Below, in pieces: positions 1 through 64,000 of a DNA stretch of 64,000 nt; positions within the stretch are counted from its first letter, which is position 1; each line of letters begins with the position of its first letter. The position numbers and the translations under genes are program-made. A model generated the notes under the pieces. That model did no database searches and was not told the origin of the DNA. It saw only the letters and a list, made by a program, of their open reading frames with translations. The stretch is from Candidatus Pelagisphaera phototrophica (GTDB lineage Bacteria > Verrucomicrobiota > Verrucomicrobiia > Opitutales > Opitutaceae), in NCBI RefSeq assembly GCF_014529625.1, contig NZ_CP076039.1, positions 3,348,001 to 3,412,000 of the forward strand. Reading direction: 5' to 3'.

Positions 1-557
<557 letters not shown>

Positions 558-762
558 TCACCCTTCTTTCACCTAGTAAGACTTCGTGCAAAATAAAAAT
601 CCTTCAGGTACGAGCGCGTTTAAAGAAAGGAGAAATACGCTCCATTTTTGTTGCTGTCATTTCTGTGATTTCTCTGGTTGAGTACCTCTCGAATTATGGA
701 CTTCCCAATAACAATATTCTCGATCCCCTTAAACGGGAGAGACATTAAGAAAGCAAATCCCT

Positions 763-1350
763 ATGTCTAAACGCCGATTTTACTGGATAGATCTGGAAAT
801 GACAGGGCTGGATCCGGTTAACGACCTAATCCTTGAAGCTGCGGTCATTGTGACGAACAAGCAACTCGAGCCCGTATTCGAATGGGAGACCCCCGTTTTT
901 CAGACTCCTGAGGTCCTCGAAAAAATGAACGACTGGTGCAAGCATCATCATGCCGTTAGCGGACTGATCGATCGTGTTCCGAACGGGATCACGGAAGCAT
1001 CGCTCGACGAAAGGCTGTGCCAAATCACGAAAGCACATTTCAAGAAAAAGAACCCTGTTGTCATCTGTGGGAATTCGATTTCCCAAGACCGCAAATTTAT
1101 TGATGCTTATCTGCCTCTTTTTGCTTCGAGACTTCACTATCGAATGCTCGATGTTTCCAGTTTCAAAATCGTATTCCGAGAAATGCTGGGAAGGGAGTTC
1201 AAGAAAAATAATACGCATCGCGCGCTAGACGACATCCGGGAGTCAATCGCCGAGCTCAAATATTACATGAGTTCCATCGACCCATCAGACTTGGCATTGA
1301 TAAACAACGAACCCGAAGGACTCGTCACGGATTCGACGGAGGATTCGTAG
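763..1350 (+). CDS. orn: oligoribonuclease
   Basis: A 195-residue DEDDh 3'-5' exoribonuclease that degrades two- to five-nucleotide RNA, including the linear dinucleotides from cyclic-di-GMP turnover. The first acidic pair is in WIDLEMTGLD (Asp10, Glu12), the ExoII Asp is in GNSISQD (Asp109), and the ExoIII His/Asp is in HRALDDI (His152, Asp157). Length matches the Orn family (about 180-200). The last eight codons overlap the convergent end of the TPR gene by 26 bp, so the two transcripts meet tail to tail. Confidence 0.96.
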   Translation: MSKRRFYWIDLEMTGLDPVNDLILEAAVIVTNKQLEPVFEWETPVFQTPEVLEKMNDWCKHHHAVSGLIDRVPNGITEASLDERLCQITKAHFKKKNPVVICGNSISQDRKFIDAYLPLFASRLHYRMLDVSSFKIVFREMLGREFKKNNTHRALDDIRESIAELKYYMSSIDPSDLALINNEPEGLVTDSTEDS

Positions 1351-2758
1351 CACTTCCCGTCGATTCCTTGCCGTAAAACTTGTTGATCTTCTGAGAAACG
1401 TCACGGTACCCGATATCGTTGGAGTAAATCGCTTTATACTGCTGAATGGCATCTTCCTGCCTGTCTAGGCGATCATAGCATTGAGCTAGCAAGTAAAGGA
1501 CCTCCTTTTTCAATTCGTCGACCACTGTCAAACTTTCGGCAGGCTGCTTCAGCTGTTCCAACGCAAGATCAAATAGCTCCTTAGCCATAAAGCAGCGGCC
1601 GAGTAAGACCAATGACTTGATCCTCAAACTAGGGCTTCTTTGCGAAATCTGAAACTGCTGGATTGCGGCATCTATGTTGCCACTATCAAAAAGGTATTCC
1701 CCGTACTTGCACCGCTGACTGTAGTCGTTGGGAAACTGCTCTACCAGTTTACGGCTTTCTCCGAGCTTCAGCTCCAATAGCTCCGCCTCTAGAGCCTTTA
1801 GCTGCTCGTCGGAACCTCCATTTTCAGCTATTTCCCGTCTCAGGTCGAACAGTTCTCGCTCCACGCGATTCACTTTTAATTCGCTTCTAAGTTGGCGAAG
1901 TGGGGCATCTGCCTCCGCCTCGGGCAAAGCAAATGCTTTGTCGAGCCACTCCATCGCTTCTGAATATCGTTCCTGATTAATCAGCGACCTGACAAGCAAC
2001 TTGTAACTATCTACCTGCTGCGGATCTTTTTGGATCGCTTCGATCAAATCCTCGGCACGTTCTTCGCTGCCACTCTCGTCGACCACGACTCGATTTGCTC
2101 TTTCAAGGGAGTCCGCTTGCTTTTTATTCTTCAGCTTTGAACGAAAGTCTTCTTCTTTATCCTCCCACTTTCCTTGATTAATCGAGTGCGCGACGGATGC
2201 CGATTTCACTAATTCCTGCACTGCGCTGCTCCCCGGTCTCAAACGCGTGAGTCCCTCCGCAATCCTTAACGCTTTCTCAGTCGATCCCGATTTTATAAGC
2301 GCTTCACACAGACGCTCCATTTTAACAATATTGTTGGGGTATTTTTCGCAAATTAGCTCCAAACAATAAGACTCCGTTTCATTCAAATCCAATGCCCTTG
2401 CTCCTCGAGCGATTAACGAAAGTGCTTTTGAACTGTACACGTTTCGATTGAGAACGTTTTCACCGATCGACATGGCCTTTCCAGGGTCCCTCTTCAGAAT
2501 CAAATAGCCTCGGAACAAAACTAAATAACCAGTCAAACCAGCAAGCATAACACCCACTCCTTTGCCTTTGTTCGCATGTACCCTCCTCTGGGCTTTCCTC
2601 AATAGGCGCCGCACTTCCAAACAGCGTGGCTCTTCCTCGAGGAGCGAACAGCAAATCTCAATGGTGTACTCGAAATTTCCGCGAGTCATCGCAGTACGCG
2701 CGTTCTCAATCTTTTTGCGATCCCGATCGCTCAAATCGTATTCAAGTACTTCCGACAT
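1325..2758 (-). CDS. membrane-anchored tetratricopeptide-repeat protein
   Basis: A protein of about 477 residues that I cannot tie to a named function. An N-terminal cytoplasmic helical part is followed by one predicted membrane segment (about residues 68-88, glycine- and leucine-rich). The rest is helical repeats with TPR-like A/G/A spacing (for example EAMEWLDKAFALPEAEA, DAAIQQFQISQRSPS, DAIQQYKAIYSND), probably a scaffold. The longest open frame starts at a TTG at 2767; the ATG at 2758 (MSEVLEYDLSDRD) is preferred. It is the last gene of a trpD-glmM-TPR run on this strand, 17 bp after glmM, so co-transcription is likely. The C-terminus overlaps convergent orn. Confidence 0.8.
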   Translation of the reverse strand: MSEVLEYDLSDRDRKKIENARTAMTRGNFEYTIEICCSLLEEEPRCLEVRRLLRKAQRRVHANKGKGVGVMLAGLTGYLVLFRGYLILKRDPGKAMSIGENVLNRNVYSSKALSLIARGARALDLNETESYCLELICEKYPNNIVKMERLCEALIKSGSTEKALRIAEGLTRLRPGSSAVQELVKSASVAHSINQGKWEDKEEDFRSKLKNKKQADSLERANRVVVDESGSEERAEDLIEAIQKDPQQVDSYKLLVRSLINQERYSEAMEWLDKAFALPEAEADAPLRQLRSELKVNRVERELFDLRREIAENGGSDEQLKALEAELLELKLGESRKLVEQFPNDYSQRCKYGEYLFDSGNIDAAIQQFQISQRSPSLRIKSLVLLGRCFMAKELFDLALEQLKQPAESLTVVDELKKEVLYLLAQCYDRLDRQEDAIQQYKAIYSNDIGYRDVSQKINKFYGKESTGSATNPPSNP

Positions 2759-2775
2759 TCCATGCAATCAGCTCT

Positions 2776-4122
2776 CTAGCTGAGATCTTTACGAACCGCT
2801 TCTTCCAATTTCCCAATAGACTCGCTTGCTATTTCAATGGTCTTGGCTTCGACAAGCAATCTTATCTTTGGCTCCGTACCTGAATACCTAACTAGTAATC
2901 TCCCGTGATCTCCGAACATCTTCTCAAGATCCTGCATCGTTGCGCGGATATTCGGACACTCCTTCAGGGGCTTCTTTGAAGCTACTGCGATCGCTCTAGT
3001 TTCTTGCGGAAAAGCCCCATAAAAAGAGGTCAGACCTGCCAGCGAATCGCCTTTTTCCACTACTGTTCTAGCTACGCATAGTGCTGAAAACAAGCCATCA
3101 CCTGTCATCGAAAAATCCCCGATTACAACGTGCCCAGACTCCTCTCCCCCCAAGGAAAATCCTTTCGCGATCATCAATCGGGAAACAAATTTATCCCCAA
3201 TGTTCACTCTCTCAACCGAAATTCCATAATCGGACAAAGCAGAATCCAGCCCTAGATTGCTTTGCAGCGTAGTAACCAGCGTATCATCTCTTAGCTGCTT
3301 CAACTCTTTGAGGCGAATGGCTAACAGTCCCAAGACAGCTTCACCCGACAATTTCGCTCCCTGGTGATCAAACGCCGCCATCCGGTCTCCATCGCCGTCA
3401 AAGGAAAATCCCATATCGTACTGATTAACCGTATACATTTCAGCCATTGCCTGCGGGCACTCACTCCCAAATCCGTCATTTATATTTGATCCGTTAGGAC
3501 TGCATCCCACCGTATCCACTTCGGCTCCTAAAGACTCAAAGACTCCGGTAGCAATTGAGCTCAAAGCCCCATTCGCACAGTCAAGGGCAATTCTCTTTCC
3601 CAAAAGAAGCCCCGGATCGAATGTGCTCCTCACCCGAGATACGTACCAGTCCGTCTTTTCCGTAAAACCATCTTCAATCGCAGGAAAATCCGTTTCTTTC
3701 GGGGTCGCCACCTCACCCACGCTACGGTCCAGACCCAACTCAAACGACTCCGAAGGCTTCGTTCCGTTGGATTGGAAAAACTTAATCCCATTATCCTTGC
3801 TCGGATTGTGGGAAGCGGTAACGGCGCAGCCGGCTAAGGCGTTTCCAAACTCCACCACCTTGGCGATCGCTGGAGTCGGCACCACACCAATCGACTCGAT
3901 GGCACCCCCTTCCGACCTGAATCCAGCTCCCAATGCTGCTACAAGGTTCAGACCCGACGCTCGGGTATCCCTGCCTACAACCATGAGCGGAGCCTCAATT
4001 TCATACTGCTGCTTCAACAGCCGTGCCATGGCTACGCCCGCTCGAAAGGCAATGCCATCATTGAGACTAGGGCCACCGTACTCGCCGCGTATCCCATCCG
4101 TTCCAAAGTATTTTAGAGCCAT
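2776..4122 (-). CDS. glmM: phosphoglucosamine mutase
   Basis: Converts glucosamine 6-phosphate to glucosamine 1-phosphate for UDP-GlcNAc, the precursor of peptidoglycan and lipid A. The 448-residue length is typical. Visible elements are FGTDGIRG at the N-terminus, the phosphoserine loop TASHNPS (Ser104), the metal loop DGDGDR (Asp242, 244, 246), the sugar-recognition GGEESGH, and the C-terminal phosphate site RYSGTEP. The Ser-Asn-Pro loop and short length favour GlmM over phosphomannomutase. Its ATG overlaps the TAA of trpD by one base (TAATG), a translational-coupling arrangement that ties tryptophan and cell-wall precursor genes into one operon. Confidence 0.96.
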   Translation of the reverse strand: MALKYFGTDGIRGEYGGPSLNDGIAFRAGVAMARLLKQQYEIEAPLMVVGRDTRASGLNLVAALGAGFRSEGGAIESIGVVPTPAIAKVVEFGNALAGCAVTASHNPSKDNGIKFFQSNGTKPSESFELGLDRSVGEVATPKETDFPAIEDGFTEKTDWYVSRVRSTFDPGLLLGKRIALDCANGALSSIATGVFESLGAEVDTVGCSPNGSNINDGFGSECPQAMAEMYTVNQYDMGFSFDGDGDRMAAFDHQGAKLSGEAVLGLLAIRLKELKQLRDDTLVTTLQSNLGLDSALSDYGISVERVNIGDKFVSRLMIAKGFSLGGEESGHVVIGDFSMTGDGLFSALCVARTVVEKGDSLAGLTSFYGAFPQETRAIAVASKKPLKECPNIRATMQDLEKMFGDHGRLLVRYSGTEPKIRLLVEAKTIEIASESIGKLEEAVRKDLS

Positions 4123-5165
4123 TACGATTTATAGAATTCCTTCGCCTGTCCGATTTTCTTCCGGACGCTGCCACCTATCAACAGGTCCCGGGCTTCCTCG
4201 ACTCCTTCCGCAATACTCGCGTAACGTCCCGTCACGAAAAAAGCCGCAGCAGCATTAACGACGACTGAATTCTCCAAGGCTTTAGGGGCCTTACCCTCCA
4301 TCAGTCGATCCAATATCTGCATATTCTCTTCGACATCGCCGCCTTCAAGATCTTCCAGCGGACCAGATTCAATCCCCATTTCGCTCGGAACCCAACGAGC
4401 ATCGATACCTCCTAGAGATCCAAAGCCTCGGGCTATATTTTTCCCCGCTGCGCTAAACTCATCCATTCCACCTTTCGCCCCCAAATCGCAATGCGCGATC
4501 AGACCGGCTTTGAGACCGAGAGAGTCTTGGGCGTTTGCCATCATATCGACAAGGGTGCCACTGAATACTCCCAGTAACTGGTAGGCAGGTTTCGCCGGGT
4601 TGATCAATGGCCCCAGAATATTGAATACTGTGCGCTGCCCTTTTGCCGCCAAGGCTTGTCGCACTGGCACAATTTCCTTGAACGCTGGGTGGAAGGCGGG
4701 AGCAAACATGAAGCAGAATCCCAACTCCTCCATCGATCGCTGCAAAATAGCGTCATCGGATGCGATATCAAGCCCTAGGGCCTCCAAAAGATTCGAGCTT
4801 CCGCACTTCGATGTTATCGATCGATTCCCATGCTTGAGAACAGGAATCCCGGCTGCCGCTACGATAAACGTTACGGTGGTGCTAATGTTGAATGTATGCT
4901 GCTTATCCCCCCCAGTTCCGCAAACGTCGATCGCCCGGGAGTTCCATTCGTCCAGTCCAGGATTTCGAGCAAGCTCCCTGTATCGTCTGGCAAGTCCGGC
5001 AACTTCTTGAAAAGATTCTCCCTTTAGAGCGAGTTTTGTAAGAAAATCCGCTTTCTCGACGGGGTCCTCCTCCGCTGACGCTAAAAGATCAGCTACAACT
5101 GATGCCTGATACTCAGTCAGACTGGATCCTTCTGAAACGATGGCTGAAAACTCCGCAAGTTTCAT
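4122..5165 (-). CDS. trpD: anthranilate phosphoribosyltransferase
   Basis: Second step of tryptophan synthesis: transfers phosphoribose from PRPP to anthranilate. In 347 residues it shows the N-terminal helical domain, the PRPP-binding CGTGGD loop (about residues 82-87), the KHGNR loop (111-115) followed by SSNLLEALG, and the FNILGPLINPA segment. It is a stand-alone TrpD without a TrpG amidotransferase domain. It heads the reverse operon with glmM and a TPR gene. The other trp gene seen here, trpB, is 25 kb away, so the pathway genes are scattered rather than in one trp operon. Confidence 0.96.
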   Translation of the reverse strand: MKLAEFSAIVSEGSSLTEYQASVVADLLASAEEDPVEKADFLTKLALKGESFQEVAGLARRYRELARNPGLDEWNSRAIDVCGTGGDKQHTFNISTTVTFIVAAAGIPVLKHGNRSITSKCGSSNLLEALGLDIASDDAILQRSMEELGFCFMFAPAFHPAFKEIVPVRQALAAKGQRTVFNILGPLINPAKPAYQLLGVFSGTLVDMMANAQDSLGLKAGLIAHCDLGAKGGMDEFSAAGKNIARGFGSLGGIDARWVPSEMGIESGPLEDLEGGDVEENMQILDRLMEGKAPKALENSVVVNAAAAFFVTGRYASIAEGVEEARDLLIGGSVRKKIGQAKEFYKS

Positions 5166-5325
5166 ATCTCGAGAGGATTATGCGTCCCAATCGCAAAAAC
5201 AATTATAATCGCTCTTCATCTAAATCGCCTTGCCCAAGCGGCCTTGGCCTAACAAGTTCGAGACAGTCTCAATGTGGAACATCTTGTCCAATGAGTCGAA
5301 TTGCGATTCAATCCCAAACAATTAC

Positions 5326-5354
5326 TTGACGGCCCACATAGCGACCGTTATCAA
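5326..5354 (+). promoter_or_regulatory. candidate sigma70-type promoter for rpmF-plsX-fabH
   Basis: TTGACG (5326-5331) and TATCAA (5349-5354) are separated by 17 bp, about 50 bp upstream of the rpmF start. This matches five of six bases of the -35 and four of six of the -10 consensus with ideal spacing. Read from sequence only. Confidence 0.5.
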
Positions 5355-5405
5355 CCGCTCCTTTTCTAAAACCACGCGCTAAACTAAGCATAGGATTTAT
5401 TACAA

Positions 5406-5585
5406 ATGGCCAATCCAAAACGCAAGCAGTCCAAACGCCGTAGTCGTCTCCGCCGCGGAGCCAATCGCTTCGAGGAGCCACAACTCGCAAAAGATCCAGT
5501 TGACGGCTCTGCGTTCCGTCCGCATCGCGTGAATCCAAACAACGGAATGTACCGCGGTCGCCAAGTGACCGATGTCTCCGTGTAA
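5406..5585 (+). CDS. rpmF: 50S ribosomal protein L32
   Basis: A 59-residue basic protein beginning MANPKRKQSKRRSRLRR, the hallmark start of bacterial L32, which binds near the exit of the large subunit. The C-terminal part contains CYS-free sequence where some L32 proteins carry a zinc ribbon, so this is the zinc-independent form. The order rpmF-plsX-fabH is the classic linkage of ribosome and fatty-acid synthesis. The usual upstream DUF177/YceD gene is absent; the 240 bp upstream hold only a promoter-like site. Confidence 0.96.
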   Translation: MANPKRKQSKRRSRLRRGANRFEEPQLAKDPVDGSAFRPHRVNPNNGMYRGRQVTDVSV

Positions 5586-5642
5586 CTTCCTAAATGTGAC
5601 GCGGAGCCTTCCCGTCCAAGCTATCCGGATGTCCATGCTATA

Positions 5643-6695
5643 ATGGAGATTCAGGCTAAAGCCTGCATCGCTGTCGATGCTATGGGTGCGGATAAGGGCC
5701 CTTCCGAGATAGTGGCTGCCGTTAGGCTCGCCTTCGACGCTTTCCCCGATCTCTCTCCCATCCTTCTCGTGGGCCAAGAGACAGTGCTCAAACCTATAGT
5801 AGAGGGAGCGGGACTAGCTTCTCACCCAAAGCTTCGCATCGTCCATGCTTCTCAAATTGTCGATATGGACGACAAGCCGCTCCAGGCGATGAAACAGAAG
5901 CGGGACTCGAGCATGGCCCGATCCATAGAACTGGTGAAGGACGAGGAGGCTGCAGTCGTCGTCAGCTGTGGCAATACCGGCACCTTGATGGCTAGCGGAA
6001 CGATTCGCCTGAGAACAATGGATGGCGTAGAACGCCCCGCCCTCGCGACAGTCATGCCGCGCCAAAAGGGTCACTTCGTGTTGATTGACGCTGGTGCCAA
6101 CCCGCTAGCAAAAGCTGAGCATTTGGTCCACAACGCCGTGCTGGGAAGCGACTACTGCAAGCACGTGCTCGGCAATCAGAGTCCAAGGGTAGGTCTTATG
6201 ACAATTGGCACCGAAGAAGGCAAAGGGAATGAAACCACCAATGCAGCAAACGAGCTTCTTAAAAAAATATCTGGAATCATCAATTACCACGGCCCTGTTG
6301 AAGGGTTTCAGCTGTTCGAGGACGTGGTTGATGTTGTGGTCTGCGACGGCTTCACAGGGAACGTTATCCTAAAAACCTGCGAGTCCCTTTTCAAATGCCT
6401 TTTCAAGGACTTCCTAGGAGACGAGATAAGGCGAAATCCGCTACGCCAGTTTGGGTATCTGTGTTCTAAAGGGGCATACGATGCCATTAGAACGCAATTG
6501 AATCCAGACCGCTATGGTGGAGCGCCGCTTCTTGGATTAAAAGGGAATATTCTGAAAGCCCACGGATCCAGCAACCGCGAGGCGGTCATGAATGCGATTC
6601 GTATCGCTAACGAGATTATTAGCAAAGACTTAAACTCCCAGATCACTGGGGACATCGAAAAAGCTAACCGCTTTATTTTTCCCGAAATAAACTGA
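5643..6695 (+). CDS. plsX: phosphate acyltransferase PlsX
   Basis: Makes acyl-phosphate from acyl-ACP, the donor for PlsY in phosphatidic acid synthesis; a peripheral membrane enzyme. The 350-residue protein opens with the diagnostic IAVDAMGADKGPSEIV and carries VSCGNTGTLMASG, the FVLIDAGANP segment, GLMTIGTEEGKGNE, CDGFTGNVILKTCES and GGAPLLGLKG, all PlsX signatures. It lies 57 bp after rpmF and 57 bp before fabH, almost certainly in one operon linking phospholipid and fatty-acid initiation. Confidence 0.97.
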   Translation: MEIQAKACIAVDAMGADKGPSEIVAAVRLAFDAFPDLSPILLVGQETVLKPIVEGAGLASHPKLRIVHASQIVDMDDKPLQAMKQKRDSSMARSIELVKDEEAAVVVSCGNTGTLMASGTIRLRTMDGVERPALATVMPRQKGHFVLIDAGANPLAKAEHLVHNAVLGSDYCKHVLGNQSPRVGLMTIGTEEGKGNETTNAANELLKKISGIINYHGPVEGFQLFEDVVDVVVCDGFTGNVILKTCESLFKCLFKDFLGDEIRRNPLRQFGYLCSKGAYDAIRTQLNPDRYGGAPLLGLKGNILKAHGSSNREAVMNAIRIANEIISKDLNSQITGDIEKANRFIFPEIN

Positions 6696-6752
6696 GCCAT
6701 CGCTCATTTGCGAGTTGCCTCGTAGACAAGTCTTGCCATTCAGTCTCAACGC

Positions 6753-7751
6753 ATGAGCACTCTGCCAAGGTCAGTTGTAATAAAAGGAACTGGTTCCTAT
6801 ACCCCTGCAAACATAAAGACAAACGACGACTTGGCAGAATTCGTAGACACTTCGGAGGAATGGATCTTTACGCGCACAGGGATAAAGGAGCGTCGTTTCG
6901 CGACTGAAGGAGAAAATACCTCCCACATGGGAACTGAAGCGTCCCGCAGGGCGCTTGCTAATGCGGGAATCCAAACAAGTGCCGTCGATTTAGTGATCGT
7001 CGCTACGATTACCCCCGATATGCCATTTCCCTCTACGGCCTGTCTAATTCAAACCCAGCTGGGTGTTAGCAATGCGGTTTGTATGGACATTGAAGCGGCG
7101 TGCTCAGGTTTCCTCTACATCATGGAAGTCGCCGCTTCCATGATCAAAACGGGTCGATACCAAAACGCCCTTATTGTCGGAACTGAAAAGCTGTCCAGCA
7201 TATTGGATTGGGAAGACAGAACCACTTGCGTTCTCTTTGGCGATGGAGCGGGAGCAGCCGTCCTCGGCCCTTCTGACAGTCCCCAGACCGGTTTGCTCGA
7301 CTTCAAACTCGGAGCCGACGGAGCAAACGGTGAAGTACTTTTCATGCCCGGAGGAGGTTCCGCCAACCCCGCAACAGGAACCTCGATCGACAACCGACTG
7401 CACTTCCTGAAAATGCGTGGCAAGGAGGTGTTTAAACTGGCAGTCAAGGTAATGGAGCAGGCGGCTAAAGAAATTCTTGAACAAAATGGCCTGAATTCGG
7501 ACCAACTAGCCTGCGTCATTCCACATCAGGCCAATTTAAGAATCATCGAATTGCTTTCTTCCCGACTGGAGATTCCTATGGACCGCTTCTACCTCAATCT
7601 CGAGAAGTACGGGAACACCTCTGCGGCTTCGATCCCGATTGCGCTAGACGAGGCATTTCGGGACGGACGGATAAACTCGGGCGATCTCGTCCTCCTTGTC
7701 GCCTTCGGAGCTGGTTTGACCTGGGGAGCCACTTTGGTTCGCTGCCCATGA
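6753..7751 (+). CDS. fabH: beta-ketoacyl-ACP synthase III
   Basis: Starts type II fatty-acid synthesis by condensing acetyl-CoA (or another acyl-CoA) with malonyl-ACP. The 332-residue thiolase-fold protein has the Cys-His-Asn triad: Cys117 in EAACSGF, His258 in IPHQANLRI, Asn288 in KYGNTSAAS. The GDGAGAAVLG motif is also present. It follows plsX in the same operon; fabD is 33 kb away. Substrate preference (straight or branched primer) cannot be read from the sequence alone. Confidence 0.97.
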   Translation: MSTLPRSVVIKGTGSYTPANIKTNDDLAEFVDTSEEWIFTRTGIKERRFATEGENTSHMGTEASRRALANAGIQTSAVDLVIVATITPDMPFPSTACLIQTQLGVSNAVCMDIEAACSGFLYIMEVAASMIKTGRYQNALIVGTEKLSSILDWEDRTTCVLFGDGAGAAVLGPSDSPQTGLLDFKLGADGANGEVLFMPGGGSANPATGTSIDNRLHFLKMRGKEVFKLAVKVMEQAAKEILEQNGLNSDQLACVIPHQANLRIIELLSSRLEIPMDRFYLNLEKYGNTSAASIPIALDEAFRDGRINSGDLVLLVAFGAGLTWGATLVRCP

Positions 7752-7809
7752 ACACGCTCAGAAACTTTAGCTTGATCCCCACTAATAGACTCGATTCCAT
7801 TCTTGCCCT

Positions 7810-8889
7810 ATGATTCGACACTCCATCGTTACGTTCGCCCTACTGTTTTCGGCTCTTGGAGCCGGTGCGGCCAACCTCACGTGGGACCCAACCAACGGCT
7901 ATCAATCGGACGAAGTCGAATTATCGGGCCTTCTGCCACAGGAAATACAGCGCGTTCTGGACTGGATGAACGCCGGTCGCAAAGCCGAGGAAAACAAAAA
8001 CTACAGAAAAGCCCTCAGAAAATACAAACGGGTCAATAAAAAGCATCCTAAAAGTCAATATTCGCCCGAATCCCTTTACCGGACTTCGCAAATTCGGCTG
8101 AAGCAAAACAAAATCGATCATGCCTTCGACGCATTCGAGTTGATTGCCTATGTTTATCCGAGCTACGGGAGCTTCAACGACACGATCGGCGAAATGTACA
8201 AAATCGCAGTTCGCAGACAGGAAAGCTATCGACAAAAGATTTTTGGCGTTTTTCCGGGATTTCTAAACAATGATCGAGCTGTACGGTATTTTGAACGACT
8301 CGTTTCCATCGCCCCCTACAGCGACTACGCTCCGCTTTCATTGATGAATATCGCTCAAATCTGGTCGAAACGGAAGAATGATACCATGGCGATCTACTCG
8401 CTGGACCGTCTCATCACCCACTATCCCAAGAGCTTTCTGACTCCAGACGCCTATATCCAATTGGCCAGTACACATGCTAATTTGGTAGAAGGACCGTATT
8501 ACGACCAAAGCAGCACAGAAGACGCTATCACCTTCTTCGAAGACTTCCTCATTCAGTTCCCCTCTAACAATAGGGTCGACGAAGCAGAGAAAGGCCTTTT
8601 CGAGACGCAGGACATCATGGCCTTGAGCAAAGTGAAAATTGGGGACTTCTACTTTCACAAACGATCTGACTTCCATGCTGCCAGAGTTCTTTACAACGAA
8701 GCCATTACGATTGCTCCGAAGTCTGGAACCGCCGAAATTGCTCGAAAAAAGCTGAAGATGATTGAAGTGAAAGAGGAGAAACTCGGTATCGAAAACGAGC
8801 CTGAATCTGAAAGAGAGGCCCCAACCGTCGAAGAAATGGAGAAAAAGGCGGAAAAGCGGGCGAAAAGAAAAGTACTGGGCTTATTTTAG
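7810..8889 (+). CDS. exported TPR protein, BamD-like
   Basis: A 359-residue protein with a signal peptide (hydrophobic core about 7-17, cleavage near AGA-AN) and TPR-type repeats spread over roughly residues 50-300 (for example YRKALRKYKRVNKKHPKSQYS and AFDAFELIAYVYPSYG). The spacing resembles the BamD/YfiO outer-membrane assembly family. Unlike BamD there is no lipobox cysteine, so it would be a soluble periplasmic or differently anchored protein. The C-terminus is a charged Glu/Lys tail. It sits 58 bp after fabH and 34 bp before an LptE-like lipoprotein, consistent with outer-membrane biogenesis. Assignment to BamD is tentative. Confidence 0.72.
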   Translation: MIRHSIVTFALLFSALGAGAANLTWDPTNGYQSDEVELSGLLPQEIQRVLDWMNAGRKAEENKNYRKALRKYKRVNKKHPKSQYSPESLYRTSQIRLKQNKIDHAFDAFELIAYVYPSYGSFNDTIGEMYKIAVRRQESYRQKIFGVFPGFLNNDRAVRYFERLVSIAPYSDYAPLSLMNIAQIWSKRKNDTMAIYSLDRLITHYPKSFLTPDAYIQLASTHANLVEGPYYDQSSTEDAITFFEDFLIQFPSNNRVDEAEKGLFETQDIMALSKVKIGDFYFHKRSDFHAARVLYNEAITIAPKSGTAEIARKKLKMIEVKEEKLGIENEPESEREAPTVEEMEKKAEKRAKRKVLGLF

Positions 8890-8923
8890 ATCCACCAAGG
8901 TCTTACCTTCGTAACTATTTTCT

Positions 8924-9442
8924 ATGCGACGTTTTCTCCACACGCTTTTATGCATCGGCATAATCGTCGGCCTTGCAAGTTGTGCTTCCTACCAGATGGG
9001 GCAACCCGGCGAATCAGATTCCTACCGGAGCGTCTACGTTAAGCCAGTACGGAACGACTCGACCTATCCGATGCTGAAGGCGAGCTTGACCGCCTCTCTC
9101 CGAAAAGCGATCGCGGATACGGGATTTTTAGACGTCGCCACCTTTACATCCGCCGATACTGTTCTCGAGACCAGAGTAATCTCGGTCAACCGAGAGATAG
9201 CCGCAGTTTCGTCCATTGATGTAGGCCGAGGTAGAAAGTACGAGCTTGAGTTCGAAACGCTCTGTACCCTCTACCAGAAAGTTGGTGGCCAGCTTGAACC
9301 GGTTTTTGTGAATCGCAGAATCAACGTGAAGCAGGACATTTTTGCAGACAGCGGACAGGTAAACGCGGAGCACCAGGCAGGACCTGAAATCGCTCGCAAG
9401 ATCGCCCAGCGAGTCACCGAATCTATCGTAGACACCTGGTAG
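8924..9442 (+). CDS. LptE-like outer-membrane lipoprotein
   Basis: A 172-residue predicted lipoprotein: N-terminal arginines, a hydrophobic stretch and a lipobox LASC ending at Cys20. After it comes an LptE-like pattern, with a conserved strand YRSVYVKPVRNDSTYP followed by a long amphipathic helix (residues about 45-65) and alternating strands. LptE pairs with LptD to insert lipopolysaccharide in the outer leaflet; an LptD-like gene lies at 51436. Homology to LptE is by pattern and length, so a generic secreted lipoprotein remains possible. Confidence 0.7.
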   Translation: MRRFLHTLLCIGIIVGLASCASYQMGQPGESDSYRSVYVKPVRNDSTYPMLKASLTASLRKAIADTGFLDVATFTSADTVLETRVISVNREIAAVSSIDVGRGRKYELEFETLCTLYQKVGGQLEPVFVNRRINVKQDIFADSGQVNAEHQAGPEIARKIAQRVTESIVDTW

Positions 9443-9504
9443 GCTTTCTTCGCCTTACATTTTGGTATCGCAATTAGATCCGCCTTATTTCTAATCGGGA
9501 CCAT

Positions 9505-10161
9505 ATGGAGTCCCCATTACTAGTTCCTTCGATGCTGGCAGCCGACCATACCAGATTGGCGGAGGATATTGCTGCCATTGAAAGGCTCGGAATAAAGTGG
9601 CTTCATATCGACATTATGGACGGGCACTTCGTTCCGAATCTGTCTTTCGGGCCGCAAACCGTTGCGGACCTTCGACCGAAATCAAAACTGTTTTTCGATT
9701 TGCATCTTATGCTCGAGAATTCGCAAGAATATATTGAGGCGTTCATTTCTGCCGGAGCTGACCAAGTCTCTATTCACGTAGAGCCCAGCTACGATATTGG
9801 CGCAACAATTGAAAGAGTCCGAAGTCTAGGAGCGAAGCCTGGCATCGTTTTGAACCCAAGAACCGACGCTAGTCACATTCTCCCCTTTCTTCCTTCTGTC
9901 GACATTGTGCTCGCGATGACTGTTCAACCCGGATTCGGGGGACAATCTTTCGATGACAGTGTTCTCGAAAAGACCAAGCAAATCGATGCTTACCGGAGCG
10001 AACACTCCTTGAACTTCAGACTCGAAGTAGATGGAGGGATAAATCTTGATACGGCCCGAAAGTGCCGTAATCATGGCGTGGATACGTTTGTCGCTGGTTC
10101 CGCATTTTTCAAGTCCGACGATCAGACAAAATTTCTGCGTGAAATCGAGTCAATGCCCTAA
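9505..10161 (+). CDS. rpe: ribulose-phosphate 3-epimerase
   Basis: Interconverts ribulose 5-phosphate and xylulose 5-phosphate in the pentose phosphate pathway. The 218-residue TIM barrel shows the family motifs PSMLAADH, LHIDIMDGHFVPNLSFG (metal His and Asp), FDLHLMLEN, QVSIHVE, LAMTVQPGFGGQSF, LEVDGGIN and FVAGSAFFKS. It runs into hpt with only one base between its TAA and the hpt ATG, so the two are co-translated. Confidence 0.97.
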   Translation: MESPLLVPSMLAADHTRLAEDIAAIERLGIKWLHIDIMDGHFVPNLSFGPQTVADLRPKSKLFFDLHLMLENSQEYIEAFISAGADQVSIHVEPSYDIGATIERVRSLGAKPGIVLNPRTDASHILPFLPSVDIVLAMTVQPGFGGQSFDDSVLEKTKQIDAYRSEHSLNFRLEVDGGINLDTARKCRNHGVDTFVAGSAFFKSDDQTKFLREIESMP

Positions 10162-10162
10162 T

Positions 10163-10753
10163 ATGAAAATTTCGCAAAAAAAGCCTAGCTATGGACTCGC
10201 TGATTTAGAGTCCGTTTTACTATCCGAAACGCAAATTTCGAATCGTGTTTCGGAACTTGCAAAAGAAATTTTATCTCACTACGGCGACAAGGATATCACG
10301 ATAATTTGCGTGCTTAGCGGTGCCCTCGTTTTCACATCGGATCTTATTCGCAAACTCAAGCTTCCAACTCGACTAGATTGTCTTAGATCAGACAGCTACG
10401 GCAGTTCAACAAAGCCCGATGACCCTCCCCGCATATCAAGCCCGCTTAAAACTGACATTGAAAATCGACACGTGCTTCTGGTCGACGATATTCTGGATAC
10501 TGGAAACACCCTCTCGGAGCTTATAAAGCACTTGAGCCAATCGAAGCCCGCCTCTCTCAGAACCTGCGTACTTCTCGACAAAAAGGAACGACGCCAAGTG
10601 AAAATACAGGCGGACCATGTCGGGTTCAATGTTCCAGATGCCTTCGTTGTAGGCTACGGACTCGATTTCGCAGAGCGCTACCGGTCACTTCCGTGCATAG
10701 GCGTACTCAAACCTGAATTCCAAAAAGCATCTTATTTCCAGTGCGGATGTTAA
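10163..10753 (+). CDS. hpt: hypoxanthine phosphoribosyltransferase
   Basis: A purine salvage enzyme joining hypoxanthine or guanine to PRPP. The 196-residue protein has the PRPP-binding signature HVLLVDDILDTGNTL, the flexible-loop segment RSDSYGSS, the purine-contact LLDKKERR and VPDAFVVGYGLDFAERYR near the C-terminus. The ATG at 10163 is chosen because it follows the rpe stop by one base; a longer open frame starting at 10046 lies inside rpe and is not credible. A short cysteine-containing tail (SYFQCGC) ends the protein. Confidence 0.94.
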   Translation: MKISQKKPSYGLADLESVLLSETQISNRVSELAKEILSHYGDKDITIICVLSGALVFTSDLIRKLKLPTRLDCLRSDSYGSSTKPDDPPRISSPLKTDIENRHVLLVDDILDTGNTLSELIKHLSQSKPASLRTCVLLDKKERRQVKIQADHVGFNVPDAFVVGYGLDFAERYRSLPCIGVLKPEFQKASYFQCGC

Positions 10754-10810
10754 AGTCCATCTATTTCATGCTCTTGATTGGCTCGCCTAAGCACGCTTCG
10801 ATGTAAAGGA

Positions 10811-11683
10811 ATGATACTGGCTAAAACTTGGACAGACTACGAGATCCTCGAATGCGGTGAGGGCATGAAAAAGGAGCGCTGGGGTGACATCATTTTAGTC
10901 CGACCCGATCCCCAGATCATATGGCCCTTAAAATCGAAAGACTGGGGAGAGTTCGATGCCTTTTACCATCGTAGTAAAAAGGGCGGCGGAAACTGGGAAT
11001 ATCGTCGGAAGATCCCTCAATCGTGGAATATTCAATATGACAGCTGCACTTTCAAGATCAGGCCGACCGATTTTAAGCACACCGGCCTTTTCCCTGAGCA
11101 GGCAGTCAACTGGGACTGGTGTCGTTCGAAGATCAAACTTTCACAAGGCAGTCCCAAAATTCTAAATTTATTTGGCTACACGGGTGCGGCAACGATTTCA
11201 GCTGCTAGAGCAGGCGCTCAGGTTTGTCACGTGGATGCGGCGAAAGGAATGGTCGCCTGGTGTCGGGAAAACGCTTCATTCAGTGGGCTTCAAAACGCCC
11301 CTATTCGATTCATTGTCGACGACTGTGTTAAATTTGTTGAGCGAGAGATCCGCAGAGGAAGCCAATACGACGGAATTATTATGGACCCTCCATCATACGG
11401 CAGAGGCAGCAAGGGAGAGATATGGCAATTCGATCGCGACCTTTGGCAGCTTCTTCAAAGATGCCGCAAAATCCTGTCCGCTTCACCCCTATTTTTTCTC
11501 GTAAATGCGTACACTACGGGAATTTCTCCGACCATAGTCGGAAACCTGCTGAGAGAAGCTCTCTCGGATCTGAAAGGAAGTGTCACAAACGGCGAGATTG
11601 GTCTACCGATCGGTGATAGCCTGAATGCACTGCCTTGCGGCCTTTATGCCCGATGGGAATCCCAACATTTTTCGCAATTTTAA
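10811..11683 (+). CDS. class I SAM-dependent methyltransferase, RlmI-like
   Basis: A 290-residue Rossmann-fold methyltransferase of the COG1092 type (relatives modify 23S rRNA cytosines). The SAM site is LNLFGYTGAATISAA, with VCHVDAAKGMVAWCRENA for the ribose acid, VDDCVKFVEREI, and a catalytic MDPPSYGRG loop (DPPSYG as in RlmI/RlmKL). It lacks the N-terminal PUA domain of RlmI and has instead about 110 residues of beta-rich sequence (WPLKSKDWGEFDAFYHRSKKGG). The open frame extends to a TTG at 10778, but the ATG at 10811 is preferred. Target RNA is not deducible. Confidence 0.82.
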   Translation: MILAKTWTDYEILECGEGMKKERWGDIILVRPDPQIIWPLKSKDWGEFDAFYHRSKKGGGNWEYRRKIPQSWNIQYDSCTFKIRPTDFKHTGLFPEQAVNWDWCRSKIKLSQGSPKILNLFGYTGAATISAARAGAQVCHVDAAKGMVAWCRENASFSGLQNAPIRFIVDDCVKFVEREIRRGSQYDGIIMDPPSYGRGSKGEIWQFDRDLWQLLQRCRKILSASPLFFLVNAYTTGISPTIVGNLLREALSDLKGSVTNGEIGLPIGDSLNALPCGLYARWESQHFSQF

Positions 11684-11761
11684 CGCAAATCGAAGTGGTT
11701 AGACTTGAAATCGAGGGAGCATGGCCATATCCAAAACACACCCAATCGTAATTAATCTTAT

Positions 11762-12619
11762 ATGAAATTTAACGACTTCGTCGGGAGCAATTTTTTTTCT
11801 TTCTACAACGACATAGACTTCATTTCTTACCAAAAAGAAAAGAAGCGTCTGCAAGCAGAGCTTCTCAAGCTACAACATTGGGTCATCAAAAATAACAAGA
11901 GAGTGGCTCTCGTTTTTGAGGGTCGAGATGCCGCTGGAAAGGGAGGATCCATAAAGCGATTCACCGAGTACATGATGCCGAAGCATTTCAACGTAGTTGA
12001 ACTCGGTGTACCGACGCGCAAAGAATCGAAAAATTGGTTTCGACGATACGAAAAACACTTTCCCGCAGAAGGGGAAATCACTTTCTTCGACCGTTCCTGG
12101 TACAACCGCGCGCTTATCGAACCGACGATGGGCTATTGCACAAAGTCTCAGTACAAATACTTCATGAACAAAGTTCTGAAGTGGGAGGAATCTCAGATAG
12201 ACAATGGCTTAATCATGGTGAAAGTCTATTTGTCAGTATCCAAGCACACCCAGTCTTTTCGTTTCAAAGAGAGACAAGTCGACCCATTGAAGTACTGGAA
12301 ATACTCGGAGAACGACAAATATGCTCGAGAGTATTGGGATGTATTCACAAAATATAAAGAGCAGATGTTTCGCCGTGCTTCATCTGACAAGAGTCCTTGG
12401 GTGATTATCAACTCGAACAATAAATTGGAAACTAGGCTTAAGTCGATGCTCTATGTTCTATCTCAGATTCCGTACACCAGCAATTTCGATTATCGGCCTT
12501 TAAAAAAGGTAGACAAGCAACAGCGGTATTCAATAATTATAGACGGTATATCCTTCAAGAATCTAAACTACCGCCAATTTCTTCTACTAGAAACGCTACA
12601 CGGACTCGATAAGAAGTAA
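11762..12619 (+). CDS. ppk2: polyphosphate kinase 2
   Basis: A one-domain PPK2 of 285 residues that transfers phosphate between polyphosphate and nucleotides. It has the Walker A loop EGRDAAGKGG (about 53-62), the ITFFDRSWYNRALIEP Walker B region (107-121), the lid-like RFKERQVDPLKYWKYS and the C-terminal DKSPWVIINSNNK. Single-domain length fits class I or III PPK2; which nucleotide it prefers is not decidable here. It is the last core gene before the tRNA-Arg-associated element. Confidence 0.93.
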   Translation: MKFNDFVGSNFFSFYNDIDFISYQKEKKRLQAELLKLQHWVIKNNKRVALVFEGRDAAGKGGSIKRFTEYMMPKHFNVVELGVPTRKESKNWFRRYEKHFPAEGEITFFDRSWYNRALIEPTMGYCTKSQYKYFMNKVLKWEESQIDNGLIMVKVYLSVSKHTQSFRFKERQVDPLKYWKYSENDKYAREYWDVFTKYKEQMFRRASSDKSPWVIINSNNKLETRLKSMLYVLSQIPYTSNFDYRPLKKVDKQQRYSIIIDGISFKNLNYRQFLLLETLHGLDKK

Positions 12620-12734
12620 TTGCCTCTTAAGTACCGAGGTCGGTACATCCTACAACAAAAGCGCTTACCCAAGTCAACGGCGAGGCTCCACCTTCCCCTC
12701 ATTTTATTGGGGAATTCGGTTCTTCAAATCAATT

Positions 12735-12783
12735 AGCACGCTGAGAGGGAATCGAACCCCAACCTCCTGATCCGTAGTCAGGT
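12735..12783 (-). repeat. attL: displaced 3' half of tRNA-Arg
   Basis: The block 12757-12783 is identical over 27 bp to 16985-17011 inside the intact tRNA-Arg gene. Weaker similarity continues through the T arm and acceptor 3' strand to 12735. It contains the anticodon arm, T arm and acceptor end but no D arm or 5' acceptor strand, so it is not a functional tRNA. This is what remains when an element integrates at a tRNA anticodon arm and supplies a replacement 3' half. Confidence 0.85.
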
Positions 12784-12873
12784 CGTTTTGGTGATTAGAT
12801 AATTCTATAAGTATCTATTTATCAGCATCTAGCGTGTTATTTTTACTATTTTTATCTTTATCGATAAATTTAT

Positions 12874-12892
12874 GCTGCCCTATAACTGCCCT
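12874..12892 (+). repeat. candidate integrase arm-type site, left
   Basis: Two CTGCCC hexamers repeated in direct orientation with an 11-bp period (one helical turn), 90 bp inside the left core repeat. A 16/19 matching copy lies near the right end (16904-16922) in the same orientation. The layout suits arm sites bound by a tyrosine integrase or excisionase; the function is inferred. Confidence 0.45.
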
Positions 12893-13322
12893 ATTAGAAC
12901 TTCTAAGCAATGGAGTTAAGTGGCTGTGAGACGCCTGCTTTGTAACAGGGCAGACAGTCCTAATACCGCGAGGGGTCGCGGGGGCGGCGCGCATCGCAAT
13001 GTATATGCATAAATTAGCCCCAAAAAAAATTGTCCCTCAAAGGGCTTCGGAAGCTATTTTTATCCTAACCCTCGCCTCGCAGAAACTTGAGTAACCACCC
13101 CAGCTCCAAGAAGAGTTACTGTGATCCACAGACCCTCAGCTTGCGATAATCGCTTCAGTCTCGGGCTATTCTCCTGCCCTTAGCTTTCTCCAGAGTCGCA
13201 CCTTGCCCACTTTACCGATAGTGGACCTCCTTACGGGCAATCAGTTTTTACAATTGGAAGGCTAAAAAGATGGGCGGAAGTTTTTTATTGCGGGACGTCC
13301 TACGTCAGCATAGTTTGGTTCT

Positions 13323-13616
13323 ATGTCGCATATTATAGTGTTAGAAGGCAGCGTACCTGTGAACAAGCTGGAGGCCTGTGTTGAGCTTTTCGCTAAAAAT
13401 CGTTTAGAGGATACAAAAACTTACGATGGATGCCAAAGTTGCTTGGGCGCAGTAAACAAATCCGAATCAGTTATTACCCTCTGGTCGCAGTGGGAATCAG
13501 CAGAGCACTTTGACCGCTATATGGAATGGAGAACGGAAAGAGGCGATTTTGCAGAGGTTTTATCTTATTTCATCGGCGAGCCTAAAATCACAAGGTCTGA
13601 ACTCTTTTTTTCATAA
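13323..13616 (+). CDS. ABM-domain (putative quinol monooxygenase family) protein
   Basis: A 97-residue protein of the antibiotic-biosynthesis-monooxygenase ferredoxin-like fold. It has an N-terminal strand (HIIVLEGSVPVNK), a helix ending CVELFAKN, the central SVITLWSQWESAEHFDRYMEWR (strand, WES-x-E-HF-x-Y motif) and a C-terminal LSYFIGEPKITRSELF. Such proteins act on small aromatic substrates or have unknown roles, often as dimers. It is the only forward gene in the island and has no obvious Shine-Dalgarno sequence. The substrate is unknown. Confidence 0.65.
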   Translation: MSHIIVLEGSVPVNKLEACVELFAKNRLEDTKTYDGCQSCLGAVNKSESVITLWSQWESAEHFDRYMEWRTERGDFAEVLSYFIGEPKITRSELFFS

Positions 13617-13662
13617 AGCTACAAGAAGGCCAAAACACGTTACTGAGGGCAAAAAAACCTCC

Positions 13663-14629
13663 TTAACTCACCATTTCGGCAAGCCTTTTACGGATACGAC
13701 CATGCAAGAGCTTCCTCTTGGCGGAATGCTTTGCCTCATATAGAGACTCTCGCCTCTGCCGCTGGAGTTTCTGGTATTCTTGTTGAATCCATACATGGTT
13801 CTCCCACTTCTTGCCCCAACCAAAATCCTCATAGTCAGTCAGATCTTCCCATTCTTTAGGGAATCCATCTTTCATCTCTACGTTGTAGTGCTCTGTGAGA
13901 TTCTTAACTGCCTTCTTCTCCATCCCATCACGAGTCTTGGCTCTCTTTGCTACCTCTTTACCAGTAGCCTTTTCCCACTCATTCTTAATGGCTCCAACGA
14001 TGTCCCTGCATGCTCTACCCTGCATCTCAAAAGAAGCCTTTTTCTGGTCAGGAATTTTCTTAGCAATGAGTATCTATTCACGGATTACCTAAGCCTTTTT
14101 CCCACTGAATCTTGTTCTAGATTTGGCAGATCACTGATGGCATCTTTGACCTCTTGGCTGTGGTCTAAGTATTCTTTGTTGCTTGTGGTGATGGCTGACC
14201 CAGTCTTATTAATTCCCTCCCTCTATGCCCTGAACAGAGAGAAAATGGCATTTAGCTGAAAGGTTATAACGCTGTCCCCTCTAAACTGCTTCAGGTCCTT
14301 CCCCCACCCAAGCTCTGCTCTTAACCTGCCGCTCGTCTTTTACATAACCGATGCCATAGAACCACTGAGGAATCTAGGGATAGGCATAATGAAGCTGCTT
14401 CTAAAATGCTTTCTGGCTGCCTCAATGTCTATCCTGCATAATAGGTTAAACTACTGAAATAACAACAAGGACGCTTCACAAAATAACGAAAAACATCGGT
14501 TACGGATTTTAGACATTTGGCCTTCTTTGCCAAAACGGCATACGCTAGTGCAAGGTCATCTATGTTGTCGCTCAAGATCTTCTCTAGGGAATCTTTACCA
14601 CCCTTTTCCTGTTCGGGCTCATGAGGCAT
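13663..14629 (-). pseudogene. broken gene of about 320 codons, unknown function
   Basis: Reading 14629 to 13663, coding-like sequence continues across frames. It begins MPHEPEQEKGGKDSLEKI (open to a TAG at 14429-14431), shifts frame into DIEAARKHFRSSFIMPIPRF, meets in-frame stops after SMASVM and SLFRA, ends a segment at VGKRLR with another stop, then shifts again into IAKKIPDQKKASFEMQG and continues to 13663. The final 120-codon open frame is highly charged (EWEKATGKEVAKRAK, WEDLTDYEDFGWGKKWE). I recognise no family. Its ATG lies inside the last codons of the adjacent integrase remnant, so in the parent element it was translationally coupled to an integrase gene. Confidence 0.6.
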
Positions 14630-14687
14630 TTTGAAACTGAACCACCTTAGGTACTGTGATTCCTTCTGGATTCAGCGTAAGGCGTGC
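14619..14687 (-). pseudogene. integrase 3'-end remnant
   Basis: The minus-strand frame RLTLNPEGITVPKVVQFQNAS-stop closely matches the C-terminus of the intact integrase (KLSQSVPEGATVPEVVQFSNAS-stop at 15592). Only about 22 codons survive; a TGA precedes them. The nucleotide similarity continues to the shared ATGCCTCAT at the stop. Together with 15592-15655 it forms an imperfect direct repeat flanking the DUF6090-like gene. Confidence 0.75.
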
Positions 14688-14736
14688 TCACATCTACAAG
14701 ACTAACCAGATCACTGTATATTCTTCCAGATTTAGC

Positions 14737-15459
14737 TCAGCTGAGCTCTTCGTTAGAATAAATTTTTAAAACCCTGTACGATTCGTCAAGCTTATCAAGC
14801 ATGTCTAAATATCTCTCTACTAGACTCTTGAGCTGGTTTATATCGCCTAAAAACTCGTCTGAATTATAATATTCTCTATCAATCTTATAATAAGTCGGAG
14901 CAAGATCAGCGTATACATACCCTTCGACACTTTTTTCCTCTTTGGAAAATATAATAATTCTTTTATTAATTCTGGCTATTGCCCTAAAGAAGTAATCGTC
15001 TATAATTCTGCTAACCGCTAAATTTCTTTGATTTAAATTGCTATATGTATTCGATAAAGCATATCTAAAATTGTCAGATTTTATTAATCTTGTCGAACCA
15101 GTGCTTTTCAACTCATCGTATAAGCTACTCTGAGAAAAAAACGAGACAGATCCTCGTTCTGTGAGCAGTAAGACCTTTTCGGCTATTTCCTTATCAGTTA
15201 GTTTTTCTGCTTCTTGGGTAATGTCGAAAATTATATCATCCGCCGCGTTTCTGCACCTTACCTGTAAGGCATGAATATTTTTGATTTGCGATCTCTCATT
15301 ATCTATAATTTTTATTATATCCTTAACCAACTCATTCTTGTAAGAGGCATTGGATCTTTCGACCCTTATAGAATCGATATAAAAAGATAGTAAGACGCTT
15401 ATCAAAACAAATATTGACTGCAATATATGGCTCAAATTTGCCGCAAAAAACTTTTTCAT
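14737..15459 (-). CDS. DUF6090-like membrane protein
   Basis: A 240-residue protein with one N-terminal membrane helix (about 9-28, ILQSIFVLISVLLSFYI), then a Lys/Glu/Ile-rich helical domain with coiled-coil character. The central SLYDELKSTGSTRLIKSD followed by FRYALSNTYSNLNQR resembles the conserved core of DUF6090-type proteins, known mainly from Bacteroidota genomes; no function is established. The gene is clearly AT-rich (strings of tta, ata, aaa codons) unlike neighbours, indicating transfer. It is preceded by an AT-rich leader (15460-15591) containing TATAAA and a GGAC-4-GTCC hairpin, and flanked by two copies of the integrase 3' end. Confidence 0.7.
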   Translation of the reverse strand: MKKFFAANLSHILQSIFVLISVLLSFYIDSIRVERSNASYKNELVKDIIKIIDNERSQIKNIHALQVRCRNAADDIIFDITQEAEKLTDKEIAEKVLLLTERGSVSFFSQSSLYDELKSTGSTRLIKSDNFRYALSNTYSNLNQRNLAVSRIIDDYFFRAIARINKRIIIFSKEEKSVEGYVYADLAPTYYKIDREYYNSDEFLGDINQLKSLVERYLDMLDKLDESYRVLKIYSNEELS

Positions 15460-15591
15460 TTATTTAAAATTTTGATTGGGTTTTTTATTGTTTTTATACC
15501 GTTTATGGAAACGTTTAGGACCTATGTCCAGAGATTATTTATCGTCTCTAATGAAAGCTGCGAAAGTTTTGGATAGCTAGCTTTCTGACAC

Positions 15592-16902
15592 CTATGAGGC
15601 ATTTGAAAACTGAACTACCTCTGGCACTGTGGCTCCTTCTGGGACTGATTGCGAAAGCTTCTTAGGAGCATCGGCTTCAAAGTCAGGGTTCTCATAATGA
15701 TCTTTAAACGTCTTCACCGAGGTATGCCCCATCTCTTTCATGGTTCTATGCAGATTGGCATGATACTGGTATTGATAGGTCGCGTACGTGTGTCCAAGGA
15801 CATCGTGCCACCCTTTCAGCTTAGCCTCGGAACTAAACTTCTTGAGTAGTGATGAGTTCTTTTTTCCCCAACATATCGGACCTCCCCTTTCATCTTCTGG
15901 AACCGATTTTAACCATTGCACAAGGTTGGGTCCCACGCTCACCACTCTTTGCGAGCTTTCCTTTGCTTGCTCCCCTGAAACCTTTATCTGGGGATCTCGG
16001 TAAACGCCTTTCGGCTCAAGTGTTACACTATCCCAGTCCAATGGCCTCTTGTCCCTGTTTCCCTTAACTTCCGTGGGGCTTAAGCCAGCAAAGAGTCGGA
16101 TGGCTACACCCGCCCTAATTGAACTGAAACGATTTTCCTGAACCGCCTTATTGGTAAAGAGGAACTCCTTAATTGCAAGAATATCTCTCGTGCCTTTAGT
16201 GGATCTCTTAACTATCGGGCGGTCAGGGTCGCTCAGAGGGTTTGTGCTAATTAAACGCCTTGATTGAGCGTTGTTGAAAGCTGGTGAAACCTGCCTGTAC
16301 GCTCCGTTCCAAGCAGAGTCTGAAGTATTGTGGTATTTCTTCATCCATGCCCTTACGTCTTCAGAGGTTATCTCATCTATGAGCTTTCCTCCGAAGATAT
16401 GGAGAAACCCTTGTTCAGCTACCCTGTCTTCTTTCGAGGCCTTAGCATGTGGGAGCGGCCCCAGTATAATAGCCTTCCACTCCCCAGCGTGGCTGGTCGT
16501 CCACTTTTTTCTGTTCTTCTCCTCATATAAGTTCTTTCTCTGCCTGAGAGATATGCGAAAAACTTCTGAGAAGGTTTTTGAAGCCTCTGCCTTTTCTAAG
16601 TGGTCTAAGTAAAAGCTTGCAGCGGCATTTAGCGTAAGCTCATGTTCACCGCTTAGATGGTGACTGTTGAGTCTATTGATGGCGGTTCTCGCATCGCTAC
16701 TCTCGCTTGCCATGAAACGAGTCCTTTTTGACCCAAGCTTGTTTATATGGGACTTTATCCTTCGGACTTCCACCTCCGTTTTGGCTTCAGATGGAAAGAA
16801 TATACGCCTACGCTTTCCTGTGTTTGAATGGGCAGTTGGGATACGAAACCGCCAATTACCACCTTCTGTTTTTACAGGCTTTAGTTTTGCTATCCTCGGC
16901 AT
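15592..16902 (-). CDS. tyrosine recombinase/integrase, catalytic arginines substituted
   Basis: A 436-residue phage-type integrase. A beta-rich arm-binding N-terminus (IAKLKPVKTEGGNWRFRIPT) is followed by a helical core-binding domain (about 85-210) and the catalytic domain. The beta-hairpin Lys (EQAK, Lys314), the late His (MGH, His392) and the nucleophile in DHYENP (Tyr403) are present. The box I Arg position reads AGLSPTEV (Ser275, codon AGC) and the box II Arg position reads VLGHTYAT (Gly370, codon GGA). Each is one base from an Arg codon. The frame is otherwise intact. The ATG at 16900-16902 is directly next to the CTGCCC pair, suggesting autoregulation. It probably integrated the element at the adjacent tRNA-Arg but may no longer be active. 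Confidence 0.88.
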   Translation of the reverse strand: MPRIAKLKPVKTEGGNWRFRIPTAHSNTGKRRRIFFPSEAKTEVEVRRIKSHINKLGSKRTRFMASESSDARTAINRLNSHHLSGEHELTLNAAASFYLDHLEKAEASKTFSEVFRISLRQRKNLYEEKNRKKWTTSHAGEWKAIILGPLPHAKASKEDRVAEQGFLHIFGGKLIDEITSEDVRAWMKKYHNTSDSAWNGAYRQVSPAFNNAQSRRLISTNPLSDPDRPIVKRSTKGTRDILAIKEFLFTNKAVQENRFSSIRAGVAIRLFAGLSPTEVKGNRDKRPLDWDSVTLEPKGVYRDPQIKVSGEQAKESSQRVVSVGPNLVQWLKSVPEDERGGPICWGKKNSSLLKKFSSEAKLKGWHDVLGHTYATYQYQYHANLHRTMKEMGHTSVKTFKDHYENPDFEADAPKKLSQSVPEGATVPEVVQFSNAS

Positions 16903-16903
16903 C

Positions 16904-16922
16904 GCTGCCCCTAAACTGCCCT
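16904..16922 (+). repeat. candidate integrase arm-type site, right
   Basis: CTGCCC repeated with an 11-bp period, 16 of 19 bases identical to 12874-12892 and in the same orientation. It lies between the integrase start and the tRNA, 62 bp inside the right core repeat. It could serve both as an arm site and as an operator for the integrase. Confidence 0.45.
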
Positions 16923-16960
16923 TAAAACACTGATTGTTTGCACTTTATCAGTGATTCCGG

Positions 16961-17037
16961 TGGCACGCGGCGAGGGAGTCGAACCCCCAACCTCCTGATC
17001 CGTAGTCAGGTGCTCTATCCAATTGAGCTAGCCGCGC
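16961..17037 (-). tRNA. tRNA-Arg (anticodon ACG)
   Basis: A complete cloverleaf on the minus strand. The 7-bp acceptor stem has a G-U first pair, then D arm GCTC...GAGC, anticodon stem CCTGA/TCAGG around loop CTACGGA (anticodon ACG, A34 expected to become inosine), T arm GGGGG-TTCGACT-CCCTC, discriminator G and an encoded CCA at 16963-16961. It reads CGU/CGC/CGA codons. The anticodon arm is the attachment site of the adjacent element, and the 3' half was probably supplied by it. Confidence 0.95.
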
Positions 17038-17247
17038 AGACCATCAAGACTGCCATAGACAGTCGAAGGGCCAGGAGAAAAGAATCAATAGTTGCGCATT
17101 TCAAGGCATTTTTTCCTAAAAACGGAAATGCCTGAAAATCAGTGCCCATTAGTCCGAGCTCGTAGACAACGCTCCGGATAACGTATAAAAAAGCGTCCCA
17201 AAGGATGCCTTGCCCTGAGCCGCCGATGAAAATGGAAATTTTGAATA

Positions 17248-17616
17248 TCAGACTTTCGGAAGATTAGCTGGAATGTCGACCCCGTGAGTGTCCTTGCGTT
17301 TCACAAGCCTTAATCGAGAGCGGCGCCTTAACATGCGGTCCAGCTTGTCAACCAGAAGATCGATCGCCTTGTGGCAATCCGCGTCGTGCACCGAAACATT
17401 CATAGACGGGCCATTAATCTCAATATGCCCCTTGGCGGTAAACTCATGCTCTTTCCCGCCTTTAGTATGATCGCACTCCAACTCCACTTTGACTCTGATT
17501 ATTCTCTCCTCATGCCTAAAAAGTCGCTCCACTTTATCTTTGACGCCCTGCTTCAGAGATTCCGTCAAGTCCATGTGAATGCCAGTAATGATCAGATCGT
17601 GGTTGTTGGCTTGCAT
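17248..17616 (-). CDS. hpf: ribosome hibernation promoting factor (short HPF type)
   Basis: A 122-residue protein of the HPF/YfiA family that binds the 30S decoding channel and helps form inactive ribosome dimers in slow growth. The N-terminal LIITGIHMDLTESLKQGVKDKVERLFRHEERI and the strand motif AKGHIEINGPSMNVSVHDADCHKAIDLLVDKLDRMLRR are typical. An open frame extends 12 codons upstream to 17652, but an AAAGGAGT Shine-Dalgarno (about 17625-17632) placed 9 bases before the ATG at 17616 fixes the start. The length shows the short form, lacking the C-terminal dimerisation domain of long HPF. Confidence 0.92.
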   Translation of the reverse strand: MQANNHDLIITGIHMDLTESLKQGVKDKVERLFRHEERIIRVKVELECDHTKGGKEHEFTAKGHIEINGPSMNVSVHDADCHKAIDLLVDKLDRMLRRRSRLRLVKRKDTHGVDIPANLPKV

Positions 17617-17644
17617 ATGTATATTACTCCTTTGTGTTGGTGCT

Positions 17645-17788
17645 TTATTCAATGATCCCAGGCCCGATAACGTACCGAAAGACCTCTAGATTCAGCGTTC
17701 CCTCGTCTACTTCACGGTTCACTTCTGGGATTTCAAATTCAATCATTGGACGATCATCAGAGATAGGACGAACAGGCGGATTTTGCAA
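17645..17788 (-). CDS. possible small protein upstream of hpf
   Basis: A frame ending MIEFEIPEVNREVDEGTLNLEVFRYVIGPGIIE with coding-like composition lies directly before hpf, 28 bp from its start. The best start is a TTG at 17788 with a GGAG five bases upstream (47 residues). The open frame continues upstream to a possible ATT at 17854 (69 residues, including one Cys), without an ATG or GTG. I do not recognise it. It could be a co-transcribed small protein or the tail of a gene whose 5' part is lost. Confidence 0.35.
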   Translation of the reverse strand: MQNPPVRPISDDRPMIEFEIPEVNREVDEGTLNLEVFRYVIGPGIIE

Positions 17789-17892
17789 TCTTTCTCCGAC
17801 CGGTACCCATTCTTTTTTATCGACGAAAACAGGACATTTCTTGAGATATCCAATCCTTTCAATTCAGACAAACTCCAGCCTCGAAATACCAT

Positions 17893-18681
17893 ATGCCAAT
17901 TACTGAATGGGGCTGGGAAGTCACGGAAGCCGAACTCCGCTCTTGGATCATTCAGGATGACAACGACATCATATTGATCAACAAACCGGCATTGGTCGTC
18001 TGCCATCCCTCCAAGCGAGGACCTTGGTCTTCGTTGGTCGGAGCGTGCAGAGAGTGCCTAGGCTACGATAGAACCCATCTGATCGCTCGGCTAGATAGGG
18101 AAACGAGCGGAATCATCCTGCTAGCAAAGCATCGACTCGCTGCCCGGCACTTTCAAATGGCACTAGAAAGACGGGCAGTGGCAAAGAGCTATCTCGCAAT
18201 TCTAGAAGGTTCCCTCACAGAAGCAAGAGAGGTTGACGCAGCAATTGGGAAGGATCCGGACAGTATCATCCATTGCAAGTCAGCGGTCCGAACGAACGGA
18301 AAAAAGCAGGCTGCCCAAACTCGATTCAAACCCATTCATTCCGCATCAGACTACACCCTCGCCCAAGTTGAGCCCCTTACCGGTCGAAAACACCAAATTC
18401 GTGTTCACTCTCAACATATTGGTCATTCGATAGTGGGAGATAAACTCTATGGACCCGACGAAACCTTTTTCCTCGATTTCATAGAATCAGGATGGACCGA
18501 AAAACTCGCTGGCACACTGCTCATGAACCGCCAGGCCCTCCACGCTTTCAAGATGACGTTCGACTTGGAATCCGGACCGAGATCTTTTTCCGCCCCTCCT
18601 ACCGAAGACTTTGTACAGTTTTGCGAGAACCACTTGAATCTCCCTAAATCGGATCTCCTTAAATTGATTTCCTCATCATAA
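17893..18681 (+). CDS. RluA-family pseudouridine synthase
   Basis: A 262-residue RNA pseudouridine synthase with the catalytic motif LIARLDRETSGIILLAKH (Asp in RLDRETSG), the FQMALERRAVAKSYLAILEG segment and GRKHQIRVHSQHIGHSIVGDKLYG. There is no S4 domain at the N-terminus, as in RluA or TruC-type enzymes. It modifies uridines in rRNA or tRNA; the exact site cannot be inferred. It is divergent from hpf and followed by a 12-bp palindrome. Confidence 0.92.
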   Translation: MPITEWGWEVTEAELRSWIIQDDNDIILINKPALVVCHPSKRGPWSSLVGACRECLGYDRTHLIARLDRETSGIILLAKHRLAARHFQMALERRAVAKSYLAILEGSLTEAREVDAAIGKDPDSIIHCKSAVRTNGKKQAAQTRFKPIHSASDYTLAQVEPLTGRKHQIRVHSQHIGHSIVGDKLYGPDETFFLDFIESGWTEKLAGTLLMNRQALHAFKMTFDLESGPRSFSAPPTEDFVQFCENHLNLPKSDLLKLISSS

Positions 18682-18722
18682 TCCGCCAGCAGTCTAGTCC
18701 TTTCCCTTGTGCGTAAATAAAA

Positions 18723-18734
18723 CGCTAATTAGCG
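18723..18734. repeat. 12-bp perfect palindrome
   Basis: CGCTAATTAGCG between the pseudouridine synthase and a 38-codon membrane-protein frame. There is no loop and no T tract, so it is more like a protein-binding site than a terminator. Confidence 0.3.
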
Positions 18735-18770
18735 CTTTCTTTACGGAATCGGTTGAGGTATGACTAATCC

Positions 18771-18887
18771 ATGAGATTCAGCGCTACTGCAATCGTTTCA
18801 ATGATGGTCTTTTCAATTTTCATTTGGACCTACGTCATCAATACAGCTTGGAAAGTTGCTCGTGAGATAATGGCATTTATCTTCTAA
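18771..18887 (+). CDS. 38-residue single-span membrane protein
   Basis: A small open frame MRFSATAIVSMMVFSIFIWT... ending VAREIMAFIF. One hydrophobic helix covers about residues 5-25, followed by a short amphipathic tail. GAGG lies 12 bases upstream, a slightly long spacing. No family recognised; it could be a small regulatory membrane protein. It stands alone between the pseudouridine synthase and the MFS gene. Confidence 0.45.
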   Translation: MRFSATAIVSMMVFSIFIWTYVINTAWKVAREIMAFIF

Positions 18888-19053
18888 AAATTTTTTCTTC
18901 CAGTAGGTTAAATTCATCCTGAGGAGATGGGGCGATCCACCACGATCGATTGATAGCCACCAAAACTCCTCCCAACAGGGCTCAGTCGAATATGTCACAG
19001 AAGGCGAGTTTTCCTTTTGCTAGGCCTACTCAAGTCGGATTGTCTCCCGATTT

Positions 19054-20445
19054 GTGAGCAAAAAGCCAGATACCAGCGTACTGAAACTCCCCAATATTCG
19101 TCGTTTCATTGCCTTCCGTATTTTCTTCAATGCTCGATTTTACTATCCGATATTCACCATTCTCTTCCTGGATTTCGGCCTCACACTAGAGCAATTCGCT
19201 ATTCTTAACGCGGCATGGGCCGCTACCATCGTCCTACTTGAGGTTCCCTCCGGAGCTTTGGCGGACACAGTTGGGCGACGCAACCTCGTTATCGCCTCAG
19301 CAGGCATAATGATTGTTGAGATGGCCCTACTCTGTCTGGCGCCAATCGGTCAAATGCCGATAGTGTTCTACCTTTTTCTAATCAATCGCATACTGAGTGG
19401 TGCCGCCGAAGCGTCCGCTAGCGGAGCCGACGAAGCCCTTGCCTACGACACGTTGAAAGACCTGGGGCTTGAGAGGAGTTGGGGGAAAGTATTGGAGACG
19501 CAAATGCGTTTCCAATCGATCGCCTTCATTGTGGCCATGTCCGTTGGAGCGTTGCTTTACGATGCCGAACGCCTCAACCAAATTTTTACCGCTCTGTCTT
19601 TTGATATAGAGGTTTCTAAAGCATTCGCCATACGGATTCCTCTCATACTGACCCTGTTGCTCGGAATAGGTGCCCTTATCACAGCATTAGGTCTAAAGGA
19701 GCCGAATTCTGAGAAGGTCGCTCGCCGTGAAGCCCGCCAGGAGGACTGGTTCGCTACGATTAAGGAGGCGTTCGCAAAGACACTAGATACGGGTAAATGG
19801 ATTCTAAATACCCCAGTCGCCATGATGATCATTCTGGGCGGATTCTTAATCGATCACATTGCTCGAATGATTCTCACCCTAAACAGCGAGTACTACCGGC
19901 GAATCGAATTGCCGGAAGCGAGTTTCGGGATTATCGGCGCCGGATTTGGATTAATGGGACTGTTCACACCCAGGCTGGGTAGGTGGCTCTCTGAAAACAG
20001 GAGCAAAACGTTCAATTTCTCGCTTATAGGAATCGTTACGTTTTTTGGTCTTCTTGGTATGACGCATTTCGTTCCCTATTGGGGAGTCGCCCCAATGATT
20101 TTAATTTACGGACCTATTGGATTAACCGGCTTTCTCATTAGCGCCTATATGAATGCGGAAACGCCATCGAGCGCCAGAGCGACGGCACTGAGTTTCAAAG
20201 GTCTTTCCTACAACTTAGCTTATGGTGGGATCGGTCTCATTTATTCGCTCCTGGTGTATAATTTACGCAGAACGGAATCGATGCAGGCTGTTCCTCCAGA
20301 GCACGTAGAAGCGGAACTCTTCAAATCCGCCCTGAGTTACTTCCCAAGCTACTTCGTAGTCGCATTCGTGCTCGTACTGCTATTCGGCCTAATCAACCGG
20401 CACTCGATCGACACTTCACCTTTGAAAAAGGACGACTCAACTTAA
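19054..20445 (+). CDS. MFS transporter
   Basis: A 463-residue major facilitator with about 12 hydrophobic segments. Motif A between helices 2 and 3 reads SGALADTVGRRNLV (G-x-L-a-D-x-x-G-R-R), and a long cytoplasmic loop between the two halves (about residues 215-240) is charged (KEPNSEKVARREARQED). The start is a GTG at 19054 without a clear Shine-Dalgarno sequence. The substrate is unknown. It is convergent with glnB, sharing the region with that gene's terminator. Confidence 0.85.
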   Translation: MSKKPDTSVLKLPNIRRFIAFRIFFNARFYYPIFTILFLDFGLTLEQFAILNAAWAATIVLLEVPSGALADTVGRRNLVIASAGIMIVEMALLCLAPIGQMPIVFYLFLINRILSGAAEASASGADEALAYDTLKDLGLERSWGKVLETQMRFQSIAFIVAMSVGALLYDAERLNQIFTALSFDIEVSKAFAIRIPLILTLLLGIGALITALGLKEPNSEKVARREARQEDWFATIKEAFAKTLDTGKWILNTPVAMMIILGGFLIDHIARMILTLNSEYYRRIELPEASFGIIGAGFGLMGLFTPRLGRWLSENRSKTFNFSLIGIVTFFGLLGMTHFVPYWGVAPMILIYGPIGLTGFLISAYMNAETPSSARATALSFKGLSYNLAYGGIGLIYSLLVYNLRRTESMQAVPPEHVEAELFKSALSYFPSYFVVAFVLVLLFGLINRHSIDTSPLKKDDST

Positions 20446-20482
20446 CCCAAAACCATAGGGATCGCTGGATTCGCTCTTCAAC

Positions 20483-20513
20483 AAAAAAGCCGGCCCTCAA
20501 AAGAGAGCCGGCT
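20483..20513 (-). terminator. factor-independent terminator after glnB
   Basis: Inverted repeat AGCCGGC/GCCGGCT (20488-20494, 20507-20513), extended by CTC/GAG around an AAAA loop. On the minus strand it is followed by a six-T tract. Confidence 0.85.
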
Positions 20514-20543
20514 CGAAAATGATGAAAGACTGAACAGGGCCTA

Positions 20544-20924
<381 letters not shown>

Positions 20925-20976
20925 TTACCTAAATGCAAGTTAATGTGTCACTTGGCTTAGACAAGCGTTTTATCTA

Positions 20977-22359
20977 CTAAGAATTGGTGTTATAGGCCTC
21001 CTGCCCATGCTCAGAGATGTCAAGTCCCTCGGTTTCCTCTTCTTCTGATACTCTCACGCCCATGATGGCCTTGATGATTCCAAATATGGCAAAAGAGAAA
21101 ACAAAGGCGAATATGTAGACTCCTATCACACCAATGATTTGAGACATCAAATTTGCTCCTCCGAAGATCGCTACAGCAACCGTACCCCAAATGCCACAAA
21201 CACCGTGAACAGAAATCGCTCCAACAGGATCGTCGATCTTGATTTTGTCGAAGAAAATAATCGCAAATACCACGATTACACCACCAACAGCACCCATGAT
21301 GATTGACGAAACGACGGATACCGAATCCGCACCTGCAGTGATACTAACCAATCCCGCCAGAAGACCATTCAAAGCCATTGATAGGTCTGGCTTCTTGAGT
21401 ACAGCCCAGGATGTCATGATAGCAGCGATACCTCCAGCAGCGGCTGCTAGTGCGGTCGTCGTAAAGACCAGCCCCAATGGACCTGGGTTTGCAGACAGGA
21501 CCGAGCCACCGTTGAATCCAAACCATCCGAAAAAGAGTAGGAATACGCCCACAGCTGCCAGAGGCATGCTGTGACCCAAAATCGGCTTGACCGTGCCATC
21601 ATCACTGTACTTCCCCTTGCGAGGGCCAAGAATCATAACAGCTGCGAGAGCGGCTGCCCCACCAAATCCATGTACCACTGTCGAACCTGCGAAATCATAG
21701 AATCCGGCTTCGCCTCCACCTAATTGCGAGAGCCAGCCTCCACCCCAGTGCCATGAACCTGCAATCGTATACCCGAAAGCTACCAGAATCGTAGAGTATA
21801 TCATAAATGCCGAGAGCTTCACCCGTTCTGCAACCGCACCCGAGACAATAGTTGCCGCAGTGGCCGCAAACATCGCCTGAAAAATGAAGTCACCATAACC
21901 GGTCATAGCGAGGCCCAAACCTCCGTATCCCCAGGTGCCTCCACCGTCGGCGTTAAGATCTCCGATCATGGATCCTATGCTGATCCAACCGTTGAAGTCT
22001 CCGGGGTAATGGGTGTTAAATCCCACTACTGCGTACGTGATCAACCCGATCGAAATTATCCATACATTCTTAAAGAGTATATTTACAGTGTTTTTCGATT
22101 GGGTCAGTCCCGCTTCCAGCGTGGCAAATCCAAGGTGCATGAGGAAGACCAGCGCCGCAGCGATTACCGTCCAAAGCATCGAAACAGTGAAGAAGTCGAA
22201 TGCAGGTGCATACTCGGCTCCAACTGACTCGACAAGCTCTAGATAATCGTCGACAGGACCCGCTTCTTCTTGTGCCAAGGCTGGCGTTAAACCCGCCATC
22301 ATTGCTGTTATCAGAGCAAACAGCAAAGGTCCGGGGAGTTTTATGAGAAGTTTTGTCAT
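20977..22359 (-). CDS. amt: ammonium transporter
   Basis: A 460-residue Amt/Mep/Rh channel with a cleavable N-terminal signal sequence (about residues 1-29, ending ALA-QEE) and about 11 membrane helices. The first twin-His is in GSTVVHGFGGAAAL and the second in SVHGVCGIWGTVAVAIFG. The FQAMFAATAATIVSGAVAER segment is family-typical. The cytoplasmic C-terminus (GVRVSEEEETEGLDISEHG) is the PII/Amt-gating region. It is first in an amt-glnB operon, whose expression is expected to respond to nitrogen limitation. I see no sigma54 site upstream. Confidence 0.96.
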   Translation of the reverse strand: MTKLLIKLPGPLLFALITAMMAGLTPALAQEEAGPVDDYLELVESVGAEYAPAFDFFTVSMLWTVIAAALVFLMHLGFATLEAGLTQSKNTVNILFKNVWIISIGLITYAVVGFNTHYPGDFNGWISIGSMIGDLNADGGGTWGYGGLGLAMTGYGDFIFQAMFAATAATIVSGAVAERVKLSAFMIYSTILVAFGYTIAGSWHWGGGWLSQLGGGEAGFYDFAGSTVVHGFGGAAALAAVMILGPRKGKYSDDGTVKPILGHSMPLAAVGVFLLFFGWFGFNGGSVLSANPGPLGLVFTTTALAAAAGGIAAIMTSWAVLKKPDLSMALNGLLAGLVSITAGADSVSVVSSIIMGAVGGVIVVFAIIFFDKIKIDDPVGAISVHGVCGIWGTVAVAIFGGANLMSQIIGVIGVYIFAFVFSFAIFGIIKAIMGVRVSEEEETEGLDISEHGQEAYNTNS

Positions 22360-22566
22360 AACGTTCGTGATTTTTATTTTATCAATGGTGTTGGCTATTC
22401 TTGCACAACGTTTAATGCCTCCCCTTTAGCAACTCGCATGCCATCTATCTCAGCTTCCCCAGATTTCCAACTGAGACACACAAAACTGCTAAAAAGTAAT
22501 ATTAATTGTGTCGTGCGATCTATCCTGCTTGATCGATTGTGACATTTTTTTAACCACCAACTGTAA
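22360..22566. other. intergenic region between amt and aspS
   Basis: An AT-rich stretch with no supported gene. It should hold the amt promoter; I searched for a TTGGCAC-N5-TTGC sigma54 site on the minus strand and found none. Confidence 0.4.
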
Positions 22567-22588
22567 AACCGCTCAAATTCGAGCGGTT
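22567..22588 (-). terminator. factor-independent terminator after aspS
   Basis: AACCGCTC (22567-22574) and GAGCGGTT (22581-22588) with a 6-base loop, followed on the minus strand by TTTT, 63 bp past the aspS stop. Confidence 0.8.
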
Positions 22589-22650
22589 CATTCAGGATTT
22601 CCATTATCTTTGGCCATGACTTCAATGCCACCGTTCTTTCAACGGGGCCG

Positions 22651-24450
22651 TCACTGCTCTTTCCCTAAAAGCGTCGTTTCGACATGCAAATCCTTGAGTT
22701 GCTTTTCCGACACAGGACTTGGGCTTTCCGTCATAAGACATTGGCCCTTCTGCGTTTTCGGAAATGCAATCACTTCTCGGATGCTTGACATTCCGCAAAG
22801 GATCATCACTAGCCTGTCCAGTCCAAAAGCGATACCTCCGTGCGGCGGAGCTCCATACTTAAATGCTTCAAGCATGTAGCCAAATCGACTCTCCACCACA
22901 TCAGCAGGAAGCTTCAGCACGTCTTCAAAGATCTTCTTTTGCAGATCCGCCTGGTGGATACGAATACTTCCACCTCCCAACTCGACTCCATTCAATACTA
23001 GGTCGTAATGCTGCCCTCTGACCCTCTTCGGATCGGAATCCAGCAAATGGCTATCCTCCGGCACCGGCGAGGTAAACGGATGATGAGAAGCTACGTAACG
23101 GCCATGTTCTTCATCGTAGGTCATCAATGGGAACTCCACAACCCAAAGGAAATCAAATTGGTCCGATGGAATTTCGAGCTTCCCTCGCTTCTTGAGCAGT
23201 TCGCCACATTCTAGACGGATGCGTCCTAAGATCGCGCAAGCCTGTTCCCATTCAGAGGCGGCAAAAAAGACGATATCACCTTCTTCGAGGTCCAGCTTTT
23301 CCTGCAAGGTTGCTTTCTCCTCATCCGAAAAGAATTTGACGATGGGCGACTTCCATTCGCCGTCTTCGATCTTGATGAAGGCAAGCCCCTTCGCTCCAAG
23401 CGATTTGGCGACTTCTTCTAGATTTTTGAGCTCACCCTGCGTCACGTTGGCCAACGTTGGAGCCTTGAACGCCTTTACTACTCCACCATTCTTGACCGCG
23501 GCCGAAAAGACCTTAAACGAGGAACTCGCAAACGTCTCTGAGAAATCCGAGAGTTCGAGACAGAATCGCGTATCCGGCTTGTCGACCCCATAACGGTCCA
23601 TCGCTTCCTGGAAAGGCATGCGTGGAAATGGGGTCGGGATCTCGACGCCCAGTGTGTCCTTCCAAACGCGCTTCATCAGTCCTTCCATAATGGAGTACAT
23701 CTCTTCGCGGTCGACAAACGAAAGCTCGATATCCAATTGGGTAAACTCCATTTGCCGGTCTGCCCGCAGATCTTCGTCGCGATAGCAACGGGCGATCTGG
23801 AAATAGCGTTCTACACCGCTTACCATAAGCATCTGCTTGAACTGCTGTGGCGACTGCGGCAACGCATAGAAGTGTCCCGGCTGAATGCGACTGGGCACAA
23901 GGTATTCGCGAGCCCCTTCCGGGGTACTTTTGAAAAGCGTCGGGGTTTCGATATCGTAGAACCCTCTCTCGTCCATGTAGTTGCGGATCGACTTGGTGGT
24001 CTCGTTACGCAATTTGAGCATTCGGCGCATCTTGCCACGACGAAGATCCAAATAACGGTACGTCAGACGGAGATCCTCATTTACCCGGTCTCCTTTTTCG
24101 TCATCGATCGGAAACGGGGGCGTTTCAGAAATATTGTGCACGACGACCTCGCTAATCTCCACCTCGATTTCCCCCGTTGGAAGAGTAGCGTTTACATTAT
24201 CTCCATCACGAGCCTCTACAACTCCCTTGATCCCAATCACGGATTCGTCCCTCAGGCGATGCACCGTCGCATTGAAATCGCTATCATCGCTATTCGGATT
24301 AGCCTTAACTTGAGTAAGGCCCTCGCGGTCCCTCAGGTCAATAAAGAGGATACCGCCATGATCACGAATGGAGTCGATCCATCCGATCAATGATACTAGT
24401 TTCCCAACATCGCTTCCGCGTAGTTGGCCACAATGATGCGTTCGTTTCAT
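22651..24450 (-). CDS. aspS: aspartate-tRNA ligase
   Basis: A 599-residue class II synthetase of the bacterial type. The N-terminal OB anticodon domain (VSLIGWIDSIRDHGGILFIDLRD) is followed by motif 2 (FQIARCYRDEDLRADRQMEFTQLD), a GAD-type insertion domain (about 290-420) and motif 3 (GIAFGLDRLVMIL). Presence of the GAD insert marks the bacterial form; discriminating or non-discriminating (Asx) specificity cannot be decided. Whether GatCAB exists is outside the window. It is divergent from the ileS side, with its own terminator. Confidence 0.97.
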   Translation of the reverse strand: MKRTHHCGQLRGSDVGKLVSLIGWIDSIRDHGGILFIDLRDREGLTQVKANPNSDDSDFNATVHRLRDESVIGIKGVVEARDGDNVNATLPTGEIEVEISEVVVHNISETPPFPIDDEKGDRVNEDLRLTYRYLDLRRGKMRRMLKLRNETTKSIRNYMDERGFYDIETPTLFKSTPEGAREYLVPSRIQPGHFYALPQSPQQFKQMLMVSGVERYFQIARCYRDEDLRADRQMEFTQLDIELSFVDREEMYSIMEGLMKRVWKDTLGVEIPTPFPRMPFQEAMDRYGVDKPDTRFCLELSDFSETFASSSFKVFSAAVKNGGVVKAFKAPTLANVTQGELKNLEEVAKSLGAKGLAFIKIEDGEWKSPIVKFFSDEEKATLQEKLDLEEGDIVFFAASEWEQACAILGRIRLECGELLKKRGKLEIPSDQFDFLWVVEFPLMTYDEEHGRYVASHHPFTSPVPEDSHLLDSDPKRVRGQHYDLVLNGVELGGGSIRIHQADLQKKIFEDVLKLPADVVESRFGYMLEAFKYGAPPHGGIAFGLDRLVMILCGMSSIREVIAFPKTQKGQCLMTESPSPVSEKQLKDLHVETTLLGKEQ

Positions 24451-24644
24451 TTGTTTTTCGCTTCGATCGAGTTCGCCTTTGAGGCGAGGTCAAAAGGGAA
24501 TGCGAACATTGGTAGGAAGATCCAAGAGAATGCAACTTCAATTCGGCGACTAAGCATGTCGTCCAATCACAGATCGATAATATTAAGATAAATTGCCCAA
24601 ATTTGCTCATTTATGGAACGTTTTTGCCCATAAAAGCGTCGAGA

Positions 24645-25142
24645 ATGCCGATATTTCAAAATACCCGTGTCCGTCTGGTTCGATGGATGCTCAAAACGGT
24701 TATGGTCATGTTAATCAAAGACGAACTGGTCAATCCACCCACTTGGTTCTCTTCTTTCCGCGACCTCACTCTAGTCTGCACCATGAGGCTCCACGCTGAC
24801 ATCGTAATCGAGACTAAAGATACAGATCTCTGCTGCAGAAAACCTCGTGGGGGGAATGGATTTCATCGCCGATTTTGTGATACCCAGGCTGGAGGAGGGT
24901 ATTCGTATCGATACCGAGCCAAACTTCGACCCATCCATTGTCCTCGACCGAATCCTTCCCGAAAATACCCATTTGCTCTACAATCGGATACAATTCGCCA
25001 CTACGCTATGGGTGATTACCAAGCAGACTTATCGGTTTCCCGCGATCATTGGGAACCTCGCTGGCAAACCCTTTTCGCAAGCACTTTCTCCGACCTTGAC
25101 ACTCAGAGACCGATCGACAATATCCGCGCATTCTTCACCTAG
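24645..25142 (+). CDS. hypothetical protein upstream of ileS
   Basis: A 165-codon frame in the aspS-ileS gap, ending three bases before the ileS ATG. I recognise no domain. The N-terminal part is hydrophobic and basic (RLVRWMLKTVMVMLIK). The middle is Arg/Pro/Gly-rich and of low coding quality, while the last 45 residues (MGDYQADLSVSRDHWEP then WQTLFASTFSDLDTQ) look natural. A second forward frame (24847-25359) overlaps it with plausible sequence at its start (IADFVIPRLEEGIRIDTEPNF). This suggests a real gene with a frameshift around 24850-24990, or a decaying one. Confidence 0.35.
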   Translation: MPIFQNTRVRLVRWMLKTVMVMLIKDELVNPPTWFSSFRDLTLVCTMRLHADIVIETKDTDLCCRKPRGGNGFHRRFCDTQAGGGYSYRYRAKLRPIHCPRPNPSRKYPFALQSDTIRHYAMGDYQADLSVSRDHWEPRWQTLFASTFSDLDTQRPIDNIRAFFT

Positions 25143-25145
25143 GGC

Positions 25146-27926
25146 ATGGCTGAAAACTATAAAGATACGCTCAAATTGCCACAGACTTCCTTCCCTATGC
25201 GGGCGAATCTTGGCAAGCGTGAACCTGACCGAGTACGCCACTGGGAAAAAGTCAATTTGTACGGTAAAATCCAGCAGAAGAACCAAGATGGAGAGCTTTT
25301 TCTGCTCCATGACGGCCCCCCTTTTACTAATGGGGACCTTCACCTTGGCCACGCCCTGAATAAGACGCTCAAAGAAATCGTTCTTCGCTACAAAGCAGCC
25401 AAAGGATTCCGGACACCGTATATCCCCGGGTGGGACTGTCATGGTCTACCCATCGAGCATAAGGTCTCCAAGGAGATCCAAGCAGCTGGCGAAAAGATAA
25501 CCACAGCTCAACTGAGGGAAAAGTGCGACGCCTTTTCGGAGCATTGGATTTCCGTCCAGCGCAGACAATTTAAACGACTGGGCGTTTTGGGCGACTGGGA
25601 CCATGAATATAAAACCAAGAACCCCGCCTACGAAGCAGAGATCCTGCGAACACTGGCTTCGTTCGTAGACCAGGAGCTGGTCTATCGCAGCAAAAAGCCG
25701 GTCTACTGGTCTATTCCTTTCGAAACCGCCTTGGCCGAAGCGGAGATTGAGTACAAGGACCACACGAGCCCGTGCATTTGGGCCGCTTTCGACATTCCAG
25801 AAAAAGAGAAATTCGCTATCGAGAAACCTCTATCAATTGTCATTTGGACCACTACACCGTGGACAATTCCCGCGAATCTGGCGATCGCGGTGCATCCAAG
25901 ACTTGAGTACGCGTTTGTCGAGGCAGGCGAACGCGTATTCATCGTTGCAAAAGAACTGGCTGAAACCTTCGCCGAAGACTGCGGCCTGGAAAATTGGCAA
26001 ATCGTACAAACGGCCTCGGGCGAAAGCCTTGAAGGCATCGAGTCACGTCACCCCTTTATTGACCGACCGAGCCCAATCGTTCTGGCGGACTACGTTACCA
26101 CCGAATCGGGTACGGGTTGTGTTCACACGGCTCCCGGACACGGGATTGACGATTATCTGACTGGGCTCAAGTACGAACTGGATATCTACTGCCCCGTAAA
26201 TGACAAAGGCGAATACGACGACGATGGCCAAATTCCTGATTTTCTCGTTGGGGAATCCGTTCTGGAGTCAGATGGTTGGGTCCCTGCAAACGGGAAAGTT
26301 CTGAAAGCGCTGGCTGAGGCCGGCTCGCTTGTTAAGAAGCAGAAAATCACCCATAGCTACCCCCATTGCTGGCGCTCCAAAACACCGGTCATCTTTAGAG
26401 CGGTTGACCAATGGTTTGTCGCTTTGGACAAAGACGGACAACGCGAAAAAACTTTAGACGCGATCGAATCCGTAAGATGGATACCTGACTGGGGCAAAAA
26501 CAGAATTCGCGGCGCTGTTGAATCACGACCCGACTGGTGTATCAGTCGCCAGAGATCTTGGGGGGTTCCAATCCCTGCGTTTTACGACGAAGAGGGCACT
26601 GGTCACTTGGACCCAAGCGTCATAAGGGCGATCGCTGGCAAGGTTGAAACCGACGGAACCAATCTTTGGTATACAAAAACCGCTGATGAGATTCTCGAGG
26701 GTGTCGAGCTACCCGTTTCTTGGCAGGGTAAAAAACTTACCTCCGGTAGCGATACGCTTGATGTTTGGATCGATTCCGGCTCGAGCCACTTTGCCGTACT
26801 CAAAAACGACGAGAACTTGGCCTGGCCTTGCGATCTTTATCTAGAGGGAAGCGACCAACATCGTGGCTGGTTCCAATCCTCCCTCTGGACCGGAGTAATC
26901 CGCGAAGGAGTTGCTCCCTACAAGAGCATCCTCACTCATGGCTTTATCGTGAACCAGGATGGAACCAAGCTTTCAAAAAGCGAAGGGTCCATGACTTTGG
27001 AGTACTACATGGACAAATTCGGCTCCGATATTGTTCGGTTGTGGATAGCCTCTACCGACTTTCGGAACGACGTTCCGATGGGCGAAGAAATCTTAAAGAC
27101 GATCGGAGAGGCCTACCGGCTTCTCAGAAACACTTACCGGTTCCAGATATCAAATCTCTTCGATTTCAAAATCGAGCAACACGGGATGCCCGTTCAGGAA
27201 CTCCACGAACTCGATCGCTGGGCATTGGACAAAACTGCTGTTTTGACCGAAGCCTGCGAACAGGCCTATGAGCGATACGAGTTCCATCGCGTCTACCAGC
27301 TTTGCAATCAATTTTGCTCAGTGACGCTGTCTGCACTGTATCATGACATTCTTAAAGACCGCCTCTATACACTAGCAGAGGAACATACTCTCAGGCGCTC
27401 CTCCCAAACGGCGATCTACCATATCTTTCGTACGCTCGCTCGGATTCTCGGGCCAATTCTCCCTTTCACTTCCGATGAGGCCTGGAGCTATTTCGTTTCC
27501 GATCATGATTTTGTTAATGAACCGCTGGCCCTTCAAGGATGGCCCACCGAATCTGCCAAATGGCGGGATTCGGAACTTGAAAGCGAATTCACCACCCTCC
27601 TTGACTTCCGAAATTCCGTTAATGAAAAGCTGGAAGAACTCCGCAAGGAAGGTGCCATCGGCCGGTCGCTAGACGCGTTTATCGAACTATCTGGTCAAGA
27701 ATCCGATCCTACGTTCTCACTACTTAACAAGTACCAGAACTTTCTCGAAGAACTTTTCATCGTTTCGCAAGTAACACTCATCACGAGTGGCGATGGCGGA
27801 ATGAAAATCAAAGTAACCAAGGCTGATGGCGGTCGTTGTCCGCGTTGCTGGAGATGGTTTCCGGACCTTCAAAAAGGCGTCGATAACGATCAACTTTGTC
27901 CCAGATGTGCCGAAGCCATTCTTTAA
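25146..27926 (+). CDS. ileS: isoleucine-tRNA ligase
   Basis: A 926-residue class I synthetase. The HIGH motif reads HLGH (66-69, in GPPFTNGDLHLGHALN), the KMSKS loop reads KLSKS (near residue 607), and the CP1 editing domain has TTTPWTIPANLAIAVHP and GTGCVHTAPGHG. A C-terminal zinc site CPRCWRW...CPRC ends the protein, marking the classic bacterial IleS1 type. Its tail is 12 bp from the DksA-like gene, which is followed by lspA, so the three are probably one operon, linking translation, a regulator and lipoprotein processing. Confidence 0.97.
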   Translation: MAENYKDTLKLPQTSFPMRANLGKREPDRVRHWEKVNLYGKIQQKNQDGELFLLHDGPPFTNGDLHLGHALNKTLKEIVLRYKAAKGFRTPYIPGWDCHGLPIEHKVSKEIQAAGEKITTAQLREKCDAFSEHWISVQRRQFKRLGVLGDWDHEYKTKNPAYEAEILRTLASFVDQELVYRSKKPVYWSIPFETALAEAEIEYKDHTSPCIWAAFDIPEKEKFAIEKPLSIVIWTTTPWTIPANLAIAVHPRLEYAFVEAGERVFIVAKELAETFAEDCGLENWQIVQTASGESLEGIESRHPFIDRPSPIVLADYVTTESGTGCVHTAPGHGIDDYLTGLKYELDIYCPVNDKGEYDDDGQIPDFLVGESVLESDGWVPANGKVLKALAEAGSLVKKQKITHSYPHCWRSKTPVIFRAVDQWFVALDKDGQREKTLDAIESVRWIPDWGKNRIRGAVESRPDWCISRQRSWGVPIPAFYDEEGTGHLDPSVIRAIAGKVETDGTNLWYTKTADEILEGVELPVSWQGKKLTSGSDTLDVWIDSGSSHFAVLKNDENLAWPCDLYLEGSDQHRGWFQSSLWTGVIREGVAPYKSILTHGFIVNQDGTKLSKSEGSMTLEYYMDKFGSDIVRLWIASTDFRNDVPMGEEILKTIGEAYRLLRNTYRFQISNLFDFKIEQHGMPVQELHELDRWALDKTAVLTEACEQAYERYEFHRVYQLCNQFCSVTLSALYHDILKDRLYTLAEEHTLRRSSQTAIYHIFRTLARILGPILPFTSDEAWSYFVSDHDFVNEPLALQGWPTESAKWRDSELESEFTTLLDFRNSVNEKLEELRKEGAIGRSLDAFIELSGQESDPTFSLLNKYQNFLEELFIVSQVTLITSGDGGMKIKVTKADGGRCPRCWRWFPDLQKGVDNDQLCPRCAEAIL

Positions 27927-27938
27927 CCGTCTCAAATA

Positions 27939-28808
27939 ATGCCCTCTAAAAAAGTCGTAGCCAAAAAAGCCATCAAGAGCACTACCAAGAAAGTAGCTAA
28001 AAAGGTAGCCGCCAAAAAAGCGGCCTCGTCCCAAAAGGCGCCCCCACCAAAGAAGACGTCCTCCACAGCAAAAGCGTCCTCTCCGAAAAAGACGTCCGCT
28101 TCAAAAACGGCCCCTGCTAAGAAAGCTCCCGCCAGTGCAGGGTTCTCCCTCGAGGACGCACTTTCAATCGCCAATTCGCGCAAAGTCGACGATGACGCAG
28201 TCGCTAACAAGAAAGCGGCCAAGGAGCGGGCTCAGAGGGAAGTAGAAGAAGCGGAACAAAAAGCGGAAGCCCGCGTTCTCGGAGCAGCATCGCTTTCAGA
28301 TATTCTCGGATTTGATCCAATGAGTTCCACGGAGCCCCCCATCGAGTCTCGGAAAGTACCAAAAAAGCACCAGGCATTCCATGACCTTCTTATCGAACTG
28401 CGAGACCACGTGAAAAGCGGTCTAAGCATGCACACGGAAGAGACGCTAAAGCGGTCCAGCAAAGATGACGCTGGCGATCTTTCTGGATACAGCCAGCACA
28501 TGGCCGACGCCGGTACGGATACCTTTGACCGCGACTTCGCACTGAGCATGGTATCGAGTGAGCAGGACGCATTGACCGAAATTGAAGCAGCTATCGAACG
28601 CATTTTCAGCGGAAAATACGGTATTTGTGAAATGACTGGTCAGCCCATCAACAATGAACGTCTGATGGCCGTTCCCTTCACGCGTTACTCAGTCGAAACA
28701 CAAAAGCAGCTCGAAAAGAATCAAACACGCTCCGTTCAACGAGGCGGCGTTTTCGCAGAAGCCTCATCCGAAGACGCGATAAACTTCTCTGACGGGGATT
28801 CTGAGTAG
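27939..28808 (+). CDS. DksA/TraR-like protein with histone-H1-like tail
   Basis: A 289-residue two-part protein. Residues 1-70 are a Lys/Ala/Ser/Pro-rich tail (KKVAKKVAAKKAASSQ-type repeats) like eukaryotic H1 tails, expected to bind nucleic acid. Residues about 145-275 match DksA-type proteins: a coiled coil followed by GYSQHMADAGTDTFDRDFAL and KYGICEMTGQPINNERLMAVPFTRY. Of the four zinc cysteines only Cys230 remains; the others read Thr, Ser and Thr. Chlamydial DksA, as I recall it, also lacks these cysteines and sits by lspA, so this may be a lineage form. It probably acts on RNA polymerase or nucleoid structure. Confidence 0.8.
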   Translation: MPSKKVVAKKAIKSTTKKVAKKVAAKKAASSQKAPPPKKTSSTAKASSPKKTSASKTAPAKKAPASAGFSLEDALSIANSRKVDDDAVANKKAAKERAQREVEEAEQKAEARVLGAASLSDILGFDPMSSTEPPIESRKVPKKHQAFHDLLIELRDHVKSGLSMHTEETLKRSSKDDAGDLSGYSQHMADAGTDTFDRDFALSMVSSEQDALTEIEAAIERIFSGKYGICEMTGQPINNERLMAVPFTRYSVETQKQLEKNQTRSVQRGGVFAEASSEDAINFSDGDSE

Positions 28809-28822
28809 TCTCCAGATTTTAG

Positions 28823-29329
28823 ATGCAAGGTATCGCAGCGTACAAGCGACTCCATAGTTTGGCGCTAGTGGTTATCGTTTTAGACCAGGTCACAAAAGTT
28901 CTTATTGAGAAGACTTTACCCTACGGCAGCTTCTATCCGCCTCACTGTATCGAAGTGATCCCAGGGTTCTTCCATCTAGTCCATGTGGGAAACACCGGCG
29001 CCGCCTGGAGCCTTTTTAGCGGTTATCCGAAAGTTCTCGCATTTATCGGTCTACTTGCTCTCGTTCTGGTTTATGTCGGTCGCAATTCACTACAACTCAT
29101 ACTGCCACAGTCTCAATGGGCCTTCGGCTTGATCATAGGCGGAATTATCGGAAATCTCATAGACCGATTTCGTTTAGGGCACGTAACTGACTTCCTGGAC
29201 TTCCATATTAAGGACTGGTACTGGCCCAGCTTCAATGTCGCCGATTCTGCCATAACCATTGGTGTCGGCCTCTACATCCTGTTTTCCTTTCTCCAGCCAA
29301 AAGACGAGCCTTCCAAAGAAGTACCGTAA
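28823..29329 (+). CDS. lspA: lipoprotein signal peptidase
   Basis: Signal peptidase II, an inner-membrane aspartic protease that cleaves prolipoproteins before the lipidated cysteine. The 168-residue protein has four hydrophobic helices and the two catalytic aspartates in GNLIDRFRLG (Asp114) and FNVADSAITIG (Asp141). The NTGAAWSLFSG motif is also present. It is 14 bp after the DksA-like gene. Its substrates in this window include the LptE-like lipoprotein at 8924. Confidence 0.96.
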   Translation: MQGIAAYKRLHSLALVVIVLDQVTKVLIEKTLPYGSFYPPHCIEVIPGFFHLVHVGNTGAAWSLFSGYPKVLAFIGLLALVLVYVGRNSLQLILPQSQWAFGLIIGGIIGNLIDRFRLGHVTDFLDFHIKDWYWPSFNVADSAITIGVGLYILFSFLQPKDEPSKEVP

Positions 29330-29407
29330 CTGCCGACTCAGGAGACTTTATTTTGATCGAATAACAGAATCGGACACCGACTTGGCCAGGACGGCAAGAT
29401 TTAGCCC

Positions 29408-30280
29408 CTATTCTACATTAGCTACTTGTTCACGAATCCGCTCGAGTTCGTTCTTCAAAGACAATGCGGATTTGGAAACATCTATGGAACTCGACTTGCC
29501 TCCGATCGTGTTTATCTCCCGGGCAATTTCCTGAATAAGAAATTCTATGGATCGCCCCACCGGCTCGTCTTTATCAAGCAAGTCAGAGAACTGGCCCAAA
29601 TGGCTGTATAGCCGCGTAATTTCTTCGGAAACGTCACACCGATCTGCAAACAAGGCAATTTCCCTAAGAACCCGCTCATCCTCAACATCGATCTTCAGTC
29701 CAGCCTGTTCCAAACGGCCCAACAGATTTTCGCGATGCTTCTTGACCATCTCCGGTGCCAATCTTCCAACCTCATTCAGTGTATTCTTCATCACGATACA
29801 CCGGTTTCCTAAGTCCTCACGCAGCACTGTTCCCTCATTTTCACGCATCGACACCAATTCTTCCAAGGCGGCGTCCGCGCATTTCATCAATAGCCGCTCC
29901 ACGACTTCCACCGGCAAGGCAATCGCCTCTGACTCTAGCAGCCTAGCTAGATCGACGACGACCTGAGGAGTTATTTCTATCGAACCACCATGGCGTTCAG
30001 TGATTCTCTTCAATCGCGCAATTCCTGCGTCGATTTGATCGTCGGACGGTAGCCCTGCCGACTCATTTCGCTCGTCCTTAATCTCGATTGAAAACTGTAT
30101 CCTTCCCCTTCCGATCCGGTTCCTCGCTTTTTCGACAACTTGTCTTTCCAGTCGCTGAAACTCTTTTGGAAGAATGCACATGATATCCAGACTTTTCCGG
30201 TTAACTGAAGATATCTGTACCGAGACAGTCACGCCCTCCTCAATTAGTTCCGACCTGCCAAACCCAGTCATGCTCTTCAT
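29408..30280 (-). CDS. YicC-family protein (putative endoribonuclease)
   Basis: A 290-residue YicC/YloC-family protein. It opens with the signature [11 protein letters not shown] and has the internal [16 protein letters not shown] and the C-terminal [22 protein letters not shown] followed by [15 protein letters not shown] (metal-site Glu and His-type residues at the end of the fold). Members are described as RNA endonucleases affecting small-RNA turnover. Its ATG overlaps the end of trpB by four bases (30277-30280), so it is translated with trpB, an unusual partner. Confidence 0.9.
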
Positions 30281-31515
30281 ACGGTTTGTCCCAAGAATTT
30301 TGCTACCTGGTTAACATCTTTGTCTCCGCGTCCACTCAGGTTCATAACGATAACCTTGTCCTTGGACAGTTGCGGCGCTCGTTTGAGCGTATAGGCTAGA
30401 GCATGAGTCGATTCAAGAGCCGGTATAATTCCTTCCGTGCGGCAAAGCATCTGGAAAGCGGATAGCACTTCGTCATCCGTTGCATAAGCATATTCAATAC
30501 GACCAATATCTCGATAGTAGGCGTGCTCTGGCCCGATGGCGGCATAGTCAAGTCCTGCTGAGATCGAATGGGTCAGCTCTATTTGACCGTCAGTGTTTTG
30601 TAGAATGTAGGTCTTGCACCCCTGCAAGACTCCCAAGCGACCTCCTTCAAAGCGAGCAGCGTGTTCACCGAGCTTAATTCCTCTTCCTCCCGCCTCTACG
30701 CCAACAAGACTAATATCGGGCTCATCCAAAAACTCATAAAAAAGCCCGATAGCATTGGATCCCCCGCCAACACAAGCAATCATCTCGTCTGGAAGCCGTC
30801 CTTCTTTCTCCAAAATTTGCTCCCTAGTCTCCCGTCCGATTACACGGTGAAAATCGCGAACCATCATGGGATAAGGATGTGCCCCTAATGCCGACCCAAG
30901 AATGTAGTGAGTGTCGCGAACATTGGTCACCCAATCGCGCATTGCCTCGTTAACCGCGTCTTTCAGGGTTCTCTGTCCTGAATCAACCCCTCTGACTTCC
31001 GCTCCGCACAACTCCATTCGGAAAACATTGAGCTTCTGCCGCTCCATATCCACCGCACCCATGTAGACGACACACTCTAATCCCATCTTGGCACAGACAG
31101 CAGCTGTGGCGACCCCATGCTGACCCGCACCGGTTTCCGCGATAATACGACGTTTTCCCATACGCTTTGCCAGCAATGCCTGGCCAATCGCGTTGTTGAT
31201 TTTATGGGCGCCTGTATGCAAAAGATCTTCCCGTTTGAAATAGATTTTTGCCCCACCAAGCTTTTCCGTCAGCCGTTCGGCAAAATACAGTCCCGTTGGA
31301 CGTCCGGCAAACTCCTTCAACTGGTAAGCCAACTCCCCCTGAAAGGCCGGGTCAACCTTAGCTCGATCATACTCTTCGCCGAGCTTTTTCAAGGCAGTCA
31401 TCAGGGTCTCCGGCACATAGCAACCGCCGAAGTCTCCGAAGCGCCCTTTGCTATTCGGCAGCGATTCCTTGTCGATCATTTCAGTAGTGATACCGCTCAT
31501 ATGGTTCAGAATCAT
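30277..31515 (-). CDS. trpB: tryptophan synthase beta chain
   Basis: Joins indole and serine to give tryptophan. The 412-residue PLP enzyme has [12 protein letters not shown] (PLP Lys105), [12 protein letters not shown], the [10 protein letters not shown] phosphate cup and the C-terminal [12 protein letters not shown]. The N-terminus [15 protein letters not shown] is the usual TrpB start region; ATGs at 31515, 31500 and 31479 are all possible and no clear Shine-Dalgarno sequence decides. trpA is not adjacent. The four-base overlap with yicC indicates one transcript. Confidence 0.96.
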
Positions 31516-31593
31516 TCAGCACGCGATCGGTGGAAGCAATCGAAAAGCCGTGGGCAAAAGACTCCTATGGGTAAACGAACAAAAAAAGCACAA

Positions 31594-32100
31594 CTATCCT
31601 TCTGTAATCCGGTTCTTCAAATAGCTTATCACATCCTGAAACTTCGTCTCATTGCCACCATCGGTTTCCACCAAATTTTCGTGCGCCTCAAGGCACAGTC
31701 GGGTGCTATCCAACTCGTCAAGTCGCCCGGCATCCAATGATTCTGTCACAGCCGAGGCATCGATCGCCTGATCGCCCAGATCCAACGTTGCGATGCGGTG
31801 AAGTCCTAAACCGCGGACAAGCGTCGTATTACGCTCACTCAGACGCGAGAGAACCAGAGATCCTTTGGGCTCAAGTTTACGCAATTCTAGAGCACATCCC
31901 GCCAGCACACCTAAAACCGTGCTGTCCATGCCCGTGCAACAAGAGAAATCGAAAACGTAGCTGCGACTTCCCGTTTTCGTCGCATCTTTCAGGAAGTCCT
32001 GAAGAGGCATCACGTTCTGAAACGAAGCCCTGCCGACAATCTTTACGGCAACAGGGGTCGAATTCGGATCGACTAAAAAAACCGGTTTTTCTTCGGCCAT
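31594..32100 (-). CDS. STAS-domain protein (anti-sigma-factor-antagonist type)
   Basis: A 168-residue single-domain STAS protein with alternating strand-helix pattern. The SCCTGMDSTVLGVLAGCALELRK stretch carries the conserved Asp-Ser-Thr at Ser60, the site phosphorylated by partner kinases in SpoIIAA-type proteins. About 50 residues after the fold are charged. No anti-sigma kinase is adjacent, so it might act in another signalling pathway. A decayed paralogue is on the far side of acnB (35480-35666). It lies 78 bp upstream of trpB on the same strand. Confidence 0.85.
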   Translation of the reverse strand: MAEEKPVFLVDPNSTPVAVKIVGRASFQNVMPLQDFLKDATKTGSRSYVFDFSCCTGMDSTVLGVLAGCALELRKLEPKGSLVLSRLSERNTTLVRGLGLHRIATLDLGDQAIDASAVTESLDAGRLDELDSTRLCLEAHENLVETDGGNETKFQDVISYLKNRITEG

Positions 32101-32575
32101 AACAAGCTTTCGGCAATTCAGGACATCAAAGCACGACTAACTCCTCTAATTTGGCGTCTTCAGAATCCGCCTCAAGACAAATGGTAAACTACCAAGGCAG
32201 CCAGCTTATTCAACCGAGTCCGATATATCATTGAGAATATTCCGAAAGCTTTAGCTCGTCATGAATAACCCACTACCACTTACACCTTTAAAGAATCAGC
32301 TTATTTCTCATTAACTACTGTTCATTATATATTTGCAAAAAGCGAACTCAAGTAACGAGGTCTCAATCAGGAGAGGATTCTATCAATCGCGGCCCTACAA
32401 ATCAGAATCCATGTTCGCAATCATTACATACGCCTAATTTACATGGACTTAACAAAATTCAATTAACTCTTCTGGGGTTTGGCTAAAACCGATCGATTCA
32501 CCAAACATTAAGGCGAGGATATCTGCAAATTCTTCTTGAAACCACCCCACATCAGACGACATTTCTGAGAAAGCC
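32101..32575. other. leader region upstream of acnB, no gene seen
   Basis: AT-rich region of 475 bp. I see no open frame and no convincing -35/-10 pair; weak TATATA-like stretches occur near 32327-32334. Probably holds promoters for acnB and the divergent STAS gene. Confidence 0.4.
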
Positions 32576-35344
32576 ATGAGTTTCTATTCCCAATACTTAA
32601 AAGAGATCGACAAACGAAAAGATCAAGGGTTGAACCCAAAGCCAATCGACAGCAGCGATTTGTTGTCCGAAATCATTGCACAAATCAAAGATCTTGAGAG
32701 CGAGCACAGAAAAAGCTCCCTCAACCTTTTCATCTACAACACCTTGCCGGGCACCACTAGTGCAGCCGGGGTAAAGGCGATATTTCTTAAGGAGATAATC
32801 CTCGGCGAATCCACAGTCGAAGAAATCTCATCGACCTACGCCTTCGAGCTTCTCTCCCACATGAAGGGCGGTCCTTCAGTGGAAGTTCTTCTCGACCTCG
32901 CCCTCTCCGACGATGCTTCAATCGCTTCGGATGCCGCTGAAGTTCTCAAAACTCAAGTTTTTCTCTATGAAGCGGACACCGACCGTCTCGAAACGGCTTT
33001 CAAAAGCGGTAGTGCAATCGCCAAAGACATCCTCGAAAGTTACGCGAAGGCGGAATTCTTCACCAATCTCCCAGATGTAGATAAGAATATCAACGTCGTC
33101 ACTTACATTGCTGGCGAGGGCGATATATCCACTGACCTGTTATCTCCAGGCAACCAAGCCCACTCTCGCTCCGATCGTGAGCTTCACGGTAAATGCCTGA
33201 TTTCCGAATCGGCTCAAGCTGAAATAAAAGCTCTCCAGGAACAGCATTCGGGCAAACGAGTTATGCTCATCGCCGAAAAAGGAACTATGGGCGTCGGCTC
33301 TTCCAGAATGTCCGGCGTCAACAACGTCGCTCTTTGGACGGGCAAACAAGCAAGCCCCTACGTTCCCTTCGTCAACATTGCTCCTATCGTTGCAGGTACG
33401 AACGGGATCTCGCCGATTTTCCTGACAACCGTCGATGTCACAGGCGGTATCGGCATTGACCTCAAGAACTGGGTCAAGAAGACCGATGAGAATGGCGAGA
33501 CAGTCCTCGACGACAAAGATGAACCTGTACTTGAGAAGGCCTACTCTGTTGAGACCGGCACTGTTCTAACCATCAACCTCAAGGAGAAGAAGCTCTACAA
33601 CGGCGAAAAGGAGCTCATCGACATTTCCGAGTCGCTCACCCCGCAAAAGCTGGAGTTCATTAAAGCGGGGGGATCTTACGCTATCGTATTCGGTAAAAAA
33701 CTACAAAATTTCGCAGCTCAAACGCTCGGCATAGAGTGCGAGCAAGTATTCGCCGCCTCAAAGGAAATCTCTCACGAAGGCCAAGGCCTCACCGCGGTTG
33801 AAAAGATCTTCAACAGAAACGCGGTAGGCATAACCGAGGGAAAGACTTTGCACGCTGGTTCTGACGTCCGTGTTAATGTCAACATCGTCGGCTCTCAAGA
33901 CACCACCGGATTGATGACTTCCCAAGAGTTGGAAGCCTTGGCTGCAACCGTCATCTCTCCTACCGTCGACGGTGCTTACCAGTCCGGCTGTCACACCGCT
34001 TCTGTTTGGGACAAGAAGGCTCAGGCCAATATTCCGAAGCTTATGAATTTCATGCACGGTTTCGGTCTCATAACTGGCCGCGACCCTAAGGAGGTTTACC
34101 ACCCGATGACCGACGTCATCCACAAGGTATTGAACGATCTCACTGTAGACGATTGGGACATTATTATCGGCGGCGACTCCCACACCCGCATGTCAAAGGG
34201 CGTGGCTTTTGGAGCTGACTCCGGTACAGTTGCCCTCGCACTGGCCACAGGTGAAGCCAACATGCCAATCCCCGAGTCCGTTAAGGTAACATTCAAAGGC
34301 GACCTCAAAGAGCACATGGACTTCCGCGACGTCGTTCACGCTACCCAAGCTCAGATGCTCCAACAATTCGGAGACAACGTCTTCCAGGGCCGCATAATCG
34401 AAGTTCACATCGGCACCCTCCCAGCCGACCAAGCCTTCACCTTCACCGACTGGACAGCAGAGATGAAGGCCAAGGCCTCCATCTGTATTTCTCAAAATGA
34501 GACGCTTATCAAGTCGCTCGAAATAGCGAAAAGTCGTATCCAAATAATGATTAAAAAGGGTATGGATAATCATACCCAAGTCCTCCAAGGTTTGATCGAC
34601 AAGGCTAACAATCGCATCGCTGAGATCCGATCAGGCGAAAAGCCAGCTCTCACTCCTGACTCCGACGCCAAGTACTTCGCTGAATTTGTGGTAGACCTGG
34701 ACCTCATCGTCGAGCCGATGATCGCGGACCCCGACGTAAACAACGAGGACGCATCCAAGCGCTACACGCACGATACGATCAGAGACCTTACCTTCTACAG
34801 TGGAGAAAAGAACGTCGACCTCGGCTTCGTCGGTTCCTGCATGGTTCACAAGGGCGACATGAAGATCGTTGCCAAAATGCTCCGAAACCTCGAGGAGCAA
34901 TACGGCAAGGTCGAATTCCAAGCGCCTCTCGTCGTAACAGCTCCGACCTACAACATCATCGAGGAGCTCAAAGAAGAGGGCGACTGGGAGATTCTCCAAA
35001 AGTATTCAGGTTTTGAGTTCAACGATGATGCTCCCAAGAATACAGCTCGCACCGAATACAAGAACATCCTCTATCTTGAGCGTCCCGGCTGCAACCTCTG
35101 CATGGGCAACCAAGAAAAGGCGGCCAATGGCGACACTGTTCTAGCAACCTCTACTCGCCTCTTCCAGGGCAGAGTTGTTGCCGATTCCGAACGCAAAAAG
35201 GGAGAATCGCTCCTCGCTTCAACGCCGGTAGTCGTCCTCTCCGCAAGCCTCGGCCGCATCCCCACAATAGAGGAATACAAAAAGTCGGTCGAAGGAATCA
35301 GCCTAACGAAATTTGCTCCGCCTCGCGAAGCAATGATCAGCTAG
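32576..35344 (+). CDS. acnB: bifunctional aconitate hydratase 2 / 2-methylisocitrate dehydratase
   Basis: A 922-residue AcnB-type aconitase that interconverts citrate and isocitrate in the TCA cycle. It has an N-terminal HEAT-like domain (about 1-160), a swivel domain, then the [4Fe-4S] domains. The cluster cysteines are in GSCMVHKGD (Cys755) and RPGCNLCMGNQ (Cys839, Cys842), the same pair spacing as in E. coli AcnB. Also visible are GTMGVGSSRMSG, DGAYQSGCHTASVWD and GGDSHTR. It is longer than the E. coli enzyme by roughly 60 residues because of a lysine-rich insertion near residues 300-345 and another near 650-690. It stands alone. Confidence 0.96.
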   Translation: MSFYSQYLKEIDKRKDQGLNPKPIDSSDLLSEIIAQIKDLESEHRKSSLNLFIYNTLPGTTSAAGVKAIFLKEIILGESTVEEISSTYAFELLSHMKGGPSVEVLLDLALSDDASIASDAAEVLKTQVFLYEADTDRLETAFKSGSAIAKDILESYAKAEFFTNLPDVDKNINVVTYIAGEGDISTDLLSPGNQAHSRSDRELHGKCLISESAQAEIKALQEQHSGKRVMLIAEKGTMGVGSSRMSGVNNVALWTGKQASPYVPFVNIAPIVAGTNGISPIFLTTVDVTGGIGIDLKNWVKKTDENGETVLDDKDEPVLEKAYSVETGTVLTINLKEKKLYNGEKELIDISESLTPQKLEFIKAGGSYAIVFGKKLQNFAAQTLGIECEQVFAASKEISHEGQGLTAVEKIFNRNAVGITEGKTLHAGSDVRVNVNIVGSQDTTGLMTSQELEALAATVISPTVDGAYQSGCHTASVWDKKAQANIPKLMNFMHGFGLITGRDPKEVYHPMTDVIHKVLNDLTVDDWDIIIGGDSHTRMSKGVAFGADSGTVALALATGEANMPIPESVKVTFKGDLKEHMDFRDVVHATQAQMLQQFGDNVFQGRIIEVHIGTLPADQAFTFTDWTAEMKAKASICISQNETLIKSLEIAKSRIQIMIKKGMDNHTQVLQGLIDKANNRIAEIRSGEKPALTPDSDAKYFAEFVVDLDLIVEPMIADPDVNNEDASKRYTHDTIRDLTFYSGEKNVDLGFVGSCMVHKGDMKIVAKMLRNLEEQYGKVEFQAPLVVTAPTYNIIEELKEEGDWEILQKYSGFEFNDDAPKNTARTEYKNILYLERPGCNLCMGNQEKAANGDTVLATSTRLFQGRVVADSERKKGESLLASTPVVVLSASLGRIPTIEEYKKSVEGISLTKFAPPREAMIS

Positions 35345-35479
35345 AAAAATTCTTAGAAAGGTGCGTGTTAGCGTGCATTTTTTCTATCTGACGCCAATAT
35401 CGACCAAGCAACGTGATCGATTAATGATTCCGCAAAGCTGATCTGTAGCAATTTCAACTACGAAACTACCTCTTCGACA

Positions 35480-35666
35480 CAGGCGTTGCTGTCCACGCCG
35501 AAAGGTAGCCTGAATCCAAAAACAAACGGTCCTTTTCGGAAACTTAAGTTTCATCGAGGAACTCCTGTAGCGGCACCTCGTTTTTAAAACCATCGCCATC
35601 AAAGCACCTGACCGCAACGGGGAGAGAATCGGGACCAACTAGAAAAACGGGGGACTTTTCAGGCAC
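35480..35666 (-). pseudogene. STAS-domain paralogue, decayed
   Basis: From a GTG at 35666, the frame reads PEKSPVFLVGPDSLPVAV then FKNEVPLQEFLDET, closely like the N-terminus of the STAS protein at 31594-32100 (EEKPVFLVDPNSTPVAV, FQNVMPLQDFLKDAT). A TAA at 35544 interrupts after 40 codons. Beyond it a frame with LFLDSG corresponds roughly to the YVFDFSCC region before further stops. It is a fossil duplicate on the other side of acnB in the same orientation. Confidence 0.6.
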
Positions 35667-35753
35667 ATAAACACTCAAAACGCTTTGAAACTTGAATTCG
35701 TTTCAAGCTTGTTCGCTGAGGTACAAACAGTAGCCTAATCGCGGGAACCAAGC

Positions 35754-36224
35754 TTAAACGAGGGCCGCCTTGATAGCGTCGAAGTCAGGCCACTGTCCTA
35801 AGTCCTCGCTCGACTCGCTGTAAATGACCTCTCCATCTTTGCTGATAACTACTGCCGATCGTTTGGCCACGCCCTTCATACCTAAAGCCTCTTCGAAAAG
35901 CACCTCGTAAGAAGCGCTCGCCTCTTTGTTGCAATCGCTTAGTAGCGGGAAATCAACATTGAGAGAGCTCGCAAAGGCCGCCAAAGCAAAAGGGAAATCA
36001 GTACTGATGCCGTAAACTTGAGCATCCAAATTTTTATATTCGCTGATCGAATCTCTGATCGAACACAGTTCCTTTTCGCAAGGACCCGAAAAGGCGAAAG
36101 GGAAAAATATCAGAACGGTCGCCGTTTTTCCAAAATTATCACTTAACGTGACATCGGAAAGACCGCTATCGTTTTTGTGTATCAAAGTAAAGTCCGGAGC
36201 CTTGGATCCAGTTGCAATTGCCAT
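35754..36224 (-). CDS. peroxiredoxin, BCP/PrxQ type
   Basis: A 156-residue thiol peroxidase. The peroxidatic Cys49 lies in FPFAFSGPCEKELC, where the conserved Thr of P-x-x-x-T-x-x-C is Ser, and a second Cys five residues later (Cys54) fits an atypical 2-Cys mechanism as in BCP. VYGISTDFPFALAAFA and the aligned loop SDCNKEAS are also typical of the fold. It reduces peroxides with thioredoxin as electron donor; trxA is in the same window at 56379. Monocistronic by spacing. Confidence 0.9.
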   Translation of the reverse strand: MAIATGSKAPDFTLIHKNDSGLSDVTLSDNFGKTATVLIFFPFAFSGPCEKELCSIRDSISEYKNLDAQVYGISTDFPFALAAFASSLNVDFPLLSDCNKEASASYEVLFEEALGMKGVAKRSAVVISKDGEVIYSESSEDLGQWPDFDAIKAALV

Positions 36225-36393
36225 AATGATTGGTGGGTTGAATTGATTAAAACCGTAATGAAGGCAGAGGATTGCGATTTAGGAATCCGAGGCAAATCGA
36301 AAGCGCAAATTTCGGCCGATTTTAGAGCATCGTAAAAATCGTCGAGCAAAAATCAAAATGAGCGGACAAATGACCCGCCAACTTACTAGGAAA

Positions 36394-37266
36394 CTATCTC
36401 CTCGCGATCGCCCAAACGTTGTCGTTCGTCGGCAGCCGGTCATAAAGATTCATCCTCCAAAGCTTGAGCCCTGATGTCTCGATCATCCTTGTCAGAGTTC
36501 GTGGCGTGAAGTAGTTCACATGATCGGGATACCTGAAACCACACCAATTCTTCTGTCTTATATACCGGTTCCAACAGCCAAAGTTGGGCACTTTGATAAT
36601 GACGTACCCCCCCTTTTTCAATTTGCTGATAGCGGTTCGCAACACTTCCAACGGCTCTACTTCATGCTCCAGATAGGAACAAAAGATCACTAGGTCCGCA
36701 CTGTCATCCTCCAACCTCTTCAACCCTTCGAACGCTGAGGAGTGAACGCAAAGCCCACCCAGCTGCGACAATCTCTCGTTAGTCTCTCTCGCTAGCTCAG
36801 CGGATATTTCGATACCGACCGGGCTCACAAAAATGCCCGTTTGCTCCTGAAAATAGCTACTGATGCTGCATAGCTTTTCCCCGGTTCCGCAACCCACATC
36901 AATCATAGTGATCCTGTCCTTGATCCCTTTTTCTTTCACGAGTCGAATGAGAATGCTAAATGCCACTCGCTCAATCCGCTCTCGCTTCTGCATCTTCTGG
37001 CGCACGGACTTACTCAAATGACTGGCAAAAGCGACGACCGGCTCTTTCTTACGGCGCCGAATCCTCTCTTCCTCGAAGGTTTTCTCCCATGCAAACTCCT
37101 CAACCAGCTGTGAGTACTCCGGTGGATTCTCCAAGAACACCATCCCTGTTTCGAGGCATTCTACCAAATTCCATTCTCCGCTCGAATACGGCGTTTTTTT
37201 GACGGGAGTTTGGTTTCCCGTTAACGGGTTACTTCTAGGCATATTTCCGATTTGAATCGTTTGCAT
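36394..37266 (-). CDS. class I SAM-dependent methyltransferase
   Basis: A 290-residue protein with an N-terminal Cys-poor recognition part (VECLETGMVFLENPP, a pattern of methyltransferases acting on sugars) and a SAM-binding core: TMIDVGCGTGEKLCSI, GIEISAELARETNERL, LVIFCSYLEHEVEPLEVL and GGYVIIKVPNFGCWNRY. The HxxHVNYFTPRTLTRM block after it is common in surface-polysaccharide methyltransferases. The substrate is unknown. An alternative start is the ATG at 37242. Confidence 0.8.
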   Translation of the reverse strand: MQTIQIGNMPRSNPLTGNQTPVKKTPYSSGEWNLVECLETGMVFLENPPEYSQLVEEFAWEKTFEEERIRRRKKEPVVAFASHLSKSVRQKMQKRERIERVAFSILIRLVKEKGIKDRITMIDVGCGTGEKLCSISSYFQEQTGIFVSPVGIEISAELARETNERLSQLGGLCVHSSAFEGLKRLEDDSADLVIFCSYLEHEVEPLEVLRTAISKLKKGGYVIIKVPNFGCWNRYIRQKNWCGFRYPDHVNYFTPRTLTRMIETSGLKLWRMNLYDRLPTNDNVWAIARR

Positions 37267-37493
37267 TGAACAAGAGTCGCTTCATTTGTCACTCCTCAAT
37301 TCTCACAAGATAAAACGAGTAGATGCGCTCAAAGCCGATACCATAGGCCATATTCTTCTATCGGGGCGCCTGAGAGATAACCTGCCATAAGAAGCATGGG
37401 CACAAGACCGGTTTGGGTCTTGGTGAACGCTAAAATCAAAGGCAATACGACACCCTGCAAAAAACCGGATCCAACCGAACAACTTATCGAATC

Positions 37494-37984
37494 ATGAAAG
37501 TAATCGCCTTTCTAGCTATCACAGCTCTATTCGTCGCTGGCTCTGGCCAAGCCGCTGCCAGCGCCTACCAACCTTGCTCTTGGGAAAAGCAGATCGTAGC
37601 CGCATGTCTCGTACTGGAGGCGGCTGAACAGGACGCAATGGGAACGAGAGGCGTTGCTTCCGTTATCCTCAATCGGACCGACGAAAAACCACTCCTAGGT
37701 TATGCGGGTCGTCAAAAAACCCTACGCATTCAGCGCCCTCAATACGGCCACTACCGGTCGAACGGGGTCGAAGGGATTCGCCTAGCCACGTACAAAAGGC
37801 CTCGCACGACCGCGTGTGGTGATCCGTGCTGCAAATTGTTGATGAACTCTATACTCAGAACTGGCGCGAAGTTACTCAGGGAGCCGACCACTTCATGAGG
37901 GCTAATATCCGCCCTTCTTGGGTTAAATCTATGGCCGAGACTACCACCATTGGATCGCACGCCTTTTACCCGACCTACAACTAG
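37494..37984 (+). pseudogene. SleB-type cell-wall hydrolase, frameshifted
   Basis: It starts as a secreted protein: signal peptide MKVIAFLAITALFVAGSGQA, then IVAACLVLEAAEQ...MGTRGVASVILNR, the standard SleB N-terminal block. After LNRTDEKP the homology moves to the +1 frame (VVKKPYAFSALNTATTGRTGSKGF), then shifts again to SHDRVW, where a TGA interrupts, and finally to SVLQIVDELYTQNWREVTQG and PSWVKSMAETTTIGSHAFY, ending at a TAG. At least two frameshifts and one stop mean it is inactive. SleB enzymes cut peptidoglycan; the loss probably is not essential. Confidence 0.8.
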
Positions 37985-38099
37985 CGGATTTGGGGAGTCC
38001 GAGGATCCAATCTCCATCCGAGTTGACCCCGACCAAAAGATAAGCGAACACTATTGATCTTCCTTCAGGGAACCCTACGGTCCCGTCCTTTCCACGACT

Positions 38100-38960
38100 A
38101 TGACCGAATTCATCCTCACTCATCCAGGCAGCGCCCACAAAGACGAATTCCTCGCATGCTGCGTTCTCATTTCCCAGAATCCGGTCGAGATTCAACGCCG
38201 TGAGCCCGAAAAAGCCGATCTGGATAACCCAGCAGTTTGTGTAGTTGACATGGGCGACGACGACGATCCCTCAAAGTCTAACTTTGATCACCATCAATTC
38301 CCCCGCGACGCGATTCCCACTTGCTCCCTATCTCTGGTCCTTAAGCATCTCGCACTCTACGACGATGCCCGCGCTTTTTGCGATTGGCTCGAGCCAGCTG
38401 AATGGTTCGACTGCCGCGGTGCTAATGGAACCGCTCGCTGGCTTGGCGTCGAACGAGACATCATCGGAAAGCTCAGTTCCCCCATCGATATCACACTGCT
38501 TCGGCGGTTCGCCGCTAAAACCCTTCACACTCCCGGAGAAACGCTTTGGGAAGTCATGAAAATGATTGGTGATGACCTCGTCGAATACTTGACGTCCCTG
38601 CGCGAGCGACTCGATTTCATTGGGGCAAACGCGGAGACCTGGACGATCGAAAATGGCTCCTCCTCTATTCAAGCCGTATTCCTACCGCGCACCGAACCGC
38701 TCCCGGAAGAGCCTTCCATGGGCTTACCCCGCTTCATAGAAGAACAAGGGCTTGCCCAAACCGCTCATGCCATGATTTATCCGGATCGTCGCGGAGACGG
38801 GTACGGTCTTTCTCGATACAATGATCATCCAAAAATGGATTTCACGCGAATCAAAGACGAATCCGATGTCCACTTCGCCCACGCAGCAGGGTTCGTGGCT
38901 AAGTCTTCTGCCACGAGTCCTGACCGTCTCAAGGAACTCGTTGCCAAGAGCTTCGGTTGA
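38100..38960 (+). CDS. MYG1-family protein (DHH-like metal-dependent hydrolase)
   Basis: A 286-residue protein of the MYG1/UPF0160 family. The N-terminal THPGSAHKDEFLACCVL and VVDMGDDDDPSKSNFDHHQFP have the metal-binding His/Asp pattern of DHH-type phosphoesterases. The C-terminal half carries HAMIYPDRRGDGYGLSRYNDHP. Eukaryotic MYG1 is described as a 3'-5' exoribonuclease; bacterial members are uncharacterised. Length is near the lower end of the family. Its end overlaps a possible reverse small membrane-protein frame. Confidence 0.85.
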   Translation: MTEFILTHPGSAHKDEFLACCVLISQNPVEIQRREPEKADLDNPAVCVVDMGDDDDPSKSNFDHHQFPRDAIPTCSLSLVLKHLALYDDARAFCDWLEPAEWFDCRGANGTARWLGVERDIIGKLSSPIDITLLRRFAAKTLHTPGETLWEVMKMIGDDLVEYLTSLRERLDFIGANAETWTIENGSSSIQAVFLPRTEPLPEEPSMGLPRFIEEQGLAQTAHAMIYPDRRGDGYGLSRYNDHPKMDFTRIKDESDVHFAHAAGFVAKSSATSPDRLKELVAKSFG

Positions 38961-39124
38961 ATTTCAATTGACGGTTCTTTACCCTTTTTATCGTTGCGGT
39001 AGAGAGCGTAGCCGATTCCAGCAATCACCAATCCACAGAACAGGAAGCTAACGCGACCGCTTAGGTCATTCGGTGTCAGGATTCTCCTCAAGGCAATGAA
39101 TCCTCCATTATTAGGTATTGGCAA
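38825..39124 (-). CDS. possible small membrane protein overlapping the MYG1 gene end
   Basis: A 99-codon frame with a clear membrane helix (VSFLFCGLVIAGIGYALYR) followed by charged RNDKKGKEPSIEIQPK. The first 55 residues look genuine, but the C-terminal part is antisense to the MYG1 gene for 136 bp, so the true 3' end is doubtful. I do not recognise it. Confidence 0.35.
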   Translation of the reverse strand: MPIPNNGGFIALRRILTPNDLSGRVSFLFCGLVIAGIGYALYRNDKKGKEPSIEIQPKLLATSSLRRSGLVAEDLATNPAAWAKWTSDSSLIRVKSIFG

Positions 39125-39276
39125 AAAGGGAAATCCACACGCGATGGTTGCTTCGCTCGTCGACCAAAAAATTTGCTGTCGCTATGCAACTTTACCTCAA
39201 GGCCGAATCGACCATACCCAAGTAAACCTCGCAAAGGTTGACCCTCAACCCTAGTTTGATTCGATTAAAGCCCAAT

Positions 39277-40752
39277 ATGATCCCCTCCTCTTCCCTCTAT
39301 TTTAGATTCTTTCTACTTCTTATTCTTCATTACCCGAGCGTAAAGGCCCAGGTCTTCGAGGACCCGGCCCCTCCCACCGTCAACCTGATCGAAAAACGGC
39401 CCGCACCCGAGCCATTAGTTCAGCCGGGACTCATCTTCTACGTACCCCCAAAGCACCTCTCGCCCGATGCCGTCACCGAAGACTGGATGGATTTCATTGG
39501 CCCGACTCACAACGCCATCTCTCGCGAAACCCATTTGCTCAAAACGTTTGGAGACAATGATCCTACTATTGTGTGGGAGGTCGCCAAGGGCGAGGGATAC
39601 GCCGCTCCAGCGGTGATCGGAAATCGAGTCATTCTATTTCACCGGATCGGGAATGAGGAAACGGTTGAGTGCCTACACAACGAGACGGGCCAACGGCACT
39701 GGAAGTACTCCTATCCCACGCAGTACAAGGACCGATACGGATTTAGCAATGGGCCTCGATGCCAGCCCATCAGCGACGGAGAATTCGTCTACACCTATGG
39801 AGTGGAAGCCATCCTCAGCTGCCTCGATCTGAAGACGGGACAATTGCTCTGGCAACGAAATCTCAAAACTGAGTTTGGCCGCACCCTAGATTTTTTTGGA
39901 GCGACCGCGACACCACTTCTCGAAGACAGTCGAGTTATCGTCAACATCGGAGCACCCGGTGGTCCCTGCGTGGCCGCCTTCGACAAACACACTGGTGCAA
40001 TGCTGTGGGGTGCCGGAAGCGAATGGGGACCCAGCTACGCGTCTCCTATTCCGGCTGACACAATTGCTGGAAGACGCATCTTCGTTTTCGCCGGAGGCGA
40101 GAGTCGACCCGCAACGGGTGGCCTCCTCGTCATTAACCCGGAAAACGGGAATATTGACAGTCGTTTCCCCTGGAGAGGGAATCGCTACGAATCCGTCAAC
40201 GCCTCGTCACCCGTAGCCGTCGACAACAAGGTTTACATTTCCGAATGCTACGGAGCCGGCGGAGCCTTATTGGGCATCGAAAGAGATGGATCCTGTTCCC
40301 CGATCTGGACCAACGAGATACTCAACACCCACTTCATGACTGCTATTCACAAGGACGGTTACTTGTATGGGATTGATGGGCACGGTCCTCAAAATGCTCC
40401 TATCGTTTGCATCGAACTCGAAACCGGAGAGGAAATGTGGCGAACCGAACCGGAATGGTTTACACCGGTGACCAACGATGGCCGAGAGAAGGAATACAAT
40501 CTAGCCCCCGCCTTGGCATCTTTCCTTCTTGTCGACGGGCGATGCCTTGTATTGGGTCAATACGGACACCTCGCCTGGATCGACCTCAACCCCACAGGTT
40601 ACCGCGAGCTCGACCGGACCCATCTTTTTCTCGCCCGCCAAACCTGGTCCCTCCCCACCCTAAGCAAAGGTCTCCTCTATGTCGGCCAGAATGACAAAGG
40701 CGTCGACGGATCGAACACCCGGCTCATCTGCTACGATTTAAGAGCCGAATGA
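39277..40752 (+). CDS. exported PQQ-like beta-propeller protein
   Basis: A 491-residue secreted protein with a signal peptide (hydrophobic FRFFLLLILHY, cleavage near VKA-QVF) and a beta-propeller of the quinoprotein/BamB type. Repeats carry the A-x-D/N-x-x-T-G-x-x-x-W pattern, for example CLDLKTGQLLWQRN, AFDKHTGAMLWGAG, and ELETGEEMWRTEP. No catalytic PQQ or calcium site is obvious, so a scaffold or a polysaccharide-related role is possible. The ATG at 39277 is chosen over a TTG at 39238 because it gives a proper signal peptide. Confidence 0.85.
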   Translation: MIPSSSLYFRFFLLLILHYPSVKAQVFEDPAPPTVNLIEKRPAPEPLVQPGLIFYVPPKHLSPDAVTEDWMDFIGPTHNAISRETHLLKTFGDNDPTIVWEVAKGEGYAAPAVIGNRVILFHRIGNEETVECLHNETGQRHWKYSYPTQYKDRYGFSNGPRCQPISDGEFVYTYGVEAILSCLDLKTGQLLWQRNLKTEFGRTLDFFGATATPLLEDSRVIVNIGAPGGPCVAAFDKHTGAMLWGAGSEWGPSYASPIPADTIAGRRIFVFAGGESRPATGGLLVINPENGNIDSRFPWRGNRYESVNASSPVAVDNKVYISECYGAGGALLGIERDGSCSPIWTNEILNTHFMTAIHKDGYLYGIDGHGPQNAPIVCIELETGEEMWRTEPEWFTPVTNDGREKEYNLAPALASFLLVDGRCLVLGQYGHLAWIDLNPTGYRELDRTHLFLARQTWSLPTLSKGLLYVGQNDKGVDGSNTRLICYDLRAE

Positions 40753-40804
40753 CCAGGAATTTGGTCCGCCTCATGGAGAGGCTGCACAAATCAGCGCAGC
40801 ACAC

Positions 40805-41725
40805 TCAGCAGCCCACTGAAATCGCTGAGACTTCTTCCCAGGTCTCAAAGCTAGCGCTGAGGAGATCCTTGTTCGTACGTTTCAGCTGTCCTTTGAGAAT
40901 GCCGTTCACACCAAGCTCGTAGAACATGTCCGCTCCGTCGGCAGCAGCCGCCACCATGCAGTCTTCCCAGTAAACGGGTGAAACGAAAGCGGCAACCAGC
41001 GACTTGCGTATGTCTTCCGGATCCGAGAGTTTGGCACCCGTTGTGGTTGAAAAGACGGTATACTTGGGTTCTGAAAGCTCGATATCCGCGAGGAAATTTT
41101 TAAAGGGCTCGTAGGCAGGGCGCATGAGCCGACTGTGGTAAGCACCGGCGACATTCAATATCATGATCCGCCGAAATCCGTTGTTTTTTCCTGCCTCGAC
41201 AGCGGCTTCAATTTTTGCAGTTCCGCCAGATATGACGATCTGGCCAGGGCAATTCAAGTTCGCAATCTCCACATCGTGCGCTTCACAGAATGCGGTAACC
41301 GTTTCGCGATCGACACCGATAATTGCAGCCATCGAACCGTCGCTCGCCTCACAAGCTTCCTGCATGAGACGGCCCCGCTCGGCCACAATCTTTAGACCCG
41401 TATCAAAATCGTACACCCCGGCGGCGGCAAGGGCGGTAACTTCTCCGAGACTCAACCCCATCGCTATGGTGGCGTCACTGAGAAAGCCTTTCTCCTCCAG
41501 GAGCTTGTAAACTACGTAGCCATGCGTAAAGAGGGCTGGCTGGCAGATGCCTGTCTTGGTAAGCATCTCCTCGGGTCCTTCAAAGCTGAAGTCCGACAAT
41601 TTCCAACCTAGCAGTTGGTCCGCACGGTCGTAAATCTCGCGTGCAAGGGGACTATTCTCACTCAAGTCCTTGCCCATGCCAACCTTGTGGGCGCCTTGTC
41701 CGGAAAACATTAACGCAATATTCAT
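40805..41725 (-). CDS. fabD: malonyl-CoA:ACP transacylase
   Basis: Loads malonyl from CoA to ACP for fatty-acid synthesis. The 306-residue protein has FSGQGAHKVGMGKDL (oxyanion Gln), the nucleophile in AMGLSLGEVTALAAAG (Ser in GLSLGE, where many FabDs have GHSLGE), the second His in ILNVAGAYHSRLM (H-S), and YELGVNGILKG at the end. The start at the ATG 41725 (MNIALMFSGQGA) fits the family; an ATG five codons upstream also is in frame. It is 95 bp downstream of the NtrC-type regulator, likely in one transcript. Confidence 0.95.
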   Translation of the reverse strand: MNIALMFSGQGAHKVGMGKDLSENSPLAREIYDRADQLLGWKLSDFSFEGPEEMLTKTGICQPALFTHGYVVYKLLEEKGFLSDATIAMGLSLGEVTALAAAGVYDFDTGLKIVAERGRLMQEACEASDGSMAAIIGVDRETVTAFCEAHDVEIANLNCPGQIVISGGTAKIEAAVEAGKNNGFRRIMILNVAGAYHSRLMRPAYEPFKNFLADIELSEPKYTVFSTTTGAKLSDPEDIRKSLVAAFVSPVYWEDCMVAAAADGADMFYELGVNGILKGQLKRTNKDLLSASFETWEEVSAISVGC

Positions 41726-41819
41726 ACCTCGATTTCGCATCCCATTTTCGCGATTTCTGCAAGCCTTTACAATTTAATAACGAGTCAAACCCATAAAATG
41801 GCCCCTTCCCTCGGACGGC

Positions 41820-43355
41820 TCAGCCTACCTCCGAGGCGTACTCGTCGAGACGCTTTTTGAGCGTGTTCCGAGTAATCCCGAGGATTTCTGCCGCGCGAGC
41901 CTGATTTCCGCCGGTATCCGAAACCGCCCGCTGAATCATCTGCTTTTCGATGTGGGAAAGGATGCGCTTACCCTCCCGCTCTTTAACCGTTTCATAAATC
42001 GTGTCGAGAATTGACTGGAGCGTATCGCCCCTAATAAGCCCAGTTTCCGGTGGATCGATCACGGGCTCAGGCACGCCCGAAACTACGGGCTCACGATTCG
42101 CGGTGACCAGATCTTCAGCCGGAAGCGGCTCGGGGGCAGTAACTGGCGCCCCTTCGGGCTTACTCAATGTGTCCGGGAAGTCCTTCATCAGGATGAGGTC
42201 TCCCTGGGCGACAACCGCGCTGTGGTAGACAACGTTACCCAATTCTCGAACATTACCTGGCCACGGATATCGAACTAGGGTCGCCATGGCTTCGTCTGAC
42301 AGGCGAGTCGCTTTCGCCTTTCTCTCTTTGACGAGCTTCTGCAGCATGTAGTCAACGATATCAGGAATATCCTCGATGCGCTCCCTCAAAGAAGGTACCC
42401 GAATTCTAAATACATTCAGCCGGTAATATAGATCTTCTCGAAACTCTTTCTCTTCGACCATTTTCTCCAGGTCCTTGTTGGTGGCCGCGATCACACGCAC
42501 ATTGACCTTGATAGTTTCGGAACCCCCGACCCTCTGAATTTCGCCATCCTGGAGAACTCTTAGAATCTTAGTCTGGGTTGCCAGAGCCATGTCTCCGATT
42601 TCATCCAGGAATATCGTTCCCCGGTCGCAATGCTCAAACTTGCCAATTCGCTGAGCCGTCGCCCCAGTAAAGCTTCCTTTCTCATGCCCAAACAATTCGC
42701 TCTCGATCAGATTATCAGGAATCGCCGCGCAATTAACTGCCGTGAAGGGGCCACCTGATCGAAGGCTGTGCTGGTTGACGCAATACGCGATCAGCTCCTT
42801 CCCAGTACCACTTTCGCCAGTAACCAAAACCGTGGCATCGCTAGCCGCTACCTGACCGATAATTTTGAATACCTCCTGCATCGCGACGGAGTTTCCCACA
42901 ATGCCTTCTTTGTAATCCTCGCTATTTACCTTTTTGCTGGGCTTAGAGGCTGACTTCAAATCTCTCGTAGCGTTGATCGCCGAGGCCGTTAGACTCAAAA
43001 CCTTCTCCGGATCAAACGGCTTCATTACATAGTCGTGGGCTCCAAATTTCATTGCCTCAATAGCCGTTTGCGCAGTTCCATATGCCGTCATGAGGATTAT
43101 TTGCAAATTCGAATTGATTGAACGCATGTGCTGCAGGGTTTCCAGACCCGTGATGCCACCCATCCGAATATCCATGAAGATCAAGTCGGGAGTTGGTCCG
43201 TTCCTTACTTTTTCGATTCCTGCCTCTCCGCTCGAAGCGGTATCAATCCGATAACCTCGACTTCCCAGGACGCGTCCCAAAGAGTATCGAATCTCATCGT
43301 CGTCATCAACGATCAGCACGGTGAATTGACTGTTCTGCTGCTGTGAATCACTCAT
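41820..43355 (-). CDS. sigma54-dependent response regulator, NtrC type
   Basis: A 511-residue three-domain activator. The receiver has the acidic pocket (about Asp17-20), the phosphoacceptor Asp62 in [11 protein letters not shown], and Lys112. The AAA+ domain has Walker A GESGTGKE (180-187), the sigma54-contact loop GSFTGA (227-232), Walker B FLDEIGD (249-255) and [20 protein letters not shown]. The Fis-type helix-turn-helix at the end is [21 protein letters not shown] Pro/Glu-rich linker (about 405-450) precedes it. There is no kinase gene beside it, so it is an orphan in this window. fabD lies downstream in the same direction. Confidence 0.94.
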
Positions 43356-43533
43356 ATCAAATTATCTGCCCGCCCTTTCCGCGATCGGGCTCGGGAATCC
43401 AGCGGCAGAACATAGTTCCCTTTTGGAACTAATCTTGCGGCCAGCCGATCAAACGATGTGGAAAGGTCAAAACCGCATTCTTAGTAATTCATTGCCTTGA
43501 GGAAGCAATCGGAAACGGTCTTTCTACTATTAA

Positions 43534-44430
43534 ATGCTTTCAATTCCGTTCGAAACAACGACCAAACACCCTACCAAAAGGTCCATCAGGATCTCTATTG
43601 CGCTGCTGTGTTCGGTCTGGGCGCTGAGTTTCTCTTGGACTTCCGAAGCAGCGAAACTCGAACCCTACGCAAGAATCTCTGGAATAGGGATTCGGGAGTG
43701 TAGCGGAATTGCCAAGAGCCGCCAGACCAACGACATCTACTGGGTTCACAATGATTCATCGAGCGGGTCGCGAATTTTCGCGATCCTAAAAGACGGCTCG
43801 CTTGTCGCAGCATTCCCGACTGGACTTACCAATATCGACTGGGAGGACGTCGCCACTGACAACTCAGGCAATCTTTACTTGGGTGACTTTGGAAACTTTC
43901 TAAACACGCGGCGCGACCTCGCCATACATTTTCTTGAGGAGCCCCTCAAACCAAAAGTCGGTACTCGAATCAAGGGAACCACCTATCGATTCGAGTATCC
44001 TGAGCAAACGGAGTTTCCTCCCAGGCGCCGGATCTATGATTGCGAAGCGATTTTTTGGGCTCAGGAGGAATTGTTTCTCCTAACCAAGAGCCTCGGTGAC
44101 ACCACTACAAGGCTCTACTGCTTTGAATCACTTAAAACGGATAAAATTAACCGCCCCAAACTTGTGGGAGAGTTCGACATCGGTCCTCGAGTCACTGGAG
44201 CAGACGCCACTCCCGATGGACAAAGGCTCGCGGTCCTCACGACTTCGAGCGTGTGGGTGTTTGAGCGTCCCGAGAACTCTCGCAACTACCTGGAGGGAAT
44301 CGCAACTACCCTGCGTATCAGCGCAGGACAATGCGAAGCGATTTGCTGGGACGACCAGGAAACCCTCATCATTGCCAACGAGGACCGGGCATTGTTCGAG
44401 GTCAAGGTGGCCGACCTCGTCGACTACTAA
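43534..44430 (+). CDS. exported beta-propeller-like protein of unknown function
   Basis: A 298-residue protein with an N-terminal export signal (hydrophobic SIRISIALLCSVWALSFSW, after a basic stretch; cleavage near SEA-AKL). The mature part has propeller-type strands with WVHNDSSSGSRIFAIL, EDVATDNSGNLYLGDFGN, and GADATPDGQRLAVLTTSSVWVF repeated in the NHL/SMP-30-like manner. Periplasmic or secreted. I cannot name a substrate or partner. It is convergent with the M50-like gene. Confidence 0.7.
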   Translation: MLSIPFETTTKHPTKRSIRISIALLCSVWALSFSWTSEAAKLEPYARISGIGIRECSGIAKSRQTNDIYWVHNDSSSGSRIFAILKDGSLVAAFPTGLTNIDWEDVATDNSGNLYLGDFGNFLNTRRDLAIHFLEEPLKPKVGTRIKGTTYRFEYPEQTEFPPRRRIYDCEAIFWAQEELFLLTKSLGDTTTRLYCFESLKTDKINRPKLVGEFDIGPRVTGADATPDGQRLAVLTTSSVWVFERPENSRNYLEGIATTLRISAGQCEAICWDDQETLIIANEDRALFEVKVADLVDY

Positions 44431-44448
44431 AAACGGGACGGCTTCGCG

Positions 44449-44943
44449 CTACCGTTTTCCCATTCGCCAGAAATCAAGGCTATCACTTTGCCACACTTCT
44501 TCCGGCTTCTGTGGACTTCTGTATTCCATAGGCCACAAAGCGGTAATCAGTATCCTAAAATTGGCGACAAAAAACCCTAGGAGTGCAATCCATATCCAAC
44601 TCCAAACCTCAAATCTAAACAAGCTCATACCTAGACTCGCGGTAACAAATAGGGAAGCGAGAGGACCCCCCGCAACGATCCAGCGTTGAGTTTTCGAAGT
44701 CTCCTGAGACCGATCGTAGGTGGTCGAACCATATTGAAAACCCACTATGCCTAGCTCAATCGACATCCGCCCCCAATCTAGCTTAACGGGCTGCTTACTA
44801 AGACCGACTTTCAGCTTCACCGACTGACCTGTCAAACTAAGCGCCACCAATGCATGCCCGAGCTCATGAACCAAGACCCCCAAGTATATCCCATCCAAGA
44901 GCGCAAAAACAAACAGCAAGACTTTGAGCACCAGAAATTCCAT
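44449..44943 (-). CDS. M50-like membrane metalloprotease
   Basis: A 164-residue multi-span protein with the zinc-binding motif VHELGHALVAL (HExxH, His26-Glu27-His30) in the second helix, as in site-2 proteases. The second metal-site motif is weak (NFRILITALWP instead of NxxPxxxLDG). This short form may be a distant S2P-like protein or a non-catalytic relative. Its ATG overlaps the TGA of the alpha/beta hydrolase gene (TGATG), so both are translationally coupled. The substrate is unknown. Confidence 0.72.
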   Translation of the reverse strand: MEFLVLKVLLFVFALLDGIYLGVLVHELGHALVALSLTGQSVKLKVGLSKQPVKLDWGRMSIELGIVGFQYGSTTYDRSQETSKTQRWIVAGGPLASLFVTASLGMSLFRFEVWSWIWIALLGFFVANFRILITALWPMEYRSPQKPEEVWQSDSLDFWRMGKR

Positions 44944-45734
44944 CAGATGCCAGTGTCGCCTCCATCTAGGAATTTGGCAACTCGCGAAACGAAGTCCTCT
45001 CGAAACTCGAAATGAGGATTATGCCCACTCTCCTCCATCACTTCGACAACGCTATTGGGAAAATATCGATTCAATCCCGGATAGTCTGATGGCTCCGAGT
45101 ATTTCGACTCCCCCCCCATTAGAAAAATCGTTTCACCTTCGAACCGATCCTCCGGCCCTAAGGGCGATCCTTCAATCTCTCGCTGATTCGCCTCTAGAGC
45201 TTTAATATTGACCACCCAGCAGAAACCGGGACCATCCTTTCTCCGAGACAAATTGGTGAGCAGGAATTGCCGTTTCCCCCAATCAGGAACGGCTTTCTCA
45301 AGTAGCTCGTCCGCCTCTTTGCGCGAACCCAGTTTCTCGAGGTCAATCGCATTCATTGCGTCATATTCCGAGTCTTGGGATCCCGGATACCGCTTTGGCA
45401 CTATGTCTACAAGCACAAGGCGTCGCACTCTTTCTGGATTTTCACAGGCAATCTTCATAGCCAGTTTCCCACCCATGGAATGCCCGAGCAAATGACCGCT
45501 TTCGATCCCTCGACCCTTCATCCACTCAATAACGTCATCTCTCATCGCATCGTAGGAATGCGGAAATGCGTGCGACGACTTTCCGTGATTTCTCAAATCC
45601 AAACAATGAACATGAAAATACTTCCCTAAATCCGAACCTGCACCCTGCCAATTTCGAGAGGAGCCCAGCAAACCATGCAGCACCAGGAGGGGCGATTTAG
45701 TCGAGTCTCCAAACTCACGATGGAATAGAATCAT
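44943..45734 (-). CDS. alpha/beta hydrolase, YbfF-like esterase
   Basis: A 263-residue alpha/beta-fold hydrolase. The oxyanion loop is LLVLHGLLGSSRNW, the nucleophile elbow GHSMGGKLAM (Ser), the acid is probably in FLMGGESKYSEPSDY, and the His in ESGHNPHFEFRED. The family includes acyl-CoA or short-chain esterases such as YbfF. The longest frame begins at 45809, but ATG 45734 (MILFHREFGDS) starts right at the fold. Overlaps the downstream M50-like gene by one base; mutS is divergent on the other strand. Confidence 0.85.
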   Translation of the reverse strand: MILFHREFGDSTKSPLLVLHGLLGSSRNWQGAGSDLGKYFHVHCLDLRNHGKSSHAFPHSYDAMRDDVIEWMKGRGIESGHLLGHSMGGKLAMKIACENPERVRRLVLVDIVPKRYPGSQDSEYDAMNAIDLEKLGSRKEADELLEKAVPDWGKRQFLLTNLSRRKDGPGFCWVVNIKALEANQREIEGSPLGPEDRFEGETIFLMGGESKYSEPSDYPGLNRYFPNSVVEVMEESGHNPHFEFREDFVSRVAKFLDGGDTGI

Positions 45735-45909
45735 AGCACAATAAGCGGACCAAGTCATTGGCGCCAATCTCAATGAGTCAAGAAGACAGCCATCAGAGGC
45801 AAGTGCCACTCCGCTTGGTCGTAAAACTATGCTCGAACTATCCGCCTTTTTTCTTGCGACCGGATAGAGCCAGAGATTGCTTACAAAGTTTCCCTCCGCT
45901 CGTCAGAAT

Positions 45910-48465
45910 ATGGCTAAAGGCAAGATAACTCCCATGATGCAGCAGTATTTCGAGGTTAAGCGTAACCTGCCCTCGAACACGCTGCTCCTGTTTCGTCTCG
46001 GTGACTTCTACGAAATGTTTCACGAGGACGCAGAAATCGGGTCCCAACTGCTGGGAATCACTCTGACCAAACGGAGCGACTACTTCATGGCGGGTATTCC
46101 CTACCACGCCGCGGAGCAGTATATCGGAAAAGCTCTCCAGGCCGGAAAGAAAGTGGCCATATGCGATCAGGTGGAAACTCCCCAACCGGGAAAACTCGTC
46201 AAACGCTCGCTGACTCGAATCCTCACACCTGGCACCACAATCGAAGACAACCAGATCGAATCGAGTCGAAACCACTACCTGGCCGCATTCGAGCTGGAAA
46301 AGTCGGGCGCGTCCCTCTGCTGGCTCGACCTGTCCACAGCCGAATTCCAAATCGCCACCGGTAAATCGGTCGATGACCTCATGCCCGTGCTAACGTCGAT
46401 CGATCCGGCTGAAATGCTTGTCATGGAAGGCGAGGAAAATCGCTGGAGAGCCATGGCCCATGATGGCTCTACTCACGATGAACTCACTCACTTCCTAGCG
46501 ACCCGATCCGTCACCGAGCTTCCTGGATACCACTTCAATATCGACGCCGGAGTCCAATCCGTAATGGACACACTTGGAGTTATCAATCTAGAGGGCTTTG
46601 GAATCGACAAGGACCATCCTGCGTTGGGATGTGCCGGTGCAGTGCTTCATTATGTGACAGAGAATCTGCGGGCAAAGCCAGCCAACCTGTCTTCCATTCG
46701 CGAATACAGTTATGCAGCCTCCCTGCTTCTAGATCCCGCCACCCTGCGAAATCTCGAAATCTTCAAATCAACCCGTGGAACCCGCGAGGGTAGCCTCCTT
46801 CAGTCCATCAATAAAACGACCACTGCATCCGGTTCCCGTCAGCTCGAGCAATGGCTCATTTCCCCTGACCGACGACTAGACGAGCTACGACGCCGGCAGG
46901 ACAGTGTGGAGCAGTTCGTGAAATCCCCGCTGGCCGTAAAGGAAATCCAGGACCTTTTGAAGTCCGTTCGCGACATCAAGCGCATCTTGGGTCGCCTGCA
47001 GAACCGGCTTCGCAATCCGCGTGAGCTCGGCGGCATTCGGGACACCCTCAACCAGTTACCAGGAATCCTCGATACACTAGCTCCGTTTACGGGAACTCCA
47101 ATCGACTCTATATCCTCCCAACTCAACACCCTTCCCCACTTGGCTGAGCTTCTCAACAAGGGACTCAAAGAGGAACTGCCCAACAATCTCTCCGGTGGGG
47201 GGTACATTGCCAAAGGCTACGACGATACCCTCGATGGCATGCTTTCACTGACCACGGACAACAAACTATGGTTGTCAAACCTTGAGGCCGAGGAAAGAGA
47301 ACGCACGGGAATCAAGAACTTGAGAATCAAGTTCAACAACGCGTTCGGCTATTTCATCGAAATCTCCAAGTCAAATCTCACCCTCGTACCCGACGACTAC
47401 ATACGCAAACAAACAATGGTCAACGGTGAGCGGTACGTCACCGAGAGTTTAAAGCAGAAGGAGAAGGAAATATTCCACGCAGAAGAAAACAGTAAACGAA
47501 GAGAGGAAGAGCTTTTCGCCGGTTTAGTCGCTGCCGTACTCGAAGAATCTGGGCCGCTAATCCAAACAGCCTCCGCGTTGGCCGAACTCGACGTGTTTTG
47601 CGGATGGGCTGAGATCGCTCGCCTGTGGAACTACTGCAAGCCCGAGCTCGACGAGTCCGATACGATTGAAATCTTGCAAGGCCGCCACCCCGTCGTGGAG
47701 CAAATGCTTAAACAAAATGCATCGGGACTCGCAAGCAGCCAGGCATTCGTTCCCAATGATTCACAACTCAGCGCATCCGAAAGTCAGATACATTTGATCA
47801 CAGGGCCGAACATGGCGGGGAAAAGCACCTTTATTCGGCAAGTGGCTCTCATTACTCTCCTCGCCCAAGTCGGATGCTGGACTCCCGCTACTTCCGCAAA
47901 GATCGGACTGGTCGACAGAATTTTCTCGCGCGTCGGGGCGAGCGACGATCTCGCCCGCGGAAACTCTACCTTCATGGTAGAGATGAACGAGACGGCTAAC
48001 ATTCTCAATAACGCTACGCGACACAGCCTCATCATACTGGACGAAATTGGCCGCGGCACGAGCACCTATGATGGCCTCAGTATCGCTTGGTCTGTGGTGG
48101 AGCATCTGCATCGCGAATTGGATGCAGGACCCAAAACGCTCTTTGCGACCCATTACCAAGAGCTAACCCAACTGGAGACCCATCTGGGTAGACTCGAGAA
48201 TTTCTCGGTCGCTGTGAAAGAGTGGAATGACGACATCGTGTTCGTTCGGCAGGTCGTAAAAGGAGCTGCTGACAGAAGCTACGGCATCCAAGTAGCCCGA
48301 CTCGCAGGGCTTCCCCAACCGGTAATCGATCGGGCTAAGGAAATCCTGCAAAAGCTTGAATCCGAAGATGCGATAGTAGCCGTGATTTCACCTATGCCAA
48401 GAGCAAAGCCGCACAAAAAAATACGCGTCGAGCAAAACGACGACCAGTTGAACCTGTTCAGCTAG
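45910..48465 (+). CDS. mutS: DNA mismatch repair protein MutS
   Basis: Recognises mismatches and starts repair. The 851-residue protein has the mismatch-binding Phe-x-Glu in LGDFYEMFHEDA, the lever and clamp helices, Walker A TGPNMAGKSTFIRQ (about 632-642), and Walker B LDEIGRGTSTYDG (about 709-721). The C-terminal QLNLFS is the beta-clamp-binding peptide often found in MutS. The ATG at 45910 (MAKGKITPMMQQY) is preferred over a TTG at 45877 because it fits the family. mutL is not in this window. Confidence 0.97.
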   Translation: MAKGKITPMMQQYFEVKRNLPSNTLLLFRLGDFYEMFHEDAEIGSQLLGITLTKRSDYFMAGIPYHAAEQYIGKALQAGKKVAICDQVETPQPGKLVKRSLTRILTPGTTIEDNQIESSRNHYLAAFELEKSGASLCWLDLSTAEFQIATGKSVDDLMPVLTSIDPAEMLVMEGEENRWRAMAHDGSTHDELTHFLATRSVTELPGYHFNIDAGVQSVMDTLGVINLEGFGIDKDHPALGCAGAVLHYVTENLRAKPANLSSIREYSYAASLLLDPATLRNLEIFKSTRGTREGSLLQSINKTTTASGSRQLEQWLISPDRRLDELRRRQDSVEQFVKSPLAVKEIQDLLKSVRDIKRILGRLQNRLRNPRELGGIRDTLNQLPGILDTLAPFTGTPIDSISSQLNTLPHLAELLNKGLKEELPNNLSGGGYIAKGYDDTLDGMLSLTTDNKLWLSNLEAEERERTGIKNLRIKFNNAFGYFIEISKSNLTLVPDDYIRKQTMVNGERYVTESLKQKEKEIFHAEENSKRREEELFAGLVAAVLEESGPLIQTASALAELDVFCGWAEIARLWNYCKPELDESDTIEILQGRHPVVEQMLKQNASGLASSQAFVPNDSQLSASESQIHLITGPNMAGKSTFIRQVALITLLAQVGCWTPATSAKIGLVDRIFSRVGASDDLARGNSTFMVEMNETANILNNATRHSLIILDEIGRGTSTYDGLSIAWSVVEHLHRELDAGPKTLFATHYQELTQLETHLGRLENFSVAVKEWNDDIVFVRQVVKGAADRSYGIQVARLAGLPQPVIDRAKEILQKLESEDAIVAVISPMPRAKPHKKIRVEQNDDQLNLFS

Positions 48466-48816
48466 TACAGCCTCTCCGACGGTCCGAATGGGAGTGAACA
48501 TCCTCTGAACCAGCTTCGCTAGGAGTTTCTATCCTATTGGTTTATAATAACTTAAATAAAATTGAGTTCCGTTACCTCAGCTTCAATCCGAAGCGGCGTT
48601 CATTGAACCCTCATACGCTTAAGACTATCATCTCAGAATGTAAACGGAGTGTATTCTTTTTGCCAGGAGAAATATTAATCTACATCAAAAACTAAAATCG
48701 ATTGAGACGAAATGGGAACGCGAATTACAACATCCCACTTCTAAAATTGTAGATAACTGGGAGAGCCCTCTTCAAGGCAAGGTAACCAAACGTCGCGAGC
48801 TGAGGAATTAAAAGAG
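48466..48816. other. gene-poor AT-rich region after mutS, possible gene remnant
   Basis: Between 48660 and 48811 a forward frame without a usable start reads RRNINLHQKLKSIETKWERELQ and KIVDNWESPLQGKVTKRRELRN before a stop. It is protein-like but has no ATG, GTG or TTG downstream of the preceding TAA, so it looks like the tail of a lost gene. The rest is AT-rich with no signal. Confidence 0.4.
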
Positions 48817-49044
48817 GTGCCGATCGCTAGACGCGGTCCCTTAGAAATTGGTCTGATTGACCGTAGTGGAGGTTCTAACTCAATCGTCCAACAATCGATT
48901 TCTCTGCAAATGCATCGTTTCGAGAAAATTCTCGATTCAGGGATTACCAAGGTAAAGACCGAGCTACTGGAAAACAAGACGCCAGCCCTTTTCTCGATTG
49001 AATGCAAAGGCGACTTAGCCTTCCAACTTGAATATCATTGTTGA
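48817..49044 (+). CDS. hypothetical small protein, doubtful
   Basis: A 75-codon frame from a GTG, IARRGPLEIGLIDRSGG then SLQMHRFEKILDSGITKVKTE. Its composition is plausible, but the last 30 bases overlap the convergent glgB gene, and an antisense frame of similar length exists. No family recognised; low support. Confidence 0.25.
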   Translation: MPIARRGPLEIGLIDRSGGSNSIVQQSISLQMHRFEKILDSGITKVKTELLENKTPALFSIECKGDLAFQLEYHC

Positions 49045-51225
49045 GCAGGGAGGGAGCGTGAATTCTGCCGACTGGGGAAGCTCGTCAAACGGATCAGCTT
49101 CCGACGCTAATCCAGAGCCGTTACCCGAATTGCTTCCTCCATAAAAGCTGGAGTTTGTGTTTAGAATCTCTCTCCAAAAGCCGGGACGCGGCAGCCCAAT
49201 CCGATAATTCGTACGCTCGATAGGCGTAAAGTGGGCTACAACCAGGACCATGTTGTGCCCGTCAGGAGCGGTTCGCGAATAGCTGATCACGCTCGCCTCG
49301 GAATCCCAGCAAGCGACCCATCGAAAGCTGTTTGAGTCAAAATCGGTTTCAGCCAACGCTGGCTCGCTTCGGTAAAGCTTGTTCAAGTCCCGAATCAGAT
49401 CCGAGATCCCCGAATGGTCTTTGTACTTGAACAGATGCCATTGGAGGCTGCCTGCATAGTTCCATTCTTCGGACTGCCCAAACTCCGAACCCATAAACAG
49501 CAGCTTCTTTCCCGGATAGGCCCACATGTGGCCGTAAAGCGCCCGAAGTGTCTGAGACTTCTCCGCTATTGAACCTGCCCCCATCTTTAGCAGCATCGAC
49601 TTTTTCCCGTGGGTGACCTCGTCATGCGAGAAAACCATAATGAAGTTTTCGGCATACTGATAAAGCATGCCAAAGGTAAGATTTCCTTGATGATACTTTC
49701 GATGGATAGGGTCTTTTTCAAAATAAAGCAGATTATCGTGCATCCAGCCCATATTCCACTTAAGATCAAACCCCAGGCCACCTTCTTCCGTCGATTTTGT
49801 TACACCTGCGAAGGACGTCGACTCTTCCGCGATCATCAAGACCCCCGGATGGTATTTATGGACCAGGTTGTTCGCTTCCTTAATGAAAGCAATCGCCTCC
49901 AAATTTTCATTACCGCCATACTTATTCGGGATCCACTCTCCTTCCTCTCTAGAATAGTCGAGATAGAGCATAGAGGCAACTGCGTCGACCCGGAGCCCGT
50001 CTATATGAAAGTATTCTAGCCAAGCTAAAGCGTTAGACACGAGAAAGCATCGCACTTCATGGCGTCCGTAGTTAAAAATCAATGTCCCCCAGTCCTGGTG
50101 AGCCCCAAGGCGCGGGTCCTCGTGCTCGTAAAGATGGGTTCCATCAAAGGTTGCTAAAGCGAAAGTGTCTCTCGGAAAGTGAGCGGGAACCCAATCCACT
50201 ATAACCCCGATCCCTCGCTGGTGCATATAGTCGATAAACGCCTTGAAGTCGTCTGGTGTGCCAAATCGCTGCGTCGGAGCGAAATAACCAGTAACTTGAT
50301 ACCCCCAGCTTCCGTCATAGGGATGCTCCGCAACGGGCATCAGTTCAATATGGGTAAAGCCTCGTTCTAGAATATATTCAGCCAATTCCTTGGCGAGCTC
50401 CTCATAAGTTAACGGTCGGTTATCCTCTTCCCATCTACGCTTCCACGAACCCAAATGGACTTCATAAACCGACATGGGTTTGTCCAGGGCTTGCCTTGAC
50501 TGGCGTTCACCGAGCCACTCTTTGTCACCCCATTCATATTTGCCGTGATCATAAACGATGGTGGCATTATTCGGCGGTGCCTCAAAGTAGGCGCCGTACG
50601 GATCCGTTTTTAGGAAGAGTCCTCCTCCCTTACCAACCAGTTCGTACTTGTACATCTCACCGACCCGCAAACCGGGAATGAAGAGTTCCCAAACCCCACT
50701 GGAGCCCAAAATCCGCATGGGGTGGTAGCGTCCATCCCAGTTATTGAAGCTCCCCACAACTGAAACGCTAGTCGCATTTGGCGCCCACACGGCAAAGCTA
50801 ACTCCAGGAACCCCATCAACCAATCTCGGCCGAGACCCTAGCTTTTCGAAAATTCGGTGCTCGTTGCCCTCGTTAAATAAATAGAGGTCCGATTCGCCCA
50901 TCGTCGGCAGAAAGGAGTAGGGATCATAAAATTGGCGAATCTCCAAATCGCTCGTCTCCACTCTCAAGCGATATTCGAAAACTTCGTCGCTACCCTCGAT
51001 GAACCCTTCAAAAAATCCGTCCTCGCTCAATCGCTCCATTGGGTAGCAGATCAGGGCCTCATTCTCGATGTCGACCACTTCGCAACTCTTAGCGTCACTC
51101 ACAAAAGCCCGCACCACGAGGCCTGGCTTCCCTTTAACTTTGGCAGGATGCATTCCAAGCGTCCCATGGGGTGTGCTCATCTGGGCTTTCCGAAAGGCTT
51201 CGAGTTCTTTTTTAGCAATGATCAT
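49015..51225 (-). CDS. glgB: 1,4-alpha-glucan branching enzyme
   Basis: Creates alpha-1,6 branches in glycogen. In 736 residues it has an N-terminal CBM48-type domain (FAVWAPNATSVSVVGSFNNWDG) and a GH13 barrel with VDWVPAHFP, the nucleophile Asp in DGLRVDAVASMLY, the acid Glu in LMIAEESTSF, and the third Asp in FSHDEVTHGK. The C-terminal all-beta domain follows. Other glycogen genes are not adjacent. A storage role fits with ppk2 elsewhere in the window. Confidence 0.97.
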   Translation of the reverse strand: MIIAKKELEAFRKAQMSTPHGTLGMHPAKVKGKPGLVVRAFVSDAKSCEVVDIENEALICYPMERLSEDGFFEGFIEGSDEVFEYRLRVETSDLEIRQFYDPYSFLPTMGESDLYLFNEGNEHRIFEKLGSRPRLVDGVPGVSFAVWAPNATSVSVVGSFNNWDGRYHPMRILGSSGVWELFIPGLRVGEMYKYELVGKGGGLFLKTDPYGAYFEAPPNNATIVYDHGKYEWGDKEWLGERQSRQALDKPMSVYEVHLGSWKRRWEEDNRPLTYEELAKELAEYILERGFTHIELMPVAEHPYDGSWGYQVTGYFAPTQRFGTPDDFKAFIDYMHQRGIGVIVDWVPAHFPRDTFALATFDGTHLYEHEDPRLGAHQDWGTLIFNYGRHEVRCFLVSNALAWLEYFHIDGLRVDAVASMLYLDYSREEGEWIPNKYGGNENLEAIAFIKEANNLVHKYHPGVLMIAEESTSFAGVTKSTEEGGLGFDLKWNMGWMHDNLLYFEKDPIHRKYHQGNLTFGMLYQYAENFIMVFSHDEVTHGKKSMLLKMGAGSIAEKSQTLRALYGHMWAYPGKKLLFMGSEFGQSEEWNYAGSLQWHLFKYKDHSGISDLIRDLNKLYRSEPALAETDFDSNSFRWVACWDSEASVISYSRTAPDGHNMVLVVAHFTPIERTNYRIGLPRPGFWREILNTNSSFYGGSNSGNGSGLASEADPFDELPQSAEFTLPPCSTMIFKLEG

Positions 51226-51435
51226 GGGCGATTGTCCCTGCCCGCAGACTATAGTTGAGGACGATTTTAGTTTCCGATGGCACCCCTACACCACTGACTC
51301 AAGACAATAAGTTGCAATGCTAGCGACAATTTCCTTGTCCGGCTCAACTTATTCCTGAGCAAGCGTTCAAATCAATTCCCTTCCAATTATCAGCCTTGCG
51401 TCGTCAAGACCCCGCCTCTAATCCTTCCAAAGACC

Positions 51436-53634
51436 ATGGCCAGAATCCTGAATCACAACGCTTGGCGCCTTGTCGCGACAGGTCTAATTCTTTCCGCTTT
51501 TTGTGTCACAGCGCTTGCTCAATCTGAAGGATTCGACGCTACACTAAGCACTCCGATCGTCATTGATACGAATACCGGGGACCTAGTTGCATCAGAGAAC
51601 GCCCAGCTTTCCTACGGCGACTGGCTCGTTTCAGCGGATGAAATTCGGCTCAATCGCCAAACAAATCGGGCCATCGCGACCGGAAACGTCATATTTACCC
51701 GTTACGACATTCGGCTCGTCGCCGATCTTCTCGACTACAGTTTGAACGATCAGCAGGCCCGCGCAGAAAACTTTCGGGTCGGAAATGGAAAGTACTTCGT
51801 CTCCGGCAGCTTGCTGGTTGGAAATCCAAACAACTTCAAATTTGAGAATATCAACTTCCATCCAGGTGAACCTGGCACTTACTTGTTTAAAGCAAGGGCC
51901 AATGAGATTGCGATCGTGGATCAAAAGGAAATCCAGGGAAAACGCATCTCATTCAAGCTTGGGGTCGTTCCTTTTTTCATCATCCCCAACGTATCCCAGC
52001 CGATCGATGCGGAACGAAATATTTTCAATGCGAATCTCGACTACTCGGGCCATATTGGAGGTTCCATCGGAGGTGAAGCGCGGGTCCCGATCAATTCCAA
52101 CTTTCGAGCGGGGGGCAACCTGGCTTTAACGACTAAACGGGGAATTCTTGCAGGACCCGCTTTCGAATACAACTTTGGCGAAAGTGAAAACACGAGTTTC
52201 GGATCGTTTACTTCTGGATTCATTGACGATTCGCTCGAGGAAATCGCTCCTGATCTAATAACAGGGAATCCAATTGATGATGAACGCTTTTTCGCCGAGT
52301 GGCAACACAACCAAAACTGGGGCGAACGCGGAGCATTGACTGCCTATGGACGATGGTGGTCTGACAGCGAGGTCACTAGAGAATTCAACGAAGACTCGTT
52401 TGACGAGATGCAAGACCCTGACACGTATATAGAAGCTAACTACAGCGGTGAAAACTGGCAGACGACCCTCTTTTCAAGGATCAGCCCCAACCATTTCCAG
52501 AACTTCACGGAGAGACTTCCCGAACTGAGATTCGACTTCTTCCCAACTCAAATTGCCAAAGGGCTCACCCACAGCGGTAGCATTTCCTTCGCCAAACTCC
52601 GCAACGACAGGCTCAGTGAGTTCCCGATTAAGAGCGGAGCCGACCGGGTAGACGCTTATTACGGCTTTCGACACACTCGACCGCTAAAATCAGGGGTCAC
52701 TCTAACCACAAAAGCTGGGGTCAAAGCGATTCACTACTTTGACAACATGGTAGGGACCGAGGCCAGTGACTTTGGTCTATTCTCTCCCTATCGCCTGACG
52801 CCCCTATCGATTTTCGACGACTACACGCATGCTCTTCCACGGCCATCAATGAAAGAGGGAACACGTGGATATGGTGATCTAGGATTCGATTTGAAATTCA
52901 CCGCCTACAGTCAAAGGGAATTCAAGAACGAGGTCTGGAATATCGACGGTATTCGGCATATTTTCGAACCCGTCATTTCCTACCGCTACGCCCCAGATCT
53001 CGATAGCAATACTGCGAATGCCACTTTTGACATCCCAGCCTTTTCCAATTACTTGACTCCGATCGATCTGGAGGATCGCCGAGATATCGACTCCATCGGT
53101 GAACACCAAATAACGCGGGTAGAATTTCGCAATCGGATCCAGACCAAAGACGAGGAATACGGCTCTCGCGACCTAGCAAGACTCGATTTTGCGATCGACT
53201 ACCTTGTGGACGACTTCAACCAAGGAAAGGATTTCTCCGACTTTGTGTCCGACATTGAAATCACCCCAGCTCCCTGGCTTGAGCTAGACTTTTTTTCCCG
53301 GTACAGCATCGAAGACAGCTTTACCCGGGAATTGAATACAAGCGTCGCCATTACGGATCCCGGCTATTGGAAGGTCGGATTCGGAAACCACTTTCTAAGG
53401 AGCCATATCGAACAATATTTTGCTTTCTGCGAATACAGCCTAAACGAGAATTTAAAATTGTATGCCGTCGCAAAATTCGACCAGAAATCGGATACCTACT
53501 ACGAGCAGCGCATTGGATTTATGCAGCGTGCCCTGGAAAAATACGGAATCAAATACGAACTGCGATTCTACGAAGGAAACCGTCGGGAGAGTGATTTTGG
53601 AGTGCGTATCGGAATCGACCTTTTCGACGAATAA
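51436..53634 (+). CDS. lptD: LptD-like lipopolysaccharide transport barrel
   Basis: A 732-residue outer-membrane protein. A signal peptide (hydrophobic LVATGLILSAFCVTALA, cleavage before QSEG) is followed by an OstA-type beta-jellyroll N-terminus (NAQLSYGDWLVSADEIRLNRQT...ATGNVIFTRYDIRLVADLLDYS). A long C-terminal barrel has alternating aromatic strands and a region with SHIGGSIGGEARVP. With LptE it would deliver lipopolysaccharide to the surface. The cysteines used for the disulphide in E. coli LptD are not evident. The LptE-like gene is far away at 8924. Confidence 0.82.
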   Translation: MARILNHNAWRLVATGLILSAFCVTALAQSEGFDATLSTPIVIDTNTGDLVASENAQLSYGDWLVSADEIRLNRQTNRAIATGNVIFTRYDIRLVADLLDYSLNDQQARAENFRVGNGKYFVSGSLLVGNPNNFKFENINFHPGEPGTYLFKARANEIAIVDQKEIQGKRISFKLGVVPFFIIPNVSQPIDAERNIFNANLDYSGHIGGSIGGEARVPINSNFRAGGNLALTTKRGILAGPAFEYNFGESENTSFGSFTSGFIDDSLEEIAPDLITGNPIDDERFFAEWQHNQNWGERGALTAYGRWWSDSEVTREFNEDSFDEMQDPDTYIEANYSGENWQTTLFSRISPNHFQNFTERLPELRFDFFPTQIAKGLTHSGSISFAKLRNDRLSEFPIKSGADRVDAYYGFRHTRPLKSGVTLTTKAGVKAIHYFDNMVGTEASDFGLFSPYRLTPLSIFDDYTHALPRPSMKEGTRGYGDLGFDLKFTAYSQREFKNEVWNIDGIRHIFEPVISYRYAPDLDSNTANATFDIPAFSNYLTPIDLEDRRDIDSIGEHQITRVEFRNRIQTKDEEYGSRDLARLDFAIDYLVDDFNQGKDFSDFVSDIEITPAPWLELDFFSRYSIEDSFTRELNTSVAITDPGYWKVGFGNHFLRSHIEQYFAFCEYSLNENLKLYAVAKFDQKSDTYYEQRIGFMQRALEKYGIKYELRFYEGNRRESDFGVRIGIDLFDE

Positions 53635-53666
53635 GTTGCTAAAACCAGTGACAATACCGGGACCGG

Positions 53667-54941
53667 ATGGACCATAACGATATCCAAACCCGCCGTTCCG
53701 CTAATCAGCGACGGATACTGTTCGAACTCATTCAAACGCTTCCGGCCCTGCAAAACCTAGGAAAGAATTTTCCTCGAAACCTCAATCGGTATTTTAGAGA
53801 TCGCAGCCAATTCGGTTCGAGAGACCGGAGATTGTACCGCGAGTTGATCTACACCTACCTAAGGTATCAGCCTTGGCTGGAAGCTCTAGCGGATTCAGCG
53901 AACGAATTTATGGATACACTGATATCGTTGGCTACCTCAACTCCAGATATTGCAAAGCTGTATTCTACAATAGACCCATCCTTACCCGTTGAGTCCTCTG
54001 AAACAGCTCGTCATCGAATCATTGGAAGGTCCGACAATGAACTCTCCTCGCTCATTCCAAGCTGGTTTTCAAGGCACTTGTTCCGTGAACTCGACGTCGA
54101 AGATTTACTTGCTCTGTTTTCCCGTCCTCCCCTTTGGATACGCGTACAAAAGGGAGACCGCGAGTCCATCGCGACCCATCTGAGTGACGGGCTTCCCCAA
54201 AGTGCTCAACATCCTACCGTGCACGAAACAGTTCCTGATGCGATTCGCTGCCCTCCCGACTTTCCGGTCCAAAACTGTGACGACTATAAGAATGGAAATA
54301 TTGAGATACAGGATATCAGTTCTCAAATACTACTTCACCTCATCGATCCCGAACCCACTGGGGATTGGTTCGACGCCTGCGCGGGTGCAGGTGGAAAATC
54401 ACTACAATTGGCACAGCTAGTGGGCTCGAAAGGCCGAGTGTTCGCCTACGATCCCCGCCCTAGAGCGCTGGACGAACTGATCCAAAGGTCTAAGCGAGCG
54501 GGATTTCACAATATTTCTGTAGTTAGGCAATTACCGACCGGTAGACGCTTCAATAGAGTCCTTGTCGACGCTCCTTGCTCGGGTTCTGGAACCTGGCGCC
54601 GCCACCCGTACCTGATGCGCCAGACAAACGAGAAGGATGTCATGGACGCAGCGGAAAAGCAGTTTGCCTTGCTCAGCGAGCATGCGGCACTTGTGAAATC
54701 AAACGGCCTACTAGTTTATTGCACTTGTTCGCTTTCCCGATTTGAGAACCAAGAGGTGGCCCGACGATTCCTTGAAAACCATTCCGAATTCGAACACAGC
54801 CCAATCGCCGGTAAGTTCGGACTCTCCGAGAATGGACGCGGCGTTACGGTCTTCCCGAAGGACTTTAATGGCGATGGCCTCTACGTCGTTTCTTTCAAAC
54901 GCTCATCTTCGCCGGGTGTATTCCGGCGAACAAATAAGTGA
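53667..54941 (+). CDS. RsmB/NOP-family rRNA (cytosine-C5) methyltransferase
   Basis: A 424-residue enzyme with an N-terminal NusB-like helical domain (RRILFELIQTLPALQ...SRDRRLYRELIYTYLRY) and a C-terminal SAM domain: DACAGAGGKSLQLAQL, VFAYDPRPRALDELIQRS, VLVDAPCSGSGTWRRHP (motif IV, Cys) and LLVYCTCSLSRFENQEV (motif VI, catalytic TCS). The architecture is that of RsmB (16S C967), though site assignment is not certain. It begins 32 bp after the lptD-like gene. Confidence 0.9.
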   Translation: MDHNDIQTRRSANQRRILFELIQTLPALQNLGKNFPRNLNRYFRDRSQFGSRDRRLYRELIYTYLRYQPWLEALADSANEFMDTLISLATSTPDIAKLYSTIDPSLPVESSETARHRIIGRSDNELSSLIPSWFSRHLFRELDVEDLLALFSRPPLWIRVQKGDRESIATHLSDGLPQSAQHPTVHETVPDAIRCPPDFPVQNCDDYKNGNIEIQDISSQILLHLIDPEPTGDWFDACAGAGGKSLQLAQLVGSKGRVFAYDPRPRALDELIQRSKRAGFHNISVVRQLPTGRRFNRVLVDAPCSGSGTWRRHPYLMRQTNEKDVMDAAEKQFALLSEHAALVKSNGLLVYCTCSLSRFENQEVARRFLENHSEFEHSPIAGKFGLSENGRGVTVFPKDFNGDGLYVVSFKRSSSPGVFRRTNK

Positions 54942-55022
54942 AATAGCGCTCAATCCGCTAACTTATTCACAATTCGACTTTTGTCATTGCTAGTTTGGTT
55001 CGATCAAAACTGAACTATTTTC

Positions 55023-55823
55023 GTGGTCGCAGAGATTGATCCTAGAATAAAGTTGTCCGTTTTTGAAGGTCCCCTAGACCTCTTGCTTTTCTTAATCCGA
55101 AAGCACGAGATCGACATCTACGACATCCCAATCGAAATCGTACTCGATCAGTACCTGGATGTGCTCAACAGCCTCCAAGAGGTGAAACTGGAGATCGCCG
55201 GTGACTTCTTCGTTATGGCGGCGACACTAATGGAGATCAAAAGCCGCCTCCTCTTGCCAAAACACCAGCGTTCAGTCTCTGACGACGATGATGATGAGAA
55301 TCTAGATCCTCGTTGGGAACTTGTTCACCAGCTACTCGAGTACAAGAAGTTCAAAGAGGCAGCGGACAAACTTGATGAGCTTTCAGATCATGCCGCACTG
55401 CGACTCACCCGAGACTACAGCGCTGTGGGCAAGGCGGAAGGCCCGGTTCGGCCTCTAAAGCCAGAGGACAAGATTTCCGTCTGGAACTCTTACAATATTG
55501 TTCTGAGAAGGCTTTCGGAAAAGCTCATTTTAGGAGAGATCCAGGACGACGCTCTCACTGTGGTGGATCAAATGGAGATGCTCATCGAGAAAATGGAATC
55601 CGAGCCCTCCTTCGAGTTTTCTGCCCTTTTTCCGGGTAAGTGCAGCCTGAAACTGCTCGTGGTCACCTTCATCGCGATTCTTGAACTGGTTCGACTAAAG
55701 CGACTTACAATTGTCCAAAACCAGTCCTTCTCCGATTTCCAAGTGTACCGTGTCCAATCACCGCAGTCCGAGACATCGGCTGATGCCGGATTGGAAAACG
55801 AGCTTGAAACGAGCTCCAATTGA
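55023..55823 (+). CDS. scpA: segregation and condensation protein A
   Basis: The kleisin of the bacterial SMC complex for chromosome compaction. The 266-residue protein opens with LSVFEGPLDLLLFLIRKHEIDIYDIPIEIV, the ScpA signature, followed by ATLMEIKSRLLLPK, a charged linker (VSDDDDDENLDPRWELV) and the C-terminal winged-helix region (FSALFPGKCSLKLLVVTFIAILELVRLKRL). The start is a GTG. No scpB is in this window; the following two small genes and trxA follow closely and may be co-transcribed. Confidence 0.93.
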   Translation: MVAEIDPRIKLSVFEGPLDLLLFLIRKHEIDIYDIPIEIVLDQYLDVLNSLQEVKLEIAGDFFVMAATLMEIKSRLLLPKHQRSVSDDDDDENLDPRWELVHQLLEYKKFKEAADKLDELSDHAALRLTRDYSAVGKAEGPVRPLKPEDKISVWNSYNIVLRRLSEKLILGEIQDDALTVVDQMEMLIEKMESEPSFEFSALFPGKCSLKLLVVTFIAILELVRLKRLTIVQNQSFSDFQVYRVQSPQSETSADAGLENELETSSN

Positions 55824-56080
55824 ATCAGTGTAAAACTGTGCAAAATAAAGATGTACAGCGTGCCCACCTTTTAGGATTCGGATTAGACAACGACGACGGC
55901 CATAAAAGAATCACTCAAGCCGAGGAGTTTTCCATCGTTGGAGGTTCGCAGGACACCCACGAACGAATGACCGAAACCGTCATTAAAACCTTCGAGGACA
56001 TCAAGAACAAGGGAGAGACCCTCCGCACTATTGAACCCCAACACCTTTCGGATCTTATCCAGAAGAACAGTCCTGCCTAG
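55820..56080 (+). CDS. small conserved-looking protein of unknown function
   Basis: An 86-residue frame overlapping the scpA stop by four bases (TTG start at 55820; a GTG at 55838 is an alternative). The middle, HKRITQAEEFSIVGGSQDTHERMTETVIK, has a coherent acidic and helical composition. I do not recognise a family. It is in the scpA operon by position. Confidence 0.6.
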   Translation: MNQCKTVQNKDVQRAHLLGFGLDNDDGHKRITQAEEFSIVGGSQDTHERMTETVIKTFEDIKNKGETLRTIEPQHLSDLIQKNSPA

Positions 56081-56104
56081 GGCCCGAAAGAAGGTTGATA
56101 CGAT

Positions 56105-56374
56105 ATGTCCGACCCAAACCAACCATCAAATAGCGAAACGACTGAGCGTAAACTCACGCTAGATCACAGCCAGGCAAACGAAACGCTATTCGTTGAGACC
56201 GAAGAAGGAAGCGACGAGGTTGTGCTCTCAAGCGGATCCGATGGCAGCTCATTGACATTGCTGGAGGAGTACTCCATAAATAACGCCAGCAAAAGTAAGC
56301 TTTCGGCACTACGCGCTTTGTTGTGCGCAGCCATTTCCATCAGTTTTGCTTTAATGATTTTCAAAACGCTATAA
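56105..56374 (+). CDS. small tail-anchored membrane protein
   Basis: An 89-residue acidic protein. The first 60 residues are Ser/Glu-rich and probably disordered; the C-terminus holds one membrane helix (ALRALLCAAISISFALMIF). An ATG with GAAGG about 12 bases upstream. No domain recognised. It stands four bases before trxA, so co-expressed with it. Confidence 0.6.
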   Translation: MSDPNQPSNSETTERKLTLDHSQANETLFVETEEGSDEVVLSSGSDGSSLTLLEEYSINNASKSKLSALRALLCAAISISFALMIFKTL

Positions 56375-56378
56375 TACC

Positions 56379-56702
56379 ATGTCAGCAATCACTACACTGA
56401 ACGAACAGAACTTTAAAGACACGATCAGCTCTGCTGCCGTGCCGGTACTCGTCGATTTTTGGGCGCCATGGTGCGGACCGTGCAAGGCGATCGCTCCCAT
56501 CCTAGAGGAACTCTCAGGAGAGCTGGATGGAAAAGTTCAAATCACAAAGGTTAATGTCGACGAGAACAGCGCCATTGCAGCCGAGTACAATATTCGCGCA
56601 ATCCCTACGCTTCTATTGTTCAAGAACGGCTCACTCGCCGACCAGTTTGTCGGCATGGTGGGAAAAGATGATCTCAAGGCTAAGCTCGAAGCTCACGCAT
56701 AA
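56379..56702 (+). CDS. trxA: thioredoxin
   Basis: A 107-residue classic thioredoxin with the WAPWCGPCK active site (Cys32, Cys35), preceded by the VPVLVDF strand and followed by the cis-proline IPTLLLF. It reduces disulphides in cytoplasmic proteins and could recharge the peroxiredoxin at 35754. It ends the scpA run, with a strong terminator 28 bp further on. Confidence 0.97.
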   Translation: MSAITTLNEQNFKDTISSAAVPVLVDFWAPWCGPCKAIAPILEELSGELDGKVQITKVNVDENSAIAAEYNIRAIPTLLLFKNGSLADQFVGMVGKDDLKAKLEAHA

Positions 56703-56729
56703 GCGGTTTTTTCCAGGTTTTCTATTTCA

Positions 56730-56758
56730 AGCCTTCCTAATTCAGGAAGGCTTTTTTG
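56730..56758 (+). terminator. factor-independent terminator after trxA
   Basis: Perfect 10-bp stem AAGCCTTCCT/AGGAAGGCTT (56730-56739, 56745-56754) with a 5-base loop and a six-T tract. As the stem is symmetrical it may also work for menA from the other strand. Confidence 0.92.
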
Positions 56759-56779
56759 TATACAGGCTAGTAGAGAATC

Positions 56780-57667
56780 TCAGTTGCCAATGGCTGAAAT
56801 AAAGATCCCTCCTGCTAGAAGAATACTAAATAAAAGCAACAATCTGGCGGTTTTTCCCAAAAGCTGATTCAATGCGACTCCTTCTGTCTTTCGTAAGGCA
56901 ACCACCAATCCTGCTCCAACTGGAATCATCAAGAAAACAAGGGCTGCCCAAAAATTCTGTGTCATACCCAGATAGATACTAACACAGAGAAATGCAGCCA
57001 CAAGCTGCCACAGATACTGTCTTCGCGCGAAACTTCTACCGAATCGCACTGCGAGCGTACGCTTACCCGCAGTTTCATCCGTTTCTAAGTCCCGGTAGTT
57101 ATTAACAACAAGAATGTTGTTGGCCAGTAACCCCAAAGGCAGTCCCAAGAGAAAAGCAGAAGACGTAACATCTCCCACAATCACGTAATAGGTTCCAACC
57201 GTTGCCACGATTCCGAAAAAGAGCACAACAAACACGTCACCCAGACCATGGTATGCAAGCGGATAGGGACCACCAGTATAACCGTACCCAAATACAATTG
57301 CAAGAATGCCAACAATCAGCATTTCACCGCCTCGGTAGCTAACCATGGTAAGACCTACGAAAAACGCTAGGGCAAACAATCCAACCGCTACCCTAATCAT
57401 CGCTTTGGGCAGGATTCTGCCACTCGAAACAAGCCTTTCCGGTCCTATCCTTTCTTCTGTATCCGCTCCTCGGATATAGTCAAAATAGTCGTTCGCCATA
57501 TTGGTGGCTATTTGGATCAGCAACGCAAAGACGAGGCAAGTAAACACAGGCCAAGTCTCAATGTCGTTCTGGCGAGCGGCCTCCGCCGAACCAACCAACA
57601 CCGGAGCAATTGCGGCCGGAAGCGTCTTCGGTCGTGATGCTGCGATCCAATTAGCTAATGGCCCCAT
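56780..57667 (-). CDS. menA: 1,4-dihydroxy-2-naphthoate polyprenyltransferase
   Basis: Attaches the isoprenoid chain in menaquinone synthesis. A 295-residue UbiA-type membrane enzyme with about nine helices and two Asp-rich sites: NMANDYFDYIRGADTEERIGP and NNYRDLETDETAGKRTLAVRFG. The order of both motifs is that of MenA rather than UbiA. Indicates that this organism uses menaquinone. It is 33 bp downstream of the DUF1015 gene on the same strand. Confidence 0.93.
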   Translation of the reverse strand: MGPLANWIAASRPKTLPAAIAPVLVGSAEAARQNDIETWPVFTCLVFALLIQIATNMANDYFDYIRGADTEERIGPERLVSSGRILPKAMIRVAVGLFALAFFVGLTMVSYRGGEMLIVGILAIVFGYGYTGGPYPLAYHGLGDVFVVLFFGIVATVGTYYVIVGDVTSSAFLLGLPLGLLANNILVVNNYRDLETDETAGKRTLAVRFGRSFARRQYLWQLVAAFLCVSIYLGMTQNFWAALVFLMIPVGAGLVVALRKTEGVALNQLLGKTARLLLLFSILLAGGIFISAIGN

Positions 57668-57700
57668 ATTGAGATTTCTGGAATCCTATATTGTGCGACG

Positions 57701-59041
57701 CTACTGTATCCGACGGGCTTCGAGATAGTAACGTTTCTCGTCCGCCTCTCCCATAGAGAAGGTCTTCCGCGGCAGAGCGCCGTCCAGAACCACCGTTTTA
57801 AACAAAGCGCTTTTACCGATCGTCGGCAGAAAAAAGCCAATATTGCCGGGCTTGGACCCAAGATCGATAACTACGTCGTCACCATGAATATAATCCAAAA
57901 CGGATTCTTTGCCTTCGACATACTTGTCGATGAAGGCCTGTAGACTACCCACTTCTAAATTTCGCTTTGGATTGCTCAGCCGAATGAGGCCAAACCCCGA
58001 CCTCGCCACAAAAGCAATTCGATGCTCTTCATCCGATTCGCCCAAGTTCGCAATCCGGTCCTGCACGGCTTCGAAGGTCTCGAATTTTTCCAAAGCCATG
58101 GAGGATCCTTCCTCGCTGAAAAAGGCCTCCAACTCTTTCAGCAAATCTTCGATATCAATATTGAAAATTACGCGATGGATCGGCTCGAATTCCAATCCTT
58201 CATCGTGTACGTTCACTAGTTCGACTAGAGCGTAACGAGCAGGGTGGTCCATTACGTCAGACGGATCGTCCGCCTGAGATTTTAAGTCTTCCCAAATATT
58301 CTTCGCCGTGGCTAAGGAGTGATTTCCGTCTCCCATCGCAAAAAGCATCACTCCTTTTCCCGATACGCCATACTTCTGGTCGAAAACAGTTTGCTCGCTC
58401 AGTAATCCCAACGACTCGTACACCGAATCGATATCTTCTTTGGAATCCACTCGCCAGCCTTTAAGGTGCCCTCCTCCACTGTTGAGCTCAAAATCGTAAA
58501 GAGATTCCAGCTCCTTTCCAAAAAGAGGCTCGATCACCGTCCGATCCGGATCGTCAATGAGGACCATAATGTGAGGCAGCTCGATCTTGGCGTTTTTGCG
58601 AATCTTGACCCGTGGCGGGAGTCGATCCTCGATCGTTCCCTCAGTTGCCCTAATCAGGCTTTGCGAACCAACCTTGTAGTGGTATTTCTCCAAATCCAAG
58701 GCAACCACGAGACCCTTACGGGATGCGACATGGCTTGTCCTACGATCTAACAGCACAAAACCAGGACCCAAATCTTCTAGCACACCCTCTTCTAAGTAGG
58801 CATCCATTGTTCCATTGATGCTTTCAATACGCTCCTGCCCATCACCCACTTCCAGATAAACCTCTGGAAAGACCGCGTTCAACGTAGAGGGACCCCCCTC
58901 CACCAGGTTTTTGAGGCTTTCCCAATACTTCGGCTGCGAGGTGTATTGGTCACAGGCAACCACCGCCCACTTACTTAAGTCGACTCCCTTGGCCGGGAGT
59001 AAGATGTTCGGCACCTTGAGACCGATGTCTTCATTTTCCAT
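57701..59041 (-). CDS. DUF1015-family protein
   Basis: A 446-residue protein of the DUF1015 family. The N-terminal SKWAVVACDQYTSQPKYWESL and the central FAMGDGNHSLATAKNIWEDLK are family-typical. The biochemical function is unknown; some relatives are listed as putative nucleotide-binding proteins because of HxxG motifs. It precedes menA, and a terminator separates it from rpmE2 upstream. Confidence 0.87.
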   Translation of the reverse strand: MENEDIGLKVPNILLPAKGVDLSKWAVVACDQYTSQPKYWESLKNLVEGGPSTLNAVFPEVYLEVGDGQERIESINGTMDAYLEEGVLEDLGPGFVLLDRRTSHVASRKGLVVALDLEKYHYKVGSQSLIRATEGTIEDRLPPRVKIRKNAKIELPHIMVLIDDPDRTVIEPLFGKELESLYDFELNSGGGHLKGWRVDSKEDIDSVYESLGLLSEQTVFDQKYGVSGKGVMLFAMGDGNHSLATAKNIWEDLKSQADDPSDVMDHPARYALVELVNVHDEGLEFEPIHRVIFNIDIEDLLKELEAFFSEEGSSMALEKFETFEAVQDRIANLGESDEEHRIAFVARSGFGLIRLSNPKRNLEVGSLQAFIDKYVEGKESVLDYIHGDDVVIDLGSKPGNIGFFLPTIGKSALFKTVVLDGALPRKTFSMGEADEKRYYLEARRIQ

Positions 59042-59075
59042 CGCTAACCCTGATAATGAAATTCTGTAGTTGTAA

Positions 59076-59116
59076 ATAAAAAGGGCAAAACGAGTCAGTT
59101 GTACTCATTTTGCCCT
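59076..59116 (-). terminator. factor-independent terminator after rpmE2
   Basis: Arms AGGGCAAAACGAGT (59082-59095) and ACTCATTTTGCCCT (59103-59116) with one internal mismatch and a 7-base loop. On the minus strand it is followed by a T-rich tract. Confidence 0.85.
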
Positions 59117-59179
59117 GAAATTTATCCCATTCGAATATCTCCGATATTCAATGTCACCTGACGTAGCTTGTTAAAAGCA

Positions 59180-59428
59180 TTACGCCCGGCGGCGACGAAA
59201 CTTGTTTTGGAACTTCTCTACGCGACCCGCAGTATCAACGAAGCGCTTTTCACCCGTATACACTGGGTGTGAGTCCATGGTCACATCGCGAATCACTTTG
59301 ACGTGCTCGACGCCGTCGATCGTTTCGGTTTGCCCAGTCTTGATAGTCGAACGAGTCAGGAATTTCTTCCCTGTAGATACGTCGATAAAAACAGTTGGGT
59401 GATAATCCGGATGTATGTCCTGTTTCAC
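59180..59428 (-). CDS. rpmE2: 50S ribosomal protein L31, type B
   Basis: An 82-residue L31 opening MKQDIHPDYHPTVFIDVSTG with KFLTRSTI, HPVYTGEKRFVDTAGRVEKF and a basic RRRR end. It lacks the zinc-binding Cys motif, so it is the zinc-free type B that replaces the zinc form in zinc-poor conditions in many species. The gene follows rpmJ at 19 bp. Confidence 0.95.
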   Translation of the reverse strand: MKQDIHPDYHPTVFIDVSTGKKFLTRSTIKTGQTETIDGVEHVKVIRDVTMDSHPVYTGEKRFVDTAGRVEKFQNKFRRRRA

Positions 59429-59447
59429 GATTTTGAATAAATTGGAT

Positions 59448-59573
59448 TTAGCCCTGCCGCGCCTTGAAGCGAGGATTCGTTTTGCAGATCACGTAAACGC
59501 GGCCCTTGCGACGTACCACTTGGCAGTTCGGATGGCGTGCTTTCGCAGACTTAAGCGATGAGACTACTTTCAT
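59448..59573 (-). CDS. rpmJ: 50S ribosomal protein L36
   Basis: A 41-residue basic protein [20 protein letters not shown] with [20 protein letters not shown], the L36 type. Only two of the four zinc-site cysteines remain (Cys18 and Cys31), so it is the zinc-free alternative form, in keeping with the type B L31 next to it. This is too short for standard open-frame screens. Confidence 0.93.
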
Positions 59574-59667
59574 AAGGGGCGATAAGAGATACTTCGCCGA
59601 CACCCCTGTCAACAACACTTTCGCCAAAAAGTCATAAACGTTTGCCCACCAAATCGCCTAAAATCTT

Positions 59668-60234
59668 CTAATTCTCCTCAGGGCAATCGGGGGCGAGCGA
59701 CATCAGACCGAGCTCTAAGTTAGTCTTCATGATAACATGACGCCAAAGAGAATCCCCCTCTAGTTCAGAAAGAGCAGCACCATCCATTTCGGAAACAATC
59801 CAGGCATTGCCCGAAAGTTCACTCTCCAACTCACCCTCTCCCCAGCCCGCATAACCGCGAAACGCTCGAATGCTCAATAGGGGATCTTCTTCTAGCTTGG
59901 CCTTTGCTGACGCTGGATCGAGACCGAAAAACAGCTGAAACCCAACAAAATTTTGATCCGATTTCCATGCTGCCAACAATACTTGGTCACTGGAAACAGG
60001 CCCCCCGATGTACAAAGGTACCTGTTCGAGCCCAAAATCCGCAAAGGCCGCGTCAATCTCTCCCAGCACCATACCGGACGCCTTGTTCACAACGACGCCT
60101 AGCGAGCCTTCCTCTTCATGGGCTGTCATCAGAATCACGCTTCGCATGAAATTGGGATCTTTCAATTGCGGATGCGCTAACATTAGCGACCCCGCGATAC
60201 TACTCGCCGACTTGTCTGAACCTTCAGGCAACAT
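59668..60234 (-). CDS. AlgH/YqgE-family protein (UPF0301)
   Basis: A 188-residue UPF0301 protein with the SLMLAHPQLKDPNFMRSVILM start, EEGSLGVVVNKASGMVLGEI, LYIGGPVSSDQVL, and FRGYAGWGEGELESELSGNAW (GYAGWGxGQLexE motif). Relatives were first described as affecting alginate regulation, but the function remains unknown. It is divergent from the Nif3-type gene. Confidence 0.93.
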   Translation of the reverse strand: MLPEGSDKSASSIAGSLMLAHPQLKDPNFMRSVILMTAHEEEGSLGVVVNKASGMVLGEIDAAFADFGLEQVPLYIGGPVSSDQVLLAAWKSDQNFVGFQLFFGLDPASAKAKLEEDPLLSIRAFRGYAGWGEGELESELSGNAWIVSEMDGAALSELEGDSLWRHVIMKTNLELGLMSLAPDCPEEN

Positions 60235-60328
60235 GATTTCTTTTAAAACCTTCTTAAGATTGGTTAAACTTCAATCCCAGATTGGCTAAAAGATCGACTA
60301 TTGGCAATTCGCCAAAATTATTTCTCTT

Positions 60329-61084
60329 ATGGCTCAGCTCCAAGAGATTGTATCGTTTTGCGATCAACGTGCCCGAACGCATGAAGTGGTCGACTTCCGA
60401 GAAGCCCTAAACGGCCTTCAGTTTACGAACAACGGCACCGTATCGAAAATCGGGGCTGCGGTAGACTCAGGACTTCTTCCCTTTCAATCAGCCATAGAAG
60501 CGGGGATCGAGTTTCTCATAGTCCACCACGGGATGTTCTGGAACGGGTCATGCCGGATCGTTGGCCCAGAGTACGAAAAGTACAAATCGCTCATCGAGGG
60601 AAACCTTGCCGTCTACGCCTGCCACCTGCCTCTCGACGCTCATCTCGAAATTGGAAATGCTGCAGGACTGGCCCATGCGATTGGAGCCACTCAGCAGGGC
60701 ACCTTTCTTCCCTACGAGGGAACTGATTTGGGGTTGGTCTGCGATTGGTCCAAAGATCGCGAAGCGCTGCGTAATTCGCTTGAAAGAACTTTTGGAGATC
60801 ACATCGCATCCATTGAATACGGCTCCGCCAATCCAGAAAAAATCTGTATTGTGACGGGTAGCGGAAGTAGTGTGGTTGACCAAGTTAAAGCTACGGGCGC
60901 TGACACCTTGATCACGGGCGAACTCAAGCAACACTTTTTCACCATTGCCCAAGAAGCGAAACTCAACCTTTACGTGTGCGGTCATTACGCGACCGAAACC
61001 TTTGGCGTTGAATCGCTCGCCAAAGAGGCCGCCGCGAAATTCGACCTCCCCTATCAGTTCATAAAAACCGACTGCCCCCTCTAA
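60329..61084 (+). CDS. Nif3-like dinuclear metal centre protein
   Basis: A 251-residue YbgI/Nif3-family protein with VDFREALNGLQF, the metal loop FLIVHHGMFW (two adjacent His), YACHLPLDAH, VTGSGSS, ADTLITGELKQHFF and CGHYATETFGVE. It forms toroidal hexamers with a two-metal site; the role is uncertain (linked to GTP cyclohydrolase-like or repair functions). The YbgI length is usual, without the PII-like insertion of long forms. Confidence 0.93.
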   Translation: MAQLQEIVSFCDQRARTHEVVDFREALNGLQFTNNGTVSKIGAAVDSGLLPFQSAIEAGIEFLIVHHGMFWNGSCRIVGPEYEKYKSLIEGNLAVYACHLPLDAHLEIGNAAGLAHAIGATQQGTFLPYEGTDLGLVCDWSKDREALRNSLERTFGDHIASIEYGSANPEKICIVTGSGSSVVDQVKATGADTLITGELKQHFFTIAQEAKLNLYVCGHYATETFGVESLAKEAAAKFDLPYQFIKTDCPL

Positions 61085-61168
61085 CTCGCTACCGACTTTG
61101 ACACCCAACCCAACCCGACCCTGTGAAAATTCGTGCAATTCGCGAGCAACTAGCTAATAAGTAAATCT

Positions 61169-61591
61169 ATGAAACGAATCGCTGTTTTGAATGGCCCGAA
61201 TCTCGATCGCCTCGGAAAACGAGATCCCGAGATTTATGGCACCGATACATTGGACGACTTGGCTAATAGCCTGAGGGATGCGTTTTCAGACGTTGAATTC
61301 GAATTTTATCAATCCAACCATGAGGGAGACCTCGTCGACAAGATTTCCACCCTGGCTGAAAGCGGTAGCGATGGAATCGTTTTCAATCCGGGCGCGTACT
61401 CGCATACAAGTATCGCCCTACGCGACGCCATTAGCGGCTCCAAGATTCCAACCATCGAAGTTCACATCAGCAACATCCACGCTCGCGAGCGCTTTCGCCA
61501 CCATTCCCATACAGGCGCGGTTTCGAAAGGTGTAATCGCTGGGCTTGGCCTGAGAGGCTACCATCTAGCCACTCAATCACTAACTGACTAA
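61169..61591 (+). CDS. aroQ: 3-dehydroquinate dehydratase, type II
   Basis: Third step of the shikimate pathway. The 140-residue type II enzyme has NGPNLDRLGKRDPEIYG (catalytic Tyr23, Arg18), FNPGAYSHTSIALRDAI, and PTIEVHISNIHARERFRHHS (catalytic His). Dodecameric in characterised members. It is 85 bp after the Nif3-type gene and followed by 700 bp without a strong gene; accB/accC, its frequent partners, are not found here. Confidence 0.97.
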   Translation: MKRIAVLNGPNLDRLGKRDPEIYGTDTLDDLANSLRDAFSDVEFEFYQSNHEGDLVDKISTLAESGSDGIVFNPGAYSHTSIALRDAISGSKIPTIEVHISNIHARERFRHHSHTGAVSKGVIAGLGLRGYHLATQSLTD

Positions 61592-62306
61592 TCCGCTATA
61601 AGATTTAGGTCACTTCGCGATACGGAATCGCTCCCTGAAGGCCAAGAGCAGCCTCGATTCATTCGCGAAGTCTCGTCCCTCTTTACTAAGGGAAAAGGCA
61701 GCCGTTTCGCCGCCCTTTGACGCTTTCACCTCCTGGATAGCCTACCGAGTAAAGATAGGCACCGCACCTTAACAGCCCGCAACCCCAACTCGACGAAAGC
61801 CCGTTCCAAGGTCAACCCCGATTGATAAGAAACGTCACTTAAAATCAATTATTTTGAGCCTTATAAGGTTCATGATTATGCCGCTAGGAGATACGCTGAC
61901 AAGCTTATGAACCGGCCGACTTTTCCAGTCTTTTCCCGCTACAAAATCGTGGATTCTCTCCGAGCGTCGGGTCCAGAAACGACGAAGACCCGGCGGTCCC
62001 ACATCCGCCAGGCCCAGCAACGACTCAGTTTTAGAACTAAAGTCAAATTGTGTTTTTCTCGCTTTGCCTGAAATTTGTTTGTCGTTTTCTTGCGATCTCG
62101 ACTGTGCCCATAGTTTATCAAACGCGGCGGTTAAAAACAATCCGTGATGCATACCGAATTTCACGCGGATCTCCGCAAACTTCATGCGTGAAACACCCCA
62201 TTCGGGCCTGGTTCAGTAAAATAGATGCGAACGGCGAAAGCAACTTGGAGGTTTTCCTCGAAAATTGGTTCGACAGAAGCTGACAAACGCCTAGAAACCG
62301 CACGTA
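61592..62306. other. 715-bp region without a confident gene
   Basis: No good forward frame. On the minus strand, a short coding-like segment ending at a TGA (61610-61612) reads IQEVKASKGGETAAFSLSKEG then LLLAFRERFRIAK, truncated upstream by a TAG. A 116-codon minus frame at 61835-62185 has unnatural composition. The region might be the remnant of a lost gene or contain a small RNA; nothing matches a known RNA motif that I can see. Confidence 0.4.
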
Positions 62307-62564
62307 ATGTCAAAACTTGATAGCGGATACAAAGTAACTGCCCAATCTACCATCATTGATGCCGGGCTCACCTTCATCGCATGGTTTCTCTTCACCATCT
62401 GGTTTCGCCCTCATGTAATGAGCTACGAACCAGGGACGGTATTCTTCTGGGCTGGCTTTACAGCCCTACCCGCGGCCGCTACCTTCTGGCTTTGCTTGCA
62501 GATGTTCAAGGTGACGCTCGCACACCAGAAAAAACTGAAGCAAGAAAAGGAAGAGAATAGCTAG
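62307..62564 (+). CDS. small two-span membrane protein
   Basis: An 85-residue protein with two membrane helices (about 16-31, AGLTFIAWFLFTIWF, and 44-64, FFWAGFTALPAAATFWLCLQMF) and a Lys/Glu-rich C-terminal tail. I recognise no family. It has its own position between aroQ and a strong hairpin. Confidence 0.7.
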   Translation: MSKLDSGYKVTAQSTIIDAGLTFIAWFLFTIWFRPHVMSYEPGTVFFWAGFTALPAAATFWLCLQMFKVTLAHQKKLKQEKEENS

Positions 62565-62658
62565 CTCATACTTCCTAAACCCATTTTCCACCTTCCCTCA
62601 GCCTAACCGCTCGAGAGTTTTTTACTACCCAAACCCAAGCACACCTTTCATTCTATAA

Positions 62659-62696
62659 GGCCAAAAAGCTTTAGAAGACTCTAAAGCTTTTTGGCC
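62659..62696. terminator. 17-bp perfect hairpin between convergent genes
   Basis: Arms at 62659-62675 and 62680-62696 are perfectly complementary over 17 bp with an AGAC loop. It lies between the end of the small membrane-protein gene and the end of rnhB. There is no external T tract on either strand, but the T-rich inner half of the arm could serve; a bidirectional terminator is the simplest reading. Confidence 0.65.
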
Positions 62697-62731
62697 CTAT
62701 TGAAAAAGCAAATCCAATGGGAGGTGGGACT

Positions 62732-63490
62732 CTATCCGAAACCAAATTCACTTTGGTCGTCATTTGGATCTTCCTCGAGGATCTTGCGCAGAAAGAGCGA
62801 ACGGTGGATCGGTGTGGGGCCTAGGCTTTTAATCGCCTCCCGGTGCAACGGGGTCGCATAGCCTTTACTAGATCCAAAATCATAGTGAGGGTATTCACAA
62901 TCCAATGCCAGCATGGTTCGGTCTCTAGCCACTTTAGCGATAATAGAGGCCATGGCGATACAGAGAGATCTCGAATCCCCTTGCACAAATGCCCGATGGG
63001 GGTAGCCCATCTTTTTCATCGGCTTACCATCCACAAATATCTGCCAGTGCGCCAACGTGCTTTCGTTTGTCTCGGCAACGGTAGTCGCCTCAAAAAGCGG
63101 ATCGGGCTCATGCGGTGAGATTCGAGCACTTGAAAAAACTTGCTCAACCGCTCGGCGCATCGCCACTTGAGTCGCCCCGAGAATGTTGAGATCCTCAATT
63201 TCCTCCACTGTACCCCAGCCTACACCGATCCAAACGCGCTGGCTTCGCTCTAGCCAACGTAATTTCTCATAGAGAGCCTCTCGGTCCTCTTTACTTAACA
63301 GCTTGGAGTCGTTGATACGCGAAGCATTCCGCTTACACCATTCTGTATCGTAAAAATCGCTACGGGCCGCAACCGCAGCCGCCACTACCGGCCCCGCAAG
63401 CGCACCGCGTCCCGCTTCATCAACTCCAATCAAACCAGACAGCCCTTTCATTCGAGCTCTATCGAATGCTCTCAGCCTCTTCGATTTCAT
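62732..63490 (-). CDS. rnhB: ribonuclease HII
   Basis: Cuts RNA in RNA-DNA hybrids and removes single ribonucleotides. The 252-residue protein has IGVDEAGRGALAGPVVAAAV (Asp and Glu), INDSKLLSKEDREALYEKL, the DGKPMKKMGYPHRAFVQGDSRSLCIAMASIIAKVARDR block (third Asp region) and HYDFGSSKGYATPLHREAI. The frame opens at 63517, but the ATG at 63490 (MKSKRLRAFDRAR) is a fair start; none is decided by a Shine-Dalgarno sequence. It lies next to rnhC, so two type 2 RNases H are neighbours. Confidence 0.95.
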   Translation of the reverse strand: MKSKRLRAFDRARMKGLSGLIGVDEAGRGALAGPVVAAAVAARSDFYDTEWCKRNASRINDSKLLSKEDREALYEKLRWLERSQRVWIGVGWGTVEEIEDLNILGATQVAMRRAVEQVFSSARISPHEPDPLFEATTVAETNESTLAHWQIFVDGKPMKKMGYPHRAFVQGDSRSLCIAMASIIAKVARDRTMLALDCEYPHYDFGSSKGYATPLHREAIKSLGPTPIHRSLFLRKILEEDPNDDQSEFGFG

Positions 63491-63711
63491 TGCCCTATCT
63501 GCCCTTCGCCGCAGCACATACCTTGAGCTATTTTCTCATTAAGCGTCCCATAAGCCAGTAGAGGAGCGGGTTTGTCCCGCCATGGAGTAGACCTGAACCA
63601 GATAGAAAAGAAATGTCCCCCCGATATGTCGGGACTCCTACGATCAACTAAAAACAGAAATATCGAATTACTAGGCACTCTCTAAGATTTTAAAAGTACG
63701 GCTATCCATCA

Positions 63712-64000
63712 TTACTTTCGCCATTCCTTTTTAGCCGGCGGAGGTTTCAATGGCAACTTGTCTAACATCCCCGCATCAGATACCACTTCGTAAGCCGTGC
63801 GGAAATGGAGCTTAGCAAATTCGCAAAAAGAATCTGGACCAAACCGCTCGAGAATTTGGGTAGCCTGTTTTTTCGTTTCCCCACTAGCTCCTTTGATCAG
63901 ATTCTCTCCAAATCGCTTGGAAAGGGAACCCATGTAACGAACGTACTCCGCACGAGCGACGACAGAAGCCGCCGCGACCACGGGGTCCTCTTCCGCCTTA
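63712..64000 (-). CDS. rnhC: ribonuclease HIII, C-terminal part
   Basis: The last 95 codons of a protein cut by the right window edge: EEDPVVAAASVVARAEYV, SKRFGENLIKGASGETKKQA and FCEFAKLHFRTAYEVV. The AAASxxAR, KGAS and AKLHFRT motifs are those of RNase HIII rather than HII. It reads toward rnhB on the same strand. The TBP-like N-terminal domain that would confirm it is beyond the edge. Confidence 0.85.
   Translation of the reverse strand, partial: KAEEDPVVAAASVVARAEYVRYMGSLSKRFGENLIKGASGETKKQATQILERFGPDSFCEFAKLHFRTAYEVVSDAGMLDKLPLKPPPAKKEWRK

Follow-up and report, generated by a model that had tools for sequence, protein, structure and literature searches.

Islands described by the Islander approach combine a whole tRNA gene, a 3' fragment of that gene lying downstream in the same orientation, a tyrosine integrase gene between the two and a length of more than 2 kb (as set out in PMC4383910). 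Of the 3919 islands counted there, 2083 occupy the anticodon subsite, and a 3' fragment is present in 3760 (PMC4383910). The window, a 64,000-nucleotide stretch of the genome of Candidatus Pelagisphaera phototrophica, contains a segment with the same organization, although at 4.2 kb it is very short relative to the length peaks of 13.6 and 39.9 kbp given for Islander islands (PMC4383910). We regard it as highly likely that this segment of 4,228 bp is an islet with a tyrosine integrase and belongs to the anticodon-arm class of tRNA islands, which is an ordinary and well-known kind, and that it is now an immobilised relic with one or two living genes. Beyond the original prediction of an element at this tRNA, the analysis adds the loss of catalytic arginines from the integrase, a broken second integrase with its partner gene, arm-like repeats and signs of selection on a gene resembling the antibiotic biosynthesis monooxygenase (ABM) family.

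The ends of the islet are marked by a 27-bp direct repeat. A repeat search confirmed that the copies, at 12757–12783 and 16985–17011, are identical; their spacing is 4,228 bp, and similarity of the pair extends beyond the core to 49 bp at 92%. The right copy is inside the tRNA-Arg(ACG) gene, where it spans the anticodon arm to the start of the T stem. This gene is intact (16961–17037, minus strand; called by ARAGORN; Rfam RF00005, 62.8 bits) and is identical at 77 of 77 positions to that of an empty site in a close relative of the same genus, G003. The left copy had been described as part of a decayed tRNA 3' half, and 12736–12783 (minus strand) indeed aligns to the intact tRNA of the empty site with 45 identities, three mismatches and one gap, as the displaced original 3' part (attR). 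In the present tRNA gene, the 5' half is from the host and the 3' half from the element (attL). Relative to the complete tRNA, the displaced fragment has the side and orientation expected for an Islander island, with a tyrosine integrase gene in the interval. When up to three mismatches are allowed, the 27-bp block has only two matches in the 64 kb and none in 100 shuffles. With up to two mismatches, it is at two places in the entire 4.09-Mb genome and is therefore not a dispersed repeat, which the original prediction had named as the finding that would speak against it.

Relatives were predicted to include one in which the ppk2 side is joined directly to the tRNA, and G003 is such a case. Its contig C150 joins the ppk2 side to the tRNA and hpf side through one intact tRNA; the first flank matches 10405–12783 of the window (94%), the second 16961–22000 (95%), and the two matches overlap by the 51-bp 3' part of the tRNA. 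This base-level comparison supports insertion of an element of about 4.2 kb at the anticodon arm. By gene order, G002, G004, G008 and G010 likewise have ppk2, tRNA and hpf without an insert, such that the site is empty in 5 of 10 other genomes of the genus, corresponding to the uninterrupted-site feature of Islander islands. The tRNA-Arg of G009, another member of the genus, has a scar with the same leader and an apparent decayed integrase start and, judged by its sequence, is a case of a related element using the same tRNA-Arg. Because G003 and four other genus members are empty and G009 is scarred in the same tRNA, the segment is best read as a tRNA islet. Precise excision in G003, rather than late gain in the genome of the window (G000), may also account for the difference between these two genomes. 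In G007, the site has no insert but a different left neighbour, and it was not found in G001 and G005 among the 10 genomes. The site in G006 has a run of N inside the tRNA; a group I intron was considered there and rejected, as the run of N causes the apparent split and Rfam found nothing.

The same comparisons leave virtually no room for the view that the segment is a normal part of the core genome in which a tRNA fragment was duplicated, without any element. Its small size is the only point in favor, and five genus members without the segment at the same place refute it. The integrase leader and arm motif, moreover, are common to other tRNA-linked relics. Relatives with both copies of the block and the intervening genes as core had been named as contrary evidence, yet none of 56 other related genomes has two copies on one contig; in G049 there are two, each on its own contig, with one and two mismatches. 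The empty site and order of the flanks show instead that a tyrosine-integrase islet entered tRNA-Arg(ACG) by recombination at the anticodon-arm core. Because its attP bore a duplicate of the gene's 3' half, integration restored a full tRNA, and the host's original 3' half was displaced to the distal end and is drifting there. With the site empty, occupied and scarred within one genus of Verrucomicrobiota, the locus offers a base-accurate case of how small tRNA islets arise, stack and die.

The gene predicted to be an integrase next to the tRNA is a 436-aa open frame of tyrosine-recombinase type (15592–16902, minus strand; PHROG_1, 1.1e-14; XerD, 2.3e-22 by family profile); 58 bp separate its start from the 3' end of the tRNA. 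Its predicted model has a pLDDT of 88.3, and Foldseek matches include the integrases of Tn1549 and lambda. Unlike the integrase of the usual Islander island, it lacks both catalytic arginines expected of an active tyrosine recombinase. In a census of 123 relatives, with catalytic columns tied to XerD, ArgI is arginine in 122 of 122 (one truncated relative was left out) and ArgII in 123 of 123, whereas the window integrase has Ser275 (codon 16078–16080) and Gly370 (codon 15793–15795). The lysine, second His/Trp and nucleophilic tyrosine are present as K314, H393 and Y403 (kept in 119, 107 and 123 of 123 relatives, respectively). On normal DNA, Cre and Flp mutants missing one arginine are described as blocked or severely impaired (PMC4499138). 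From its residues, the integrase is probably dead, and the islet is probably stuck because its integrase lacks two residues that relatives keep. The ability to excise would most likely have been lost, since both arginines are gone and the integrase leader is shorter than that of relatives by ∼67 bp. In simulations of random substitution at 4%, the frame remained free of stops in 11% of trials, and its openness therefore argues only weakly against decay.

It is improbable, though conceivable, that the protein is a working integrase with relocated arginines, similar to IntDOT for ArgI, and the islet mobile. IntDOT has serine at the ArgI position. IntDOT-type integrases have no arginine there, and in the integrase of CTnDOT another arginine is described as serving instead (PMC8138268). 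The window protein has two extra arginines near ArgI, R263 and R269; 16 of 123 relatives also have arginine at the first of these positions, and none of the 123 at the second. Its frame is open, and the three other catalytic residues are kept. However, ArgII is lost too, a residue without exception among the relatives, and the IntDOT precedent is for a shifted ArgI, not ArgII (PMC8138268). IntDOT also belongs to another family and another host phylum, and the missing stretch of leader likewise speaks against activity.

The pattern of loss could also reflect retention of the protein for DNA binding, as a repressor or att occupant like MrpR of prophage SPbeta, but we consider this very unlikely. 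The window integrase departs at only two of the 16 columns with at least 90% conservation, and these two are the catalytic arginines, an outcome of 1 in 120 if two columns were hit at random. As described for MrpR and SroF, these repressors have a tyrosine-recombinase fold with loss of catalytic arginine(s) and retention of lysine and tyrosine; in MrpR itself, the ArgI position is V/S and the ArgII position V/R (PMC10516654). Foldseek also matched the window integrase to the phi3T repressor SroF (rank 35, E 7.6e-3), but real integrases and Xer recombinases outrank it, placing the window protein, known here from sequence and a predicted model, nearer to real integrases in fold ranking. Departures at two or more of the 16 columns are found in 13 of 123 relatives, such that two fit plain decay. 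A single change would already inactivate the enzyme, which leaves the loss of both arginines unexplained by selection as well. The best relative available for comparison is only 41% identical. It is equally unlikely that an arginine-less integrase sits on its own arm or core sites, where it might repress the leader or bar other elements from the tRNA. If true, this would be a conversion of an integrase to a regulator independent of, and beside, the SPbeta group; an integrase without its two catalytic arginines but with other strongly conserved columns kept is a candidate for such conversion.

Putative arm-type sites of the integrase are located at both ends of the islet. The integrase gene lies just downstream of the tRNA, and one such site adjoins its start (GGGCAGTTTAGGGGCAG; 16904–16922, minus strand; repeat D8), and a second is in the same orientation at the far end (12874–12892, minus strand; repeat search and pattern), such that arm-type repeats to which the integrase would bind flank both cores. 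A pattern built from both sites found two occurrences versus 0.23 expected, and 3 of 100 shuffles reach two. The same motif precedes integrase starts at loci L063, L066, L067 and L110, and in part L111; leader and motif together are common to the integrase and other tRNA-linked relics. In this genome, broken relatives of the integrase adjoin tRNA-Gly and tRNA-Thr. No tRNA was found in the stretches scanned at two more places with a broken integrase in it (L112 and L113) or at the integrases of G001 (L066) and G003 contig C210 (L114). Integrases of Opitutales MAGs (UBA7389 and EAC85; 37–41% identical) and of Akkermansia phages Chantilly, Moulinsart and Chambord (22–32%) are of the same family. 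Unlike these phages, the islet has no convincing phage structural gene.

Behind the open integrase gene is a remnant of a second integrase 3' end (PEGITVPKVVQFQNAS; 14621–14669, minus strand; repeat D1, 84%; tblastn, 81% over 16 aa). It is followed by one or more broken genes (13663–14629, minus strand), of which 14271–14429 is related to the partner gene adjoining the G001 integrase (43% over 53 aa, E 4.6e-10) and has an in-frame stop. From the match of 49 bp and this single homologous broken gene, the islet appears composite and decaying. The simplest source would be a second element that stacked at the same tRNA and was then partly deleted. No third att was seen between the two integrase parts, by eye at 14670–14740 or by repeat search. 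Within the same overall explanation, a single element into which 973 bp were inserted at the 3' end of the integrase gene, rather than two stacked elements, is possible but doubtful. The 49-bp direct repeat, at 84% identity, would be its duplication and bounds a segment that includes a 240-aa ORF and is the most AT-rich part of the islet. But the copies differ by 16%, a high figure for a target duplication, and the remnant resembles the tail of a diverged integrase with its partner gene behind it, as in G001. Separately, a repeat found where the partner gene in G001 ends adjoins a transposase ORF, presumably IS3-like, in L107 and was taken as an IS end.

Cargo had been called foreign-looking, which holds for a GC minimum of 0.33–0.35 at ∼14.7–15.6 kb but not for the remainder, where values are near those of the flanks. 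The 240-aa ORF (14737–15459, minus strand) has, by eye, a hydrophobic N-terminal stretch. It has no sound family match in the profiles searched, which included Pfam, PHROGs and NCBIfam, and solved structures match it at E 0.24 at best; its match to a tail family (0.064), the best structural match in the islet, is at noise level. No relative turned up in the 56 other related genomes, in a set of 386 others from the phylum (which overlaps in part with the 56), or in plasmids, phages or IMG/VR. Of the islet ORFs scanned (five against Pfam, four against PHROGs and NCBIfam), none matched a transfer, replication or virion gene with a sound score, and in these scans the islet shows no such genes of an integrative and conjugative element or prophage. 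An integron-like cassette array was also considered, as the repeat at 12972–13123 (minus strand) is dispersed, with 22 matches in the genome including its own copy. This reading was dropped, since most of the repeat consists of the coding tail and 3' flank of genes for VPDTGST...ARRRLG-type proteins, here in degenerate form.

The best candidate for living cargo is a gene encoding a 97-aa ABM-like protein (13323–13616, plus strand), whose substitutions show purifying selection. Its Pfam match to ABM (0.023) is below the curated cut-off, as is that of its relative in G006 (0.0014). Relative to the G006 copy, dN is 0.047 and dS is 0.573 (dN/dS ∼0.08), indicating that selection maintains the gene; a comparison with a 45-codon fragment in G001 gives a weaker signal (dN 0.057, dS 0.124). 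The G006 copy is located in a different tRNA-bound insertion.

The 4,228-bp segment integrated in tRNA-Arg(ACG) belongs to a known kind of tRNA-Arg islet; its ends are precisely mapped, and it is apparently composite. A repeat search confirmed the identical 27-bp block at 12757-12783 and 16985-17011. The repeat is not due to chance: with as many as 3 mismatches allowed, no match arose when the window was shuffled 100 times. Nor is the block widespread, a circumstance named in the original prediction as one that would speak against it: with up to 2 mismatches, it occurs nowhere but at these two positions in the 4.09-Mb single-contig genome. The right copy lies, as claimed, within the tRNA gene (16961-17037, minus strand), and the left copy indeed extends into a tRNA 3′ part; the 49 bp contain 3 mismatches and 1 gap.

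The predicted empty site is present in G003, the closest member of the genus at this locus, which aligns to 10405-12783 (94%) and 16961-22000 (95%) with an overlap of 51 bp that is the tRNA 3′ part. The tRNA genes of the two genomes are identical (77/77), whereas the spacers differ at 12 of 115 positions plus 1 gap on the left and 10 of 210 on the right; thus the rebuilt tRNA is conserved, and the displaced copy has drifted much as the spacers have. Gene order is as in G003, without an insert, in four other relatives (G002, G004, G008, and G010), and G007 also lacks the insert but has different left neighbors. In G009, the tRNA is followed by the leader of the element, an apparent decayed integrase start, and then other DNA, and the site reads as the scar of a related element. 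In G006, both flanks are present and a stretch of ∼325 N interrupts the anticodon arm of the tRNA (L057 8178-8502); it may reflect an assembly gap, with the site occupied in some cells. The site was not found in G001 and G005.

The ORF at 15592-16902 matches a PHROG integrase family (1.1e-14) and has no Pfam or NCBIfam match. Among its relatives, one exceeds the cut-off of Pfam Phage_integrase and three match below it; the family profile matches XerD at 2.3e-22, and the predicted structure (pLDDT 88.3) matches the Tn1549 and lambda integrases. Relatives turned up in 26 of the 56 other related genomes, in 165 genome-contig stretches (80 of which were kept), in 31 IMG/VR loci, and in three Akkermansia phages; a search of plasmids yielded none. 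The window's own genome has relatives in four further places. Two are beside tRNA-Gly(GCC) and tRNA-Thr(TGT) and share the leader of the islet; the integrases there are broken (L110 8892-8967 and 8166-8549; L111 7044-7119 and 7223-7459). The other two have no tRNA within the 15-16 kb taken, nor do the scanned stretches around the integrases of G001 and G003 (contig C210), so targeting of tRNA genes by this family is frequent, not universal.

What is unusual about the islet is that its integrase has lost both catalytic arginines. One ORF per locus was aligned from 128 loci (19 from related genomes and 109 from genome contigs and IMG/VR; L119 and L120 duplicate two of the 19 and were excluded), giving 123 distinct relatives. 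Arg-I is Arg in 122 of 123, the remaining one being truncated, and Arg-II is Arg in all 123; the window integrase has Ser (AGC) and Gly (GGA), respectively. A Box II pattern permitting R or G served in part to find the contig and IMG/VR loci; R was thus not imposed on the census. The profile alignment pairs the two columns with the Arg of XerD Box I and of "VLRH", which we take to be the catalytic arginines of XerD. Across 16 columns conserved at ≥90%, the window integrase departs only at these two, and the relatives depart at none (90), one (20), two (4), three (6), or six (3). In IntDOT, another arginine can stand in for Arg-I (PMC8138268), but the window integrase lacks Arg-II as well. Excision by this integrase is unlikely, and the islet is probably immobile.

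Retention as a DNA-binding protein is conceivable, as shown by MrpR of SPbeta, which lost catalytic residues and turned into a repressor (PMC10516654). By that analogy, the window integrase might have been kept in such a role, which we consider very improbable. Between the window genome and G003, four genes have dS of 0.04-0.10, and amt has 0.48. When free drift was simulated with substitutions and without indels, the frame stayed free of stops in 11% of trials at 4% substitution and in <1% at 10%. With so short a branch, the fact that the frame is open supports retention weakly.

Two sites of GGGCAGTTNNAGGG occur in the window, one per islet end and in the same orientation; for this pattern, derived from the two sites themselves, 0.23 occurrences are expected and two were reached in 3 of 100 shuffles. 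The motif is also upstream of related integrase starts in L063, L066, L067, and L110, and partially in L111, and the sites look like putative arm-type integrase sites. The window leader lacks ∼67 bp held in some form by the G009 scar, L066, L110, and L111; L067 starts too late to show this part.

Behind the integrase are a 240-aa ORF, the 3′ end of a second integrase (84% over 49 bp; 81% over 16 aa), and a gene akin to the G001 integrase's partner (43% over 53 aa), which is broken and contains an in-frame stop, followed further on by a 97-aa ABM-like gene and a degenerate VPDTGST-type gene tail. The 240-aa ORF has no relatives in 56 related genomes, 386 genomes of the phylum, plasmids, phages, or IMG/VR. 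In G001, the partner gene (L066 7019-7487) has its start within the stop of the integrase; at its end is a repeat, next to which a transposase ORF lies in L107. The stretch at 12972-13123, which holds the degenerate tail, is conserved at the DNA level (67-93%) in 21 further places in the genome, 22 in all. At 12 of these 21, an ORF ends in a VPDTGST...ARRRLG-like tail, presumably VPDSG-CTERM, with three such ORFs each seen from two loci; two have another tail and seven no ORF. The conservation continues past the stop of these ORFs.

Compared with its relative in G006, the ABM-like gene has differences at 35 of 291 bases, 24 of them third positions (dN 0.047, dS 0.573), whereas core genes of these genomes have dS of 0.16-0.21 in four cases, 0.42 for rpe, and 0.68 for amt. 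This comparison suggests, but does not prove, that the two genomes acquired the gene separately. Against a G001 fragment of 45 codons, a weaker signal, dN is 0.057 and dS 0.124; between G006 and G001, the values are 0.048 and 0.687. The G006 gene lies in an ∼2.35-kb insertion running from tRNA-Ser(GGA) (L108 7563-7652) to a 20-bp copy of the tRNA 3′ end (9995-10014; 19/20 identical), with no recognizable integrase. This tRNA-Ser(GGA) site is uninterrupted in G003 and G005, and the ABM-like gene is therefore carried by two tRNA-bound insertions.
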